This document shows positions 1-64,000 of a stretch of DNA of 64,000 nucleotides, in pieces. The DNA lies in assembly GCF_017676345.1 (NCBI RefSeq), contig NZ_JAFFZM010000003.1:248001-312000 (forward strand), read 5' to 3'. Both the position numbers and the translations under genes were made by a program. How positions within the stretch are numbered: position 1 is the first letter of the stretch; the number at the start of each line of letters is the position of its first letter. Source of the stretch: Streptomyces smyrnaeus (GTDB lineage Bacteria; Actinomycetota; Actinomycetes; Streptomycetales; Streptomycetaceae). The notes under the pieces were generated by a model. That model was given only the letters and a program-made list of their open reading frames with translations, made no database searches and was not told where the DNA came from.

Positions 1-285
1 TACCGCCACGATAACGCCGCCCCGGGCGCCCCGCCGGGCATCCTCGGTCACCGGCACCACGGACACCACCGGCACCACGGGACGGCAGACGGCAACCATT
101 GCCCCTTGAGAAAAGTTGCGATCACCGGGGTTTGCGGCCGGTGCTGCCGGTAAGACGAAACGCCAGGTGCTTGGGAGGACAGGCACATCCGCGGGAGGTG
201 ACCGCCAACGGTCGCCCCGGGTGTGTCACCCGAGCCGCCTCCCGCGGTTGCCGGGGATGTTCGAGACCGGGAGGAGCGAGATCCT
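1..285. other. Left-edge stretch without a recognisable gene
   Basis: No reading frame here looks like a known protein. The first 90 bases are rich in short direct repeats of the type CCGGCACCACGG. A Shine-Dalgarno-like GGAGGAG at 270-276 belongs to the next open frame. The stretch may be the tail or control region of a gene outside the window. Confidence 0.4.
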
Positions 286-579
286 ATGTGCGCCGCACGC
301 CACCGTCACGTCCGCGACCGCCGGGACGTGCACACGTCCCACCAGGTACGTGAGCTGAGTGAGAAGGTGCGCGCCGCCGTCCGAGAGCTGAGCAGTACCA
401 CCCGGGCCCAGGCCCCCACCGTCGAACGGATCGCCCAGCAGGCCGGGCTGGCCGGGGACCAGGTGCGCACCGGGCTGGAGGCCATGGACAACTGCTGCGT
501 CCTGGGACGGCACCGTGCCGCCGGGCCCGGGCACCGCACCGTCCGCCCGCACGCGACCGGGCGCGTGCCGGCCGCCTGA
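286..579 (+). pseudogene. Sigma-70 region 3 fragment (SigB/SigF/SigG-like remnant)
   Basis: The frame opens at ATG 286, nine bases after GGAGGAG, and encodes 97 residues. Residues about 20-70 (HQVRELSEKVRAAVRELSS, then TVERIAQQAGLAGDQVRTGL) resemble conserved region 3 of the stress and sporulation sigma factors of the SigB/SigF/SigG group. Region 2, which binds the -10 element, and region 4, which binds the -35, are absent. After about residue 71 the sequence becomes Arg/Pro-rich and looks like out-of-frame GC-rich DNA. I read it as the surviving middle of a degraded sigma gene. A short real protein cannot be excluded because the ribosome-binding site is good. Confidence 0.4.
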
Positions 580-698
580 CGGCCGCGGCCGCGGGGCGCT
601 CTCCCGCCCCGCGGCCCCCGTGCGCCCCACGGCCACTCACGGGGCCCGGGCCACGAACAGACGAGGGCGCGGTACGGTCGTCGGTGGGAGGTTTCGGC

Positions 699-1664
699 TT
701 GCGCGTGGGGGTACTGGATGTCGGTTCGAACACCGTACGGCTGGAGATAGCCGACGCCACCGGAGCGGTTCCCCTCCCGGTGCACACCGTCAAGTACCGG
801 CTGCGGCTGGCGGACGACGTGGACAGCGAGGGCCGGCTGCCCGAGTACGCGGTCGAGCGGCTGGCCGAAGCGGCCACGGCGGCCGAGGAGGAGGCCCGGT
901 CCTGGGGAGTGACCCGGCTGGCGGCCTTCGCGACGGCCATCGTCCGAGAGGCGCCCAACCGCGACCAGATCGTCGAAGCCGTACACAAACGCTCGGGGCT
1001 CCAGCTGCGGATCATGTCCGGTCGCCGCGAGGCGGAGCTGACGTTCCTGGCGGCCCGGCGTTGGATGGGCTGGCGGGCCGGACCGATGGTGCTGCTCGAC
1101 ATCGGCGGCGGCTCCGTGGAGGTGGCCTTCGGCCGCTCCGGAGTGCCGGACCTCGCCGTCTCGGCCCCGCTGGGCGCCGGCCGGCTCACCCGCGAGCACT
1201 TCGGCCCCGCCGACCCGCCGCCCGCCGAGCAACTGCGGGCCGTACGGCGCCAGGTACGGCACCAACTGCGCGATGTCACCGCCCGCATCCGCTGGGAGCA
1301 GCCGCACACCGCGGTGGCCACCTCCCGCACACTGCACCAGCTGGCCCGGCTGTGCGGGGCGGCGCCCGGCAGGGAAGGCCCGTTCACCCCGCGCTATCTC
1401 AAGCGCGGCCGGCTGCGCAAGGAGCTGAGCAGGCTGGCGCGGCTCCCGGCCGCCGAACGCGCCGAGCTGCCCGGTATCTCCCCCGCCCGGGCCGGCCAGG
1501 CACTGGCCGGCGCCCTGGTCGCGCACACCACCATGACACTGCTGGACATCAAGACGCTCCAGCTGTGCCCCTGGGCACTGCGCGAGGGTGTCCTGATCCA
1601 CGAGCTCGAACAGGACGCCCCCGGCGCATCCGGAAGTCCAACAACTGCCCACACTTGTCCATAG
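699..1664 (+). CDS. Ppx/GppA-family phosphatase
   Basis: A 321-residue member of the ASKHA-fold exopolyphosphatase/guanosine pentaphosphatase family, which hydrolyses polyphosphate or pppGpp. The N-terminal phosphate-binding loop reads GVLDVGSNTVRLEIAD; the second nucleotide-binding loop, MVLLDIGGGSVEVAFG, lies near residue 130. The C-terminal HD domain of long Ppx proteins is missing, as is usual for the short actinobacterial form. I prefer the TTG at 699 because GGGAGG ends seven bases before it and the protein then begins at LRVGVLDVGSN as in relatives; GTG 684 is in frame but has no such site. The last residues (from about GASGSPTTAHTCP) look poorly conserved and abut a GH101 remnant, so the 3' end may have been altered by the same rearrangement. 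Confidence 0.85.
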   Translation: MRVGVLDVGSNTVRLEIADATGAVPLPVHTVKYRLRLADDVDSEGRLPEYAVERLAEAATAAEEEARSWGVTRLAAFATAIVREAPNRDQIVEAVHKRSGLQLRIMSGRREAELTFLAARRWMGWRAGPMVLLDIGGGSVEVAFGRSGVPDLAVSAPLGAGRLTREHFGPADPPPAEQLRAVRRQVRHQLRDVTARIRWEQPHTAVATSRTLHQLARLCGAAPGREGPFTPRYLKRGRLRKELSRLARLPAAERAELPGISPARAGQALAGALVAHTTMTLLDIKTLQLCPWALREGVLIHELEQDAPGASGSPTTAHTCP

Positions 1665-1713
1665 GCAGCCGCACACCCGTCGGCGAAGGCTGGGTCGCCC
1701 AACCGGACCGTAG

Positions 1714-4591
1714 GGCGACAGCCTCCTGGTCGACGGCGCGGAACACCGGCCCCATGTCACGAGCAGACCGGGCGCCCGCAGTATCACCTACACCCTCACC
1801 CTGGACACCGGCACCGTACTCACCGTCGAGATCGAGGCCGACGGCCACCAGGTGCACTGGCGCGTCACCCGTATCGAGGAGAGCGCCACCGGACGCATCG
1901 GCACGCTCGGCCTCCCGCAGCTGGCCTTTCTGTCCGTCCGCTCCGACCAGCGGCCCGCGCCCGTGCTGTACGCCGCCCGTATCGAGCTGGACAAGGCCGC
2001 AAGCGGCGACACCCTCGTCGAACTGGCCGACGGCACCCGGATTGATCCGGAACCGGTCGGCTGCGCATACGCGGTCGTGGCCACCGGCGATCTCGCCGCG
2101 GCCGTCGAGACCAACACCAGCTACGACGAGCCGACCGGGACCAAGGGCGCCACCTGGGAGAACGGCAGGTTCTGGCGGCAGACGGTCAGCGACCGGAAAG
2201 CGGTGGTGGCCCGGCTGACTTGCGGCCAGTGGACGTACCGCGCCGCCACCGCCGGGCCCGAGCAGACCGAGCCGCTGCCGCAGGTCACCGTCGTCGTCAC
2301 CCGGGACCGCAACGGCGACGGGGTCGCCGACTGGCAGGACGCGGCCATCGCGATGCGGGACATCATGGTCGAACCGCGCGGCGCCGACGAACAGCATCTG
2401 CGGGTGGTCCCGCACATCCCGTTCAACTTCGCCAGCCAGGCCACCAACCCGTTCCTGACCACCCTCGACCACGTCAAACGCATCCACCTGGCAACCGACG
2501 GGCTGCGCCAGTTCGCCCTGCTCAAGGGCTACCAGTCCGAGGGCCACGACTCCGCGCACCCCGACTACGCGGGCAACTACAACAATCGCGCCGGCGGGCT
2601 GGCGGACCTGAACACCCTGCTGCGCAAGGGCAAGCGGTGGAACTGCGACTTCGCGGTGCACGTCAACGCCACCGAGTCGTACCCGGTCGCCCACGCCTTC
2701 TCCGAGACCCTCGTCGACAAGACGGACGAACAGTGGGACTGGCTGGACCAGTCCTACCGCATCGACCAGCGCCGCGACCTGGTATCCGGCGACATCACCG
2801 CGCGCTTCCGCAAGCTGCGCGAGGACACCGACGAGGGACTCAACTGCCTCTACATCGATGTCTTCGGCGAGTCGGGCTGGACCTCCGACCGCCTCCAGCG
2901 GGTCCTGGACGAACAGGGCTGGATGGTCACCACCGAGTGGGGCCACGGCCTGGAGCGGTCGGCGCTGTGGTCGCACTGGGCGACCGAGACCGACTACGGC
3001 GGCGACACCTCGCGCGGCATCAACTCCCGCCTCATCCGCTTCATCCGCAACCACCAGAAGGACGTCTTCGCCGACAAGTGGCCCACCCTGCTCGGCGCGG
3101 CCCGGATGGGCAACTACGAGGGCTGGCGGGGCAAGACCGACTGGCACGCCTTCTACCGGCTCATCTGGACCCACAGCCTCCCCGCCAAGTACCTCCAGGC
3201 CAGGCCCATCCGCACCTGGCGGGAGCACGAGATCACCTTCGAGGGCGCCGAGGCCACCACCGTCACCGACACCGACGGCAGGCGCCGCATCACCACCGAC
3301 GGCCGGAAGGTCTACGACGACGGCACGTACCTGCTGCCCTGGGAGCCCCGCAAGGCCACCGACCCGCCGAAGCTCTACCACTACAACCCCCGCGGCGGAT
3401 GCACCACCTGGCGGCTGCCCGCCGGCTGGTCGGACGCCCGCACGGTCCATCTCCACCCGCTGACCGGCCGGGGCCGGGGCGCACCGCGCCGGGTGGCCGT
3501 CTCGGGCGGCGAGGTCACGCTGACCGCCGAGCCCGACCAGCCGTACGTCCTGTACCGCACCCCCGCGCCCGCACCGCCCGACCCCCGCTGGGGCGAGGGC
3601 ACCCCGCTGGCCGACCCCGGCTTCCACGCGGGCGATCTCGCGGCGTGGACCGTCCAGGGCGCGGCCAGCGTGGCGGCCGGCGAACGCGGCGACAACGAGC
3701 TCGTCTTCCCGCCGGGCGGCGCCGCCTCCGTCAGCCAGCGCGCGGCCCGGCTGCGGCCGGGCAGCTACGCCGCCTCGGTCCAGGTGCAGGTGGGCACCGA
3801 GGCGGGCCACCGGCGCCGTGCCGCGCTCACCGTCCGCACCGCCGACGGTGTCACCGCGCAGAACTGGACCACATCCTCCACCGCCACCAACCACGTCGCG
3901 GCCGACCTCAAGCACGGCACCCGCTTCCAGCGGATGACGACCTGGTTCACCGTGCCCGAAGGCGGCGGACCGGTCACCCTCGCCCTCACGGTGGGGAAGG
4001 GCGAGGTACCGGTCCGCTTCGACGACGTACGGATCGTCCCCGGCACTCCCTCCGGGCGGCGCGGCACACTCGTGCACGAGGACTTCGAGCATGTGCCGCA
4101 CGGTTGGGGGCCGTTCGTCAAGGGCGACGCGGGCGGCACCACCGACCCGCGCACCCTCCCCCAGCTAACGCTGGGAGGTGCCCCCAGCCCAGCGGCACGC
4201 GCCCTACACCCAGCGCGGCTGGAACGGCAAAGCTGTCGACGACGTGATCGGGGGGAGCGAGTCGCTCAAGTCCCGGGGCGAGAACACCGGCCTCGTCCAC
4301 CGCACGGTCGCGCACACCGCCCGCTTCGAGCCGGGGAAGACCTACCGCGTCGCGTTCCGCTACCAGAACGAGAAGGCAGGCCAGTACGCCTGGGTCACCG
4401 GGGTGGACGAGCCGGACGCACGGGAGCTGGAGCGCACACCGCTGCCGGTCGCCACCGGAACGGCCACCCACACCTACGAGTTCACCGCACCCGAACAGGG
4501 CGAGGCGTGGGTCGGCCTGCGCAACGTGGGTGACGACGGCAAGGCCGAGTTCGTACTGGACACCTTCACGGTGACCCGGGCGAGCGCATGA
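1714..4591 (+). pseudogene. Endo-alpha-N-acetylgalactosaminidase (GH101), 5'-truncated and frameshifted
   Basis: The sequence encodes most of a GH101 enzyme, which releases the core-1 disaccharide Gal-GalNAc from O-glycosylated Ser/Thr. A continuous frame after the TAG at 1711-1713 covers the end of the beta-sandwich domain, the catalytic barrel and C-terminal sugar-binding-like domains. The expected catalytic Asp is present in LYIDVFG (codon 2857), and the acid/base Glu in TTEWGHG (codon 2935). The signal peptide and N-terminal part of the roughly 1300-residue family protein are missing, replaced directly by the 3' end of the ppx-like gene. A 31-bp palindromic repeat at 4156-4186 then shifts the frame; the C-terminal domain resumes in the next frame at about 4187 (AQRHAPYTQRGWNGK) and ends at 4591. 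Two lesions make loss of function likely. A shortened protein from GTG 1852 could still be made but would not be exported. Confidence 0.85.
4156..4186. repeat. 31-bp palindromic intergenic-type repeat inserted in the GH101 gene
   Basis: The element starts CTCCCCCAGC and ends GGGAGGTGCCCCCA; its core CCCAGC-TAAC-GCTGGG is a perfect inverted repeat. I recall near-identical elements (GGGGGCACCTCCCAGC...GCTGGGGGAG on the other strand) as abundant in Streptomyces genomes. Removing exactly 31 bases joins the two GH101 frames between Thr-Asp-Pro-Arg-Thr and Ala-Gln-Arg-His, which is direct evidence that the repeat is a later insertion or replacement. Confidence 0.75.
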
Positions 4592-4677
4592 GCGGCGGTC
4601 GCCGGCCGACGGACCGGTGACCGACCGGGGTGATCACCGTACGCTGCTGCCCTGAACGAGTGAGGGGAGCGCCTGCG

Positions 4678-5592
4678 GTGGCCGAGCACCGGTACCAGTC
4701 CTGGATGCGGCACTTCACTCCGGGGCCCGTCCACCACCGCCTCGGACTGGTCTGCCTCGGCGTCGGAATGCAGCACGGCGCTCTGCCCCCGGTCGGTCCC
4801 CGCACCCTCGACCACCATGTCGCGGTCGTCGTCAGCGGCGGCCGCGGCTGGTACGTCGACCCCCGCGATCCGGAAGGGGCCCGCCAAGAGGTGGTGGCAC
4901 CCGCGCTGCTGTGGATCGTCCCCGGCGTACCGCACCACTTCGGCGCCGACCCCCGCGAGGGCTGGGACGAGAGCTTCGTCGACTTCACCGGCTCCGCCGT
5001 GACCGCCTACACCGAACTGGGCTGCATCGAGCCGGGCCGCCCCCTCGTCCCGCTCACCGACGCGGACCCGGCCCGCGCCGCCATAGCGCGCGTCGCCCGC
5101 GCGGCCCGCCCCGGGAATCCGCTGCTCGAGGTGGAGGCTGCCGCAGCCGTCCACGAACTCCTCGTCGCCCTGCGCAGGGCCCGCGCCGACACCACGGCCG
5201 ACGGCGCACCCGTGCTGGAGGCCCTGGCCCGCGACGCGTTCCTCCCGCTCTCCGTGGCCGACCACGCCGCCCGGCACGGTATGACCCCCGCCGAGCTGCG
5301 CGCCGCCGTACGCCGCAGCGCCGGGTGCAGCCCGAAGGACTATCTGCTGGGTATCCGGCTGGGCCGCGCCAAGGAACTGCTGGCCGGCACCCAGCTGCCC
5401 GTCTCCACGGTCGCCCGCCGCGTCGGCTACGACGACCCGGCCTACTTCTCCCGCCTCTTCACCCGACGGGTGGGCACCCCGCCCATCCACTTCCGCGCCA
5501 CCCAGTCCCGCAAGGTCCCCGGCGGCTACGCCGGCCGCGTCCCCGACCCGGACCACCCGCCGACCATCCCGTGCAGTCGGCTCAGCGGATAG
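4678..5592 (+). CDS. AraC-family transcriptional regulator
   Basis: A 304-residue one-component regulator. The N-terminal half (about residues 1-150) is a cupin-like effector domain containing DHHVAVVVSGGRGWYVD and APALLWIVPGVPHHFG. The C-terminal 100 residues carry two helix-turn-helix motifs, including LPVSTVARRVGYDDPAYFSRLFTRR, the most conserved AraC signature. The GTG at 4678 is preferred over the upstream in-frame ATG at 4630 because GAGGGGAG lies eight bases before it and the domain begins there. The adjacent GH101 remnant suggests that this regulator may once have controlled a sugar-use gene. That is inference; the effector is unknown. Confidence 0.85.
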   Translation: MAEHRYQSWMRHFTPGPVHHRLGLVCLGVGMQHGALPPVGPRTLDHHVAVVVSGGRGWYVDPRDPEGARQEVVAPALLWIVPGVPHHFGADPREGWDESFVDFTGSAVTAYTELGCIEPGRPLVPLTDADPARAAIARVARAARPGNPLLEVEAAAAVHELLVALRRARADTTADGAPVLEALARDAFLPLSVADHAARHGMTPAELRAAVRRSAGCSPKDYLLGIRLGRAKELLAGTQLPVSTVARRVGYDDPAYFSRLFTRRVGTPPIHFRATQSRKVPGGYAGRVPDPDHPPTIPCSRLSG

Positions 5593-5601
5593 GGTCGAGC
5601 G

Positions 5602-5934
5602 ATGACCAGCAGCAACATCCAGCAGCCCGACGAGTCCGTACGCGCGGAGCTGACCGCGCTGCGCGACAGCATCGACAACATCGATGCCGCCGTGGTGCAC
5701 ATGCTCGCCGAGCGTTTCAAGTGCACCCAGCGCGTCGGCCGCCTCAAGGCCGACCACCAGCTGCCCCCGGCCGATCCGGCCCGTGAGGCCCGGCAGATCG
5801 CCCGCCTGCGCGAGCTCGCCAAGGACGCCAAGCTGGACCCGGCCTTCGCCGAGAAGTTGCTGAACTTCATCATCGCCGAGGTCATCCGCCACCACGAGCA
5901 GATCGCCGGGGGAGCCGGGCAGCGGGACCGCTGA
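5602..5934 (+). CDS. Chorismate mutase (AroQ class)
   Basis: A 110-residue protein that rearranges chorismate to prephenate, the committed step to phenylalanine and tyrosine. It is all helical like AroQ enzymes. The first helix carries LRDSIDNIDAAVVHMLAERF, the second has the catalytic-region pattern CTQRVGRLKADHQLP, and the last has FAEKLLNFIIAEVIRHH. No signal peptide is present, so it is the cytoplasmic type. It begins ten bases after the AraC gene and may be co-transcribed with it, although the link is probably positional. A hairpin starts at its stop codon and separates it from the convergent pyk. Confidence 0.93.
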   Translation: MTSSNIQQPDESVRAELTALRDSIDNIDAAVVHMLAERFKCTQRVGRLKADHQLPPADPAREARQIARLRELAKDAKLDPAFAEKLLNFIIAEVIRHHEQIAGGAGQRDR

Positions 5935-5962
5935 CCCGGCCGCCGGGTCGCGGCGGCCGGGT
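5934..5962. terminator. Bidirectional hairpin between chorismate mutase and pyk
   Basis: ACCCGGCCGCC at 5934-5944 pairs perfectly with GGCGGCCGGGT at 5952-5962 around a seven-base loop. It lies in the 65-base gap between two convergent genes. There is no long U tract, which is usual for Streptomyces. Confidence 0.65.
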
Positions 5963-5999
5963 CGCACCGGTCCGGGAATCGTCCCTCAGAAGTCCTGCC

Positions 6000-7427
6000 T
6001 CAGGAGTCCTCCTCGCCCAGCCGGTGCACCCGCACCAGGTTGGTCGAGCCGGGGACTCCGGGCGGCGAGCCGGCGGTGATGATGACCAGGTCACCGCGGT
6101 CGCAGCGGCCCAGCTTCAGCAGCATCTCGTCGACCTGGTCCACCATCTCGTCCGTGGTCTGCACCATCGGGCCGAGGAAGGTCTCGACGCCCCAGGTGAG
6201 ATTGAGCTGCGAACGGGTCGACGCGTCCGGGGTGAACGCCAGCACCGGGATGGGGGAGCGGTAGCGGGACAGCCGGCGGACCGTGTCGCCGGACTGGGTG
6301 AAGGCCACCAGGTACTTGGCGCCGAGGAAGTCGCCCATCTCCGCTGCCGCCCGCGCCACGGCGCCGCCCTGGGTGCGCGGCTTGCTGCTCTGCGTCAGCG
6401 GCGGCAGCCCCTTGGCGAGCATGTCCTCCTCGGCCGCCTCGACGATCCGGCTCATCGTGCGCACCGTCTCGATCGGATACTTGCCCACGCTCGTCTCGCC
6501 CGAGAGCATCACCGCGTCGGTGCCGTCCATCACCGCGTTGGCGACGTCGGAGGCCTCCGCGCGGGTGGGGCGGGACGCGTCGATCATCGAGTCCAGCATC
6601 TGCGTCGCCACGATCACCGGCTTGGCGTTCCGCCTGCACAGCTTGATGGCCCGCTTCTGCACCAGCGGCACCTGCTCCAGCGGCATCTCCACGCCCAGGT
6701 CACCGCGGGCGACCATGACACCGTCGAACGCGTCGACGATGGACTCCAGGTTCGCCACCGCCTGCGGCTTCTCCAGCTTGGCGAGGACCGGCAGCTGGCG
6801 GCCCTCCTCCGCCATGACGCGGTGCACCTCCTTGATGTCGTGCCCGCTGCGCACGAAGGAGAGCGCGATCAGGTCGGCACCCGTGCGCAGCGCCCAGCGC
6901 AGGTCCTCGACGTCCTTGTCGGAGAGCGCGGGCACGGAGACGGCGACGCCCGGCAGATTGAGGCCCTTGTGGTCGGAGACCATCCCGCCCTCGATGACCA
7001 TGGTGTGCACCACGGAGCCCTCGACGCGGGTGACTTCCAGGGTGACCCGGCCGTCGTCCACCAGGATCCGCTCACCGGCCGTGACATCGGCGGCCAGTCC
7101 CGGATAGGTGGTGCCGCACATCGAGCGGTCACCCTCCATGTCCTCCACGGTGATGGCGAACTCGTCGCCCCGTTCAAGGAGTACAGGCCCTTCCTGGAAT
7201 CGACCCAGCCGGATCTTCGGACCTTGAAGGTCCGCGAGCACCCCCACGTTCCGCTTCGTCTCCTCGGCGGCGGCGCGCACCCGGTGGTAGCGCTCTTCGT
7301 GCTCGGAGTGCGTGCCGTGGCTCATGTTGAACCGGGCGACATCCATTCCCGCTTCCACGAGCGTCTTGATCTGCTCGTACGAGTCGGTGGACGGGCCCAG
7401 GGTGCTGACGATTTTTGCTCGGCGCAT
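6000..7427 (-). CDS. pyk: Pyruvate kinase
   Basis: A 475-residue glycolytic enzyme converting phosphoenolpyruvate and ADP to pyruvate and ATP. It starts MRRAKIVSTLGPSTDSYEQ with the substrate-loop residues NMSHGTHSEH about 35 residues in. The Mg/PEP-binding signature appears in VMVARGDLGVEMPLEQVPLVQK, and the helix with DGTDAVMLSGETSVGKYPIE follows. The C-terminal allosteric domain is complete, including the nucleotide-loop region GDTVRRLSRYRSPIPVLAFT. Length is normal for the bacterial enzyme. A 14-bp palindrome 42 bases upstream is a candidate operator. Confidence 0.97.
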   Translation of the reverse strand: MRRAKIVSTLGPSTDSYEQIKTLVEAGMDVARFNMSHGTHSEHEERYHRVRAAAEETKRNVGVLADLQGPKIRLGRFQEGPVLLERGDEFAITVEDMEGDRSMCGTTYPGLAADVTAGERILVDDGRVTLEVTRVEGSVVHTMVIEGGMVSDHKGLNLPGVAVSVPALSDKDVEDLRWALRTGADLIALSFVRSGHDIKEVHRVMAEEGRQLPVLAKLEKPQAVANLESIVDAFDGVMVARGDLGVEMPLEQVPLVQKRAIKLCRRNAKPVIVATQMLDSMIDASRPTRAEASDVANAVMDGTDAVMLSGETSVGKYPIETVRTMSRIVEAAEEDMLAKGLPPLTQSSKPRTQGGAVARAAAEMGDFLGAKYLVAFTQSGDTVRRLSRYRSPIPVLAFTPDASTRSQLNLTWGVETFLGPMVQTTDEMVDQVDEMLLKLGRCDRGDLVIITAGSPPGVPGSTNLVRVHRLGEEDS

Positions 7428-7468
7428 AGCCAGAGCCTAAGACTTACCGACGCGTAAAGAACCGTCAC

Positions 7469-7482
7469 TGGACAATTGTCCA
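7469..7482. promoter_or_regulatory. Palindromic operator candidate upstream of pyk
   Basis: TGGACAATTGTCCA is a perfect 14-bp palindrome 42 bases before the pyk start codon, in an unusually AT-rich stretch (about 7435-7535) for this genome. Its size and symmetry suit a dimeric repressor or activator. It resembles the DasR-type GntR site (TGGTCTAGACCA) only in its outer bases, so I do not name the regulator. Confidence 0.45.
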
Positions 7483-7562
7483 ACCGCCCTTTACCGAAAA
7501 GCCATTGAATCCCGAGGACAACTAATAAATTGGGCGCCCATTCGCTCTGATGAGCATGCACC

Positions 7563-7599
7563 GGGCTGTTCCGTCTCGACCGCCGAGACGGAACAGCCC
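7563..7599 (-). terminator. Strong terminator hairpin after the SIMPL gene
   Basis: GGGCTGTTCCGTCTCG (7563-7578) pairs over all 16 bases with CGAGACGGAACAGCCC (7584-7599) around ACCGC. It lies 54 bases beyond the SIMPL stop and closes the iron-box operon before the pyk promoter region. Confidence 0.85.
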
Positions 7600-7653
7600 C
7601 CGCACTCCTCGCACACCCCTCGCGTGCTCCTCGCGCACCGACTCCTTCGCGGA

Positions 7654-8436
7654 TCACTCCAACCGCGGCGGACTCATCACAAAGCGCGCATTCACCTGCG
7701 CGGAGACGGTCTGCCGCTGCGGTTCCAGATCCAGCTCCGGCGGCGGCCCCGCCGCCCTGCCGTACCCGCGCATCCCCCCGGGCGCCGCCGGAAACGGCGG
7801 CGGAACGCTGTTCTCCGCACCGAGATCCGCCAGCTCCACCAGCGCCACCAGCCGCGCCCCCAGCGCCTCCGCGTACTCCCGGGCCCGCGTCACCGCCTCC
7901 CGCACCGCCTGCTGCCGCGCCTCACGGTGCGCCGGGGAATTCCGCCACAGCCCCCACCACGGGCCCTGCACCTGAGTCAGCTCCAGATCGGCGAGCCGCG
8001 TCGTCAACTCGCCCAGCACCGTGAAATCCGTGACGGTGGCGTTCAGCCGCACCCGCCCGTCGTAGGCGTGCACGCGCTCCCGCTTGCTGCCGTCCCGCAT
8101 CTGAGGCTGCACACTGAACGTACCCGTCGACAACTTCTGCACCGCGTCGCCGTAGCTCTTGATCAGCTCCAGCGCTCGCGCGTTGCGCCGCGTCAGATCC
8201 TCCAGCGCGGCGCGCCGGTCGGTACCGCGCGCGGAGACCGAGACACCGATGCGCGCGTAGTCCGGGTCGAACTCCAAGCTCGCCTCCCCGCGCACCGCCA
8301 CCCGCGGCGCCTGAGGAGTGCCGTAGGGAAGCGCCCCGAAGCCGCCGTCCGCGTCGGCGGAGTCCGGCCCTGCGGCGGAGCCGGCACCGTGGGGCGGCGG
8401 GTCGGGAGTCGGCCATGTTCCGGGTATCTGCGTCAT
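7654..8436 (-). CDS. SIMPL-domain (DUF541) protein
   Basis: A 260-residue protein of the SIMPL/YggE family. The domain starts at about residue 45 (RVAVRGEASLEFDPDYARIGVSVSARG) and runs to the C terminus (RQTVSAQVNARFVM). The first 40 residues are Pro/Gly-rich with no signal peptide or membrane segment. The family's biochemical role is not settled; E. coli YggE affects oxidative stress. The start codon overlaps the stop of the monooxygenase gene in an ATGA arrangement, so translation is probably coupled and the gene shares the iron-box promoter. Confidence 0.85.
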   Translation of the reverse strand: MTQIPGTWPTPDPPPHGAGSAAGPDSADADGGFGALPYGTPQAPRVAVRGEASLEFDPDYARIGVSVSARGTDRRAALEDLTRRNARALELIKSYGDAVQKLSTGTFSVQPQMRDGSKRERVHAYDGRVRLNATVTDFTVLGELTTRLADLELTQVQGPWWGLWRNSPAHREARQQAVREAVTRAREYAEALGARLVALVELADLGAENSVPPPFPAAPGGMRGYGRAAGPPPELDLEPQRQTVSAQVNARFVMSPPRLE

Positions 8437-9905
8437 ACGCCAACTGTGGCAGACCGGCCCGCGGGCCCCGCGGCACCGGCGGCGCCCGACCGCTCCTCCC
8501 GGAGCCCGAAGCGGGTGAAGGCCGTACGCCTCGGCAGCGGATAACTCTCCCGCCGCGTCATCGCGTTGAGGATCACCGCGCTGCGGTACGCCGCCAGCCC
8601 CAGATCCGGGGCGCCCACCCCGTGCGTGTGCCGCTCCGCGTTCTGCACGAAGACCGCACCAGTGACCGCGCGGTCCAGCACCAGCCGGTACTCCTCGTCC
8701 ACCAGCGGACGGTCCGAGCCGTCCCGCCGCAGATACGGGTGGAGCGCCGCCAGCATCCCGTCCGTCGCACGCTCGGTGTAACCCGTCGCCAGCACCACCG
8801 CGTCCGTAGTCAGGACACCGCGCTCCTCCTGCTCCGTGTGCTCCACGTGCAGCTCCAGTCCCGACCTGCCGCCCCTCCCGGCCGTCCGCACCCGCACCCC
8901 CGGGGTGAGCACCGCGTCCGGCCAGCCCCCGCCGTCACCGTCACCGCCACCGTCGTTCAGTGCCTGCGTCCTGCGGTACAGCTCGTCGTGCACCGCCGCC
9001 AGCGTCTCGGCGTCCACCGCCTTGTGCAGCTGCCACTGGCGCGGCAGCAGCCCGTCGCGCACCCGCTCGGACAGACCGTGGAAGTAGCGGGTGTAGTCCG
9101 GGGTGAAGTGTTCGAGCCCCAGCTTGCTGTACTCCATCGGCGCGAAAGCACCGCTGCGCGTCAGCCAGCGCAGCCGCTCCCGCCCCACCGGCCGCCTGCG
9201 CAGCAGATCCAGGAATACCTCCGCACCCGACTGACCCGACCCGATCACCGTCACATGCCCGGCCGCCAGCAGCTCCTCGCGATGCTCCAGATACTCCGAG
9301 GAGTGGTACACCGGAACCGACGGCGCCTCCGCCAACGGCCGCAGCGCCTGCGGCACATACGGTGCCGTACCGACCCCCAGCACCACGTTGCGCGCGTACG
9401 ACCTGCCCAGCGCCTCCGCCTCGCCGTGCGCGTCCAGCTGAGTGAAGTCGACCTCGAACAGCTCCTGTTCGGCGTTCCAGCGCACCGCGTCCACCTGGTG
9501 CCCGAAGTGCAGCCCCGGCACCCCCTCGCTCACCCAACGGCAGTACGCGTCGTACTCGGCCCGCTCGATGTGGAACCGCTCCGCGAAGTAGAACGGGAAC
9601 AGCCGCTCCCGCTCCCGCAGGAACCGCAGGAACGACCACGGGCTCGCCGGGTCCGCCAGCGTCACCAGGTCCGCCAGGAAAGGCACCTGCAGCGTCGCCC
9701 CCTCGATCAGCAGCCCGGGATGCCAGCGGAAGGCGGACCGCTGCTCGTAGAACGCGCACCGCAGCCCCGGCACCCCGTCCCCCAGCGCCGCCAGCGAAAG
9801 GTTGAACGGGCCGATCCCGACCCCCACCAGATCCAGCGGCTCCGCCGCCGACTCTGCCGCCGCCCGCGCTTCCTCGCCGTCCCTCACGCGTCCACTCCCT
9901 CGCAT
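8433..9905 (-). CDS. L-lysine/L-ornithine/diamine N-hydroxylase (SidA/IucD/DesB family)
   Basis: A 490-residue flavin-dependent N-monooxygenase that hydroxylates a terminal amine to build hydroxamate siderophores. The FAD-binding motif is DLVGVGIGPFNLSLAALG near residue 25, the NADPH-binding motif is VTVIGSGQSGAEVFLDLL in the middle, and the family C-terminal motif is VVLATGYTERATDG. In desferrioxamine pathways this enzyme (DesB) acts on cadaverine made by DesA; here it directly follows a PLP decarboxylase, overlapping it by 22 bases, so a diamine substrate is the best guess. An ornithine or lysine substrate is the alternative. No acyltransferase (DesC) or NIS synthetase (DesD) follows. Confidence 0.88.
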   Translation of the reverse strand: MRGSGRVRDGEEARAAAESAAEPLDLVGVGIGPFNLSLAALGDGVPGLRCAFYEQRSAFRWHPGLLIEGATLQVPFLADLVTLADPASPWSFLRFLRERERLFPFYFAERFHIERAEYDAYCRWVSEGVPGLHFGHQVDAVRWNAEQELFEVDFTQLDAHGEAEALGRSYARNVVLGVGTAPYVPQALRPLAEAPSVPVYHSSEYLEHREELLAAGHVTVIGSGQSGAEVFLDLLRRRPVGRERLRWLTRSGAFAPMEYSKLGLEHFTPDYTRYFHGLSERVRDGLLPRQWQLHKAVDAETLAAVHDELYRRTQALNDGGGDGDGGGWPDAVLTPGVRVRTAGRGGRSGLELHVEHTEQEERGVLTTDAVVLATGYTERATDGMLAALHPYLRRDGSDRPLVDEEYRLVLDRAVTGAVFVQNAERHTHGVGAPDLGLAAYRSAVILNAMTRRESYPLPRRTAFTRFGLREERSGAAGAAGPAGRSATVGV

Positions 9906-11551
9906 ACCGATCCCTCCGACTCCGGTCCCGCCACCTGCCCCGCCGCCGCACGATCCGCCGCCGTTGCCGTGTCCGCCGCCGCACCAGGCGACGCCGCCCG
10001 AGCCACCAGCTCCAGCAGCGCGGCCAGATCACTGCCCCGCACCGCCGGGTTGAGCAGCGTCACCTTCCACCACAGCCGGCCGCCCAGCGCAGCCCGGCCC
10101 AACACCGCCTGACCCCGCTCCAGCAACTGCCGGCGCACCCCCGCCACCAGCGCGTCGTCCCCGCCCACCGGGCGGAAGACCACCGTGGAGATCACCGGAC
10201 GCGCATACAGCTCGAACCGCTCGTCCCGCGCCAGCCGGTCCGCGAGCTCCGCCGCCGCCGCACAGGTGCGCTCCACCAACCGGGCCATCCCCGACCGCCC
10301 CAGCGCCCGCAGCGTCACCGCCACCTTCAGCACGTCCGGGCGCCGCGTCGTGCGCAACGAGCGCCCCAGCAGATCCGGCAGCCCCGCCTCGGTGTCGTCG
10401 TCCGCGTTGAGATAGTCGGCGCGATGGTCCAGGACGCCCAGCGCCGTCCGGTCCGGCACGGCCAGAAATCCGGCGGCCACCGGCTGCCAGCCCAGCTTGT
10501 GCAGATCGAACGTCACACTGTCGGCGCGCTCCAGACCCGCCAACCGCCCCCGCAGCGCCGCACTGAACAGCAGCGGACCGCCGTACGCCGCGTCCACGTG
10601 CAGCAGCGCGCCGTGCCGGTGCGCCACCTCGGCGAGCCGCGGCAGCGGATCCACCGCGCCCGTGTCCGTCGTCCCCGCCGTCGCCACCACCCATGGCACC
10701 GCGCCGGCCCGCCCCGACGCAGTCCGGTCCGCTGCCGCGTCGCCGCGCGCCAGATCCTCCAGCGCCGTCTCCAGCGCCGCGGGATCCAGCACCCCGCGGG
10801 GCGTCGGCACCACCAGCGGCGGCGCCATCCCCAGCAGCCACGCCGCACGGTGCACGCTGTGGTGCGCGTTCGCGCCGCACACCACGCGCACCGGGCCGCC
10901 ATCACCCTCCGCCGCGGTGCTGGCCCGCTCCCGGGCCAGTAGCAGCGCGAGCTGGTTCGCCTCCGTACCACCGGTCGTCACCAGCGCGTCCGGCCCCGCC
11001 GCCGAGGCGTCCGGCCCCACCGCCGCACCCGCCGAGGGGAAGACCAGCCGCGCCAGCGCACCGCACACCAGCGTCTCCAGCTCCGAGGCGGCGGGCGCCT
11101 GATCCCACGAGTCCAGCGACGGGTTCAACGCGCTGGCCGCCACATCGGCGGCGGCCGCCACCGCCAGCGGCGGACAGTGCAGATGAGCGGCGCACAGCGG
11201 GTCCGCGGGGTCGGCGGCCCCCCGCGCCACCGCGTCGACCAGGACGTCCAGCGCCTCGGTGGCCCCAGCGCCCCGCTCCGGCAACACCGCACCCACAGCC
11301 GCCCGCACCCGCGCGGCGACCGCCTCGGGACCGCCGGCCGGCAGCGGCCCGCCGCGCTCCACCGCCCCCCGCGACAACGCTCCCACCACCGTGCCGAGCA
11401 GTGGGCGCAGCGCGGCCGGACCGGCGGCCCCGCCCGCGAGCAACTGACCGGTGTCCGGGCCCGGTCCCGGTTCAGGACCGGGATCCGGACCTGCCCTTCC
11501 CCCCGGTCCCGGGGCGACATCCTGCAGGCCATCGACGGTGAACGCAGACAT
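9884..11551 (-). CDS. PLP-dependent amino acid decarboxylase (group II, DesA/Ddc-like)
   Basis: A fold-type I PLP enzyme of the group II decarboxylase family, about 555 residues. The cofactor lysine is in TFDLHKLGWQPVAAG. The phosphate-binding region reads ALVTTGGTEANQLALLLARE, and the Asp contacting the pyridine nitrogen lies in LLHVDAAYGGP. The substrate is probably lysine, ornithine or diaminobutyrate, giving a diamine for the next enzyme. ATG 11551 (MSAFTVDG) is chosen over an in-frame ATG at 11587, which adds residues unlike the family. The first 70 residues are Gly/Pro/Ala-rich. The gene lies 55 bases downstream of an iron-box-like operator and opens an overlapping three-gene operon. 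Confidence 0.82.
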   Translation of the reverse strand: MSAFTVDGLQDVAPGPGGRAGPDPGPEPGPGPDTGQLLAGGAAGPAALRPLLGTVVGALSRGAVERGGPLPAGGPEAVAARVRAAVGAVLPERGAGATEALDVLVDAVARGAADPADPLCAAHLHCPPLAVAAAADVAASALNPSLDSWDQAPAASELETLVCGALARLVFPSAGAAVGPDASAAGPDALVTTGGTEANQLALLLARERASTAAEGDGGPVRVVCGANAHHSVHRAAWLLGMAPPLVVPTPRGVLDPAALETALEDLARGDAAADRTASGRAGAVPWVVATAGTTDTGAVDPLPRLAEVAHRHGALLHVDAAYGGPLLFSAALRGRLAGLERADSVTFDLHKLGWQPVAAGFLAVPDRTALGVLDHRADYLNADDDTEAGLPDLLGRSLRTTRRPDVLKVAVTLRALGRSGMARLVERTCAAAAELADRLARDERFELYARPVISTVVFRPVGGDDALVAGVRRQLLERGQAVLGRAALGGRLWWKVTLLNPAVRGSDLAALLELVARAASPGAAADTATAADRAAAGQVAGPESEGSVCEGVDA

Positions 11552-11605
11552 GGCGGCTCTTTCGTACGCGGCGGCCGAACCGAACACGACGGCGGCCTTG
11601 GGTGG

Positions 11606-11624
11606 TTAGGGCGACCTAACTTAG
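11606..11624 (-). promoter_or_regulatory. Iron-box-like operator (DmdR/IdeR type)
   Basis: On the minus strand the 19 bases read CTAAGTTAGGTCGCCCTAA. The core GTTAGG-TCGC-CCTAA matches the second half and centre of the actinobacterial iron box (TTAGGTTAGGCTCACCTAA); about 13-14 of 19 positions agree. It lies 55 bases before the decarboxylase start, where Fe-DmdR would block transcription under iron sufficiency. The position before siderophore-type genes supports the call. Confidence 0.75.
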
Positions 11625-11785
11625 GTGCCGTGCGCCCCACCACCCGACGATCTCCGCGCTACTTCGCCCGAAGGAGGTAGCCGGGAGCCGATCCGCGCGA
11701 CGGATCTGATAAAAGGGTCGCCGCGCGCACCTGCCGCCCGCACCTGCCCGCCCGCCCGCCGACGGGCCCGCAGCCGCGTCGCCGC

Positions 11786-14350
11786 TCAGGAGATCGCCGC
11801 GCGCACCCCCAGCGCACGCCGCAGATCATCGAGCTGATCCTCCAGCCGACGCCGCAGCGCCGGGACCGGACGACCCGAGGCCAGACACTCCTCACCCCGG
11901 GTCAGCGTCTCCTCGTCCACGAAGACGGCCGGGAACGCGTACCGCCCCGCCGCCTCCGCCAGCGCCGGGCCCCGCCGCGCCGCCAACGGCACCACATCCG
12001 TGAAGTACCGCGCCACGAACCCGTGCAGCAGCCCCGACTGCTCCGGCTGCCAGAAACCCTGCGCCGTCGCCGTGAACAGATAGTTCGACAACGCGTCCGC
12101 AGGGCCGAACATGTCCTCCCACGCCTTCTCCTTGGCCGCCGCCTCGGGCAGCGCCGCCCGGCACCGGGCAGCGGCCTCCGCACCGCGCGCACTCGCATCG
12201 GCCGCCCGGGCCTCCTCGATCTCGGCAGTATCCACCGCACCCAGCACCGAAAGCCGCAACAGCAGCCGCCACCGCAGCTCCACATCCAGAGCCGGACCGC
12301 CCCCCGGCACCTCGCCCGCCGCCTGCCACGCCAGCAGCTCCGCCGGCTCGGTCGCGCAGTCGATGAAATACCGCGCAGCCGTCAGCCGCACCCCCGAACC
12401 ACCGGCACCCGCCCCACTTACGACACCGCCGCCACCCCCGGCGGCCAGCAACTCCCGACACACCTCGCCCAGCAGCCCCAGCGCCTCCGTGCGCTGGGCA
12501 CCTGAGAGACAGCGGTCGGCCGCATACCCCCGCGCGAACGCCAGCACCCCCTGCACCACTGCGTTGTCCGTCTCGAACGGCAGATGTGCCCGCGCCATCC
12601 GCACATACTCCAACGGGCCCAACTCGGCCTCCCGCAGCATGTCCCGCGCCGCGTTCCACACCACCGCACGCGACAACTGCCCCGGCAACCCGGACAGCAC
12701 CGAACGCACCGTCCCCCACGAGACGGGATCCAGCCGCACCTTCGCATACGTCCAGTCCAGATCATTGACCAGCACCAGATCCGGACGCGGCCCGTCCAAC
12801 GTCACCGTCAACCGGCCCCCGTCCGGCGGCACATCCCGCTCCAGCCGCTCCCGCAGCACCAACCGCGACTCGTCCGCCGCAGCCCGGTCGTACAACCCCA
12901 CCGCCAACCGGTGCGGACGATCACCCCGATGCTCCACATCCACGTACCACCGCCGGGCCCCCGACTCGCCCACCCGCGGCACCAGCGTGTCCACCCCCGT
13001 CGTACGCAGCCAGCTCTCCGCCCAGCCACGCACATCCCGGTCCGAAGCACGGGCCAGCGAGTCCAGGAAGTCCGCGAGCGTCGCATTGCCGAACCGGTGC
13101 CGGGCGAAATGCTCGTTGATGCCCGCCAGGAAACTCTTCTCACCCAGCCACACCACCAGCTGCCGCAGCGCCGACGCGCCCTTCGCATACGAGATCCCGT
13201 CGAAGTTGCCCAGCGCCGCCGCCGTGTCCGGCACCGCGTCCGGATCCGGCGCCACCGGATGTGTCGAAGGCCGCTCGTCCGCGTCGTAACCCCAGCTCTT
13301 GCGCGCCACCGCGAAGTCCGTCCAGGTGTCGCCGAAGCGCGTCGCCTCGCTCAACACCTGATACCCCATGTACTCCGCGAACGACTCGTTCAGCCAGATG
13401 TCGTCCCACCAGCGCAGCGTCACCAGATCGCCGAACCACATGTGCGCCATCTCGTGCGCGATCACCATGGCCCGCGTCTGCTGCTCGGTCTCCGTGACGG
13501 CCGAACGGTGGATGAACTCGTCCCGGAAGGTCACCAGACCAGGATTCTCCATCGCACCCGCGTTGAACTCCGGCACGAAAGCCTGATCGTAGGAGTCGAA
13601 CGGATACGGCTCGTCGAAGATCTCGTGATAGCGGTCGAAGCAGCGCCGCGTCACCTCCAGCAACTCCGCCGCGTCCGCCTCCAGATACCGGCCCAGCGAG
13701 CTGCGCACATGCAGCCCGAACGGCAGCCCCGCGTGCTCGGTGCGCACCGAATGGAACGGGCCCGCCGCCACCGCCATCAGATAGGTACTGATCGGCGGCG
13801 TGGGCGCACACTCCCACCGGCCGGCGCCGCTGCCGGCCTCCCCGACGCGGGCGGCCACACCGTTGCCCAGCACCGTCCATCCCTCGGGCGCCGTCACCGA
13901 CACCCGGAAGACCGCCTTCAGATCCGGCTGGTCGAAACAGGCGAACACCAACGGCGCATCGGTGACACAGCACTGCGTGTACACGTACACCTTGCCGTCC
14001 TGCGGATCCGTGAACCGGTGCATGCCCTCGCCCACCCGCGAGTACGGCATCAACGCCTCGACCCGGAGCACATGCTCCCCGGCCGCCAGCCCGCGCAGCG
14101 GCAACCGCCCCTCGCGCAGCTCGCCCGGATCGATCGCCGCCCCGTCCAGCTCCGCCCGCACCAGCCGGCTCGGCCGCAGCTCCACGAACGTGTCCACCCC
14201 CGCCTCCAGCGCGGCGAACCGCACCACGGTCGTGGACCCGAACACCTCCTCCCCCCGGGTCAGGTCAAGATCCACCGCATACTGCTCGACCCTGACAACC
14301 CGGGCCCGCCCCTGCGCTTCCGCACACGTCAACACGACCATGCGCGCCAT
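11786..14350 (-). CDS. pepN: Aminopeptidase N (M1 metallopeptidase)
   Basis: A 854-residue cytoplasmic zinc aminopeptidase. The substrate-recognition motif GAMEN is at about residues 265-269 and the zinc site HEMAH at 299-303, followed by the third ligand Glu in WLNESFAEY. The C-terminal ERAP1-like helical domain is complete. ATG 14350 (MARMVVLTCAEAQGRARVV) is preferred because the family start, a short helix ending in EAQ-RA, follows directly; the ATG three codons later is almost equally good. Upstream in-frame codons would run into the divergent regulator gene. Actinobacteria usually carry one or more such enzymes for peptide turnover. Confidence 0.95.
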   Translation of the reverse strand: MARMVVLTCAEAQGRARVVRVEQYAVDLDLTRGEEVFGSTTVVRFAALEAGVDTFVELRPSRLVRAELDGAAIDPGELREGRLPLRGLAAGEHVLRVEALMPYSRVGEGMHRFTDPQDGKVYVYTQCCVTDAPLVFACFDQPDLKAVFRVSVTAPEGWTVLGNGVAARVGEAGSGAGRWECAPTPPISTYLMAVAAGPFHSVRTEHAGLPFGLHVRSSLGRYLEADAAELLEVTRRCFDRYHEIFDEPYPFDSYDQAFVPEFNAGAMENPGLVTFRDEFIHRSAVTETEQQTRAMVIAHEMAHMWFGDLVTLRWWDDIWLNESFAEYMGYQVLSEATRFGDTWTDFAVARKSWGYDADERPSTHPVAPDPDAVPDTAAALGNFDGISYAKGASALRQLVVWLGEKSFLAGINEHFARHRFGNATLADFLDSLARASDRDVRGWAESWLRTTGVDTLVPRVGESGARRWYVDVEHRGDRPHRLAVGLYDRAAADESRLVLRERLERDVPPDGGRLTVTLDGPRPDLVLVNDLDWTYAKVRLDPVSWGTVRSVLSGLPGQLSRAVVWNAARDMLREAELGPLEYVRMARAHLPFETDNAVVQGVLAFARGYAADRCLSGAQRTEALGLLGEVCRELLAAGGGGGVVSGAGAGGSGVRLTAARYFIDCATEPAELLAWQAAGEVPGGGPALDVELRWRLLLRLSVLGAVDTAEIEEARAADASARGAEAAARCRAALPEAAAKEKAWEDMFGPADALSNYLFTATAQGFWQPEQSGLLHGFVARYFTDVVPLAARRGPALAEAAGRYAFPAVFVDEETLTRGEECLASGRPVPALRRRLEDQLDDLRRALGVRAAIS

Positions 14351-14541
14351 AGTGCCCCACACGGGTACATCGCGCACCGGTAGCCGCGCACAGCGGATCA
14401 CCACCGAGCGCCACCGCCCACCACCGGGCGCCACCCCGCGACGGCCTCCGTCCGTCCCCCGTGAGGGGCACCCGCACCGTGTCCGGATATGACAGAAGAC
14501 CGTCATTGCCGCCATGACCGACCAGGCGTGACGATGAGCGC

Positions 14542-15525
14542 ATGACCACAACCCGCCGGGTCGTCATCGCGGTCTTCACCGATGTCGACCTCCTCGATGT
14601 CACCGGCCCGGCCGAGGTGTTCGCGCTCGCCAACCGGGAGACCGGCGGCCGGGCGGGCTACCAGGTGCAGCTCGCCGGCCCCGCCGCCGGAGTGATCACC
14701 ACATCCGCGGGGATACGGCTGGTCGCGGACCTCTCGTTCGCCGAGGTCGACGGCGTTCTCGACACGCTGCTGGTGCCCGGCGCCGTGGACATGCCCCCCG
14801 AAGGGCCGGTCGCCAGGATCGACCCCGACATCGTGGCGTGGCTCAAGACGACCGCGCCGCTGGCCCGGCGCGTGGCGTCGGTCTGCGTGGGCGCACACCT
14901 GCTGGCCGCGGCCGGCCTGCTGGACGGCAAGACGGCCACCACCCACTGGACGACCGCCGCACAACTGGCCACCGACCACCCGGCGGTGACGGTGGACCCC
15001 GACCCGATCTTCGTACGGTGCGGAAACGTGTGGACCGGCGCCGGTATCAGCGCCTGCATGGACCTCGCACTGGCACTGGTGGCCGAGGACCTGGGCGAGG
15101 ACATCGCCCTGGCGGTGGCCCGGCAACTGGTCATGTACCTCAAACGCCAAGGCGGCCAGAGCCAGTTCTCGGTTCCGCTGAGCCGGCCGCCGGCCACCCG
15201 CCGGGACATCGACGAACTACGGATGTTCATCGCCGACCACCTGGACGGCGACCTGTCCGCCGCCGCCCTCGCCGCACACATGTGCCTGAGCGAACGGCAC
15301 TTCGCCCGGGTCTTCCGCCAGGAGACCGGCACCACCCCCGCCGCATACGTCGAGGCCGCCCGGGTGGAGGCGGCCCGCCGCCTGCTGGAGAGCACCGACC
15401 AGCCGCTGGACCGGATCGCCACCGCCTGCGGACTCGGCTCGGTGGAAACCCTCCACCGAGCGCTGCGCAAACAGATCGGCACCACCCCGGCGGCCTACCG
15501 CCGCCGCTTCCGCACCGCCGGCTGA
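14542..15525 (+). CDS. DJ-1/PfpI-domain AraC-type regulator (GlxA/FtrA family)
   Basis: A 327-residue regulator with an N-terminal class I glutamine-amidotransferase-like domain (residues about 5-180) and a C-terminal AraC DNA-binding domain (about 225-325). The nucleophile-elbow cysteine region reads ASVCVGAHLLAAAGLLDGK, where the Cys is retained but works as a sensor rather than a catalyst in this family. The recognition helices contain HMCLSERHFARVFRQETG and CGLGSVETLHRALRKQIG. It is divergent from pepN and lies 50 bases upstream of an isochorismatase-like gene that it probably controls. Confidence 0.9.
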   Translation: MTTTRRVVIAVFTDVDLLDVTGPAEVFALANRETGGRAGYQVQLAGPAAGVITTSAGIRLVADLSFAEVDGVLDTLLVPGAVDMPPEGPVARIDPDIVAWLKTTAPLARRVASVCVGAHLLAAAGLLDGKTATTHWTTAAQLATDHPAVTVDPDPIFVRCGNVWTGAGISACMDLALALVAEDLGEDIALAVARQLVMYLKRQGGQSQFSVPLSRPPATRRDIDELRMFIADHLDGDLSAAALAAHMCLSERHFARVFRQETGTTPAAYVEAARVEAARRLLESTDQPLDRIATACGLGSVETLHRALRKQIGTTPAAYRRRFRTAG

Positions 15526-15575
15526 ACCCCTGCCGACCCCCTGCCGAACCGACACTCATGAAACGGAGCCCTGCC

Positions 15576-16202
15576 ATGACCGCTGCCCCGACTGCTTCCC
15601 CGACCCCTTCCCCGAGCCTGCGGGAGGTGATCGGCCTCGACAACCGACTTCCCCGGCTCGCCGAGACCACCCTCGTCATGATCGACTTCCAGAACACCTA
15701 CCGCACCGGCGTCATGACCCTCGAAGGCGCCGAGCCGGCCCTCGCAGCCGGAGCCCGCCTGCTGGCCGCCGCCCGCGCCGCGGGCACCCCCGTCGTCCAC
15801 ATCGTCAACGACGGCGGCGAGGACACCCCCTACGACATCCGCGCCGACATCGGCGCCATCAGCCCCGAAGTCGCCCCTGCCGACGGAGAACCCGTCGTGG
15901 TCAAGCACCACCCCGACGCCTTCCACGACACGGACCTGGACAAGATCCTGCGAGAACTCGGCGCTGGCACACAGCTGGTGCTGGCCGGCTTCATGACCCA
16001 CATGTGTGTCACCTTCACAGCCCAGGGCGCCTTCAACCTCGGCTACCGCCCCACCGTCGTCGCCGAGGCCACCGCCACCCGGTCCCTGGCCGCCCCCGAC
16101 GCCACCGTCATCCCAGCCGCCACCCTCCATCTGGCCGCCCTCACCACCATCGCCGACCTCTTCGGCCCCATCGCCCCCACCGTCGCCGACCTCACCCCCT
16201 AG
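15576..16202 (+). CDS. Isochorismatase-family cysteine hydrolase
   Basis: A 208-residue hydrolase of the isochorismatase/nicotinamidase fold. The catalytic triad candidates are visible: Asp in LVMIDFQNTYRTG, Lys in VVVKHHPDAFHDT, and Cys in FMTHMCVTFTAQG, with the conserved cis-peptide region before the Cys. The true substrate is unknown; related Streptomyces proteins are amidases rather than isochorismatases. ATG 15576 is preferred because CGGAG precedes it by seven bases; ATG 15558 is in frame but lacks a site. It follows the DJ-1/AraC regulator. Its stop codon shares the CTAG tetramer with the stop of the convergent LAGLIDADG gene. Confidence 0.88.
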   Translation: MTAAPTASPTPSPSLREVIGLDNRLPRLAETTLVMIDFQNTYRTGVMTLEGAEPALAAGARLLAAARAAGTPVVHIVNDGGEDTPYDIRADIGAISPEVAPADGEPVVVKHHPDAFHDTDLDKILRELGAGTQLVLAGFMTHMCVTFTAQGAFNLGYRPTVVAEATATRSLAAPDATVIPAATLHLAALTTIADLFGPIAPTVADLTP

Positions 16203-16969
16203 TACTTGGCCCCGACGTGCGCGTCCATCAGCGCCACGGAGGCACGACGGGCGACGGAGATGTTGTACGGCTCCGCGCCGCGCTTGGTGACCTTCCACTC
16301 GACCCCGACCTGATCAAGGGTGCGGCAGTAGATCTGCCGAACGTCATCGGACTTGTTGGTGAAGAAGTAGCGCGGGTACTCGTAGCGCTTCCGCTGCCCG
16401 CCGACCATACGCGTGGTCCAGTTCGTGATCCGGCAGCCGTCTGAGTGCACGAGCCCACGGATCAGCTCCCAGGGGTACACGTCAACGATCTCCTGCTGCC
16501 AGGGGGCCAGTACGATCCGGCGCCCGTGCTTCCTGCCGGGTCCGTGCTGGGGAAAGAGGCAGGGCCAGTGACTGGAGTAGGCGGTCACATTGACGCAGCC
16601 AGGACGCTGGACGCGGCAGACCTTGTTCTCCGGTCGGACCAGGCGCATCGCCTGTTCGCAGGCGTCGATGAGCCCGGGCCAGACGTCCGCGCACGCGATC
16701 CGGAGAGTGTAGGTGCGGGCCAGCCGACTGACGCAGCCGTCTCCGAGGTAGAGGCCTAAGAGGTAGCTGTAGGCAGCGACGTCCGCCGGTGGTCGAGGAG
16801 GAGAGGAGCACCGCTCACATGTGGTGGTGCATCGGCGGCTCGGGTGGAGCCTCTGCTGCCACGAGCGGAGGCACCACCGCGAGATGCCGGTCTGCTTGCT
16901 GACGGAGTTGAGGCTGCGGCCCTGCGCGACGAGTGCGAGAGCGCGCCTCCTCGTGTTGATGTCGTACAT
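16199..16969 (-). CDS. HTH plus LAGLIDADG homing-endonuclease-like protein
   Basis: A 256-residue protein. Residues about 10-40 (ALALVAQGRSLNSVSKQTGI) look like a homeodomain-type helix-turn-helix, and residues 47-54 carry a C-x3-C-x2-C cluster. Two LAGLIDADG-type motifs follow: YLLGLYLGDGC with Asp77, and ELIRGLVHSDGC with Asp177. Each ends in the acidic residue needed for metal binding, so a monomeric double-motif nuclease or a domesticated DNA-binding protein is expected. No intein or intron host surrounds it. The start lies 111 bases downstream of the CAA tRNA on the same strand, so the two may be co-transcribed. Whether it still cuts DNA cannot be told. Confidence 0.8.
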   Translation of the reverse strand: MYDINTRRRALALVAQGRSLNSVSKQTGISRWCLRSWQQRLHPSRRCTTTCERCSSPPRPPADVAAYSYLLGLYLGDGCVSRLARTYTLRIACADVWPGLIDACEQAMRLVRPENKVCRVQRPGCVNVTAYSSHWPCLFPQHGPGRKHGRRIVLAPWQQEIVDVYPWELIRGLVHSDGCRITNWTTRMVGGQRKRYEYPRYFFTNKSDDVRQIYCRTLDQVGVEWKVTKRGAEPYNISVARRASVALMDAHVGAKY

Positions 16970-17079
16970 GCGAGCAGCATTCGCTGATACGTACGACGCG
17001 GGAGGGTGAAAGGGGCTCCGTTAGCTCGATGGAGTGGAGTCAGTCGCTTTCGCTTGTCACCTTGGAATCGAAGGTGAAG

Positions 17080-17154
17080 TGCCCCGGGTCGGACTCGAAC
17101 CGACACTGTATGGGTTTTGAATCCATTGTCTGCTGCCAATTGGACTACCGGGGC
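17080..17154 (-). tRNA. tRNA with anticodon CAA (class I fold, Leu codon UUG)
   Basis: The acceptor stem GCCCCGG/CCGGGGC pairs perfectly, with discriminator A and no encoded CCA. Other canonical features are U8, a three-pair D stem (GTC/GAC), GG in the D loop, T33, A37, and a T arm GTCGG-TTCGAGT-CCGAC. The anticodon stem ATGGA/CCCAT has four pairs and an A-C mismatch next to the loop TTCAAAA, giving anticodon CAA. The variable region is only five bases (ACAGT). Bacterial leucine tRNAs are class II with a long variable arm, so the leucine identity is doubtful. Confidence 0.85.
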
Positions 17155-17250
17155 CAACGGAATCGCAGGCTAACGCCTACCCGCTGTGTTCTCACTTTAC
17201 AACACCTAGGTAGGCTCGAAGGTCCCACCTGTGCGGAAACGAGGAGCCAA

Positions 17251-17934
17251 GTGAGCGCGGCGGACTTCCCCGAGCCTGAGAGTGCCCAGAGTGCAGAGTC
17301 CGTCGAGGCGGAGGCCTCGACGGACGGTAGTGCGCATGTACCTCCGGCGACGACCCGGGTCGTGATCGCGGAGGACGAGGCGCTGATCCGGATGGATCTC
17401 AAGGAGATGTTGGAGGAGGAGGGCTACACCGTCGTCGGCGAGGCCGGAGACGGCCAACGTGCGGTGGAGCTGGCTCGTGAGCACCGTCCTGACCTGTGCA
17501 TTCTCGATGTGAAGATGCCGGTGCTCGACGGTATCTCCGCGGCCGAGAAGATCGCGGAGGAGAGCATCGCGCCGGTGCTGATGCTGACGGCGTTCTCCCA
17601 GCGGGAGCTGGTCGAGCGGGCTCGGGACGCCGGGGCGATGGCCTACCTGGTGAAGCCGTTCAGCAAGAGCGATGTGGTGCCGGCCATCGAGATGGCGGTC
17701 TCCCGGTTCACGGAGTTGAAGACGCTGGAGAAGGAGGTCGCCGACCTCTCTCAGCGGCTGGAGACGCGGAAGCTGGTGGACCGGGCCAAGAGCGTGCTGC
17801 AGACGCAGTACGGGCTGACGGAGCCGGCCGCTTTCCGGTGGATCCAGAAGACGTCGATGGACCGCCGGCTGTCGATGCAGCAGGTGGCGGAGGCGGTCAT
17901 CGCTGACGCCGAGGAGCGCAAGAAGCAGCAGTAG
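17251..17934 (+). CDS. pdtaR: ANTAR-domain response regulator
   Basis: A 227-residue two-component regulator acting on RNA. After an acidic, disordered first 35 residues, the receiver domain begins at TRVVIAEDEALIRMDLKEML. The phosphorylation Asp lies in DLCILDVKMPVLDG, with the conserved Thr in MLTAFSQRE and Lys in YLVKPF. A coiled linker leads to the ANTAR domain (about 165-220), with the motif RAKSVLQTQYGLTEPAAFRWIQ. Such proteins bind two-hexanucleotide-loop RNAs to prevent termination. The partner kinase (PdtaS) is not in the window. GTG 17251 is chosen because GAGGAGCC precedes it and the longer frame upstream crosses the tRNA. Confidence 0.93.
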   Translation: MSAADFPEPESAQSAESVEAEASTDGSAHVPPATTRVVIAEDEALIRMDLKEMLEEEGYTVVGEAGDGQRAVELAREHRPDLCILDVKMPVLDGISAAEKIAEESIAPVLMLTAFSQRELVERARDAGAMAYLVKPFSKSDVVPAIEMAVSRFTELKTLEKEVADLSQRLETRKLVDRAKSVLQTQYGLTEPAAFRWIQKTSMDRRLSMQQVAEAVIADAEERKKQQ

Positions 17935-17950
17935 GCCGGATGCGGTGGCC

Positions 17951-17978
17951 GGGGCCGGGGCGGGGTCGCCCCGGCCCC
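17951..17978. terminator. Bidirectional terminator between pdtaR and livF
   Basis: GGGGCCGGGGC (17951-17961) pairs with GCCCCGGCCCC (17968-17978) around six bases. It sits between two convergent genes only 74 bases apart. Confidence 0.75.
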
Positions 17979-18008
17979 GTTCCTGCCGGGGCCCCGGCCG
18001 CCCGGCTC

Positions 18009-18722
18009 TCAGTCCTCGCCGAGGTACGCCTTGCGTACCGACTCGTCGTGCATCAGTTCCTCACCTGTTCCCGAGAGGGTGATGTTGCCGGTCTCCATGA
18101 CATGGCCGTGGTCGGCCAGGGAGAGCGCTGCCTGGGCGTTCTGTTCGACGAGCAGGATCGTCGTGCCCTGTTCCTTCAGCTCGCTGATGGTCGACATGAT
18201 CTTCTGCATCATGATCGGTGAGAGCCCCATGGAGGGCTCGTCGAGCATCAGCAGCTTGGGGCGGGACATCAGGGCGCGGGCCATGGCGAGCATCTGCTGT
18301 TCTCCGCCGGAGAGGGTGCCGGCGGCTTGGCGGCGGCGTTCTCCGAGGATGGGGAAGCGCTCGTAGGCGTTGTCGATGTCCTTGGCCACGGCGTCGGCGT
18401 CCTTCCGGAGGAAGGCGCCGAGCTGGAGGTTCTCCTCGATGCTGAGCCGGGGGAAGATGCGGCGGCCCTCGGGGGAGTGGGCCAGGCCCATGGAGACGAT
18501 CTTGTGGGCGCCGACCCCGTTGAGTACTTCTCCGCCGAAGGTGATCTTCCCGGTGACGGGTTTGAGCAGTCCGGAGAGGGTGCGCAGGGTGGTGGTCTTG
18601 CCGGCGCCGTTGGTGCCGATGAGGGTGACGACTTCGCCGGCGTCGACGGTGAACGAGATGCCTTTGACGGCCTCGATCTTGCCGTAGGCGACGCGTAGGT
18701 CCTCGACTTCGAGCAGGGCCAT
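18009..18722 (-). CDS. livF: Branched-chain amino-acid ABC transporter, ATP-binding protein LivF
   Basis: A 237-residue ATPase that drives import with LivG. Walker A is TLIGTNGAGKTTTLRTLSG, the ABC signature is AGTLSGGEQQMLAMARAL, and Walker B is KLLMLDEPSMGLS; the H-loop region shows as a degenerate LVEQNAQ, as is usual for LivF. The start codon overlaps the stop of livG by one base (TGATG), so translation is coupled. It is the last gene of a five-gene transporter operon. Confidence 0.95.
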   Translation of the reverse strand: MALLEVEDLRVAYGKIEAVKGISFTVDAGEVVTLIGTNGAGKTTTLRTLSGLLKPVTGKITFGGEVLNGVGAHKIVSMGLAHSPEGRRIFPRLSIEENLQLGAFLRKDADAVAKDIDNAYERFPILGERRRQAAGTLSGGEQQMLAMARALMSRPKLLMLDEPSMGLSPIMMQKIMSTISELKEQGTTILLVEQNAQAALSLADHGHVMETGNITLSGTGEELMHDESVRKAYLGED

Positions 18723-19636
18723 CAGTCCGTCTTCCCTTCCTGCTGTCCGTGCTGCGCGCCGGGGGTGTCGGCTTCTTCGGCCGCCTGTACTTCGGCTGCC
18801 TCCGCCTCGCCCGGTTCGCCTTCGAAGGGGGTGCCGAGGTAGGCGGCGACGACGCGTTCGTCGCGCTGCACGGTTTCGGGGGTGCCTTCGACGAGTTTCT
18901 CGCCCTGGACGAGGACGGCGACCCGGTCGCAGAGGTTGAAGATGAACCGCATGTCGTGCTCGATGACGAGTACGGCGGTGCCCTGTTCGCGGACGGCGAG
19001 GACGAGTTCGCGGGTGGCGGTGGTCTCGACGGCGGTCATGCCCGCGGTGGGTTCGTCGAGCAGCAGCAGTCCGGGTTCGCTGGCGAGGGCGCGGGCGATC
19101 TCCAGCTTGCGCTGTTCTCCGTAGGGGAGGTTGCGTGCGAGGTGTTCGCGTTTGTCCTGGAGGCCGGTGAACCGGAGCAGTTCCATGGCGCGTTCTTCGG
19201 ATTCCTGCTCGGCTCTGCGGAAGCGGGGGCCGCGGATGAGGGCGGAGAAGAGGCCTTCGTGGGTGCGGGTGTGCCGGCCGACGAGGACGTTCTCCAGGAC
19301 GGTCATGTTGGCGAACAGGCGGATGTTCTGGAAGGTCCGGGCGATGCCTGCCTGGGTGACCAGGTGGGAGCGGTGGGGCAGGACGGTGCCTTTGTAGCGC
19401 ACCGTTCCTTCGGTGGGGATGTAGAGGCCGGTGAGGCAGTTGAAGAAGGTGGTCTTGCCGGCGCCGTTGGGGCCGATCAGTCCGACGATTTCTCCGGCGT
19501 GCACATCGAGGTTCACGTTGCGTACGGCGGTGAGGCCGCCGAACCGCATGGTGACCCCTGAGGCGTCGAGTACGACCTCGCCCGGGGCGGGTCCGGATCC
19601 GGGTGCGGGTGCGTCGGCTGGTGTGGTGGTCGTCAT
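18722..19636 (-). CDS. livG: Branched-chain amino-acid ABC transporter, ATP-binding protein LivG
   Basis: A 304-residue ATPase. Walker A is GLIGPNGAGKTTFFNCLTG, the signature is ARNLPYGEQRKLEIARALA, and Walker B is LLLLDEPTAGM, followed by the H-loop in LVIEHDMRFIF. The Gly-Tyr-rich C-terminal extension typical of LivG (AAYLGTPFEG) is present, with an additional acidic tail of about 35 residues. The start lies six bases after the end of livM and the gene forms a heterodimer with LivF at the inner face of the membrane. Confidence 0.95.
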   Translation of the reverse strand: MTTTTPADAPAPGSGPAPGEVVLDASGVTMRFGGLTAVRNVNLDVHAGEIVGLIGPNGAGKTTFFNCLTGLYIPTEGTVRYKGTVLPHRSHLVTQAGIARTFQNIRLFANMTVLENVLVGRHTRTHEGLFSALIRGPRFRRAEQESEERAMELLRFTGLQDKREHLARNLPYGEQRKLEIARALASEPGLLLLDEPTAGMTAVETTATRELVLAVREQGTAVLVIEHDMRFIFNLCDRVAVLVQGEKLVEGTPETVQRDERVVAAYLGTPFEGEPGEAEAAEVQAAEEADTPGAQHGQQEGKTD

Positions 19637-19642
19637 CTCGTC

Positions 19643-21520
19643 TCACGCCTCCGTCTTGCCGAGGCCGGGGGTGGCTGCCTTAGGGGTGTCGAGTTGTCCC
19701 GTCTCATGGAATTCGAGCTGTTTGCGGCGGTCGGCGATCAGGCCCTCGGGCCTGAAGCGCATCAGCAGGATGAGCGCGATCCCGAAGAGCAGCAGCTGGT
19801 AGTCGGCCATGAACTGGAGTTTGGCCGGGATGAGGTAGAGCAGTGCGGCGCCGATGAGCGGTCCGCTGACGGTGCCCATGCCGCCGAGGATGACGGCGAT
19901 CAGCAGGAACGCGGAGTTGGGTGGTGCGGTGTGTACGAATTTGTACGACTCGGGGGTGACGGAGAACTCGACGTGGGCGAGGACGGTGCCTGCCATGCCG
20001 GCGAGGGTGGCGCCGAGGGCGAAGGCCATGAGCTTGAGCCGGAAGGCGTTGACGCCCATGGCGCGGGCCGCGGTCTCGTCCTCGCGGATGGCGATCCAGG
20101 CGCGGCCGATGCGGGAGTCGTCGGAGCGCCGGAAGACGGTGACGACGATGGCGGTGAACACCAGCATCAGCAGGTAGTAGTTGGCGAAGCGGCCGAGTTC
20201 GAAGCCGAGGATGGTGTGGGGTTGTCCGAGGTCGAAGCCGAAGATCTTCAGGTCGGGGATGTTGGGGATGCCGTTGGGGCCGTTGGTGATGTTGGGGCCG
20301 GAGTCACCGTCGAGGTTCTGTACGGAGATACGGAAGATCTCCCCGAAGCCGAGGGTGACGATGGCGAGGTAGTCGCCGTGCAGCCGCAGCGAGGGGAAGC
20401 CGATGACCAGGCCGAAGACGAGGGCCACGGCGGCGCCGATGAGCACGGCGGCCCAGAACGGCACATGGATGCCGAGCGAGGAGGTCTCGGCTCCGGAGAC
20501 GAGTGCCGCGGTGTAGGCGCCGACGCCGAGGAAGGCGACGTAGCCGAGGTCGAGGATGCCGGCGAGGCCGACGACCATGTTGAGGCCCAGGGCGACGGTG
20601 GCGAAGATCAGCACGCTGACGGCGATGTTGGTGTAGGCCTCGTTGCTCTGGGTGATGGGGAAGAGCAGTGCGGCGACGAAGGCGGCGGCCAGGGTGGTGT
20701 TGCGGTTGCGGCCGGCCAGTACGGACAGCCGCTTGGGCAGTCCGGCCCGGGCGAGCGCGGGGAAGACGAAGGCGGCCAGTACGAGGAAGCCGATGAAGGG
20801 CGGTCCGTCCTCGGCTTCGATGCCGTAGGCGAAGACGTAGAGTCCGATGGCGCAGGCGGCGCAGATCACCACGATCTCGGCCCAGCCGGGGAGGGGTGCG
20901 GCGGTGCCGGGCGCGGGTGCCTTGAGCGCGTGGCGGAGCCGCTGCCAGCTCCCGGGCCGCTCGTCCGTCCCGGCTGCGGACGAGGTGGATGAGGCGGAGG
21001 GGTCCGGCGGGAGGTCGGTGGGCAGGGCGAGGGCGCCGACGACGGCCAGCGCGGTGCCCGCGACGGCGATCCACATGCCGGGTTCGAAGTTGACGATGCC
21101 GCCCAGCTCGACGGCGATGGCCGCGGCCGTGTACCAGGTGGTGGCGAGGTTGCCGACGGTGAGCAGCAGCAGGGTGCTGTGTTTGCCGCCGGGGGTGAGC
21201 CAGCGCAGTCCCCTCACGCCGGCGGTGGCCAGCAGCACGGCCGCGGTCAGTACGGCGGCGGCCAGGGTGAGCAGCTGGAGCCCGGCGGGGTACATGGCGA
21301 TGGTCAGATCGCCGGGGAACGCGGAGGTCCAGGTCCACGGGAGCATGGTGCTCGCGAAGGAGACGACGGCTCCGGCGCCGATGAGGATGCGGCCCAGCTT
21401 GCGGCTGGTGTGCGGGTCGGGGTTGAGCGGCAGGGGCGGTGGGCCCGCGGTGGAGGTGTGCGGCGCGGTGGTGGCCGCTTCGCCGGGGGCGGGGGTGCCG
21501 GTGGTGTGCTGAGTCGTCAT
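19643..21520 (-). CDS. livM: Branched-chain amino-acid ABC transporter permease LivM, with N-terminal membrane extension
   Basis: A 625-residue inner-membrane permease. The C-terminal 330 residues are a standard LivM (EAYTNIAVSVLIFATVALGLN, then GLAGILDLGYVAFLGVGAYT, and the ATPase-contact loop with AWIAIREDETAARAMGVN). About 290 residues precede it: a Thr/Pro-rich start, then several predicted membrane helices (LGRILIGAGAVVSFASTML, LLTLAAAVLTAAVLLATAG and others). Relatives in Streptomyces are also long. ATG 21520 follows livH by five bases. The role of the extra membrane domain is unknown. Confidence 0.93.
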   Translation of the reverse strand: MTTQHTTGTPAPGEAATTAPHTSTAGPPPLPLNPDPHTSRKLGRILIGAGAVVSFASTMLPWTWTSAFPGDLTIAMYPAGLQLLTLAAAVLTAAVLLATAGVRGLRWLTPGGKHSTLLLLTVGNLATTWYTAAAIAVELGGIVNFEPGMWIAVAGTALAVVGALALPTDLPPDPSASSTSSAAGTDERPGSWQRLRHALKAPAPGTAAPLPGWAEIVVICAACAIGLYVFAYGIEAEDGPPFIGFLVLAAFVFPALARAGLPKRLSVLAGRNRNTTLAAAFVAALLFPITQSNEAYTNIAVSVLIFATVALGLNMVVGLAGILDLGYVAFLGVGAYTAALVSGAETSSLGIHVPFWAAVLIGAAVALVFGLVIGFPSLRLHGDYLAIVTLGFGEIFRISVQNLDGDSGPNITNGPNGIPNIPDLKIFGFDLGQPHTILGFELGRFANYYLLMLVFTAIVVTVFRRSDDSRIGRAWIAIREDETAARAMGVNAFRLKLMAFALGATLAGMAGTVLAHVEFSVTPESYKFVHTAPPNSAFLLIAVILGGMGTVSGPLIGAALLYLIPAKLQFMADYQLLLFGIALILLMRFRPEGLIADRRKQLEFHETGQLDTPKAATPGLGKTEA

Positions 21521-21525
21521 GGGTA

Positions 21526-22455
21526 TCACGCCCGATCCGCGAGGCGTTCGCCGAGTATTCCTTGGGGCCGTACGAGGAGGACGAGGATGAGCAGGATGAA
21601 CGCCCATACGTCCTTCCAGGAGCCGCCGCCGAACTGTTCGAGCCCTGGGATGTCGCCGATGTAGGCGGTGGCCAGGGCTTCGGCGACGCCGAGGACGAGG
21701 CCGCCGACCATGGCGCCGTAGATGTTGCCGATGCCGCCGAGTACGGCGGCGGTGAACGCTTTGAGCCCGGCGATGAAGCCCATCCGGAAGTTGACCTCGC
21801 CGGTCTTGAAACCCTGGGCGATGGCGGCGACGGCGGCGAAGGCGGCACCGATGGCGAAGGCCATCACGATGATGCGGTCGGTGTTGACGCCCATCAGCTT
21901 GGCGGTGTCGGGGTCCTGCGAGGTGGCCTGCATTGCGCGTCCGGTGCGGGTCTTGGCGACGAACAGGCCGAGCGCCAGCATGCACACGGGTGCGGAGACG
22001 AAGATGAACAGGTCCTCGCGGGAGAGGGTGACGAAGCCGAGGTCGAAGTCGCTGCCGCCGAGCTGCGGGAAGGGCCGGGCCTTCTTCGCGTCGGGGTAGA
22101 AGGCCCAGACGGCCTGCTGCAGCGCGAGGGACAGCCCGATCGCGGTGATCAGCGGGGAGAGCCGGGGCCCGCCGCGCAGCGGCCGGTAGGCGAAGCGTTC
22201 GGCGCCGATGGCGACGAGCACGGCGCATACGACGGCGAGCAGGATCATCAGGGGGAGGGCGACGGCCAGGCCGGTGCCGTCGGGCAGCCACAGGTAGGCG
22301 GTCAGCGCGCCGAAGCCGCCGATCATGAATATCTCGCCGTGGGCGAAGTTGATGAGCTGGACGATGCCGTAGACCATCGTGTACCCGATCGCGATGAGGC
22401 CGTACAACGCGCCGAGTGCGAGTCCGTTCGCCAGCTGATCCGGCAGATCTTGCAC
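21526..22455 (-). CDS. livH: Branched-chain amino-acid ABC transporter permease LivH
   Basis: A 309-residue multi-spanning permease that pairs with LivM to form the channel. The start reads MQDLPDQLANGLALGALYGL, followed by the family motif GIVQLINFAHGEIFMIG and, near the end, the cytoplasmic loop ATSQDPDTAKLMGVNTDRI that contacts the ATPases. About eight membrane segments are visible. It is 95 bases downstream of livK, separated by a hairpin that probably lowers permease expression relative to the binding protein. Confidence 0.95.
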   Translation of the reverse strand: MQDLPDQLANGLALGALYGLIAIGYTMVYGIVQLINFAHGEIFMIGGFGALTAYLWLPDGTGLAVALPLMILLAVVCAVLVAIGAERFAYRPLRGGPRLSPLITAIGLSLALQQAVWAFYPDAKKARPFPQLGGSDFDLGFVTLSREDLFIFVSAPVCMLALGLFVAKTRTGRAMQATSQDPDTAKLMGVNTDRIIVMAFAIGAAFAAVAAIAQGFKTGEVNFRMGFIAGLKAFTAAVLGGIGNIYGAMVGGLVLGVAEALATAYIGDIPGLEQFGGGSWKDVWAFILLILVLLVRPQGILGERLADRA

Positions 22456-22486
22456 CGGGACTCCTTGGGGTGTGTCAGAAACGGCT

Positions 22487-22515
22487 GCGCGGGGGCGCGC
22501 TCGGCGCCCCCGCGC
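22487..22515 (-). terminator. Attenuating hairpin between livK and livH
   Basis: GCGCGGGGGCGC (22487-22498) pairs over 12 bases with GCGCCCCCGCGC (22504-22515) around GCTCG. It lies just past the livK stop inside the operon, a usual arrangement for making more binding protein than membrane parts. Confidence 0.75.
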
Positions 22516-22550
22516 GGCCTTGAGGTGAAGGGCGGGGCGTGCGTGCCGGA

Positions 22551-23795
22551 TCAGCCTTCTTCGAAGGTGCCGGTCTGCACGGGCTTGTGCTTGCCGCCCT
22601 TGACCTCGTAGACGGACAGCTGCTTGTTGGTGGTGTCGCCGTACTCGTCGAAGGCGACGTCACCGGTGACACCCTTGAACTTGACGTCCTGCATGGCCTC
22701 GGTGACCTGCTTGCGGGTGTCGTCGATGTTGTCGGGCAGCTTGCCGTCGTTCTTCTCCACGACGGCCTTGACCGCCTGGATGATCGCCCAGGTGCTGTCG
22801 TAGGAGTAGCCGCCGTAGGCCTCGTAGGGGAGCTTGTACCCGGCCGACTTGTAGTTCTCCATGAACGTCTTGGCGGTGTCGAGCGTCTCCAGCGGGGCGC
22901 CGACCGAGGTGGCCAGGTCGCCCTCGACGTTCTTCTTGCCGAGCTTGATGTACTCCTCGCTGTAGAGGGCGTCACCGCCGACGACCGGAGCCTTGGAGCC
23001 GGCCTTGGTGATCTGCGCGCTGAGCGGGGCGCCTGCGGGGTATTCGCCGCCGTAGTAGACGAAGTCGGCCTTGGACTTGGCGACCTTGGTGCCGACGGCG
23101 GAGAAGTCGCGGTCGTCGGGGTTGATGTGGTCGGTGCCCACGACCTTGCCGCCGAGCTTCTTGAACTCGTCGGAGAAGGTGCCGGCCAGTCCCGCGCCGT
23201 AGGTCTTCTTGTCGTCGATGATGTACGCCTTCTTCAACTTCCGCTTGTTGAACAGGTACTGGGCGGCGTACGGGCCCTGCACGGCGTCGGTGGTGGAGGT
23301 GCGGAAGTAGGTGTCGAACAGCCGCTTCTTGTCGCCCTTCTGCCAGTTGGGGCCCTGGCTGAGTTCGGGCGCCGTGTTGGCGGGGGAGACCTGCACCAGG
23401 TCGGCGTTGCCGAAGACCTTCTGCATGGACTGGCCGACGTGCGAGTTGAGGGGGCCGACGACGCCGACGACCTTGTCGTTGCCCACCAGCTTGGTGGCGT
23501 TCTGCTGACCGGTGCCCGCCTGGGCCTGGTCGTCCAGCGACTCCAGCTTGAAGGTGACGCCCTCGACCTCGTTGTTCTTGTTGGCCGTCTTGACGGCCAG
23601 GTCGCTGGAGTTCTTGATGCCCTGCCCGAGTGCGGACAGGTCGCCGGTGAGCGGGGCGTCGACGCCGATGACGACAGTGGTCTTCTCACCGCTGTCGCCG
23701 CCGCCGCTCTTGTCGTCGCGCGAGCCGCACGCTGACAGGGTGAGAGCCGACACCGTGACGGTGGTGGTGAGTATGAGCAAGGAACGGTGACGCAC
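22551..23795 (-). CDS. livK: Branched-chain amino-acid ABC transporter, substrate-binding lipoprotein LivK
   Basis: A 414-residue periplasmic-binding-fold lipoprotein. The signal sequence HRSLLILTTTVTVSALTLSACG ends in a lipobox with the lipidated Cys; a Gly/Ser/Asp linker follows. The mature domain starts TTVVIGVDAPLTGDLSALGQ as in leucine/isoleucine/valine-binding proteins. GTG 23795 is chosen because AAAGGA lies seven bases before it and the hydrophobic signal then starts at once; a TTG at 23813 would add six residues and lose this site. It is the first gene of the operon. Confidence 0.93.
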   Translation of the reverse strand: MRHRSLLILTTTVTVSALTLSACGSRDDKSGGGDSGEKTTVVIGVDAPLTGDLSALGQGIKNSSDLAVKTANKNNEVEGVTFKLESLDDQAQAGTGQQNATKLVGNDKVVGVVGPLNSHVGQSMQKVFGNADLVQVSPANTAPELSQGPNWQKGDKKRLFDTYFRTSTTDAVQGPYAAQYLFNKRKLKKAYIIDDKKTYGAGLAGTFSDEFKKLGGKVVGTDHINPDDRDFSAVGTKVAKSKADFVYYGGEYPAGAPLSAQITKAGSKAPVVGGDALYSEEYIKLGKKNVEGDLATSVGAPLETLDTAKTFMENYKSAGYKLPYEAYGGYSYDSTWAIIQAVKAVVEKNDGKLPDNIDDTRKQVTEAMQDVKFKGVTGDVAFDEYGDTTNKQLSVYEVKGGKHKPVQTGTFEEG

Positions 23796-24095
23796 GATCA
23801 GTCCTTTCCCCAAGGCGCGGCCTCCAAGGAGTGGTGGCCGTATCGCGCGCCGGGCCGTACGGGTAGTACAGAACGGAGCTCGTCGTGCGCGCCCGGCGGC
23901 GCGGTGACTGGCGGTGACTCTATGGCCGCTGCCGTGCGGTCGGGCAGAGGTCGGATCCAGGATGTGACTCTCTTGTTATGACCGTCACGGAACCGGCAGC
24001 CCGGTGGTCGGCGCTCCTCAACGCACCCCGTATGACGGGGAGATGGCGGACGCGTTTCCCGCTCCGAAGCCGCAGTTGGGTCAACAGGTCGTCGA
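23796..24095. other. livK upstream region, no gene recognised
   Basis: This 300-base gap lies between two genes that both read leftward and must contain the livK promoter. I see no convincing -35/-10 pair and no open frame with protein-like composition. The AT-richer part around 23965-23990 (minus-strand GGTCATAACAAGAG) is the most likely promoter location. Confidence 0.35.
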
Positions 24096-24659
24096 TCAGG
24101 AGCGCGAAACGGGTCCGCATACCGTACGGAACACGCGGGTGAGTGCCCGGGCGTAGCGGTCCCCGGGGATGAAGCTGAGATCCTGCGACGCACGCGCGTT
24201 ACGCAACGTGACGTCCAGGAAAGGGAGCCGTGCCCGCACCGGCAGGTCCCGGCAGGAGGTGACCCGCGCCGTCACCCGCACCCGCCTCGCCTGTCCGGGC
24301 CGTACCGTGACCGCCTGCGGCGGGGAGAGCTCCATCGTCAGCGCTTCGTACTGCTGGGTGACCCGCCGCACCAGCACAAGGTGCTTGGTGACTGCCCGCA
24401 ACTCGATCCGGAATGAGCGCTTCTGGGCGTCGATGTCGAAGACACGCACGAAAGTGATCCGCGTGCTGTGCACCGGGTACGGCACCTTGTGCCGCGCCGC
24501 GGGAGCCGACCGGTCGGCTCGCAGTATCCAGACCGCCGCCCCGGCGAGAAGGGCACAGCAGACGAGGCCGACGATCAACCGCCGGACACCTCGGGAAAAC
24601 CCGCCCCACCGCTCGGAGAGCCGGGGTTTGTCGGACCCGCCACTGAGAACGTCCCCCAT
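24096..24659 (-). CDS. Single-pass membrane protein of unknown function
   Basis: A 187-residue protein I cannot place in a named family. It has a cytoplasmic basic N terminus, one membrane segment (about 30-47, LIVGLVCCALLAGAAVWIL) and an extracytoplasmic beta-rich domain of about 130 residues. That domain contains TRITFVRVFDIDAQKRSFRIEL and a Pro/Arg-rich strand (RPGQARRVRVTARVTSC), with two cysteines (in VTSCRD and RTVCGP) that may form a disulfide. Composition and codon use match its neighbours. The position upstream of livK is shared by similar hypothetical proteins in Streptomyces as far as I recall. Confidence 0.7.
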   Translation of the reverse strand: MGDVLSGGSDKPRLSERWGGFSRGVRRLIVGLVCCALLAGAAVWILRADRSAPAARHKVPYPVHSTRITFVRVFDIDAQKRSFRIELRAVTKHLVLVRRVTQQYEALTMELSPPQAVTVRPGQARRVRVTARVTSCRDLPVRARLPFLDVTLRNARASQDLSFIPGDRYARALTRVFRTVCGPVSRS

Positions 24660-24701
24660 ACGGGGACGTTAGCGCGCCCGAGGTGGGTGGGGTATGCAAG
24701 A

Positions 24702-24721
24702 AAGGGGCGCGGGGAACTGCG
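24702..24721 (+). repeat. Copy A of a dispersed 20-base Streptomyces repeat core
   Basis: AAGGGGCGCGGGGAACTGCG is found here and again, base for base, at 33830-33849. The flanks differ (TGCGCAACCAC here, CGACCAGC there). I recall GGGGCGCGGGGAACTGCGCGACCAGC as a highly repeated intergenic sequence in many Streptomyces. Confidence 0.8.
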
Positions 24722-24738
24722 TGCGCAACCACACTCGA

Positions 24739-24773
24739 CCCGCAGCCCGCAGCCCGCAGCCCGCAGCCCGCAG
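24739..24773 (+). repeat. Five tandem copies of a 7-base unit
   Basis: CCCGCAG is repeated five times without interruption, followed by a degenerate sixth copy (CCCGCGG). It directly adjoins repeat copy A in the 163-base gap between the membrane protein and the PaaI thioesterase. Variable copy number between strains is likely. Confidence 0.85.
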
Positions 24774-24822
24774 CCCGCGGACAACGGGCAGGGGCACCCC
24801 GTCCCCGAACCCCGCAGCGGGC

Positions 24823-25278
24823 TTACGCGTCACGCAGCAGGCAGGTCAGGCGCGCGGAGCACACCCGCCGCCCCTCCTCATCGCTGATGACGATCTCGTA
24901 GCCGGCCGTCGTCCGCCCCCGGTGCACCGGCGTGGCCACGCCGGTCACCACCCCGGAGCGCGGGCCGCGGTGGTGGGTGCAGTTGAGGTCCACTCCCACG
25001 GCGGCCTTGCCGGGCCCGCCGTGCAGCATCGCGCCCACGGAACCCAGCGTCTCGGCGAGCACCGCGGAGGCCCCGCCGTGCAGCAGCCCGTACGGCTGGG
25101 TGTTGCCCTCGACCGGCAGGGTGCCGACCACCCGCTCGGGCGAGGCCTCAAGGATCTCCAGGCCCATCCGCTCGCCCAGCTTCCCGGCCGAGAACAGCGC
25201 GGGCAGGTCGACCCCCGACCCCTTCCACTGGTCCAGGACCTCCTGGGGGAACGTGGTGGTGGTCTGCTGCTCACCCAT
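24823..25278 (-). CDS. PaaI-family hotdog-fold thioesterase
   Basis: A 151-residue cytoplasmic acyl-CoA thioesterase. The core motif is NTQPYGLLHGGASAVLAETLGS, where HGG and the downstream acidic residue form the active-site helix; the last strands contain VHRGRTTAGYEIVI and VCSARLTCLLRD. The natural acyl-CoA is unknown; the best studied relatives act on aromatic thioesters. It stands alone, followed by the repeat-rich gap and preceded by the oxidoreductase gene on the same strand. Confidence 0.9.
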   Translation of the reverse strand: MGEQQTTTTFPQEVLDQWKGSGVDLPALFSAGKLGERMGLEILEASPERVVGTLPVEGNTQPYGLLHGGASAVLAETLGSVGAMLHGGPGKAAVGVDLNCTHHRGPRSGVVTGVATPVHRGRTTAGYEIVISDEEGRRVCSARLTCLLRDA

Positions 25279-25340
25279 GTGCCGCTGCTCCGATCATGTG
25301 CTGTTCAACCGGCCGATCCGAGCTTAAGCCCGTTGAGCCG

Positions 25341-27623
<2,283 letters not shown>

Positions 27624-27777
27624 AGCACCTGATGGTGCCACTGATCAGCGTCCGTGGGCAGCCCGCTCCCCGTGGATTTCGGGCGGGGTGGGCCAACGGA
27701 CCGGGACGGCAGAACCCCGCCCACCGGGCCGGCATCCGGCGGCGGGACCTGAGCCACAACGCAAGCGTGCCCCGCCA

Positions 27778-27800
27778 TTGTCGGACCCGCATGCGAGGAT
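27778..27800 (+). promoter_or_regulatory. Weak RecA-NDp-like promoter candidate at polA
   Basis: TTGTCGGACCC, six bases, GAGGAT. The upstream half matches the damage motif at seven of the first nine positions (TTGTCGG then AC instead of TG). The -10 keeps only A2 and T6. Spacing to the GTG at 27808 equals that of the uvrB promoter, which is why it is listed. GAGGAT may instead be the ribosome-binding site. Confidence 0.3.
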
Positions 27801-27807
27801 CGGGCAC

Positions 27808-30549
27808 GTGGCTAAGAAGGCAGCACCGAAGACGGCACCAACAGCACCCTCTCAGCAGAGCGGCGAGGCGCAGCCCCGCCTGATGCTCATGGATGGGCAT
27901 TCCCTGGCATACCGGGCATTCTTCGCGCTACCCGCGGAGAACTTCAACACGACCACGGGCCAGCCCACCAACGCCATCTACGGCTTCACGTCGATGCTGG
28001 CGAACACTCTGCGCGACGAGGCCCCCACCCACTTCGCCGTCGCCTTCGACGTCTCCCGCAAGACCTGGCGCTCCGAGCAGTTCGCGGAGTACAAGGCGAA
28101 CAGATCCAAGAGCCCGGACGAGTTCAAGGGCCAGGTGGAGCTGATCGGCGAGCTGCTCGACGCGATGGGCGTCCGCCGCTACGCCATCGACGGCTACGAG
28201 GCGGACGATGTGATCGCCACGCTGGCCACCCAGGCCGAGGCCGAGGGCTTCAAGGTGTCGATCGTCACCGGTGACCGGGACACCTTCCAGCTCGTCAGCG
28301 ACAACGTCACGGTGCTGTACCCGACCAAGGGCGTCTCCGAGCTGACCCGCTACACCCCCGAGAAGGTGCACGAGAAGTACGGGCTGTCCCCGCAGCAGTA
28401 CCCGGACTTCGCGGCGCTGCGCGGTGACCCCTCGGACAACCTTCCCGGCATTCCCGGTGTGGGGGAGAAGACGGCCACCAAGTGGATCAACCAGTTCGGC
28501 TCCCTCGCCGAGCTGGCCGAGCGCGTCGACGAGGTCAAGGGCAAGGCGGGCGAGAACCTGCGCGCCCACCTGGAGTCCGTGCTGCTCAACCGCCGGCTGA
28601 CCGAGCTGGTCCGCGACGTGGCGCTGCCGGACCGCCCCGAGGACCTGGTGCGCGCTCCCTACGACCGCGACGCGCTCGCCGTCATCCTGGACACCCTGGA
28701 GTTCCGCCACCAGAACTTCCGCGACCGCCTCTTCGCCGTGGACCCGGGCGCGGCGGCCCAGGCCGAGGAGCCCGCCTCGGCCGACGGTATCGAGGTGGAC
28801 GGCACGGTGGCGCAGGCCGGCGAGCTCGCCCCCTGGCTGGAGCAGCACGGTGCCGCCCCGCTCGGGGTGGCCACCGTCGATGTGTGGAAGCAGGGCAGCG
28901 GCAGCGTCAGCGAGATCGCGCTGGCCACCGGCGCGGGCCCGGCCGTCTGGTTCGACCCGGCCGAGCTGACCGAGGCGGAGGAGCGGGCGTTCGCCGCCTG
29001 GCTGGCCGACGCCGACCGCTCCAAGGCCATGCACGACGCGAAGGCGCTGATGCGGGTCTTCGCCGACCACGGATGGCAGGTGGCCGGCGTCTGGATGGAC
29101 ACCGCGCTGGCCGCCTATCTGGACAAGCCGGGCCGCCGCTCCTTCGCGCTGGACGCGCTGTCCGTGGAGTATCTGGGCCGCGAGCTGGGCCCCACGGCCG
29201 AGGCCGACGGCCAGCTGGCGCTGGGGGTGGACGAACAGGCCGAGGCGCAAGCCCTCATGATCAAGGCGCGGACCATCCTCGATCTGGGGGGCGCCTTCGA
29301 GGAGCGCCTGGAGCAGGTGGGGGCCGCCGATCTGCTGCGCGAGCTGGAGCTGCCGACCTCCGAGGTGCTCTCCCGGATGGAGCGTGCCGGTATCTGCGCG
29401 GACCGCGAGTGGTTCACGAGGCTGGAGCAGCAGTTCGCCGACGCGGTGCAGCAGGCGGTCGGCGAGGCGCACGCCTCGGTGGGCCACGAGTTCAATCTGG
29501 GCTCGCCCAAGCAGCTCCAGGAGGTCCTCTTCGGCGAGCTGGGCCTGCCCAAGACGAAGAAGACGAAGACGGGCTACACGACGGACGCGGACGCGCTGGC
29601 CTGGCTGGCGGCCCAGACCGAGCACGAACTGCCGGTGATCATGCTGCGCTACCGCGAGCAGCAGAAGCTGCGCACCACGGTCGAGGGGCTGATCAAGACC
29701 ATCGCCCCGGACGGGCGTATCCACACCACGTTCAACCAGACGGTCGCCGCCACCGGCCGGCTCTCCTCCACGGACCCGAATCTGCAGAACATCCCGATCC
29801 GCACGGACGAGGGCCGCGCGATCCGCCGCGGTTTCCGCGTCGGTGAGGGTTACGAGTCGCTGATGACGGCCGACTACAGCCAGATCGAACTGCGGGTGAT
29901 GGCGCACCTGTCTCAGGACGAGGGCCTGATCGAGGCGTTCACCTCCGGTGAGGATCTGCACACCACGGTCGCGGCGCAGGTCTTCAGCGTCGAGAAGACG
30001 GCCGTCGACGCGGAGATGCGCCGCAAGATCAAGGCGATGTCCTACGGACTGGCGTACGGGCTCTCGGCCTTCGGGCTCTCGCAGCAACTGGGGATCACCC
30101 CCGACGAGGCGCGCAAGCTGATGGACACCTACTTCGAGCGCTTCGGCGGAGTGCGGGACTATCTGCACCGCACGGTCGAGGAGGCCCGTGCCACCGGCTA
30201 CACCCACACGATCATGGGCCGCCGCCGCTATCTGCCCGACCTCACCAGTGACCACCGGCAGCGCCGCGAGATGGCCGAGCGGATGGCGCTGAACGCGCCG
30301 ATCCAGGGCACCGCCGCCGATATCGTCAAGGTCGCCATGCTCAAGGTCGACGCGGCGCTGCGGGCGGCCGGACTGCGCTCCCGGATGCTGCTCCAGGTGC
30401 ACGACGAGATCGTGCTGGAGATCGCGCCGGGGGAGCGGGAGCAGGCCGAGAAGCTGGTCCGCTCCGAGATGTCCACGGCCGTCTCGCTGCGGGCGCCGCT
30501 GGATGTGTCGGTAGGTGTCGGTCTGGACTGGGAGTCGGCGGCACACTGA
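27808..30549 (+). CDS. polA: DNA polymerase I
   Basis: A 913-residue repair and Okazaki-processing polymerase. Residues about 20-300 form the 5'-3' nuclease (RLMLMDGHSLAYRAFFAL, then YEADDVIATLA and VSIVTGDRDTFQLV). The middle 3'-5' exonuclease-like domain lacks the catalytic acidic motifs, as is normal for actinobacteria. The polymerase domain has motif A DYSQIELRVMAHLSQD, motif B RRKIKAMSYGLAYGLSAFG and motif C LQVHDEIVLE. GTG 27808 (VAKKAAPKTAPT) is chosen with GAGGAT upstream; the longer frame to the left runs through the divergent oxidoreductase start region. Confidence 0.97.
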   Translation: MAKKAAPKTAPTAPSQQSGEAQPRLMLMDGHSLAYRAFFALPAENFNTTTGQPTNAIYGFTSMLANTLRDEAPTHFAVAFDVSRKTWRSEQFAEYKANRSKSPDEFKGQVELIGELLDAMGVRRYAIDGYEADDVIATLATQAEAEGFKVSIVTGDRDTFQLVSDNVTVLYPTKGVSELTRYTPEKVHEKYGLSPQQYPDFAALRGDPSDNLPGIPGVGEKTATKWINQFGSLAELAERVDEVKGKAGENLRAHLESVLLNRRLTELVRDVALPDRPEDLVRAPYDRDALAVILDTLEFRHQNFRDRLFAVDPGAAAQAEEPASADGIEVDGTVAQAGELAPWLEQHGAAPLGVATVDVWKQGSGSVSEIALATGAGPAVWFDPAELTEAEERAFAAWLADADRSKAMHDAKALMRVFADHGWQVAGVWMDTALAAYLDKPGRRSFALDALSVEYLGRELGPTAEADGQLALGVDEQAEAQALMIKARTILDLGGAFEERLEQVGAADLLRELELPTSEVLSRMERAGICADREWFTRLEQQFADAVQQAVGEAHASVGHEFNLGSPKQLQEVLFGELGLPKTKKTKTGYTTDADALAWLAAQTEHELPVIMLRYREQQKLRTTVEGLIKTIAPDGRIHTTFNQTVAATGRLSSTDPNLQNIPIRTDEGRAIRRGFRVGEGYESLMTADYSQIELRVMAHLSQDEGLIEAFTSGEDLHTTVAAQVFSVEKTAVDAEMRRKIKAMSYGLAYGLSAFGLSQQLGITPDEARKLMDTYFERFGGVRDYLHRTVEEARATGYTHTIMGRRRYLPDLTSDHRQRREMAERMALNAPIQGTAADIVKVAMLKVDAALRAAGLRSRMLLQVHDEIVLEIAPGEREQAEKLVRSEMSTAVSLRAPLDVSVGVGLDWESAAH

Positions 30550-30599
30550 GAGCCGCGAGGGGACGCGCCCCCGGCCGAGGGCACACCGGGGGCACCCGA

Positions 30600-30615
30600 G
30601 GGCGCTTCGGCGCCC
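30600..30615 (+). terminator. Hairpin after polA
   Basis: GGGCGC-TTCG-GCGCCC is a six-pair stem with a stable UUCG-type tetraloop, 50 bases after the polA stop. There is no U tract. Confidence 0.5.
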
Positions 30616-30716
30616 CGGCGGGCGTCGCTTCGCGGATGTTGGGGACACCACGGGGCAAACTCCGCGAAAACCGGCCGGGAAAGCGGGTCAGAGGCGCCAT
30701 AAGTGGCCGGAGGCCG

Positions 30717-30746
30717 CTGACTTGGGGCCTGACTCTGCCGTAAGGT
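30717..30746 (+). promoter_or_regulatory. Candidate housekeeping promoter of the transglycosylase gene
   Basis: CTGACT (30717-30722) and TAAGGT (30741-30746) are spaced by 18 bases; the -10 fits TANNNT. The predicted start is about 35 bases before the ATG at 30789. The -35 is imperfect. Confidence 0.4.
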
Positions 30747-30788
30747 CGCGGTGATTGCGTCCGAAGGGGAGAGGACGGGGACTGACCT

Positions 30789-32495
30789 ATGGCGCGAAAC
30801 CGGGGCAGGCACGCCGCACAGCGGGCGGCCACCACAGCGACGGGACACCGGCGTCGCGGCGGGCTTCGCAGCACCAGATACCGCAGGGGTCTGGGTGGTA
30901 CAGCGATCGCGGCCGTCGTCATGGCGGCGCTGACCGCCTCCCAGGCACCCGGTGTGGAACTCGGTGGCGACCACGACGATGGCCGGTCGGGTGCCGCGAG
31001 CGACCGCACGCCCGGTGACGACAGCTACGAGACGGAGCTGCCCCCGCTGGAGTCCCCGCACCCGCCCGGCGCCTCCGAGCCCGGCGCGGGTGGCGAGTCC
31101 GGCATACCGGCCTCCGTGCTGGCCGCTTACAAGAAGGCCGCCAAGTCGCTCGCCTCCCGAACGCCCGGCTGCGGGCTGCGCTGGGAGCTCCTCGCGGGCA
31201 TCGGCAAGGTCGAGTCGGGTCATGCCCGCGGCGGCGCCGTCGACAAGGAGGGCACGACGCTGCGTCCCATCCTGGGTCCGGTGCTCAACGGCCAGGGTTT
31301 CGCGAACATCAAGGACACCGACGGCGGCCGGTGGGACAGCGACGCCGACTACGACCGCGCGGTCGGCCCCATGCAGTTCATCCCCTCCACCTGGGACCGG
31401 TGGGGTGCCGACGGCAACGGCGACGGCCGCAAGGACCCCAACAACGTCCACGACGCCGCGCTCGCCGCCGGCGACTATCTGTGCGCGGGGGGCCGTGATC
31501 TGTCCACCGGTGCCGATCTGGACCGGGCGATCCTCAGCTACAACAACTCCAGCGACTATCTGCGCACCGTGCTGGCCTGGTACGAGTTCTACCGCAAGGG
31601 CACCCATGCGGTACCGGACCGCGACCTTTCGGTGCTGCCCACCGCTCCCGGCCTAGGCGAGTCCGGTGGCGGCCCGGACAAGGGCTCGCCGGAGCGCGGC
31701 GGCAAGCGGCCCGGCAAGGGCGGTGGCTCCCACGACAAGCCGAACAAGCCGAACAAGCCGAACAGGCCCGGCAACGGAGGCGGTAACAACGAGGGCGGCG
31801 GGGGCCACGACGAGCCCAGCCCCGAGCCGACGAAGCCGCACACCATCAAGCGGGTCGGCGCCGAGAACCTCACCGCGGTCGCGGGCGAGAAGTTCGCGGC
31901 GCGCCCCGCGGTCAAGGTCGTGACCTCCAAGGGCAAGGCCGTCAAGGGCGTCAAGGTCCGCTTCGACATCAGCGGCAAGACGGAGGCGACGTTCCAGGGC
32001 GGCGGCAAGAGCGAGACCGTCAGCACGAATGCCGACGGCGTCGCAACGGCACCGGTGCTCAGTGCGGGCGGCAAGACCGGCTCTTTCACCGTCAACGCGA
32101 CGGTCCCCGGCAAGGACCTGGGCAAGGTCGGCTTCACGGCCTCGGTCACCGCACCGCAGGCCGACACGCTGGCCCGTACCAGCGATGTCGTGCTGGAGGC
32201 CGCCAAGAACGCGAAGTTCGCCCAGGCCGTGGAGGTCAAGGCCACCCGCAAGGGCAAGGCCGTCGCGAACACCACGCTGACGGCGACGTTCGGCCAGGAC
32301 GCCAAGGCCGGTCCGTACTTCGGCAAGAATGAGCAGGGCGAACCGATCCGCAGCCTTACGGATCTGAAGACGGACGCCAACGGTGTCGTCAAGCTGCCCG
32401 ACCTGTTCGCCGACGACCAGCCCGGCACCTACACCCTGACGCTGACGGCCGACGGCGGCGTCACTCTCAAGGTGAAGCTCACCATCAAGGGCTGA
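30789..32495 (+). CDS. Secreted lytic transglycosylase with Ig-like repeats
   Basis: A 568-residue exported cell-wall hydrolase. The N terminus is very basic (about 35 residues) before the hydrophobic segment GGTAIAAVVMAALTASQA. The SLT domain (about 115-270) has the catalytic Glu in LLAGIGKVESGHARGG and the family motif AVGPMQFIPSTWDRWG. A low-complexity linker rich in Gly, Lys, Pro and Asn (including three NKP units) follows. Two bacterial Ig-like/invasin-type domains (about 350-450 and 460-565) complete the protein and may bind the wall. Actinobacterial relatives assist growth and division. A strong hairpin follows at 32511. Confidence 0.9.
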   Translation: MARNRGRHAAQRAATTATGHRRRGGLRSTRYRRGLGGTAIAAVVMAALTASQAPGVELGGDHDDGRSGAASDRTPGDDSYETELPPLESPHPPGASEPGAGGESGIPASVLAAYKKAAKSLASRTPGCGLRWELLAGIGKVESGHARGGAVDKEGTTLRPILGPVLNGQGFANIKDTDGGRWDSDADYDRAVGPMQFIPSTWDRWGADGNGDGRKDPNNVHDAALAAGDYLCAGGRDLSTGADLDRAILSYNNSSDYLRTVLAWYEFYRKGTHAVPDRDLSVLPTAPGLGESGGGPDKGSPERGGKRPGKGGGSHDKPNKPNKPNRPGNGGGNNEGGGGHDEPSPEPTKPHTIKRVGAENLTAVAGEKFAARPAVKVVTSKGKAVKGVKVRFDISGKTEATFQGGGKSETVSTNADGVATAPVLSAGGKTGSFTVNATVPGKDLGKVGFTASVTAPQADTLARTSDVVLEAAKNAKFAQAVEVKATRKGKAVANTTLTATFGQDAKAGPYFGKNEQGEPIRSLTDLKTDANGVVKLPDLFADDQPGTYTLTLTADGGVTLKVKLTIKG

Positions 32496-32510
32496 GCGCG
32501 ACGACCCTCC

Positions 32511-32541
32511 ACCGCCCCCGGTGCCACGCACCGGGGGCGGT
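32511..32541 (+). terminator. Terminator hairpin after the transglycosylase gene
   Basis: ACCGCCCCCGGTGC (32511-32524) pairs over 14 bases with GCACCGGGGGCGGT (32528-32541) around CAC, 15 bases after the stop codon. Confidence 0.85.
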
Positions 32542-32726
32542 CTGCTGCGCGGGGCCTGGCCCGGCCCTTTCCCGGCCCGGAACCGTGATGCACGGTTCCC
32601 ATCCCACGCGGGCGTTGCTACGGTGCGATCCGCGGAATTGACGGGGCGTCAGCTCACAAGTCGGTAACCGGCAACCGGTCGGCCACCACGGACCAGCCGG
32701 CTACCAAGAAGGGGTGAAGCCAGCGC

Positions 32727-32861
32727 ATGCGAGCTCTCATCGCCGCCGGGATCGGACTGGCCGCCGCACTCGCGCTCGTCTTCGCGATCACCGCGATCGG
32801 CGCCCCTCCCGGGGAGACGTCGAAGAAGCCGCTGCACACCACCGTCCCCGACCGCCCCTAG
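32727..32861 (+). CDS. 44-residue single-pass membrane protein
   Basis: A small protein starting MRALIAAGIGLAAALALVFA, one membrane helix, then a short polar tail ending in HTTVPDRP. AAGAAGGGG lies about ten bases before the ATG. It resembles a very small conserved Streptomyces family that I recall under the placeholder SPW_0924; that name is from memory. Function is unknown. It is 26 bases upstream of the DUF3068 gene on the same strand, so the two are probably one transcript. It is too short for most gene finders. Confidence 0.65.
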   Translation: MRALIAAGIGLAAALALVFAITAIGAPPGETSKKPLHTTVPDRP

Positions 32862-32887
32862 CCGCCCGGCAACAGGCAGGAGGCAGC

Positions 32888-33931
32888 ATGCGCAGGAGAG
32901 CGAGCCTGATCCTCCTCGCCCTCGCGGTGTTCTTCGCCGCGCTCTCGCCCCTCATCCGCTGGTACGCCTTCCCCCGCCTGGCGAAGATCCCGCCCAGCCA
33001 GTACCAGGACATGGTCCTGGAGGCGAAGAACGCCACCCTGCTCGACTACGCCACCATGAAGTCGAAGAAGGTGCCCAAGGTCAGCATCGTGCAGACCCTC
33101 AAGGGCAATGTGGCGGCGGCGAAGAAGGTCAAGGACCGCACGGGCCGCGACGTCGTCGTCTGGGACACCCTCAGCCATGTGGCCGACCACAAGGGCAAGA
33201 TGGTCTCGCAGATCCCCGAACGGTACGTCTTCGACGCCCACTCCCAGGAACCCGTGCACGCGGGCGGCGAACACGTGGACGGCGACCCGGTCCGCCGCCA
33301 GGGCATCGAGTACAAGTGGCCGTTCCTCACCGAGAAGCGCGACTACGAGTACTTCGACTTCCAGACCCGCACCTCGGCCCCCATCCACTACAAGGGCACC
33401 CGTACCGTTCACGGCCTGGAGACCTACTACTTCGAGCAGACCATTCCCTGGACGAAGGTGAAGGTCCCCAAGAAGCTGCCGCTGGGGGCCACCCCCGAGA
33501 CCGTCGAGCAGCTCGGCCTGGAGCGCTGGTACACCACCAAGCGGATGTTCTGGGTCGAGCCGACCACCGGCGCCCCGGTGGACGGTCAGGAGATCCACAA
33601 GGAGGAGATGCGCTGGACGGACAAGCCCGGCAAGAAGCCGCTCACCGCCTTCGCCGGGCATGTGAAGATGCGCCCGGACTACCAGGAGGCGACGGTGGAG
33701 ATGGTCGCCTCCCAGCGGCAGCTCGTCCTGACGATGACCACTTATCTGCCCTGGGGCTTCCTCGTGCTGGGGGGTCTCCTGCTGGCCGGCTCCCTCGCCC
33801 TGGAGGCCCGCGCCGCGGCCGCGCCCCGTAAGGGGCGCGGGGAACTGCGCGACCAGCTACACCAGAGCCGCAGCCTGCAAGCGTCGAGCGGGGGCAGCCC
33901 GTCGCCAGACCACGGGAGGGCGAAGTCCTAG
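32888..33931 (+). CDS. DUF3068 (PorA-like) membrane-anchored protein with repeat-derived tail
   Basis: A 347-residue protein with membrane helices at both ends (RRRASLILLALAVFFAALSP and YLPWGFLVLGGLLLAGSLAL) and an extracytoplasmic beta-rich domain between them. Family features include YAFPRLAKIPPSQYQD near the start and GLETYYFEQTIPWTKV in the middle. AGGAGG precedes ATG 32888 by five bases. The last 35 residues, from RKGRGELRDQ on, are encoded by a copy of the dispersed repeat at 33830, which has overwritten or extended the C-terminal cytoplasmic tail. Function of the family is unknown. Confidence 0.88.
   Translation: MRRRASLILLALAVFFAALSPLIRWYAFPRLAKIPPSQYQDMVLEAKNATLLDYATMKSKKVPKVSIVQTLKGNVAAAKKVKDRTGRDVVVWDTLSHVADHKGKMVSQIPERYVFDAHSQEPVHAGGEHVDGDPVRRQGIEYKWPFLTEKRDYEYFDFQTRTSAPIHYKGTRTVHGLETYYFEQTIPWTKVKVPKKLPLGATPETVEQLGLERWYTTKRMFWVEPTTGAPVDGQEIHKEEMRWTDKPGKKPLTAFAGHVKMRPDYQEATVEMVASQRQLVLTMTTYLPWGFLVLGGLLLAGSLALEARAAAAPRKGRGELRDQLHQSRSLQASSGGSPSPDHGRAKS
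33830..33849 (+). repeat. Copy B of the dispersed 20-base repeat core, inside a coding region
   Basis: AAGGGGCGCGGGGAACTGCG, identical to 24702-24721, here continues CGACCAGC. It is translated as KGRGELRDQ at the C terminus of the DUF3068 protein. Confidence 0.8.
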
Positions 33932-33932
33932 G

Positions 33933-36476
33933 TCAGCCCCGCCCTCGGGAGGCCCTGGTGCGCCGGGTGGGCTCCGCGGTGGCGGGGTCCTCCGGCCACG
34001 GATGTTTGGGGTACCGCCCCCGCAGCTCGGCCCGCACACTGCGATAGCCCGCCGACCAGAAGGACGCCAGATCGGCGGTCACGGCGGCAGGGCGCCCGGC
34101 GGGGGAGAGCAGATGGACGAGCAGCGGCACCCGCCCGTCCGCCACCCGCGGCGTCTCCCGCGCCCCGAACATCTCCTGGAGCTTGACGGCCAGCACCGGC
34201 TGCTCCGGCGCGTAGTCGACCCGGATCCGTGACCCGGACGGCACCTCGATCCGCTCCGGCGCCAGCTCGTCCAGGCGCGCCGCCTCACCGGATGCCCACG
34301 GCAGCATCCCCGACAGCACACGGGAGGCGTCGATTCGGGCGAGGTCGGCCCGGGACCGCACCTGCTCCAGCCACTCCTCGGCCCGCTCCAGCAGCGCCTC
34401 GTCCCCGACGTCCGGCCAGGGCGCACCCAGCGTCCGGTGCAGGAAGCCGAGCCGCTGCCGCAGCGCCACCGCACTGTCCGACCATCGCAGCAGCCCGGTT
34501 CCGTGCTGCCGAAGCCCCTCCAGTGCGGCCTTGCGCAGCGATTCGCGCGGCGGGTCGGGCAGGGGGCGCGCCGACAACCGCACGGCGCCCAGGAACTCCA
34601 CCTGGCGCGCCACCACATCACCGCGCTCGCCCGGTGCGCCCTGCGCACCCTGCTCGGGGTCCCAGCGCACCTCGTCACGTACGTCGTACAGGGCTCCCGC
34701 CGCTGCGAACGCCGTCCGGGCGTCGATCGACGCCGCCAGCCGCACCCGGGCGGAGGCAGCGCCCACCGGCCGGTCCGCGACCGCGACGGCCAGCCATCGG
34801 GTGCCGCGCAGCGGGCTGTCCTGGGACAGCTCGGCGCGGGTGCCGCCGACCATCAGATACGACGTCCCGTCGCGCATCCGCGCCACGCGCTCCGGCTGGG
34901 CGAGCGCGACCACCGTGCCGACGCCCTGCTCGTCGGTCAGCCCGTCCGGCCGCGCCGTCTGCTCACCCAGCAGCGAGCGCAGCCGCCGCACTTCCGCCGC
35001 CCAGCGCGCCCCGTAGGCCTCCTCCCGCGGGGCCGCGCGGGCCCGCCGCAGCGCCTCGGCCGCGTCGTCCCCGTAGGCGCGCGGCGGCTCCTCGCTCAGC
35101 AGCGCCACCGCCTCGCACGCCAGTTCGCTGCCGACTGCCGTGGCGCCGTCCAGCAGGGCCCGGGCGAGCCGGGGGTGCACACCCAGGCGGGCCATCCGTC
35201 CACCCCGCCCGGTCACCCGGCCCGCCTCGTCCAGGGCACCGATCGCGCGCAGCGTCCGCCGCGCCGCGCTCATCGCACCCGGCGGCGGTGCGTCCAGCAG
35301 GGCGAGCTGTGCCGCCTCCGGGTCGCCCCAGCCGGCGGCCTGCAGGGCGAACGCCGTCAGATCGGCCACCGCGATCTCGGGGGACGGCTCCCTGGGTCGT
35401 CCGGTCTCCTCGGCCTCCGCCCAGCACGCGTACGCCACGCCCGGTGCCTCGCGCCCCGCTCTGCCGCGCCGCTGCTCGGCCGCCGCCCGGGAGACCCGCA
35501 CCGTTGTGAGGGAGCCGAGACCGCGTGCGTGGTCCGTTCGCGGCTCCCGGGCCAGCCCGGCGTCCACCACCACCCGCACTCCCGGCACCGTCAGACTCGA
35601 CTCGGCCACCGCCGTCGAGAGGATCACCCGCCGCTCGCCGTCCGCGCCGCCGCTCAGCACGTCGTCCTGCATCCGGGCCGGTGCCCGCCCGTGCAGCGGC
35701 AGCACGCGGGCCGCCACGCCGGACAGCAGTCCCGCCACCCGGGTGATCTCGCCGAAACCGGGCAGAAAGCAGAGCACATCGCCCTTGGGCACGGCCGCCA
35801 GCGCCTGCCGGACGGTCGCCGCCACATGGCGCAGCAGGGCGGGATCGACCCACATGCCGTGCGGTGGCCGCACCCCGGCGGGCGGCGGCGCGTACCGCAC
35901 CTCGACCGGGTGGCTCGTCCCCCGTCCGTGTACAACCTGTGCCGACAGCAGCCGCGCCCACGCCGCGCTGTCCTGGGTCGCCGAGGCGGCTATCAGCTGC
36001 AGGTCCGGGCGGAGCGTGGCCCGTACGTCCAGCAGGAAGGCGAGCGCCGTGTCGGCGTCCAGATGACGCTCGTGGCACTCGTCCATCAGGACGACGTCCA
36101 CACCGGACAGCTCCTGGTCGCGCTGGAGGCGTTGCAGCAGTACGCCTGTGGTGACGACCTCCACGCGGGTATGGGCGCCGACGCGGCGCTCGCCGCGCAC
36201 CGTGAAGCCGACGCTCCCGCCCGGCTGCTCGCCCAGCAGCCACGCCATCCGGCGCGCCGCCGACCGCGCCGCCATCCGGCGCGGCTCGGCCACCAGGACG
36301 GTGCGTGCGGGTGCGCCGTCGGACAACAGCCCGGCCAGGGCGAGCGGGAGCAGCGTCGTCTTTCCGGTGCCCGGCGGAGCGTGCACGACGGCTGCCCCGC
36401 AGACGGTGAGGGCCTCCCGCAGCCGGGGCAGGGCCTCGGCCATGGGAAGCCGGTTCAGCTGGTCGTCGCGGCGCAC
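33933..36476 (-). CDS. hrpB: ATP-dependent helicase HrpB
   Basis: An 847-residue DEAH-box RNA helicase. Motif I is APPGTGKTTLLPLALAG, motif II is VVLMDECHERHLDADT, motif III is AASATQD, and motif VI appears in EQRRGRAGREAPG. The HA2 domain and the HrpB-specific C-terminal domain (PHPWPED-type ending, here YPKHPWPEDPAT) are complete. Cellular substrates are not known. It ends one base after, and convergent with, the DUF3068 gene; no hairpin lies between them. Confidence 0.95.
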   Translation of the reverse strand: MRRDDQLNRLPMAEALPRLREALTVCGAAVVHAPPGTGKTTLLPLALAGLLSDGAPARTVLVAEPRRMAARSAARRMAWLLGEQPGGSVGFTVRGERRVGAHTRVEVVTTGVLLQRLQRDQELSGVDVVLMDECHERHLDADTALAFLLDVRATLRPDLQLIAASATQDSAAWARLLSAQVVHGRGTSHPVEVRYAPPPAGVRPPHGMWVDPALLRHVAATVRQALAAVPKGDVLCFLPGFGEITRVAGLLSGVAARVLPLHGRAPARMQDDVLSGGADGERRVILSTAVAESSLTVPGVRVVVDAGLAREPRTDHARGLGSLTTVRVSRAAAEQRRGRAGREAPGVAYACWAEAEETGRPREPSPEIAVADLTAFALQAAGWGDPEAAQLALLDAPPPGAMSAARRTLRAIGALDEAGRVTGRGGRMARLGVHPRLARALLDGATAVGSELACEAVALLSEEPPRAYGDDAAEALRRARAAPREEAYGARWAAEVRRLRSLLGEQTARPDGLTDEQGVGTVVALAQPERVARMRDGTSYLMVGGTRAELSQDSPLRGTRWLAVAVADRPVGAASARVRLAASIDARTAFAAAGALYDVRDEVRWDPEQGAQGAPGERGDVVARQVEFLGAVRLSARPLPDPPRESLRKAALEGLRQHGTGLLRWSDSAVALRQRLGFLHRTLGAPWPDVGDEALLERAEEWLEQVRSRADLARIDASRVLSGMLPWASGEAARLDELAPERIEVPSGSRIRVDYAPEQPVLAVKLQEMFGARETPRVADGRVPLLVHLLSPAGRPAAVTADLASFWSAGYRSVRAELRGRYPKHPWPEDPATAEPTRRTRASRGRG

Positions 36477-36521
36477 CGGGATCCTCCCCGTCGGCTGCTC
36501 ATATGCGCGTGCACAGGCTGC

Positions 36522-37385
36522 TCACGCGCGCGTGCACACGAAGATGGCGGTTCCCGGCACCAGCCGCCCGCGCAGCGGGGACCAGCCGCCCCACACCTGC
36601 TGGTTCCACTCGGGCCACTCCGGTTCGACGAGGTCGTCGAGCCGGAAACCGGCGCCCACCAGCTCCCGCACCCGGTCCCCCAGCGTGCGGTGGTGCTCCA
36701 CGTACACCGTCCGCCCCTCGGTGTCCTGCTCCACGTACGGCGTGCGGTCGAAGTAGGAGGCGAGGACGGACAGCCCCTCGGGTCCCGGCTCGTCCGCCAG
36801 GGACCACCGCAGCGGATGGGTCAGCGAGAAGACCCACCGGCCGCCGGGCCGCAGCACCCGTGCCACCTCGGCGAAGACGCGCTGCGGATCGGCCACGAAC
36901 GGGATCGCCCCGTACGCCGAACAAGCGAGGTCGAAGGAGCCGTCCGCGAAGGGCAGCGCCCGCGCGTCCGCCTCGACCAGCGGAAACCCCGGCTCGCCGC
37001 CCTGCCCGTCGCCGATCCGCAGCGCGTGCTGGAGCTGCCGGTGGGAGAGGTCGAGCGCGACGGGCCTCGCGCCCTGTGCGGCCAGCCATCGGGAGCACTG
37101 GGCGGCTCCGGCGCCCACCTCCAGCACGTTCAGGCCGCGCAGCTGCTGCGCCGGGCCCAGCAGACCGGCCGTGCTCTCGTCCAGGCCCTCCGGGCCCCAG
37201 ACGAAGCGGGCGTCGCCGAGGAAGTCGCCGTGGTCGTTCTGGTACTCGTCCGCGTTGCTGTCCCACCAGCCGCGGCTGGCCCGGCTGCTCTCCCGGCCCC
37301 CGGCCGGCCGCCGCACGGCCTCGCCGTCATGATCACCCTGTGTCAGGGGCTGGACACCCCTGTTGCCCTCGTGCTTTTGTTCCAT
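36522..37385 (-). CDS. Class I SAM-dependent methyltransferase
   Basis: A 287-residue Rossmann-fold methyltransferase. The SAM-binding motif I is LNVLEVGAGAAQCSRWLAAQG with Asp of motif II in PVALDLSHRQL; motif IV is DGSFDLACSAYGAIPFV. The substrate is unknown; the UbiE/COQ5 resemblance is only in the fold. The C-terminal region EPEWPEWNQQVWGGWSPLRG with several Trp is characteristic of the actinobacterial group. The first 35 residues are poorly conserved and a later start is possible. It lies 45 bases upstream of hrpB on the same strand. Confidence 0.9.
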   Translation of the reverse strand: MEQKHEGNRGVQPLTQGDHDGEAVRRPAGGRESSRASRGWWDSNADEYQNDHGDFLGDARFVWGPEGLDESTAGLLGPAQQLRGLNVLEVGAGAAQCSRWLAAQGARPVALDLSHRQLQHALRIGDGQGGEPGFPLVEADARALPFADGSFDLACSAYGAIPFVADPQRVFAEVARVLRPGGRWVFSLTHPLRWSLADEPGPEGLSVLASYFDRTPYVEQDTEGRTVYVEHHRTLGDRVRELVGAGFRLDDLVEPEWPEWNQQVWGGWSPLRGRLVPGTAIFVCTRA

Positions 37386-37750
37386 TGCGCCAGTAGCCGT
37401 ACCCTCGGTTGGCCGTGCTCACGGTCGGCGGCCTCGGTGGACGCCGTGGGAGTGCCGCGGCTGAGGGCCATCTGGCCGAGTGCAGCGGCGAGTTGTGCCG
37501 GAAATGGGGTGTTGCATCCCAGGTGTGCTCTTTCGCGCATTGACCATGCCCAGCAGCCCCCGTATGCTACAAGTTGCGCTGCGGGCCTGCGTGCCTCGGA
37601 CGGAGCAGGCCGCGCTCGCATCGGCTGTATGTCCCCTCGGGTTTCCGGCTTTCCAGGCTGTCCGGCTGAGACTTGCATGTGGTGCGATCAAAGGGTCCTC
37701 GGCGTAGCAGTACCTACGACTTCATGTCCGTACCGGAGACCCTTTCCCAC
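37386..37750. other. Shared control region of the methyltransferase and rpsA
   Basis: This 365-base gap separates divergent genes. It holds the rpsA promoter at 37540-37568 and an rpsA leader of about 175 bases. Autoregulation by S1 binding to its own leader is known in E. coli; nothing here proves it. No additional gene is apparent. Confidence 0.6.
37540..37568 (+). promoter_or_regulatory. Strong housekeeping promoter of rpsA
   Basis: TTGACC (37540-37545), 17 bases, TATGCT (37563-37568) is close to the HrdB consensus (TTGACN/TANNNT) with ideal spacing. It lies about 175 bases upstream of the rpsA start, leaving a long leader. Confidence 0.8.
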
Positions 37751-39283
37751 ATGACGAGCAGCACCGAGACTTCCGCCACCACCCCGCAGGTTGCGGTCAA
37801 CGACATCGGTTCCGAGGAAGCCTTCCTCGCCGCGATCGACGAGACGATCAAGTACTTCAACGACGGCGACATCGTCGACGGCGTCATCGTGAAGGTCGAC
37901 CGGGACGAGGTCCTGCTCGACATCGGTTACAAGACCGAAGGTGTCATCCCTTCCCGAGAGCTGTCGATCAAGCACGACGTCGACCCGAACGAGGTCGTCG
38001 CCGTCGGTGACGAGATCGAGGCCCTCGTCCTCCAGAAGGAGGACAAGGAGGGACGCCTGATCCTCTCGAAGAAGCGCGCCCAGTACGAGCGTGCCTGGGG
38101 CACCATCGAGAAGATCAAGGAAGAAGACGGCATCGTCACCGGTACCGTCATCGAGGTCGTCAAGGGCGGCCTCATCCTCGACATCGGCCTGCGCGGCTTC
38201 CTCCCGGCCTCCCTGGTCGAGATGCGCCGTGTCCGCGACCTCCAGCCGTACGTCGGCAAGGAGCTCGAAGCCAAGATCATCGAGCTCGACAAGAACCGCA
38301 ACAACGTGGTCCTCTCCCGCCGCGCCTGGCTGGAGCAGACCCAGAGCGAGGTCCGCCAGACCTTCCTCACCACCCTCCAGAAGGGCCAGGTGCGCTCCGG
38401 CGTCGTCTCCTCCATCGTCAACTTCGGTGCCTTCGTGGACCTGGGTGGCGTCGACGGTCTGGTGCACGTCTCCGAGCTGTCCTGGAAGCACATCGACCAC
38501 CCCTCCGAGGTCGTCGAGGTCGGCCAGGAGGTCACGGTCGAGGTCCTGGACGTCGACATGGACCGCGAGCGCGTTTCCCTGTCGCTCAAGGCGACCCAGG
38601 AAGACCCGTGGCAGCAGTTCGCCCGGACCCACCAGATCGGCCAGGTCGTTCCCGGCAAGGTCACCAAGCTGGTGCCGTTCGGTGCGTTCGTCCGCGTCGA
38701 CGAGGGCATCGAGGGCCTGGTCCACATCTCCGAGCTGGCCGAGCGCCACGTGGAGATCCCGGAGCAGGTCGTCCAGGTCAACGACGAGATCTTCGTCAAG
38801 GTCATCGACATCGACCTGGAGCGCCGCCGCATCAGCCTCTCGCTGAAGCAGGCCAACGAGTCCTTCGGTGCGGACCCGACCGCGGTCGAGTTCGACCCGA
38901 CGCTCTACGGCATGGCCGCGTCCTACGACGACCAGGGCAACTACATCTACCCCGAGGGCTTCGACCCGGAGGCCAACGACTGGCTGCCGGGTTACGAGAA
39001 GCAGCGCGAGGAGTGGGAGCGCCAGTACGCCGAGGCGCAGGCGCGCTTCGAGCAGCACCAGGCGCAGGTCATCAAGTCCCGCGAGGCCGACGAGCAGGCC
39101 GCGGCCGAGGGTGCGACCGGCGGCAGCGCCGGCGCCTCGCAGGGCGGCGGCGGTGGTGGCGGCGGCCAGGGCGGTGGCGGCGGCTCCTACTCGTCCGAGG
39201 GTTCGGAAGAGGACTCGGGGGCCCTGGCCTCCGACGAGGCGCTCGCCGCGCTCCGCGAGAAGCTGGCCGGTGGCCAGAGCTGA
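37751..39283 (+). CDS. rpsA: 30S ribosomal protein S1
   Basis: A 510-residue RNA-binding protein of the small subunit that helps mRNA docking. Four S1 domains follow one another (about 38-105, 123-190, 208-278, 295-365); domains three and four carry [21 protein letters not shown] and [22 protein letters not shown]. The C-terminal 140 residues are actinobacterial: an acidic/Gln-rich helix and a Gly-rich stretch before the end [14 protein letters not shown] 37751 ([20 protein letters not shown]) is the usual family start; the frame extends further upstream without homology. Confidence 0.97.
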
Positions 39284-39308
39284 CAGCTCGCACGGCGCAA
39301 GCCGGAAC

Positions 39309-39339
39309 GAGGCCCGCATCCCTCAGGGGTGCGGGCCTC
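39309..39339 (+). terminator. rpsA terminator
   Basis: GAGGCCCGCATCCC (39309-39322) pairs with GGGGTGCGGGCCTC (39326-39339) over 14 positions with one G-T pair, loop TCA, followed by GCCCCTTTTC. It lies 26 bases after the stop. Confidence 0.9.
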
Positions 39340-39563
39340 GCCCCTTTTCCGGAGGCTGCTGCCCCGCGCCGGGTGCGTGCCTTTCCCCGCGCCGCGTGCC
39401 TTTCCCTGCCGCGGCTCGCCCTCGCCTCCTGCGCCGCCCTCTTCCGGCCCCAGCCCTTCTCCCTCCCTCCCTCCCTCCCTCTCCTGCGGGCCTCACCTTC
39501 CTTCCGCGTGGCGCTGGCGTACCGGGAGGGAATGCCGTATGGGGCAGTGGCGTTGGGAGAGGT

Positions 39564-40544
39564 ATGGCACACAAGCGGGAAGCTATGTACGCGTGGGATC
39601 AGGCCGGACTCGACGCAGTGGACGCGATCGTCGGGGAGCCGGACAGTGCCGGGCTCGTGATGCTGTACCACTTCGAGGGCTTCATGGACGCCGGTGACAC
39701 CGGTGACCAGATCGTGGAGCGGCTGCTGGACAGCCAGCCGTACATCACCGTGGCCCGCTTCGATGTCGACCGCCTGCTCGACTACCGCGCGCGCCGCCCG
39801 ATGATGACGTTCCGCCGGGACCGCTGGGTGGCCTATGAGACACCCCGGCTGGAGCTGCGGCTGTTGCGGGACGCGACGGACGCGCCGTTCCTGCTGCTGT
39901 CCGGCCCGGAGCCGGACAACGAGTGGGAGGGCTTCACGGCGGCGGTCTGCGAGATCGTGGACCGGGTGCGTGCCCGGCTGTCGGTCACGTTCCACGGCAT
40001 CCCCATGGGTGTCCCCCACACGCGCCCCGTGGGTCTCACCCCGCACGGCAACCGCACCGATCTGGTGCCGGGCCAGGGGTCCGTCTTCGACGAGGCGCAG
40101 GTCCCCGGGAGCGCGGCGGCGCTGACCGAGCTGCGGCTGGCGGAGAGTGGTCACGACGTACTCGGCGTCGTCGCCCATGTGCCGCACTACATCGCACGCT
40201 CCACCTATCCGGACGCCGCACTGGTCGTCACCGAGGCGATCACGTCCGCGACCGGCCTGGTCCTCCCTGAGGTGGCGCACGGGCTGCGTACGGAGGCGCT
40301 GCGGACGCAGAACGAGATCGAGCGGCAGCTGGCGGAGGGGGACGAGGAACTGGTGTCGGTCGTCCGCGGCCTTGAACAGCAGTACGACGCGGTGGCGGGC
40401 GCCGAGACGCGCGGCAACCTGGTGGCCGAGCCGGCCGAGCTGCCCTCCGCCGAGGAGCTGGGCGCCGTCTTCGAACAGTTCCTCGCCGACCGGGAGAGCC
40501 AGCAGGGCCCCGGCCCCGACGGCGACCGCGGGCAACAGGACTGA
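39564..40544 (+). CDS. PAC2-family protein (proteasome assembly chaperone-like fold)
   Basis: A 326-residue cytoplasmic protein. Family landmarks are [20 protein letters not shown] near residue 30, [14 protein letters not shown] near 120, and the invariant [20 protein letters not shown] near 150; the C-terminal part is a helical acidic region. Eukaryotic PAC2 helps build the proteasome; the role in actinobacteria is open. The ATG at 39564 follows GGGAGAGG closely; the in-frame ATG at 39585 (MYAWDQ) is an alternative. The upstream gap (39284-39563) holds the rpsA terminator and a pyrimidine-rich tract of CCCT repeats near 39460-39485. Confidence 0.9.
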
Positions 40545-40582
40545 ACGCGGGGCCCGCGCGGGCACCGTATACCGTGTGCCGC

Positions 40583-41179
40583 ATGGTGAAGGTGGGTCTG
40601 ACGGGCGGGATCGGCGCGGGCAAGAGCGAGGTGTCGCGGCTGTTCGCCGAGTGCGGAGCGGTCATCGTCGACGCCGACCGGATCGCACGGGAGGTCGTGG
40701 AACCGGGGACCCCGGGTCTGGCGGCGGTCGTCGCCGAGTTCGGCGAGGAGGTACTGGCGCCGGACGGCAGCCTGGACCGGCCGCGTCTGGGCTCCCTCGT
40801 CTTCGCCGACCCCGACCGGCTGGCCGCCCTGAACGCGATCGTCCACCCGCTGGTGGGGGAGCGCTCCGCCGAGTTGGAGCGGGCGGCACGGCAGGCCGAC
40901 GAGGCCGCGGTCGTCATCCACGATGTGCCGCTGCTGGTGGAGAACGGACTCGCTCCGCTGTACGACAAGGTCGTCGTCGTGGACGCCGCGCCCGAGACCC
41001 AGCTCGACCGGTTGGTGCGGCTGCGCGGTATGACGCACCAGGACGCACGTGCCCGGATGGCGGCGCAGGCGAGCCGCGCCCAGCGGCTGGCGGTCGCGGA
41101 CCATGTGATCGACAACGACGGGCCGCTGGCGGAACTGGCTCCCCGGGTGCGCCGGGTCTGGGAAGAGCTGCACGGCTGA
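40583..41179 (+). CDS. coaE: Dephospho-CoA kinase
   Basis: A 198-residue P-loop kinase that phosphorylates the 3'-OH of dephospho-CoA, the last step of coenzyme A synthesis. The P-loop is [19 protein letters not shown], the catalytic Asp region is [16 protein letters not shown], and the lid region contains [15 protein letters not shown]. The short form lacks the C-terminal UPF0157 extension found in mycobacterial CoaE. ATG 40583 is preferred over the upstream ATG at 40574. It lies 38 bases after the PAC2 gene and may share its transcript. Confidence 0.96.
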
Positions 41180-41324
41180 CGGGCGGCAGTTCCGGCGGCG
41201 GAATCCGTTCGCCCCGCCCGTGCGCGGGGCATATGCTCCCCAGCCTCCGGCCGGGGACGCCCAGGGAATGGTCATGGGCAGCTCGATGTTGTGCCGGGGC
41301 GAGAGCCGAAGGAAGGGCAGTGTT

Positions 41325-41720
41325 GTGACGAGCCCCGAGACGAACCTCATCCAGTTCCGAGCGGCGGAGCAGCTGCTGGCAGCGCGCGACCCGCGCGGAG
41401 CGGTCGACCTTCTGGACAATGTGATCGAAGAGCACCCCGAGCACCGGGGCGCTCGTCTGCTGCGCGCCCGCGCGTACTTTCTCCAAGCCCGCCTCCACTC
41501 GGCCGAGCAGGAGTTCGAGTGGGTGTTGGAGCGCGAGCCCGACAACGCGTACGCCCACTTCGCGCTGGCCCGCACACTGCAGCGGGCCGCCCGGGACGAC
41601 GAGGCGCGGGCCCACTTCAAGCTCGCCGCCGCGCTCAACCCGCGGCCGGACTTCGTGGAGGCCGCGGGGTTCGACAGCTTCGAGCCGCCGCAGTCCGGTA
41701 CGACGGATCTCGGCAACTGA
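41325..41720 (+). CDS. Tetratricopeptide-repeat protein
   Basis: A 131-residue protein made of about three TPR-like helical hairpins. The second and third repeats are clearest: ARLLRARAYFLQARLHSAEQ with PDNAYAHFALARTLQRAARD. This scaffold binds partner peptides; the partner is unknown. GTG 41325 is chosen because GGAAGGG lies about eight bases upstream and the helical part starts right after; ATG 41274 in the same frame would add 17 unlikely residues. It is conserved downstream of coaE in Streptomyces as I recall. Confidence 0.85.
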   Translation: MTSPETNLIQFRAAEQLLAARDPRGAVDLLDNVIEEHPEHRGARLLRARAYFLQARLHSAEQEFEWVLEREPDNAYAHFALARTLQRAARDDEARAHFKLAAALNPRPDFVEAAGFDSFEPPQSGTTDLGN

Positions 41721-41791
41721 GCGACGGGCCACCCGGCAGTCGGGCAGCGGAGGCCTGCCTCGCACCGCCCGGCGGGGCCGCGTGCGCCTCG

Positions 41792-42343
41792 TCACCGCGG
41801 CTGGGCCTGCTCCCGAGCCCAGCGGGCGAGCGTGGCGAAGTCGTCCTCGCGCAGCCCGAACCGGGGATCCACATGGTGGAGGAGGGCCGGCCCGGGGTGA
41901 TGGGCGCCGACGAACCGGCGCTCCCTCGCCGTCAGCGCGTCGTCCACCCACGCGAAGGGCCGCCCGGCCGCCCACTCCACCACGTGCCGGGTCTTGAACA
42001 GCAGTCCGTCCAGCTCCGGCACGATCTTCTCGGGCCACTCGACCACCGGCAGCCGCGGCAGCCCCAGCAGCGGTCCGATGTACTCGTTGGCCTCGGCGGC
42101 CCAGGTCGTCGCCCAGACGAGGTCATAGCCCAGCCCCAGCAGCCGCTTCCCGTGCGCGGCGTTCAGCCGCACGCGCAGTGGCCGTACATCCCGTCCCGCC
42201 GCCTCCCGTCGTGCCGCATAGCTGGGTGGCAGCATCCGGTGCGTGCGGTAGCCGCGTGGGCGGCGTGGCCAACGCGCCGCGAACGGGTTGAGCGGACCGT
42301 CGACGTCCAGCATGAGCAGCGGCCGTCGCGTCTCCTCGGTCAT
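41792..42343 (-). CDS. HAD-like hydrolase
   Basis: A 183-residue protein whose first motif, LLMLDVDGPLNPFAARW, has the two Asp residues of the haloacid-dehalogenase nucleophile loop; the second motif region is DLVWATTWAAEANEYIG, and the third acidic motif FAWVDDALTARER completes the active site. The natural phosphorylated substrate is unknown. The start codon overlaps the stop of the amidase gene by one base (TGATG), so translation is coupled and the two proteins may act in one pathway. Confidence 0.85.
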   Translation of the reverse strand: MTEETRRPLLMLDVDGPLNPFAARWPRRPRGYRTHRMLPPSYAARREAAGRDVRPLRVRLNAAHGKRLLGLGYDLVWATTWAAEANEYIGPLLGLPRLPVVEWPEKIVPELDGLLFKTRHVVEWAAGRPFAWVDDALTARERRFVGAHHPGPALLHHVDPRFGLREDDFATLARWAREQAQPR

Positions 42344-43728
42344 CAGTACGCCCCCGCCCCTGTCGTTCCGGCTGCGCGTGTCGTTTCAGCTGCGCCTGTC
42401 GATTCAGCTGTCGCTTTCGCTTCGACTGCCGCTGTCGTCTCGGCTGCTGCCGCGACGGCCAGGAGGTCGGCCTCCCGGCCGGGCGGTGCCACGAGTTGCA
42501 GACCGACCGGCTGACCGGCGGCCGTCCGCCCGGCGGGGATGCTGATCGCCGGGTGCCCGGTGATATTGAACGCCCAGGTGAGGGCCACGCTCATGAGCTC
42601 TCCCGGTCCGTCGTGACCGTGCGGCGGGTTGGGGGTGGTGGGGGTGGCGAGCAGCTCCGCCTCGGCGAAGAGACGGTCCACTCCCGCAGTGAGGGCCGCG
42701 ACGGTGGTGGCGACCGGCCGGTGGTGTACCGCGCCGTGGAGGTCGGCGCGAAGGGCCTGCCAGCAGTCGCCCGGATCCGGCAACCGGACGGTCGCGGAGT
42801 GCGGGGCGACGATCCCGGCCCGGGCCAGGCCGGTCAGGAACGCACGCGCTGCGGCGGCGACGGACGGCTGTGTGTCCGCGAAACCCAGCGTCGCGGACCA
42901 CACCGTTCGCAGCGGCCGTGCCGGCGGTACGGGTGGTGCCGGTGCTGCGGGTGCCGCCGGTGCCCCCGGTGGCGGCAGGGCGGCGGTTCCGGTGAGTGCG
43001 CAGAGGTAGGCGGCCGCGTCGGCCGCCGTACGCGCCAGCGGTCCTGGCACGCTCCGCCGGGCGCGGTAGGCGGGGCGCCCCGGCAGGGGCAGCAACCCGC
43101 CGGTCGGTTTCAAGCCCACCACGGCGCACCAGGCGGCCGGAATCCGCACGGATCCCGCACCGTCGCTTCCGGTGGCGAGCGGCACCATCCCCGCCGCGAC
43201 AGCCGCTGCCGACCCGGCGGACGAGCCGCCGGGACTCCGGTCGGGGTCATGGGGATTGCGGGTGGGGCCGCGGTCGGTGGCGCCCCAGGTCTGCCACCGG
43301 GTGCCCGCACCGGGTGTCGCGGTGGCGCCCACCGGTACGCAGCCTGCCGCCATCAGTCGGCTCACATGCCGCGACGAGAGGGAACGGGTGCCCTTGACCG
43401 CGAGCGGCACCCCGGCGAGCGGCAGCCGGTCGCCCGCCCGGACGGATCGGTCGACGGCCGCAGCCTGCTCCAGCGCCTGTACGGTCCACACCTGGGTGAA
43501 CGCCCGTATCGGCTCGTCCACTTCGGCGATCCGTGCCAGCGCCGTCCGCACCACCTCGCGGGCGGTCAGCCTGCCCGCGCCGACCTCGGCGGCGATCTGT
43601 GCGGCGGACATACCGCCGTACGCGGCGCTGCCGGTCCCACCGGACTCCGACGCGGTCTGCGCGGCCACGCTGTGCGTGTTCACCCCGTCCACCCCCGCCC
43701 TCCCGTCCGCCCGCAGCATCCCGTCCAT
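42343..43728 (-). CDS. Amidase (amidase-signature family)
   Basis: A 461-residue serine hydrolase with the Ser-cisSer-Lys triad: Lys in [14 protein letters not shown], cis-Ser in [16 protein letters not shown], nucleophile Ser in [15 protein letters not shown]. The substrate cannot be read from the sequence. Compared with GatA it lacks about 20 residues in the middle and has an Ala/Pro-rich insertion near residue 270. Its C-terminal 30 residues are low-complexity Ala/Thr/Glu ([15 protein letters not shown]) and come from imperfect short repeats. It is divergent from the amyloid-motif gene 80 bases away. Confidence 0.9.
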
Positions 43729-43808
43729 GCCCGCCCCGGGGGCAGGGGGAAACGGTACAACCCGGTGCGGTCTGGCGGGGTCGCACCGGGCGATCTACCG
43801 TGTGCCGT

Positions 43809-44204
43809 ATGGACGTTGCCGCCGCACTCACTCTCGCCGGTACCGCTGCCGCAGCCGCCACCGGCGGTGCCGCAAGCGCGGCCGGCCAGTCCGCCTGGGA
43901 GTCCCTGCTGTCGCTCGTCCGACGGGTGGGCGGCAGGCGGGCCGACGGCGAGCTCCAGGACGGCCGGCTGACGGCCGTCGATCCGGCCGACGGCGAGCAG
44001 GTGCGGGCCCTGACCGGCTGGCTCGGCGAGCAGGCACGGGCCGATGAGGAGTTCGCGGCGCTGCTGTGCGGATGGGCCGAACGGCACGCCCCGGTGCTGC
44101 GAGCCGAACACTCCGAGGTCCACAACACCGTGTCGGGCTCCGCGCACATCAACGGCACCGTCGTCCAGGCCCGTGACATCAACGGCGGTATCAACCTGGG
44201 CTGA
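43809..44204 (+). CDS. Small protein with a C-terminal RHIM-like amyloid signalling motif
   Basis: A 131-residue protein in two parts. Residues 1-100 are helical: an Ala/Gly-rich hydrophobic start, then SAWESLLSLVRRVGGR, a short Gly/Asp turn, and two amphipathic helices ending in AERHAPVLRAEHSE. The last 25 residues switch abruptly to beta-prone sequence: NTVSGSAHINGTVVQARDI followed by NGGINLG. The pattern N-x-V-x-G...G-x-VVQA-x-x-I-x-GG matches what I know of actinobacterial RHIM-like amyloid motifs (BASS3 type), which nucleate assembly between NLR-like receptors and effector proteins. The N-terminal part resembles the small helical domain often attached to such motifs. No NTPase or TPR receptor with the same motif is in the window. 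Function is inferred, not shown. Confidence 0.7.
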   Translation: MDVAAALTLAGTAAAAATGGAASAAGQSAWESLLSLVRRVGGRRADGELQDGRLTAVDPADGEQVRALTGWLGEQARADEEFAALLCGWAERHAPVLRAEHSEVHNTVSGSAHINGTVVQARDINGGINLG

Positions 44205-44232
44205 CCAGCGGCTCCCTTGATCGTCAGCATGA

Positions 44233-44255
44233 TTGTCAGTGGCCGCTCCTAGACT
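44233..44255 (+). promoter_or_regulatory. RecA-NDp (PafBC-type) DNA-damage promoter of the SNF2 operon
   Basis: TTGTCAGTGGC (44233-44243), six bases, TAGACT (44250-44255). This is an exact match to the actinobacterial RecA-independent damage motif, TTGTC(A/G)GTG-N8-TANNNT. The predicted start is near 44262, about 17 bases before the GTG at 44279. Confidence 0.85.
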
Positions 44256-44278
44256 CGCCTGCGAGGTCGAAGTCAGGT

Positions 44279-47319
<3,041 letters not shown>

Positions 47320-47323
<4 letters not shown>

Positions 47324-48798
47324 GCGGCGGCGTACCGGCCCTGGAGGGGGCAACGGGCCGGCCGCAGGCGAGCGGTGCCGAGAGTGTGGGCAGCGCCTGG
47401 CTGCGCGCGATGGAGGGAGCGGCACGGGATACGGCCCGGCTGGAGCGAGGGCGTGCCTACGCGCGCGCCGGCTGGGGAAGCTCCGGGGCCGGTGCCGGGC
47501 GCGGGGGAGTGTCCGCGGTGCGATGCGGGCCGGGGCGCGTCACGGCGTATGTGCACGGCAGCCGCCCCCGCCCCTACCGCGCGGAATGGCGGTTGCCCGT
47601 GCTCTCGGCCCAGGAGTGGGACACCTTCCTGGCGGCGGTCGCGGCCCGCCCGGTGGCTGCGGCGGCGCTGCTGGACGGGGAGATACCGCCCGGCGTGGTG
47701 GCCGTGGCGCGGTCGGTGGGTGTGCGGCTCCTCCCCGACGCGGGAGAGCTCGTCCCCGCCTGCAGCTGCCCGGACCAGGGGCACCCGTGCAAGCACGCGG
47801 CGGCGCTCGGCTACGAGACCGGCCGGCTGCTGGAGGCCGACCCATGGGCACTGTTGCTGGTGCGCGGCCGGGGAGCGGATGCCGTACGGGAGGAAGTGGC
47901 CCGCAGGAGCGCGGGGCAGGCGGGCGCCGTTCCGGCGGCGCCGGCCGGCTCGTCCGGGGTCCCTGACGCCCCCGAAGAGGGGCGCCCCGAGCCGGCCGTC
48001 GGCTCTGCGCCCCCGCACGGCCGGAGTGGCGAGAAGGTGGCCGCCCTGCTGCCCGAGCGGCAGCAGCCGCCCAGCACCGTGCCCGCGGCAAAGGTGTTCG
48101 CCACCTCCGTACGGCCGCCTCTGCCCGAGCCGCTGCCGCTGCCGGACGTTGCGGCCGAGTCGGTCGTCTACCCCGACCTGCCGGGCGCGCCCAGTGCCGA
48201 CGCTCTCATGTTCCTGGCGACCGACGCGGCCACTCGGGCTCGGCTCGCCCTCGCGGCGGTCCCGGCGGCACAGGGCGACGGCGAGGAGGGGAACGGAGGC
48301 GAGCCCGGCGGCGGCGAGGGAAGCGGCGGTGAGGGAGGCGTCGACCCGCTCTCCGAGCTCTCGCTCTGGCACGACACCATCCGCCTCGCGGCCACCCATC
48401 CGCAGCTGACCGGGCGCCGTACCCTCTCCTCGCTCTTCGCCGGTCTGGCGCGGTCGGCGGGCCGGGACGCGCTGGAGCTGGCCCGGGCCGCCGCGGCCTG
48501 GCGCCAGGGCGGTCCGGCGGGGCTCGTGGTGCTGGAAGCCGACTGGGATCCGCCCGCGGGCGATTTCGACCGCGGGCGCAGCGCCCTGGCGTCCCTGGGC
48601 ATCGTGATGACCATTCACCGCAACCACCTCACCCACGCCGCCCGCCCCGTCCAACTCCGGTACGGGCGGGACGGCCGCTGGTATCCCTACCGGGCGGGCC
48701 CCGAGGAGGCCGGGCAACCGGACGCCCCCGACTGGTGGCCGGAAGGCCCCTCCGCAGCCGATCCGGTGCAGGCTCTCACCGGGCTCCGGGAGCATTGA
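47320..48798 (+). CDS. SWIM zinc-finger protein
   Basis: A 492-residue protein with a SWIM zinc finger near residues 145-160: the C-x-C-x6-C-x-H pattern ACSCPDQGHPCKHAAAL. This small module binds DNA or protein, and in bacteria usually accompanies an SNF2 helicase. The N-terminal 140 residues carry the repeated RGRAYARAG and RPYRAEWRLPVLS segments of the family. The C-terminal half is Pro/Gly-rich, then a helical part containing TLSSLFAGLARSAGRDALELA. GTG 47320 overlaps the SNF2 stop by three bases, so the two are translated together, probably as one complex induced by DNA damage. Confidence 0.9.
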
Positions 48799-49191
48799 CC
48801 GCTCAGGGCCCGCCCCAGTCGGCCGCGTAGCGTCCGCCCTTCGGGCTCTTCCTCGTCCCGCACCTGCCGGGGCCGCCGGTCGTCGCCGTGACCGTCATCA
48901 CGGCCCGCCCGTGCGGGCAGCTGTGGCTTGCGGTCGAGCGTGGCTCGCCGGCGAGCGCCGGATGGGGTCAATATCCGTGCGCCGACCGGGAGATGAGTCG
49001 GGGTCACTGAGCGGGTTCCGACCGTCGAGGGTCGTTCGTCGTCCCGCCCTGCCCGGTCCCCCGGGCCCACGCCCGCCCTGGTGGCCCCGGCCCATGGCCC
49101 CCGGTCGGGCGTTCTGTCATCTGTGGCGAGTACTCTGCGCCGAACGCACAGACAGCGCCGTACAACGCGGCGAGGAGCGAGGAGCGGTCCG
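48799..49191. other. Long gap between the SWIM gene and the membrane-domain gene
   Basis: No convincing gene in this 393-base stretch. It is GC-rich with several partial inverted repeats (for example CGGCCCGCCCGTGCGGG near 48900). A TACTCT at 49131-49136, with CTGTCA 17 bases before it, could be the -10 of the next gene; the match is weak. A second AT-richer spot (GGGGTCAATATCC near 48964) may hold another promoter. Confidence 0.35.
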
Positions 49192-49926
49192 ATGGCCTTT
49201 CGTAAGGCGACGATGAAGAAGCAGGTGGCCGAGGCCATTGCCCAACAGGCGCCCGGGGACCGGCCGCTGGTCTCGGTCGGAGCCGTCGCGGGTCCGACCC
49301 CGTGGCTGAGCGTCGGTTTCCTCGGTCTGATCGGCCAATTCCTGATCAAGTACTACTTCATCACGGTCACCGAACAGGCCCTCCTGGTGCAGCGGATGTC
49401 CCGTTTCTCGCAGCGGCCGAAGGAGATCGTGCACGCCATCCCGCGCGACCAGGCCCGCTCCCTCTTCGGCGAGATCCAGCTCAACCCGCTGTGGAGCTTC
49501 TACCACATGGCGCTGCCGGGCGAGGCCAAGCCGGTGCGCATCAACGTCCACCGCATGTGGCGCAACGAGTTGGAGGAACTGCTCGCCGTCGTCGGCGGCG
49601 CACCGGGCCAGCAGGGCGCTCCGCAGGGGTACGCGCCGCAGCAGGGGTACGCTCCCCCGGCCCAGCCCCAGCAGGGCTACGCGCCTCAGCCCCCGCAGGG
49701 CCAGCCGCAGGGCCAGCCCTATGCCCAGCCCCAGGCCCCCGGCGGCTACCAGCAGCAGCAACCCCAGCAGCCCCAGCCCGGCCAGCAGTACAACGCCCCG
49801 CAGGCTCCCGGTGCCCCGGCGGCCCCGCCCCAGCAGTACCAGCCGCAGCCCGGCCAGTACTACGGCGCTCCGGGCCAGCAGCAGGGCGGTGCCCCCGCCG
49901 ACCCCCGCAGCAACCCGTACGGGTGA
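49192..49926 (+). CDS. Conserved protein with Gln/Pro/Gly-rich C-terminal tail
   Basis: A 244-residue protein. The first 135 residues form a compact domain with one hydrophobic segment (LSVGFLGLIGQFLIKYYFI) that may be buried or membrane-associated, followed by EQALLVQRMSRFSQRPKEIV, a pattern of PH-like YvbH/GRAM type domains. The remaining 110 residues are almost only Gln, Pro, Gly, Ala and Tyr, built from about ten imperfect QGYAPQQ/QPQGQPYA units, and are likely disordered. ATG 49192 follows GAGGAGCG. Function unknown; the tail may promote clustering. Confidence 0.8.
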   Translation: MAFRKATMKKQVAEAIAQQAPGDRPLVSVGAVAGPTPWLSVGFLGLIGQFLIKYYFITVTEQALLVQRMSRFSQRPKEIVHAIPRDQARSLFGEIQLNPLWSFYHMALPGEAKPVRINVHRMWRNELEELLAVVGGAPGQQGAPQGYAPQQGYAPPAQPQQGYAPQPPQGQPQGQPYAQPQAPGGYQQQQPQQPQPGQQYNAPQAPGAPAAPPQQYQPQPGQYYGAPGQQQGGAPADPRSNPYG

Positions 49927-49964
49927 TGCTCGCCGACTGCTCGCCGACCGGCTGACCCCTTCGA

Positions 49965-49995
49965 ACGGCGCCGCGTTCTTCCGACGCGGCGCCGT
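49965..49995 (+). terminator. Terminator hairpin after the Gln/Pro-rich protein gene
   Basis: ACGGCGCCGCGT (49965-49976) pairs with ACGCGGCGCCGT (49984-49995) over 12 bases around TCTTCCG, 38 bases after the stop. Confidence 0.8.
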
Positions 49996-50078
49996 CGGTG
50001 TGTCCGCGACGCTGTCGTGACGACGCCCTGCGTGGCCCCCAGGATCAACGCCGGTCGGCGGCCGATAGCTTTGGGGTC

Positions 50079-50552
50079 ATGAGTCAGCCGGTCGATCAGC
50101 GGGGCGAGGAGTACGAGCGGTTTCCCGGCAGGGAGGGGGCGACCGCGACGGTCGAGGTGGATCCGCGTGCGGTCGGGACGGTGCGCATGACGTACGCGCC
50201 CGATCCGGACGGCGACCCGGACCCCGGAGAGATCGTATGGACGTGGGTGCCCTACGAGGAGGCCGACGGCCGGGGCAAGGACCGGCCGGTGCTGGTCGTC
50301 GCGCAGGAGGGCCACCGTGACGGGTCGCCCGTCCTGGCCGTACAGCTGACCTCCAGGGCCAGGGACGGCGGCCAGGAGTGGATGCCGCTGGGTTCCGGCC
50401 CCTGGGACCGGGAGGGGCGGGAGTCGTGGGTGGGGCTCGATCGGGTGTTGCGGGTGCACCCCGACGGTATGCGGCGCGAAGCGTGCGCCCTGGACCGGGC
50501 ACGCTTCAACGCCGTGGTGCACCGCCTCCAGCAGGTGCACGGCTGGCGCTGA
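50079..50552 (+). CDS. PemK/MazF-fold protein, no antitoxin gene adjacent
   Basis: A 157-residue protein. After about 45 acidic residues the PemK/MazF-like beta barrel starts at PGEIVWTWVPYEEADGRGKDRPVLVVA, the characteristic first-strand motif with the KDRPVLV loop, and continues through VLAVQLTSRAR and GLDRVLRVHPDG. MazF toxins cut RNA. Here no small antitoxin gene precedes or overlaps it, and such stand-alone versions are common in Streptomyces, so toxicity should not be assumed. ATG 50079 is chosen with GGGG upstream; the family start is variable. Confidence 0.8.
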   Translation: MSQPVDQRGEEYERFPGREGATATVEVDPRAVGTVRMTYAPDPDGDPDPGEIVWTWVPYEEADGRGKDRPVLVVAQEGHRDGSPVLAVQLTSRARDGGQEWMPLGSGPWDREGRESWVGLDRVLRVHPDGMRREACALDRARFNAVVHRLQQVHGWR

Positions 50553-50567
50553 GCCGGCCGCCGAGGA

Positions 50568-50612
50568 CAGGCCCCACCAAGGGCAGGCCCCACCAAGCAA
50601 CAGCCCCACCAA
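50568..50612 (+). repeat. Short imperfect tandem repeats between the PemK-fold and PIG-L genes
   Basis: CAGGCCCCACCAA occurs at 50568-50580 and 50584-50596, and CAGCCCCACCAA at 50601-50612, a period of about 16-17 bases. Just after, AAAGCTGAAAAGCTGAAAGG repeats GCTGAAA. The rest of the 229-base gap (50553-50781) shows no gene. Confidence 0.6.
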
Positions 50613-50781
50613 CGACAGGCCGACGTGCCGCGGAGCCTGCGGGCGAAGATGCCGCAAAGCTGAAAAGCTGAAAGGCCGCAAGTCCCGGGCTGCGGGGAGC
50701 AGGGGAACAGCTGGCCGCGGCGCGGGTGTTGCACCGTTGTTCAGCGCCAACGGGGGCGCACGCGACGAAAGGCGGAACGGA

Positions 50782-51564
50782 ATGTCGGCCACAGCGCAGA
50801 GCACGGAGGAGCACGGCGCGGCTTCGCAGTTGGCGGCGATGCCCGAGGACTGGACCCGGGCGCTGGCAGTTGTCGCACACCCGGACGACCTGGAGTACGG
50901 CGCTGCCGCCGCGGTCGCCGAGTGGACGGCGCAGGGCAAGGACGTCACCTATCTGCTGGCCACCCGGGGCGAGGCGGGCATCGACACCATGGAGCCCGCC
51001 GAGGCTGCACGCGTACGCGAGGCCGAACAGCGCGCCAGTGCGGCGGTCGTAGGGGTGTCCGAGGTGGAGTTCCTCGATCATCGTGACGGTGTGCTGGAGG
51101 AGGGCCCGGCCCTGCGCAGGGACATCGCGGCGGTGATCCGCAGGCACCGGCCCGAACTGGTTCTCACCATCAACCACCACGACACCTGGGGTGCCGGTCC
51201 CGGCAGCCCCTGGAACACCCCCGACCACCGCGCGCTGGGCCGTTCCGTCCTCGACGCCGTAGGGGACGCGGGCAACCGATGGATCTTCAGCGACCAGATG
51301 GAGAAGGACGGCGTCCTGCCTTGGGGCGGGGTGCGGTGGGTGGCCGTCGCCGCCTCGCCGGCCGTCACCCACGCGGTGCCGGTGGGGGAGGAGGCGGCCC
51401 GCAAGGGGCTCGCCTCGCTGTTGGAGCACCGCTCCTACATCGAGGCGCTGACCGACGAGGACCCCGAGGAGTACGCGCGTTCGATCGTCTACGGGGGTCT
51501 CGACATGTACGGCCGTCAAAACGGTGGCCGCCGCTCGGTCGCCTTCGAACTCCACGCCCGCTGA
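50782..51564 (+). CDS. PIG-L family deacetylase
   Basis: A 260-residue zinc-dependent LmbE-like deacetylase. The metal site is in ALAVVAHPDDLEYGAAA, with the His and second Asp as ligands and the first Asp as base; the third ligand is the His in WNTPDHRALGRSV. Members remove acetyl from N-acetylglucosaminyl groups in mycothiol or glycolipid synthesis and from many secondary metabolites. It differs from MshB and Mca in length and context, so the substrate is open. ATG 50782 follows AAAGGCGGAA. Conserved next to the MFS gene, with which it is convergent. Confidence 0.9.
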   Translation: MSATAQSTEEHGAASQLAAMPEDWTRALAVVAHPDDLEYGAAAAVAEWTAQGKDVTYLLATRGEAGIDTMEPAEAARVREAEQRASAAVVGVSEVEFLDHRDGVLEEGPALRRDIAAVIRRHRPELVLTINHHDTWGAGPGSPWNTPDHRALGRSVLDAVGDAGNRWIFSDQMEKDGVLPWGGVRWVAVAASPAVTHAVPVGEEAARKGLASLLEHRSYIEALTDEDPEEYARSIVYGGLDMYGRQNGGRRSVAFELHAR

Positions 51565-51601
51565 TCCGCTCCGCTGCGTGGGCGGCAGGCGACGGTACCG
51601 G

Positions 51602-51634
51602 GCCCCTCTCCGCCGTGCCGGCGCGGAGAGGGGC
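51602..51634. terminator. Bidirectional terminator between the PIG-L and MFS genes
   Basis: GCCCCTCTCCGC (51602-51613) pairs with GCGGAGAGGGGC (51623-51634) over 12 bases with a nine-base loop, between convergent genes. Confidence 0.8.
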
Positions 51635-51677
51635 GTTCGCGGACGGGGTGGCGGGGCCGGCCTTCCCCGCCGCCCGG

Positions 51678-53198
51678 TCAGCGCCGTGCCGCGACGGCCA
51701 CCGTCAGCACGGCCACCGGAACGAGCAGCGCGGCAGCCAGCAGGTTGAGCCAGCCGTAGCCCGCCTGGGCGACGACGAGACCGGAGAGCGCGGCACCGAC
51801 ACCGGCGGCAGAGTTCATGATCATGTCCGAGAAGCCCTGCACGGCGGCGCGGGCGTGCTGCGGGATGGAGTCGGTCAGCAGCGCGGAGCCGGCGACCAGC
51901 CCCGCCGACCATCCCAGGCCCAGCAGGAACAGTCCGGCGGCGGACTGCGCGTGGTTCCCGTTCGCCGTCCCGGCCAGTGCGGTGGCGCATCCCAGCAGGG
52001 CCACGCCGCTCAGGATCACGCTGAACCGGCCGATCCGGTCCGCGAGCCAGCCCACCACGGGCGAGAACGCGTACATGCCGGCGATGTGACCGCTGATGAC
52101 GAGTCCGATCAGCTCCACCCCGGCACCGTGTCCGCCCAGGTCGACGGGGGTCATCACCATCACGGAGACCATCACCGTGTGGGAGCCAGCTATCGCGGCG
52201 AGGGCGACCCTGGCGTGCGCCGAGGCCGCCACCGCGGCCAGCCCGGCCCGCAGCGACCGCCCGTCGCCGTCCTCCGCCTCCCGGGTGCGCGCTTCCGGGG
52301 CGTCGTCCGTGGTGTTGTCCGCGGCGGCGTCCGCGGTGCCGTTTTCTTCGGCCCGGGCCAGGGCGCGGGCCGTCAGCAGCGGGTCGGGCCGCAGCAGCAG
52401 GTGCAGCAGCACCCCGGCCGCCAGGAACACTCCGGTGCCCCACAGAAAGGGGCCCGCTGCTTCGGGCAGACCGAGGCCGGCCACGCTCTGCCCGGCCGGC
52501 GCCGCGATGTTCGGGCCCAGCACGGCGCCGATGGTGGTCGCCCATACGACCGTGGAGATGGCCCGTGCCCGGTGCAGCGGCTCGGCGAGGTCGGCGGCGG
52601 CGAAGCGCGCCTGGAGGTTGGCGGTGTTGCTGGCGCCGAAGGCGGCCATGCCCACCAGCAGCAGGGGGAAGTTCCGCATCGCGGCTCCCGCCACCACCAC
52701 GAGCCCGCCGACGGCGGCCACCGCGTACGCGGAGGTCAGTCCGACGCGCCGGCCGCGCCGTGCCATCAGGGCCGCGAACGGCAGCGACAGCAGTGCCGTC
52801 CCGACGACGGAGGATGTGGACGCCAGACCGGCCACGGCCTCCGAGCCCCCGATCTCCTCGGCCAGCACGGCCGCGAGCGCGACCGCGGTGGAGACCCCCA
52901 AGCCGCCGAGGATCTGGCTGAGGACCAGGGCCAGCCGCACGCGCCGCCGCACGGCCCGCAGATCCGTCCCGCCGAGCACCGGGAGCTGTTCCGGTGGCCC
53001 GCCGGGTGCGCCGAGGGGCAGTCCGCCGACCGCCTTCCCGGCCGTTCGCCTCGCCGTGCTCCGGGCTGCTTCCGCCGCTGCATCCGCCCCTGTTTCCGTT
53101 GCTGCCTCCCCCGCTGCGCGCCCCGCGTCCCCCGCCGGGTCCCCGGCTATGTCCCCCGGTGTGTCACCACCGTCGGCCGTGTCACGAATGTCAGTCAC
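51678..53198 (-). CDS. Major facilitator superfamily transporter
   Basis: A 506-residue transporter. The first 80 residues are a hydrophilic Asp/Gly/Ala-rich extension, followed by about 12 membrane segments in two halves. The inter-helix 2-3 loop (AALMARRGRRVGLTSAYAVA) is the MFS signature; the central cytoplasmic loop is acidic (around residue 300). Its cargo is unknown; drug efflux is the usual guess. The start lies 62 bases after the alkyltransferase stop on the same strand, so it may be read from the damage-inducible promoter. Confidence 0.9.
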   Translation of the reverse strand: MTDIRDTADGGDTPGDIAGDPAGDAGRAAGEAATETGADAAAEAARSTARRTAGKAVGGLPLGAPGGPPEQLPVLGGTDLRAVRRRVRLALVLSQILGGLGVSTAVALAAVLAEEIGGSEAVAGLASTSSVVGTALLSLPFAALMARRGRRVGLTSAYAVAAVGGLVVVAGAAMRNFPLLLVGMAAFGASNTANLQARFAAADLAEPLHRARAISTVVWATTIGAVLGPNIAAPAGQSVAGLGLPEAAGPFLWGTGVFLAAGVLLHLLLRPDPLLTARALARAEENGTADAAADNTTDDAPEARTREAEDGDGRSLRAGLAAVAASAHARVALAAIAGSHTVMVSVMVMTPVDLGGHGAGVELIGLVISGHIAGMYAFSPVVGWLADRIGRFSVILSGVALLGCATALAGTANGNHAQSAAGLFLLGLGWSAGLVAGSALLTDSIPQHARAAVQGFSDMIMNSAAGVGAALSGLVVAQAGYGWLNLLAAALLVPVAVLTVAVAARR

Positions 53199-53260
53199 GC
53201 CGCGCAGTCTGACACCGCGCGCTCTTCGCCACCACGGACTTGTGGCGGCATCGGGGCGGG

Positions 53261-53821
53261 TCAGAACAGGGGCTGCGGCAGTAGGCCCTCCAGGGCGAGA
53301 AGGGCGCGCTTGGTTTCGAGGCCGCCGCCGAAGCCGCCTATCGCGCCGGAGCTCTCCAGCACGCGGTGACAGGGCACCACGACGGGCAGCGGGTTGGCGC
53401 CCATCGCCACACCGACCGCGCGTGCGGCGCCCGGGTCGCCCACGCGCAGCGCGAGGTCCTGATAGCCGACGGTCGTCCCGTAGGGCACATGGGTCGCCAG
53501 CTCGCGCAGCACGCGCTCGTTGAAGCCGCCCGTCAGCGACCAGTCCAGCGGGACGTCGACCGAGACGGGGGAGCCCGCGAAATAGCGGTCGAGCGCCGCA
53601 CCGGCCGCCTCGAGGTGCCCGGAGGGTGCGTCAGGGTGCTCGGCGGGCAGCGGCTCGCTGCCCAGGCGTGCGGAGAGCTGGGAGAGGGCCCGGTCCAGCG
53701 TGCGTCCTCTCGCGTGGAAGACGACGTTGACCAGGCCCTTCTCGGTGGCCGCGAGCAGCAGCGGCCCGATGGGCGTCTCCCGCAGGGTCCAGGCCGTCGG
53801 CCGCACCGGGGTGTCAGTCAT
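53261..53821 (-). CDS. ogt: Methylated-DNA--protein-cysteine methyltransferase
   Basis: A 186-residue suicide repair protein that transfers an alkyl group from O6-alkylguanine to its own cysteine, within VVVPCHRVLESSGAIGGFGGG. The recognition helix region is HVPYGTTVGYQDLALRVG with the Arg finger nearby, and the Asn hinge is in VGVAMGANPLP. The ATG at 53821 is supported by the damage-type promoter whose predicted start is on this codon, making the mRNA leaderless. No Ada-type N-terminal domain is present. The gene symbol is by family; paralogues may exist elsewhere in the genome. Confidence 0.95.
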   Translation of the reverse strand: MTDTPVRPTAWTLRETPIGPLLLAATEKGLVNVVFHARGRTLDRALSQLSARLGSEPLPAEHPDAPSGHLEAAGAALDRYFAGSPVSVDVPLDWSLTGGFNERVLRELATHVPYGTTVGYQDLALRVGDPGAARAVGVAMGANPLPVVVPCHRVLESSGAIGGFGGGLETKRALLALEGLLPQPLF

Positions 53822-53827
53822 ACCGGA

Positions 53828-53850
53828 ACCCTAGAGGCTCCCACCGACAA
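53828..53850 (-). promoter_or_regulatory. RecA-NDp (PafBC-type) promoter of the alkyltransferase gene
   Basis: On the minus strand TTGTCGGTGGG, six bases, TAGGGT. The match to TTGTC(A/G)GTG-N8-TANNNT is exact. The last base of the -10 is seven bases before the ATG, so transcription should begin on the start codon. Confidence 0.85.
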
Positions 53851-53890
53851 TCCCCGGTGGCAGCCGTCCGGCGCCTCCCCGGGGGAGGGC

Positions 53891-54973
53891 TCAGCGCGTG
53901 GGTGCCGTCTGCTGCACGGCGTCGCTGACCACGTCGGGCTTGTTGGAGATGATGCCGTCCACACCCGCGTCGGCGACCTTACGGGCGGTGTCGGCGTCGT
54001 TCACCGTCCAGGTGAAGACCTCCAACGGCTTGTTGTGCGGGCCCTTGAGCGCGTGGACGGCGTCCACGTACTCCTTGGTGGCGTCCGTGTAGGTGGGGTT
54101 GATCTGGTCGGTGAACTTGGCGTATTCCTTCAGGTCGCCGGTCTTGGGGGTCCCCAGGAAGCCCGTCTTCACCTCGGGCGACTGCTGGTGCACCTGCTCG
54201 ATCGACGCCTTGTCGAAGCTTTGGATGATGAGCTTGCTGCGGGTGTGCCGACGGTCCAGCCAGCCCTGCTGCCTCAGCTCGTCGAGGGTGTCGCGCTCGA
54301 TGCCGGGGTAGAGGCCGGGCGACTTCAGCTCCAGCAGGAGTTCCTGCCCGTACCGGTCGAGCCGGCCGAGGAACTCGTCCAGGGTGGGGATCTTCTCGCC
54401 CTTGTACTGGCTGCCGAACCAGCTGCCCGCGTCCAGGGTCCTGATCTCCTTGAGGGTGAAGTCGGAGACCTTCCACGGGCTGCGGTCCGGGAAGTGCTCC
54501 TCGACGTCCGTGGTGCGGGAGAGCGTGGTGTCGTGGATGACGATCAGCTTGCCGTCCTTGGTGCGCTGCACATCGTTCTCGACCCACTCGATGCCCAGCT
54601 CGTGCGCCTTGTCCACCGCGGCCAGCGTGTTCTCCGGCGCGTAACCGGACGCTCCCCGGTGCGCCACGGTGAGGGGCGCCTTGTGTGGTTTTCTCACGTC
54701 GGACGGGGACTGCGACGCGGACGGCGACTGGGTCTGTGGTTTCGACTGCGGGTTCGGCTCTGGTTTCGACTGGGGCCGCGGCTGCGACTGCGACTCGGGG
54801 TCGGGGTCCTCGTCGAAGAGGCCGGAGGGAAAGCCGGAGAAGTCTACGACCGGCTCCGGCGTCTGTCTCGCCGGGCGTTCCGAGGCTGCAGCGGTCGGCG
54901 CGGCGGTGAGGAAGAGCGCGCTTATACCCAGCAGCGCACCTGCGGCGGTAGCGGTCAGCGGGCGTATCGACAT
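53891..54973 (-). CDS. Secreted glycerophosphodiester phosphodiesterase
   Basis: A 360-residue exported enzyme that splits glycerophosphodiesters into glycerol-3-phosphate and an alcohol. The signal peptide is LTATAAGALLGISALFLTA with cleavage near AAASERPA. A linker rich in Gln, Ser, Pro and Lys (several PQSKP-type repeats) spans residues about 50-90. The TIM-barrel domain starts APLTVAHRGASGYAPENTLA with catalytic His-Arg; metal ligands follow in WVENDVQRTKDGKLIVIHD. ATG 54973 has AGGAG seven bases before it. Longer in-frame starts lack a signal peptide. It may serve phosphate scavenging or teichoic acid turnover. Confidence 0.93.
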   Translation of the reverse strand: MSIRPLTATAAGALLGISALFLTAAPTAAASERPARQTPEPVVDFSGFPSGLFDEDPDPESQSQPRPQSKPEPNPQSKPQTQSPSASQSPSDVRKPHKAPLTVAHRGASGYAPENTLAAVDKAHELGIEWVENDVQRTKDGKLIVIHDTTLSRTTDVEEHFPDRSPWKVSDFTLKEIRTLDAGSWFGSQYKGEKIPTLDEFLGRLDRYGQELLLELKSPGLYPGIERDTLDELRQQGWLDRRHTRSKLIIQSFDKASIEQVHQQSPEVKTGFLGTPKTGDLKEYAKFTDQINPTYTDATKEYVDAVHALKGPHNKPLEVFTWTVNDADTARKVADAGVDGIISNKPDVVSDAVQQTAPTR

Positions 54974-55103
54974 GCGGGACTCCTCGCTTGTGCCTGCACG
55001 GACTGCCGAAACAGTTCCCGATGCGCAATACAAACAAGCGGGGACAAAGTGGCGTAGAGCTGAATGAGGGGTAGCCAAGCCGCTGACCTGCGCCGGAAGA
55101 AAT

Positions 55104-55119
55104 TGGCAGCTATCTGCCA
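55104..55119. promoter_or_regulatory. Palindrome in the GDPD-uvrB divergent region
   Basis: TGGCAG-CTAT-CTGCCA is a perfect six-base inverted repeat with a four-base centre, between the two divergent genes and 31 bases upstream of the uvrB damage motif. It is not an actinobacterial SOS box (CGAAC...GTTCG). The bound protein, if any, is unknown. Confidence 0.4.
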
Positions 55120-55149
55120 GTGGGGGGTAGTTTGCGCACCGGAGCCCGC

Positions 55150-55171
55150 TGTCAGTGGTGAGTCGTACCGT
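55150..55171 (+). promoter_or_regulatory. RecA-NDp (PafBC-type) promoter of uvrB
   Basis: TGTCAGTG (55150-55157), eight bases, TACCGT (55166-55171). The spacing is exact and the -10 fits TANNNT. The predicted start at 55178-55179 coincides with the ATG at 55179, giving a leaderless mRNA. Confidence 0.8.
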
Positions 55172-55178
55172 GGTGGAC

Positions 55179-57314
55179 ATGCGGCCCAACACCGAGATCG
55201 AACGCAAGGTGGCGCCCTTCGAGGTCGTCAGCCCCTATCAGCCCAGCGGTGACCAGCCAACCGCCATCGCGGAGCTCGCACAGCGGGTCACCGCAGGTGA
55301 GAAGGATGTCGTGCTGCTGGGTGCCACGGGCACCGGCAAGTCGGCCACCACGGCGTGGATGATCGAGAAGCTCCAGCGTCCGACGCTGGTGATGGCGCCG
55401 AACAAGACCCTGGCGGCCCAGCTGGCCAACGAGTTCCGCGAGCTGCTGCCGAACAACGCGGTCGAGTACTTCGTCTCCTACTACGACTACTACCAGCCGG
55501 AGGCCTACGTCCCGCAGACGGACACCTACATCGAGAAGGACTCCTCGATCAACGAGGAGGTCGAACGTCTGCGCCACAGTGCGACGAACTCGCTGCTCAC
55601 CCGGCGTGACGTGGTCGTGGTCGCCTCCGTCTCCTGCATCTACGGCCTGGGCACCCCGCAGGAGTACGTGGACCGCATGGTGAAGCTGAAGGTCGGCCAG
55701 GAGGTCGACAGGGACGAGCTGCTGCGCCGCTTCGTGGATGTGCAGTACACCCGCAACGACATGGCGTTCACCCGTGGCACCTTCCGGGTCCGCGGCGACA
55801 CCATCGAGATCTTCCCGGTCTACGAGGAGCTGGCCGTCCGCATCGAGATGTTCGGTGACGAGATCGAGGCCCTCTCCACCCTCCATCCGCTCACCGGCGA
55901 GGTGATCTCGGACGACCAGGAGCTGTACGTCTTCCCCGCCTCCCACTATGTGGCCGGGCCCGAGCGCATGGAGCGGGCCATCGGTGCCATCGAGGCGGAG
56001 CTGGCCGAGACGCTGGCCACGATGGAGAAGCAGGGCAAGCTGCTGGAGGCACAGCGGCTGCGGATGCGCACCACGTACGACATCGAGATGATGCGCCAGA
56101 TCGGCACCTGCTCCGGCATCGAGAACTACTCGCGGCACATCGACGGCCGTGACCCCGGCTCGGCGCCGCACACCCTGCTGGACTACTTCCCGGACGACTT
56201 CCTGCTGGTCATCGACGAGTCGCACCAGACGGTCCCGCAGATCGGTGCGATGTACGAGGGCGACGCGGCCCGCAAGCGCACACTGATCGACCACGGCTTC
56301 CGGCTGCCCTCCGCGCTGGACAACCGCCCCCTGAAGTGGGAGGAGTTCCTGGAGCGCATCGACCAGACGGTCTATCTGTCGGCGACGCCGGGCCCGTACG
56401 AGCTGGCCCGTTCCGACGGCTATGTGGAGCAGGTCATCCGCCCCACCGGGCTGATCGACCCGGAGGTGGTCGTCAAGCCCACCGACGGTCAGATCGACGA
56501 CCTGGTGCACGAGATCCGGCTGCGCGAGGAGCGGGACGAGCGGGTGCTGGTCACCACGCTCACCAAGAAGATGGCCGAGGACCTGACGGACTACTTCCTC
56601 GAGCTGGGCATCCGGGTCCGCTATCTGCACAGCGACGTGGACACCCTGCGCCGGATCGAACTGCTGCGCGAGCTGCGCTCGGGCGAGTACGACGTGCTGG
56701 TGGGCATCAACCTGCTGCGTGAGGGTCTGGACCTGCCCGAGGTCTCCCTGGTGGCCATTCTGGACGCCGACAAGGAGGGCTTCCTGCGCTCGGGCACCTC
56801 CTTGATCCAGACGATCGGCCGCGCGGCACGCAACGTCTCCGGTCAGGTGCACATGTACGCGGACCAGGTCACCCCCGGTATGCAGCGGGCGATCGAGGAG
56901 ACCAACCGGCGCCGCGAGAAGCAGATCGCCTACAACGAGGAACACGGCATCGACCCCGAGCCGCTGCGGAAGAAGATCGGCGACATCGTCGCGGACATCG
57001 CACGCGAGCAGATCGACACCGAGGCGCTGCTGGAGACGGGCTACCGCCAGCGGGACGAGAGCGGCAAGGGTGGCAAGGCGGCGGCCAAGGGCAAGGCGCC
57101 CACCCCCGCGAAGAGCCGGACCGCCAAGGGCGCCGGAGCCGGCGAGCTGACCGACCGGCCCGCCGCCGAGCTCGCCCAGACCATCGAGGATCTGACCGAA
57201 CGGATGCGGGCAGCCGCGGCCGAGCTCCAGTTCGAGGTGGCCGCACGGCTGCGCGACGAGGTGGGCGAGCTGAAGAAGGAGCTGCGGCAGATGAAGGAGG
57301 CGGGGCTCAAATAG
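55179..57314 (+). CDS. uvrB: Excinuclease ABC subunit B
   Basis: A 711-residue helicase-like subunit of nucleotide-excision repair. Motif I is [19 protein letters not shown], the damage-inserting beta-hairpin region is [20 protein letters not shown], and motif II is [18 protein letters not shown]; motifs V and VI are in [20 protein letters not shown] and [12 protein letters not shown]. The C-terminal UvrC-binding coiled coil ([19 protein letters not shown]) is intact after a Lys/Ala-rich linker. ATG 55179 ([20 protein letters not shown]) is the family start and fits a leaderless transcript; an in-frame GTG at 55155 lies within the promoter. Confidence 0.97.
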
Positions 57315-57382
57315 CGCTCTGCGGCGCGTCCGCCGGGTGGAGTGTTGCAAGACCGACACAAGTCACGGGCGGCGGCCCAGGC

Positions 57383-57404
57383 TGTCGGTGCCCTTGCGTA
57401 GGGT
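57383..57404 (+). promoter_or_regulatory. RecA-NDp (PafBC-type) promoter of the terD gene
   Basis: TGTCGGTG (57383-57390), eight bases, TAGGGT (57399-57404). The expected start, about 57411, leaves a leader of about 50 bases with GAGAGGGGA before the GTG at 57460. Confidence 0.75.
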
Positions 57405-57459
57405 GCTGTGCCTGGTGGCCGTCGGCCGGTGGCGGCCCCGGTTCAGAGAGGGGACGCAC

Positions 57460-58038
57460 GTGTCGGTCAACTTGTCCAAGGGCCAGGGAATCAGCCTGCA
57501 GAAGAGCGACGGGGCCACGCTCACGGCGGTGCGCATGGGTCTGGGCTGGCAGGCCGCTCAGCGTCGGGGGCTCTTCGGCAAGCGCACCAAGGAGATCGAC
57601 CTCGACGCGTCGGCAGTGCTCTTCGCCGACAAGCAGCCGGTCGACGTGGTCTTCTTCCGCCACCTGGTGAGCGACGACGGCTCGGTCAAGCACACCGGTG
57701 ACAACCTGGTGGGCGGCGCCGGGCAGGGCGGTGACGACGAGGCGATCCTGGTGGATCTGCAGCGCGTCCCCGTCCACATCGACCAGATCGTCTTCACGGT
57801 CAACTCGTTCACCGGCCAGACCTTCGCCGAGGTGGAGAACGCCTTCTGCCGCCTCGTCGACGAGACGAACGGCCAGGAGATGGCCCGCTACACCCTCACC
57901 GGCGGCGGCCAGTACACCGCGCAGATCATGGCCAAGGTCCACCGGCAGGGCAGCGGCTGGCAGATGACTGCCCTCGGCGAACCCGCCAACGGCCGTACCT
58001 TCCAGGACCTGATGCCCACGATCCTGCCCAAGCTGTGA
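57460..58038 (+). CDS. TerD-family protein
   Basis: A 192-residue calcium-binding stress protein of the tellurium-resistance family. It begins VSVNLSKGQGISLQKSDGAT, as nearly all TerD proteins do. The Ca-binding acidic residues appear in RTKEIDLDASAVLF and GDNLVGGAGQGGDDEAILVD; GAEYTAQ-type ends are replaced by GGGQYTAQIMAKVHRQG. The motif MGLGWQAAQ is present. Function is thought to be envelope or chemical stress sensing, not tellurite itself. GTG 57460 follows GAGAGGGGA. A damage-type promoter lies upstream; a TerD/FtsK-like gene follows after 51 bases. Confidence 0.93.
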   Translation: MSVNLSKGQGISLQKSDGATLTAVRMGLGWQAAQRRGLFGKRTKEIDLDASAVLFADKQPVDVVFFRHLVSDDGSVKHTGDNLVGGAGQGGDDEAILVDLQRVPVHIDQIVFTVNSFTGQTFAEVENAFCRLVDETNGQEMARYTLTGGGQYTAQIMAKVHRQGSGWQMTALGEPANGRTFQDLMPTILPKL

Positions 58039-58089
58039 GGGACCGGGTTCTGCCGCAGGTGTGACGAGCCACAGGGGAGAGGCACGACG

Positions 58090-59985
58090 ATGACGGCCGA
58101 GCTGGTCCGGGGGCAGAACCACCCGCTGCCCGGGGCCCGGGTGGAGATCCGGGTCTCGGCAGGCACCCCGGTGGTCGCGGGGGCGACGCTCAACGACGCA
58201 CAGGGGCGGATGCGCGACGCGGGGTGGATAGCCCATCCGGCCGCACCGCAACTGCCGGGGGTGGAGGTCTCCCGCCAGGCGGCGGCCGTGCACCACCTCG
58301 CCGTCGATCTGGACGCACTCCGGGAGGACGTCCACCGGGTGAACGTCCTGCTGGCCCTGCCGACCGGACCGGGCGCCCCGGCCGACTTCGCCGGGCTCGC
58401 CGCGCCCTTCCTCGCCGTCACCGGCCTGGACGGGGAGCAGATCGCCAGCTATACGGTCACGGGGCTGAGCGCCGAGTCCGCCGTGGTCGCCCTGGAGCTG
58501 TATCTGCGGCAGGGCACCTGGAAGGTGCGGGCCGTCGGGCAGGGGTACGCGGGCGGGCTCGCCGCCATGCTCGCGGACCAGGGACTGGCCGAGGCGCACA
58601 CGCTCGCCGACACCATCAACGAGACGGTGGCCGCCGGGATGGCCCGCTCGGTCGCGCCGGCACCCGACCGGCCGACCCGGCATGCGCCGGGCAACCGCCC
58701 GGAGGCGGAGCGGCCCACCCCGGGTGGCGGCCCGATCGACTACCGCCACCCGCGCCGCGCCGCGTCCACCCCGCCGGCGGCCCCGTCGACCGCCGCGCGG
58801 CCCGGCACGGTGCCGCCGCAGGGCGGGGCGGCGGACGGCTCCCGGCCGGCGGCCGCGCCCGTGGCCGGGGACGCCCCCGGCTGGTCGATGGAGGAGCGGC
58901 TGTACAACCAGGTGTGGGGCATGTTCGAGGACCTGGCCCGCAGTGTCGCGGCCTACCGGTCGGCCGTCGACTTCGCCGACTCCCGGATGGAGCGCGAACT
59001 CGACAGCGTGCTCGACGACCCGCGGGCCCGGGTCGGTTCCGCGGTGGAGACCGCCCGCGCCGAGGCCCAGGCCAGGCACAGCGCCCTCGTGGAGCAGGCC
59101 CGTGCGGTGCTGGAGCGGGACATGGCCCAGCTCGAAGCCGAGTCGGAGGTGGTCGAGCCGGCGCTGCCGCCCGCGCTGGCCCGCTGGGACAACCCCGTCT
59201 GGCAGGCGTACGAGCCGCCGGCCGAGCCCCCCATGGCCCTCCGGGTGGGCGATCTGAGCATCCCGGAGCGTGCCGGGCTGCGTATCCCCATGCTGGTGCG
59301 GCTGCCGCTGGAGCGGGGGCTGTGGATCGACAGCGGACGGCTCCGGGGCGGCGAGGCCGGTCCGGTGGACGGGGACGAGCTGCGCCGTCTCGCGCAGCTG
59401 ACCGCGACGGCGCTGGCTGCGCGAATCGTCGCCGTGCACCCCGCCGACGAGCTGACCCTCCAGGTCATCGACCCGGCGGGCTCGGCCGCCGGGGCGCTGC
59501 TGCCGCTGGTGGAGTCCGGCGTGCTGCCCGAGGCGCCCGCCGCGGGCGCCTCGGGGGTGGCGCGCACCCTGGAGCGGCTGACCCGACGGGTCGATCTCGT
59601 ACAGATGGCGGTACGCAACCAGGCCACGGACGCGCTCCCGCCCGACCTCGATCTGGCCGACCAGCTGCTGATCGTCCACGACTTTCCGCACGGCTTCGAC
59701 GACCGCGCCGTCAACCAGTTGCGCTACCTCGCGGACGAGGGTCCCTCGGTCGGGGTCGGTCTGCTGATGGTCGCCGACCGGGAGGAGGCGCGCGGCTACG
59801 GGCCGGTTCTGGACCCGCTGTGGCGCTCGCTGCTGCGGCTGACGCCGGTGCCCGACGACCACCTCGCCGACCCGTGGGTGGGCCACGCCTGGACGTACGA
59901 GCCGCCGCTGGCGCCCAGCGGCAGCCAGGTCGTACCGCAGGTACTGCGGCGCGTCGTGGCCGCCCGGCACTCGTCCGGGGGCTGA
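58090..59985 (+). CDS. TerD-domain protein fused to an FtsK-like C-terminal domain
   Basis: A 631-residue protein. Residues 1-200 form a TerD-like domain (MTAELVRGQNHPLPGARVEI, then SYTVTGLSAESAVVALELY and WKVRAVGQGYAGGLAAML). A Pro/Arg-rich linker leads to a helical segment (about 265-340, MERELDSVLDDPRARVGSAV) and then to a domain (about 390-625) resembling the motor fold of FtsK/HerA ATPases: LVRLPLERGLWIDSG, TLQVIDPAGSAAGALLPLV, and a Walker B-like QLLIVHDFPHGFDD. No Walker A P-loop is visible, so it is probably not an active motor. Co-transcribed with terD. Confidence 0.85.
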   Translation: MTAELVRGQNHPLPGARVEIRVSAGTPVVAGATLNDAQGRMRDAGWIAHPAAPQLPGVEVSRQAAAVHHLAVDLDALREDVHRVNVLLALPTGPGAPADFAGLAAPFLAVTGLDGEQIASYTVTGLSAESAVVALELYLRQGTWKVRAVGQGYAGGLAAMLADQGLAEAHTLADTINETVAAGMARSVAPAPDRPTRHAPGNRPEAERPTPGGGPIDYRHPRRAASTPPAAPSTAARPGTVPPQGGAADGSRPAAAPVAGDAPGWSMEERLYNQVWGMFEDLARSVAAYRSAVDFADSRMERELDSVLDDPRARVGSAVETARAEAQARHSALVEQARAVLERDMAQLEAESEVVEPALPPALARWDNPVWQAYEPPAEPPMALRVGDLSIPERAGLRIPMLVRLPLERGLWIDSGRLRGGEAGPVDGDELRRLAQLTATALAARIVAVHPADELTLQVIDPAGSAAGALLPLVESGVLPEAPAAGASGVARTLERLTRRVDLVQMAVRNQATDALPPDLDLADQLLIVHDFPHGFDDRAVNQLRYLADEGPSVGVGLLMVADREEARGYGPVLDPLWRSLLRLTPVPDDHLADPWVGHAWTYEPPLAPSGSQVVPQVLRRVVAARHSSGG

Positions 59986-60117
59986 CTCCGCCCGGCACTC
60001 GCCCGGGGCCCGTGCCGCCCCGAAGGCCGTGTGTGCGGTTCCGTGCGACCCAGCACCTGGGGCCTTCCAGATCCCGCACTTTACCTTTTCATGGGATTAC
60101 TTTACTCTCTCATCAAC

Positions 60118-60234
60118 GGAGGGGAGTATTCCCAGCCACGCGGCGGCCCCGTCAGTACGGATCGGACAGGACGGTCCCGGGGCGCCGGCCCGGTCCGCTG
60201 TGGGCGGCGTTCCCGGGTGGAAGAGACCTCCGGC
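60118..60234 (+). ncRNA. yybP-ykoY-like manganese riboswitch upstream of terC
   Basis: The segment begins GGAGGGGAGTATT and ends GGAAGAGACCTCC, the paired L1/P1 signature of the yybP-ykoY Mn2+ riboswitch (GGGGAGUA ... AAGACC); the internal CCGTCAGTACGG matches the conserved GUCA segment. P1 is GGAGG (60118-60122) with CCTCC (60227-60231). CCTCCGGC (60227-60234) can instead pair perfectly with GCCGGAGG (60251-60258), which contains the terC ribosome-binding site. Mn2+ binding, by stabilising P1, would free that site and switch translation on. An AT-rich promoter-like stretch (60078-60110) precedes it. Confidence 0.8.
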
Positions 60235-60266
60235 CCATGCTCGAATGCAAGCCGGAGGACATGCTC

Positions 60267-61262
60267 GTGGACGTTTCCATGACCACCTGGGCACTGACCA
60301 TCGTCGGTCTGTGCGCCCTCATCGCGGTGGACTTCTTCATCGGCGGCCGCAAGCCGCACGACGTCTCCCTCAAGGAGGCGGGCATCTGGACGACCGTCTG
60401 GGTCGTCCTCGCCGTGCTCTTCGGAATCGGCCTCTTCCTGTTCGGGGGCGGTCAGGCGTCCGGTGAGTTCTTCGCGGGCTTCATCACCGAGAAGTCGCTC
60501 AGCGTCGACAACCTCTTCGTCTTCGTCCTGATCATGGCGAAGTTCGCGGTGCCGTCCATCTACCAGCAGCGGGTGCTGATGGTGGGTGTGCTGGTCGCAC
60601 TGGTGCTGCGCGGCATCTTCATCGCGGCGGGCGCTGCGATCATCTCGACCTTCTCCTGGGTCTTCTTCATCTTCGGCGCCTTCCTCATCTGGACGGCGTG
60701 GAAGCTCATCCAGGAGGCCCGCTCCGGTGACGAGGAGGAGGAGTTCGAGGAGAACCGGCTGCTCAAGGCGGTCGAGCGCCGCTTCCCCTCGACGGACAAG
60801 TACCACGGCACCAAGCTGTTCGTGGTCGAGAACGGCAAGCGGCTGATGACGCCGATGCTGATCGTGATGCTCGCGATCGGCACCACCGATGTGCTCTTCG
60901 CGCTGGACTCCATCCCCGCGATCTTCGGCCTCACCCAGGACCCGTACATCGTCTTCACCGCGAACGCCTTCGCCCTGATGGGCCTGCGGCAGCTGTACTT
61001 CCTGATCGGCGGGCTGCTGCAGAAGCTGGTGCACCTGTCCTACGGGCTCTCGGTCATCCTCGGTTTCATCGGCGTCAAGCTGGTGCTGCACGCCCTGCAC
61101 GAGACCGGGGTGCATGTGCCGGAAATCAGCATCCCGGTCTCGCTGGGTGTCATCTGCGCCGTGCTGATCGTCACCACGATCACCTCGCTGATGGCCTCCC
61201 GGAAGCAGGCACGGGCTGCCGAGAACGCCGACGAGGACAAGCGGGCCCACGCCGACTCCTGA
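60267..61262 (+). CDS. terC: TerC-family membrane protein, probable Mn2+ exporter
   Basis: A 331-residue integral membrane protein with about nine helices. The metal-site motifs are LIAVDFFIGGR, ITEKSLSVDNLFVFVLIM and AIGTTDVLFALDSIPAIFG, where the acidic residues in membrane helices are conserved in the TerC/Alx family. A charged loop (about 155-190) has an acidic run of seven Asp/Glu. GTG 60267 is chosen because GGAGG ends eight bases before it and VDVSMTTWALTIVGL matches the family start; ATG 60261 and 60237 lie too close to or inside the regulatory RNA. E. coli Alx and B. subtilis relatives export manganese; the riboswitch supports that role here. Confidence 0.94.
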   Translation: MDVSMTTWALTIVGLCALIAVDFFIGGRKPHDVSLKEAGIWTTVWVVLAVLFGIGLFLFGGGQASGEFFAGFITEKSLSVDNLFVFVLIMAKFAVPSIYQQRVLMVGVLVALVLRGIFIAAGAAIISTFSWVFFIFGAFLIWTAWKLIQEARSGDEEEEFEENRLLKAVERRFPSTDKYHGTKLFVVENGKRLMTPMLIVMLAIGTTDVLFALDSIPAIFGLTQDPYIVFTANAFALMGLRQLYFLIGGLLQKLVHLSYGLSVILGFIGVKLVLHALHETGVHVPEISIPVSLGVICAVLIVTTITSLMASRKQARAAENADEDKRAHADS

Positions 61263-61288
61263 GCCCCGGCCGCGACTCGTCCGCCTCC

Positions 61289-61312
61289 CGGGCCGACCTC
61301 GACGTCGGCCCG
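61289..61312 (+). terminator. Hairpin after terC
   Basis: CGGGCCGAC (61289-61297) pairs with GTCGGCCCG (61304-61312) around CTCGAC, 26 bases past the stop. Confidence 0.7.
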
Positions 61313-61321
61313 GTCCGGTCT

Positions 61322-61366
61322 CCCGGCCCCGCCCCACCACTCCTTCCGGTAGGGGGCGGGGCCGGG
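61322..61366. terminator. Bidirectional terminator between terC and the glycosidase gene
   Basis: CCCGGCCCCGCCCC (61322-61335) pairs over 14 bases with GGGGCGGGGCCGGG (61353-61366), loop 17 bases, between convergent genes. Confidence 0.75.
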
Positions 61367-61422
61367 ATCCGGCTCAGCTGCCCGCCCTCCCGCAGCTCCC
61401 CCGCAGGTTCCCCCGCGGATGG

Positions 61423-61466
61423 CCGCCTTCCGCAGGCCCGCCTTCCGCAGGCCCGCCTCCCGCAGG
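61423..61466 (+). repeat. Three tandem copies of a 15-base unit
   Basis: CCGCCTTCCGCAGGC occurs at 61423-61437 and 61438-61452, and CCGCCTCCCGCAGG at 61453-61466. Located 26 bases beyond the end of the glycosidase gene. Confidence 0.8.
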
Positions 61467-61491
61467 TGCTCGCCTCCCGCGGTCGGCAGGG

Positions 61492-64000
61492 TCATCGACC
61501 GACGGTCACCTTCTGCTCGGCGCGTTCCCCGTTGACGACGACCGCGAGGGTGACCGTGCCGGGCCGGCGCCCGGTGAGGGTGCCGTTCGCCGGATCGTAG
61601 GAGGCGACACAGCGCCCGCGCGGCACGGTGCCCTTCACACACAGTCCGGGTGAGCCCGGCCAGTCCGCGCTCACCGGCCAGCCGACCGGGACCCGGCGCG
61701 CGGTCGGTCCGCTGCCCTGCTCCACCGTCGCCGACGCCGTGGCCCTGCCGCCCACCGTGAGCCGTTCGGGCGCCTCCAGCAGCAGCGCGTCCACATGGGC
61801 ACGGGTCTGCACCGAGATCCAGTCACCGTCCCGAGCCGGCCGGCCCTGGTCCACGCCCAGCAGCGACCAGCCGGTGAAGCCGCCCTCACCCGGCGGCGCG
61901 GCAGGGGTCTTGGCCGAGTTCCCGTTCACCAGATACGGCACACCGTCCACCCGGGAGGCGTCGAAGACGCCGACATGTCCCGCCACCAGCGCCGCGCCCT
62001 TGCCCGAGCGGGCACGGAAGTCGGCCAGCCACCGCTCTAGCAGATCGGCCTCCATCCGGTCCGTGAGTTGGCTGGCTCGCTGGGGCGTCGGGTCGCGTGG
62101 CGGTACGTGCTGGATGACGGCGACCGAACCGATGCGGCGGTCCCGCGCCGCGTCGTCCAGCTGCCGCCGCAGCTCCTGGAACTGTGCGTACCCGCCGCCG
62201 CGTACCGTCAGCGAGGAGGTGTCCAGTGTGATGAACCGTGTCCCGCGGTGGTCGAAGGTGCGCTGCGCGGGCCCGAACTCCTTGACGAAGTTGGCGATCG
62301 AGCCGCCCATCACCTCGTGGTTGCCCGGCACGTAGTACCAGTCGACCGCATCCCCCAGCTCCTGGCGCAGTATCTTCCGCGCGAACGCGAGATCCTCAGG
62401 TGAGCCCTCGTCCACCAGGTCGCCGTTGACGAGCACGAAGTCCGGCCGTGCCGCGCGGATCTCACGCAGGGTCCGGCGCGCCTGCTGGACGCCTTCGCTG
62501 TCCGGGGCGCGTGCCACGAACTGCGCGTCCGACATCACCGCGAACCGCCAGTCGCGGCCGGCCGTGTCGGCCGCCGTGCTGATGAGCGGGTCGTGCGGGC
62601 GCCCGGCGGCAGGCAGCTCGACATCCGGCGGGGTCCGCGCGAGCAGTTCGTCCAGCACCACCTCGCCGTGGTACTGCGCGGTGGGCCGGGTCTCGGCGAG
62701 GTAGAAGCGGCGCAACTTCAGTGGATAGGCCACCCCCTCCGGGACCTCGAAGGTGACCTGCCGCCAGCCTTCCCACTCCACCAGCGGGCCGCGCAGCACC
62801 TGGTCGGTGCCTGCCGCGTCCTTGAGATGGAGCGAGGGCCAGGCGCCCGCCCCGTCTCCCTTGATCCACAGGGTGAAGCTGCGCGGCTGGCCGGGGATCT
62901 CCCGTTCGGCGGGCGGGTTGACGTAGGCGGCGCGGGTGGCCGTCGACCGGGTGAAGTCGTAGCTGAGCTCGAGCCCGCCGCCCTCCTTGCCCTCCGGTTC
63001 GGGCGTCACCGAGCCTTCGGCGCGGGCAGCGCTGAACGTCCAGTCGGACGCGTCGTCGAAGTCGGCCACCTGCTGCTCCTGCAGCCCGACCGTGACGGCC
63101 AGCCGCGTCGTCAGCCCCCCTGCCGTGACGGTCACCGTTCCCGAGGCGGACTCCTGCCCGGCGCGGGTGGTGACGGTGAACGCGCCGCCCGACGCGTCCT
63201 TGTCCGGGACGATCGAGAAGAGCGAACGGTCGTAGGACAGCTGTGCGTCGGCCGGTTCGACAGGCGCGCTGTTGCCGTCCGCGTCGTAGCCGACCAGCCC
63301 GAACGACGCGCTCGCGGCGCCGTCCGCCAGTCCCACCCGGTCCGTCGTGGGGCGGATACGGTCCAGCTTCCCGAGGACCCGCAGCTCGGTGCCGCCGTGC
63401 GCCGAGCCCACCCGCGCCGTGGCCTCGGTGGTGCCGGAGCGGCGCGCACGGAAGACGCCCTGCGCGTCGACCCGGCCCACGTCCGGCCGCGTCGTGCGCC
63501 ACCGCGGCCGAGGCGCGCCGTCGGCGGGGCCGTAGGTCTCGTCGTATCCGGCGGCCGTCAGTTTGCGCGTCAGACCGGGGAAGACGCGGTCGGGGTGGCC
63601 ACCCGGCATGTTGTCGGCGGTCGGGGCCCGGTCCGGGGCGATGGCCGTCTCCACCCAGAAGCCGGACAGCCGCCCAGAGCCCTCCGGCGCCGTCAGCGCC
63701 AGCCCGTCGGGGACCTCGCGTTCCTCGCCGTCGGAGGGCGAGTTCTCCAATTGCAGGGCTGTGCCGCCCGGCTCGCGGGCCAGCAGGGTGGAGGAGCCGC
63801 CGCCGTCCAGGTTGAGGGCGTTGTAGGCGCCCAGCTTCTTCATCATCAGGGCCAGTTCGGTCAGCGTCACCCCGCCCGAGGCCGCCTGCCTGCCGTCCAC
63901 CGTCAGCACATGCATGGTGCCGCCGTCCTTGGAGAACCCGACCGCGGTGCGCGGCGCCGCCGTGTTGTTCGGCCGCCCCTCCCAGTTCTGCGGCTTGCCG
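61492..64000 (-). CDS. Phosphodiester glycosidase fused to metallophosphatase (partial, 5' end outside)
   Basis: At least 835 residues; the start lies beyond the right edge. The visible N-terminal part is the end of a NAGPA-type phosphodiester glycosidase domain: APRTAVGFSKDGGTMHVLTV and ALNLDGGGSSTLLAREPGG. An Ig-like bacterial region (about 180-300) and a carbohydrate-binding-like beta-sandwich (about 310-450) follow. A calcineurin-like phosphoesterase completes it: FAVMSDAQFVARAP, VLVNGDLVDEG, YYVPGNHEVMGG, VAVIQHVPPRDPT and AALVAGHVGVFDAS supply the metal-binding Asp/Asn/His residues. The last 90 residues are another Ig-like domain with two Cys. The protein is likely exported and acts on cell-wall phosphodiesters such as teichoic acids or capsule. 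Confidence 0.9.
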   Translation of the reverse strand, partial: GKPQNWEGRPNNTAAPRTAVGFSKDGGTMHVLTVDGRQAASGGVTLTELALMMKKLGAYNALNLDGGGSSTLLAREPGGTALQLENSPSDGEEREVPDGLALTAPEGSGRLSGFWVETAIAPDRAPTADNMPGGHPDRVFPGLTRKLTAAGYDETYGPADGAPRPRWRTTRPDVGRVDAQGVFRARRSGTTEATARVGSAHGGTELRVLGKLDRIRPTTDRVGLADGAASASFGLVGYDADGNSAPVEPADAQLSYDRSLFSIVPDKDASGGAFTVTTRAGQESASGTVTVTAGGLTTRLAVTVGLQEQQVADFDDASDWTFSAARAEGSVTPEPEGKEGGGLELSYDFTRSTATRAAYVNPPAEREIPGQPRSFTLWIKGDGAGAWPSLHLKDAAGTDQVLRGPLVEWEGWRQVTFEVPEGVAYPLKLRRFYLAETRPTAQYHGEVVLDELLARTPPDVELPAAGRPHDPLISTAADTAGRDWRFAVMSDAQFVARAPDSEGVQQARRTLREIRAARPDFVLVNGDLVDEGSPEDLAFARKILRQELGDAVDWYYVPGNHEVMGGSIANFVKEFGPAQRTFDHRGTRFITLDTSSLTVRGGGYAQFQELRRQLDDAARDRRIGSVAVIQHVPPRDPTPQRASQLTDRMEADLLERWLADFRARSGKGAALVAGHVGVFDASRVDGVPYLVNGNSAKTPAAPPGEGGFTGWSLLGVDQGRPARDGDWISVQTRAHVDALLLEAPERLTVGGRATASATVEQGSGPTARRVPVGWPVSADWPGSPGLCVKGTVPRGRCVASYDPANGTLTGRRPGTVTLAVVVNGERAEQKVTVGR

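Follow-up and report, generated by a model that had tools for sequence, protein, structure and literature searches.

How a leucine anticodon comes to be carried by a tRNA of the short, class I form, and what such a tRNA does in the cell, is the question raised by one locus in a 64-kb stretch of Streptomyces smyrnaeus DNA (64,000 nt, in the following called the window). ARAGORN identified the sole tRNA of the window as a tRNA-Leu(CAA) on the minus strand (17079-17154), and the Rfam tRNA model (RF00005) matched positions 17080-17154 over its full length with 53.2 bits and an E value of 5.1e-10. The gene itself (17080..17154, minus strand) comprises 75 nt without the CCA end, which is not encoded, and its anticodon CAA is found at 17117-17119 on the same strand.

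Structure and identity of the tRNA

The stems of the window tRNA are made up of 7 bp in the acceptor, 3 bp in the D arm, 5 positions in the anticodon arm and 5 bp in the T arm, and the discriminator base is A73. The long variable arm of class II tRNAs is absent and the variable loop has 5 nt, as is the case in all of the 84 unique class I tRNA-Leu(CAA) sequences, which were taken from loci beside a response regulator or a LAGLIDADG gene. When 23 class I tRNA-Leu relatives were aligned (20 with CAA and 3 with UAA, giving 22 distinct rows), 97.0% of the cells belonging to the cloverleaf and the 15-48 pair were paired and 14 pairs were changed on both sides; none of 500 shuffles attained either value, and we therefore regard the class I tRNA-Leu as a constrained tRNA family. 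The Levitt pair 15-48 was A-U in 18 and G-C in 4 of the 22 rows of this alignment. The description given in the initial annotation, a class I tRNA with the leucine anticodon CAA, is thus upheld by ARAGORN, Rfam and covariation alike, and the class I tRNA-Leu(CAA) with A73 at this locus is confirmed as a real tRNA. A promoter and terminator scan found neither.

Regarding the positions relevant for leucine identity, we found A73 and the 15-48 pair (64 times A-U, 20 times G-C) in 84 of the 84 unique class I sequences, and U8, A14 and the GG dinucleotide G18G19 in 82 of them. The D arm of the window tRNA is of the leucine type, with A14, A15-U48, G18G19 and a stem of 3 bp, where the initial annotation had placed it closer to tRNA-Gln, although in a crude comparison of whole molecules with the other tRNAs of the genome no isotype was singled out, Lys-UUU ranking best, Leu-UAA next and Gln-CUG lower. 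An A-C mismatch in the anticodon stem, which had also been annotated, does exist, not at the top of the stem but at the loop-proximal pair 31-39 (A31-C39), and as it recurs in 25 of the 84 unique class I sequences it is no defect of the window copy.

A single CAA tRNA found in the genome and its probable charging with leucine

The assembly to which the window belongs (8.08 Mb in 69 contigs, with a listed completeness of 100%) gave 58 Rfam tRNA matches, each covered by an ARAGORN call, and among these the window gene alone is a Leu(CAA). The other five tRNA-Leu genes of the genome are all class II, namely CAG, UAA, UAG and two copies of GAG. A pattern describing the 3' half of Leu(CAA)-like molecules had eight matches in the genome, only one of which is a tRNA according to the Rfam and ARAGORN lists, and this one is again the window gene. 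The search for a second, class II tRNA-Leu(CAA) that the initial annotation had suggested therefore returned none from the assembly with Rfam, ARAGORN or the 3'-half pattern, and we reject a hidden second gene, with the reservation that an assembly of 69 contigs could hold a copy in a gap. Of the two observations that together would overturn the initial annotation, lack of a second Leu(CAA) gene and normal leucylation, the former is what the assembly shows. One CAA tRNA gene in each of six Streptomyces is given in the accessible part of PMC4932002.

Codon alignments of seven genes (the response regulator, five liv genes and LeuRS) were used to examine UUG. Genomes with the class I gene had 52 UUG codons in 44 columns, out of a total of 4,112 leucine codons. 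One column, the annotated TTG start of livJ, was left out; in 34 of the remaining 43 columns the other sequences mostly carry leucine, and in 9, which count against the reading, they do not. This distribution suggests that UUG is mostly read as leucine in class I genomes; in addition, UUG could be decoded through wobble by the UAA tRNA (bldA type). The annotated role of UUG decoder holds, but "minor" does not apply to a tRNA besides which no further CAA tRNA was detected.

One LeuRS gene over the cut-off was found in each of the 15 genomes examined. The assumption in the initial annotation that bacterial LeuRS depends on the class II form is contradicted for E. coli, the LeuRS of which, following the accessible sections of PMC9976931, needs A73, A15-U48, G18G19 and A20a, and does not need the long variable arm; tRNA-Leu variants without the long variable arm and the anticodon arm were still active there. 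Leucylation of the class I tRNA-Leu(CAA) is likely, judged from the sequence features that it has kept. Because the sole CAA tRNA is class I and the other leucine tRNAs are class II, one LeuRS would have to handle both forms, and their presence in one cell is a natural experiment on tRNA identity.

Alternation of class I and class II genes at one site

The tRNA gene is neighbored by a response regulator gene with an ANTAR domain (17251..17934, plus strand; Pfam Response_reg and ANTAR), a conserved flank that served us as the landmark of the locus: in 20 of 20 longer loci, drawn from 30 loci, the class I tRNA is divergent from this same response regulator. Relatives without the class I gene carry a class II tRNA-Leu(CAA) at the same place. 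An extra phage tRNA besides the host's own was considered and rejected as the present state, as the gene occupies the allelic site of the class II genes. Class typing of 61 genomes gave 44 with class I and 14 with class II, and 3 were not typable (G032, G051, G060); both classes together were seen in none of the 61, the search being exhaustive in the window genome alone. Since the search pattern for class II misses variants (G019, G021, G026, G030 and G049 were found later), the absence of class II from class I relatives is rigorous for the window genome only. Among named Streptomyces we looked at the best 80 of 581 loci by response regulator similarity, which are not a random draw; tRNA-Leu(CAA) lies beside the ANTAR response regulator in all 80, as class I in 52 and as class II in 28. 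Class I and class II alleles coexist in several families, and class I is also found in many other actinomycetes.

A tree of the neighboring genes was built from the response regulator and livF (RR+livF, about 1.3 kb at the locus, 112 loci after dropping 4 duplicates). On this tree the tRNA class changes 32 times, compared with a mean of 30.1 after shuffling and with 449 of 500 shuffles at 32 or fewer, so that class is without signal on it. The tree is local and not a genome-wide species tree, and recombination of the flank would also scramble the labels. From alignment A2 the response regulator row of G053, with an in-frame stop, was dropped. As a control, Leu(CAG) was 96-98% identical to that of the window genome in 29 of 36 genomes of the same genus; it was 88-89% identical in 5, and 2 had no match above 82%.

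A LAGLIDADG gene downstream of the tRNA

The key to the locus turned out to be a gene that is absent from the initial annotation. It is located downstream of the tRNA on the same strand (16199..16969, minus strand) and encodes 256 aa with an N-terminal HTH region (about residues 1-45, 16835..16969, minus strand), which is the part of the gene that tracks tRNA class best, followed by two LAGLIDADG-like motifs. Motif 1 (LLGLYLGDG) includes D77 (codon 16739..16741, minus strand) and motif 2 (LVHSDG) includes D177 (codon 16439..16441, minus strand); both are invariant in 35 of 35 rows of alignment A3, and from their position within the LAGLIDADG motifs we take them to be the putative catalytic acids. 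Pfam returned HTH_28 and LAGLIDADG_3, both under the curated cut-offs, and at curated cut-offs neither Pfam nor NCBIfam gave the ORF a family name. An AlphaFold model of the protein (mean pLDDT 89.4) matched homing endonucleases best in a structure search, with I-Tsp061I (E 9.9e-8), I-AniI and I-DmoI at the top, and WhiA structures less well (E 2.2e-5). WhiA is a conserved regulator which has lost the endonuclease residues, and a WhiA-like regulator was rejected on the grounds that D77 and D177 are invariant and that the LAGLIDADG gene is often broken or absent. The gene is present as a single copy in the window genome and forms a separate ORF, housed neither in an intron nor in an intein, and the tRNA gene is uninterrupted. 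From the model and the motifs, the ORF most likely encodes a free-standing homing endonuclease with a putative DNA-cleaving activity.

Among intact copies the median dN/dS was 0.35 (1,707 pairs, partly saturated). L240 and L258, in which the sequence after the tRNA is shorter than 1,000 nt, were set aside; in the remaining 110 deduplicated loci the gene was intact in 57, broken in 16 and absent in 37. Intact, broken and absent copies side by side are what a homing cycle predicts, and the absence from 37 of 110 loci shows that the tRNA does not need the LAGLIDADG gene.

Residence of the LAGLIDADG gene beside tRNA-Leu

The LAGLIDADG gene was found in 33 of the 61 genomes, in 32 of them at the tRNA-Leu(CAA) locus and in one (G054) beside tRNA-Leu(UAG). 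Of 394 genomes drawn from the taxonomic class, 87 carry it, 53 outside and 34 within Streptomyces. The non-Streptomyces genes are located beside a tRNA-Leu in 52 of 53 cases (45 CAA, 7 UAG), the remaining one being at a contig end with no tRNA, and the distance between the LAGLIDADG match and the tRNA ranges from 35 to 462 bp (51 loci). All 29 Streptomyces loci examined have tRNA-Leu(CAA) as the neighbor, 18 times class I and 11 times class II; these 29 belong to the 34 Streptomyces genomes with the gene, from which G000 and G013 were kept apart and G327, G428 and G435 were left out. Family f21 has the gene at the opposite side of the tRNA (5 of 5) and family f6 has it upstream of Leu(UAG) (6 of 6, to which G054 is added), differences that suggest more than one origin for the association with tRNA-Leu. 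At three loci (L160 in G036, L340 in G221, L343 in G239) a single tRNA-Leu(CAA) is accompanied by a tandem pair of LAGLIDADG genes that have diverged from each other, as though a younger cassette had been inserted over an older one.

Homologues of the gene were not found in the annotated phage and plasmid collections. Distant relatives with 29-39% identity are present on 10 viral contigs (L324-L333), where they are located in tRNA arrays. The nearest tRNA is a tRNA-Leu in 7 of the 10; the three exceptions are near-identical contigs with a CAU tRNA, not a tRNA-Leu, as the nearest. Three of the viral contigs were seen to carry a class I tRNA-Leu(CAA), and several carry many leucine tRNAs.

Bounded blocks of divergence between the two classes

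We aligned 7 of the 15 closest discordant pairs listed, which are 93-97% identical in the neighboring genes. A bounded divergent block with flanks kept on both sides was found in 7 of 7 of these opposite-class pairs. Identity is mostly about 90-98% outside the block and mostly 35-60% inside, and the block extends from about 100 bp before the tRNA to a point between +600 and +950, counted from the tRNA 5' end. Besides the tRNA and the region upstream of it, the swapped segment takes in the LAGLIDADG gene, either completely or in its N-terminal part; the C-terminal half of this gene shows 55-97% identity in most opposite-class pairs. Control pairs of the same class (n=4) had smaller or shorter dips, with the exception of L249/L223 (both class II), which show wide divergence, yet 97% identity in the first 60 bp of the tRNA. 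Transferred to the window, the exchangeable cassette, made up of the tRNA, the upstream region and the LAGLIDADG gene, would span approximately 16199..17210, with borders placed from the relatives. They are blurred in the window itself because its nearest relatives in the set are 87% identical in the neighboring genes and the far flank differs.

Linkage of tRNA class and turnover to the LAGLIDADG gene

On a tree of the LAGLIDADG gene (59 rows) tRNA class changes 9 times, while the shuffled mean is 18.0 and 0 of 500 shuffles are as low; the same 59 rows require 19 changes on the RR+livF tree, where the shuffled mean is 17.9 and 416 of 500 shuffles are as low. Divided into segments from the tRNA-proximal end, the LAGLIDADG gene gives 8 changes for the N-terminal part (0/500 shuffles as low), 10 for the middle (0/500) and 15 for the C-terminal part (39/500). 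Sorting 59 deduplicated loci by N-terminal type and tRNA class yielded 29 A-I, 1 A-II, 8 B-I and 21 B-II (Fisher p 1.5e-8). Type A is accordingly combined with class I in 29 of 30 loci and type B with class II in 21 of 29, and since B-type endonucleases are found with both classes (the 8 B-I loci) the rule is one-sided. This suggests that type A endonucleases and class II genes are incompatible, as though the latter contained the target. The N termini of family f19, read by eye, suggest the same one-sided rule. On the basis of these sequence comparisons, the class change is an allelic swap in bounded blocks, linked to the endonuclease gene rather than to the flank on the opposite side. Annotation of tRNAs by anticodon conceals allele replacement of this kind, which should be taken as a warning.

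Turnover was assessed by counting a tRNA as replaced when identity fell below 85%, in pairs that are not independent of one another and that include L240 and L258. Among pairs with 92% or higher identity in RR+livF, replacement was seen in 28 of 33 with the LAGLIDADG gene in both members, in 18 of 23 with the gene in one and in 4 of 19 with the gene in neither. At 90% the contrast was weaker, with 87 of 107, 77 of 94 and 26 of 49, respectively. The replacements in gene-less pairs at both thresholds (4/19; 26/49) count against a homing reading. In genus g8, where the gene is located at Leu(UAG), the Leu(UAG) tRNAs have a mean pairwise identity of 81% (71-99%, 7 genomes), and the Leu(CAA) tRNAs of the same 7 genomes one of 97% (89-100%). 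Five genomes of genus g3 lack the LAGLIDADG gene and have identical tRNAs; these may simply be close relatives.

A putative home-and-rescue cassette and alternative explanations

We consider it rather probable that the tRNA-Leu(CAA) and the free-standing LAGLIDADG homing endonuclease, with cleavage predicted from its motifs and model, constitute a selfish cassette with a resistant replacement tRNA. For the more specific proposal of a natural home-and-rescue gene drive in bacteria, in which a tRNA-Leu-specialised LAGLIDADG endonuclease with presumed cleavage activity would be linked to a recoded, cleavage-resistant tRNA, we see the chances as evenly balanced. The window tRNA would be the UUG leucine tRNA of the cell, charged by the ordinary single LeuRS without the long variable arm, and at the same time one of the alleles of a cassette with two genes that keeps a constant position in the chromosome. 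The LAGLIDADG endonuclease would cut the tRNA-Leu locus on DNA with a different allele, and repair from the cassette would copy in the endonuclease together with its own sequence-altered tRNA; such intronless homing with co-conversion would be the simplest account of the locus. The incoming altered tRNA would no longer be a target and would retain the reading of UUG; the element would attack a gene used by the cell and provide a recoded rescue copy. Repeated sweeps would lead to class I and class II tRNA-Leu(CAA) alternating among close relatives, with recoding that may reach as far as the switch between class I and class II, and a housekeeping tRNA would become an endlessly turning-over selfish allele.

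Unlikely is an arms race with tRNA-cutting nucleases, in which phage-defence or toxin tRNases recognising the long variable arm or the anticodon arm would diversify tRNA-Leu(CAA), and the LAGLIDADG gene, merely inserting by tRNA-Leu, would be a passenger. Dropping the long arm is a plausible escape from such nucleases, and some tRNA replacement does occur without the LAGLIDADG gene. However, in genus g8 it is Leu(UAG), the neighbor of the LAGLIDADG gene, that is diverse, and Leu(CAA) hardly varies; pairs without the gene show replacement less often; and class tracks the N-terminal part of the LAGLIDADG gene. An arms race at the RNA level predicts none of these.

We hold it for quite unlikely that a phage or integrative element which integrates at tRNA-Leu(CAA) and supplies its own tRNA (tRNA-dependent lysogeny) accounts for the swap, decayed prophages leaving the foreign tRNAs behind. 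Such a phage is known: mycobacteriophage Gaia uses tRNA-Leu-CAA as its integration site and itself encodes a tRNA-Leu-CAA (available part of PMC10865867). Similar tRNAs annotated as tRNA-Leu are found in several phage records, and on the viral contigs L326 and L327 no more than 30 bp separate a class I tRNA-Leu(CAA) from a relative of the LAGLIDADG gene. The swapped block, however, is about 1 kb in size and taken up by the tRNA and the LAGLIDADG gene, and in the aligned pairs the flanks are conserved on both sides; no integrase domain was found in the 8 window ORFs around the tRNA (E up to 1e-5). The phage route may be the original source of the alleles, but it leaves the linkage to the LAGLIDADG gene unexplained.

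Improbable as well is plain homologous recombination of old tRNA alleles among streptomycetes without any drive, with the LAGLIDADG gene simply linked. Streptomyces recombine, and class I and class II alleles are found together in several families, as an old polymorphism predicts; on the other hand Leu(CAG) is without such a pattern, the flank retains its own history to within about 100 bp, and turnover accompanies the presence of the LAGLIDADG gene. The two readings put forward in the initial annotation, an orphan tRNA that receives an amino acid other than leucine (programmed mistranslation) and a tRNA with a regulatory role, are very improbable and were rejected: the class I shape combined with a leucine anticodon would agree with them, as would the dedicated mistranslating tRNAs of Streptomyces (tRNA-ProX, in the part available of PMC10365949), but no CAA tRNA besides the window tRNA was found in the genome, the window tRNA keeps the leucine identity features, UUG falls mostly on leucine columns (34/43), no LeuRS beyond the single one is listed in the 15 genomes, and relatives hold a class II tRNA-Leu(CAA) at the same site.

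Relation to known systems

Among the top listings of searches in the open-access literature, with most subscription papers outside of it, we recognised no report of a class I tRNA-Leu as the only isoacceptor of a bacterium and none of the endonuclease and tRNA cassette described here. SegB, tRNA-dependent lysogeny and a short-loop tRNA-Leu(UAG) in mycobacterial tRNA clusters come nearest. Synthetic cleave-and-rescue or home-and-rescue drives combine a nuclease with a recoded, resistant copy of the attacked gene. These are engineered in insects and other eukaryotes, whereas the putative system proposed here is natural and bacterial, with a tRNA as the rescue; if the linked endonuclease drives the swaps, it would be a natural counterpart of the engineered rescue drives.

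SegB of phage T4 and other free-standing homing endonucleases are likewise located beside tRNA genes (intronless homing and marker exclusion; accessible part of PMC13096335). SegB differs in being a phage-borne GIY-YIG protein without an evident isotype preference, while here a LAGLIDADG protein encoded in bacterial chromosomes keeps to tRNA-Leu, and its companion tRNA is a changed version of the host gene that this tRNA replaced. In the tRNA-dependent lysogeny of Gaia a mobile element also inactivates a host tRNA and brings a replacement of the same isotype (PMC10865867, as far as available), but by means of an integrase and a prophage, whereas here a LAGLIDADG gene is part of a cassette about 1 kb long and the allele is replaced in place. 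Mobile tRNA clusters of mycobacteria are similar in containing a short-loop tRNA-Leu(UAG) and, in the cluster of some strains, an HNH endonuclease gene (accessible part of PMC6582537); there the tRNA is an extra copy beside the normal one, whereas here no other copy of the isoacceptor was found. Animal mitochondrial tRNA-Leu also lacks the long variable arm and is charged by LeuRS (from the accessible text of PMC9976931), as would be predicted for the tRNA described here, but is organellar. The body and the anticodon seem mismatched in tRNA-ProX of Streptomyces too (PMC10365949, available part). That tRNA is encoded beside an unusual partner synthetase, in contrast to the sole CAA tRNA here, with which no extra LeuRS was seen; mistranslation of the tRNA-ProX type was rejected, with only one CAA tRNA found and one LeuRS over the cut-off.

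A few unusual tRNAs were noted besides. The Gln(UUG) tRNA of the window genome (L055, G000:C68:131129-131199) has a body very unlike that of Gln(CUG). Four loci have adjoining Leu(GAG) and Leu(CAG) genes (L163 in G050, L164 in G045, L166 in G038 and L167 in G044), with a class I Leu(CAG) in 4 of 4; their Leu(GAG) belongs to class I in L164 and L167, and in L163 and L166 it is longer. In several actinomycetes short tRNA-Leu(UAA) genes of 75-79 nt were found, in L165 (G009), L090 (G057), L093 (G053), L094 (G054), L162 (G060) and L169 (G059), where their position is known outside the tRNA-Leu(CAA) locus.
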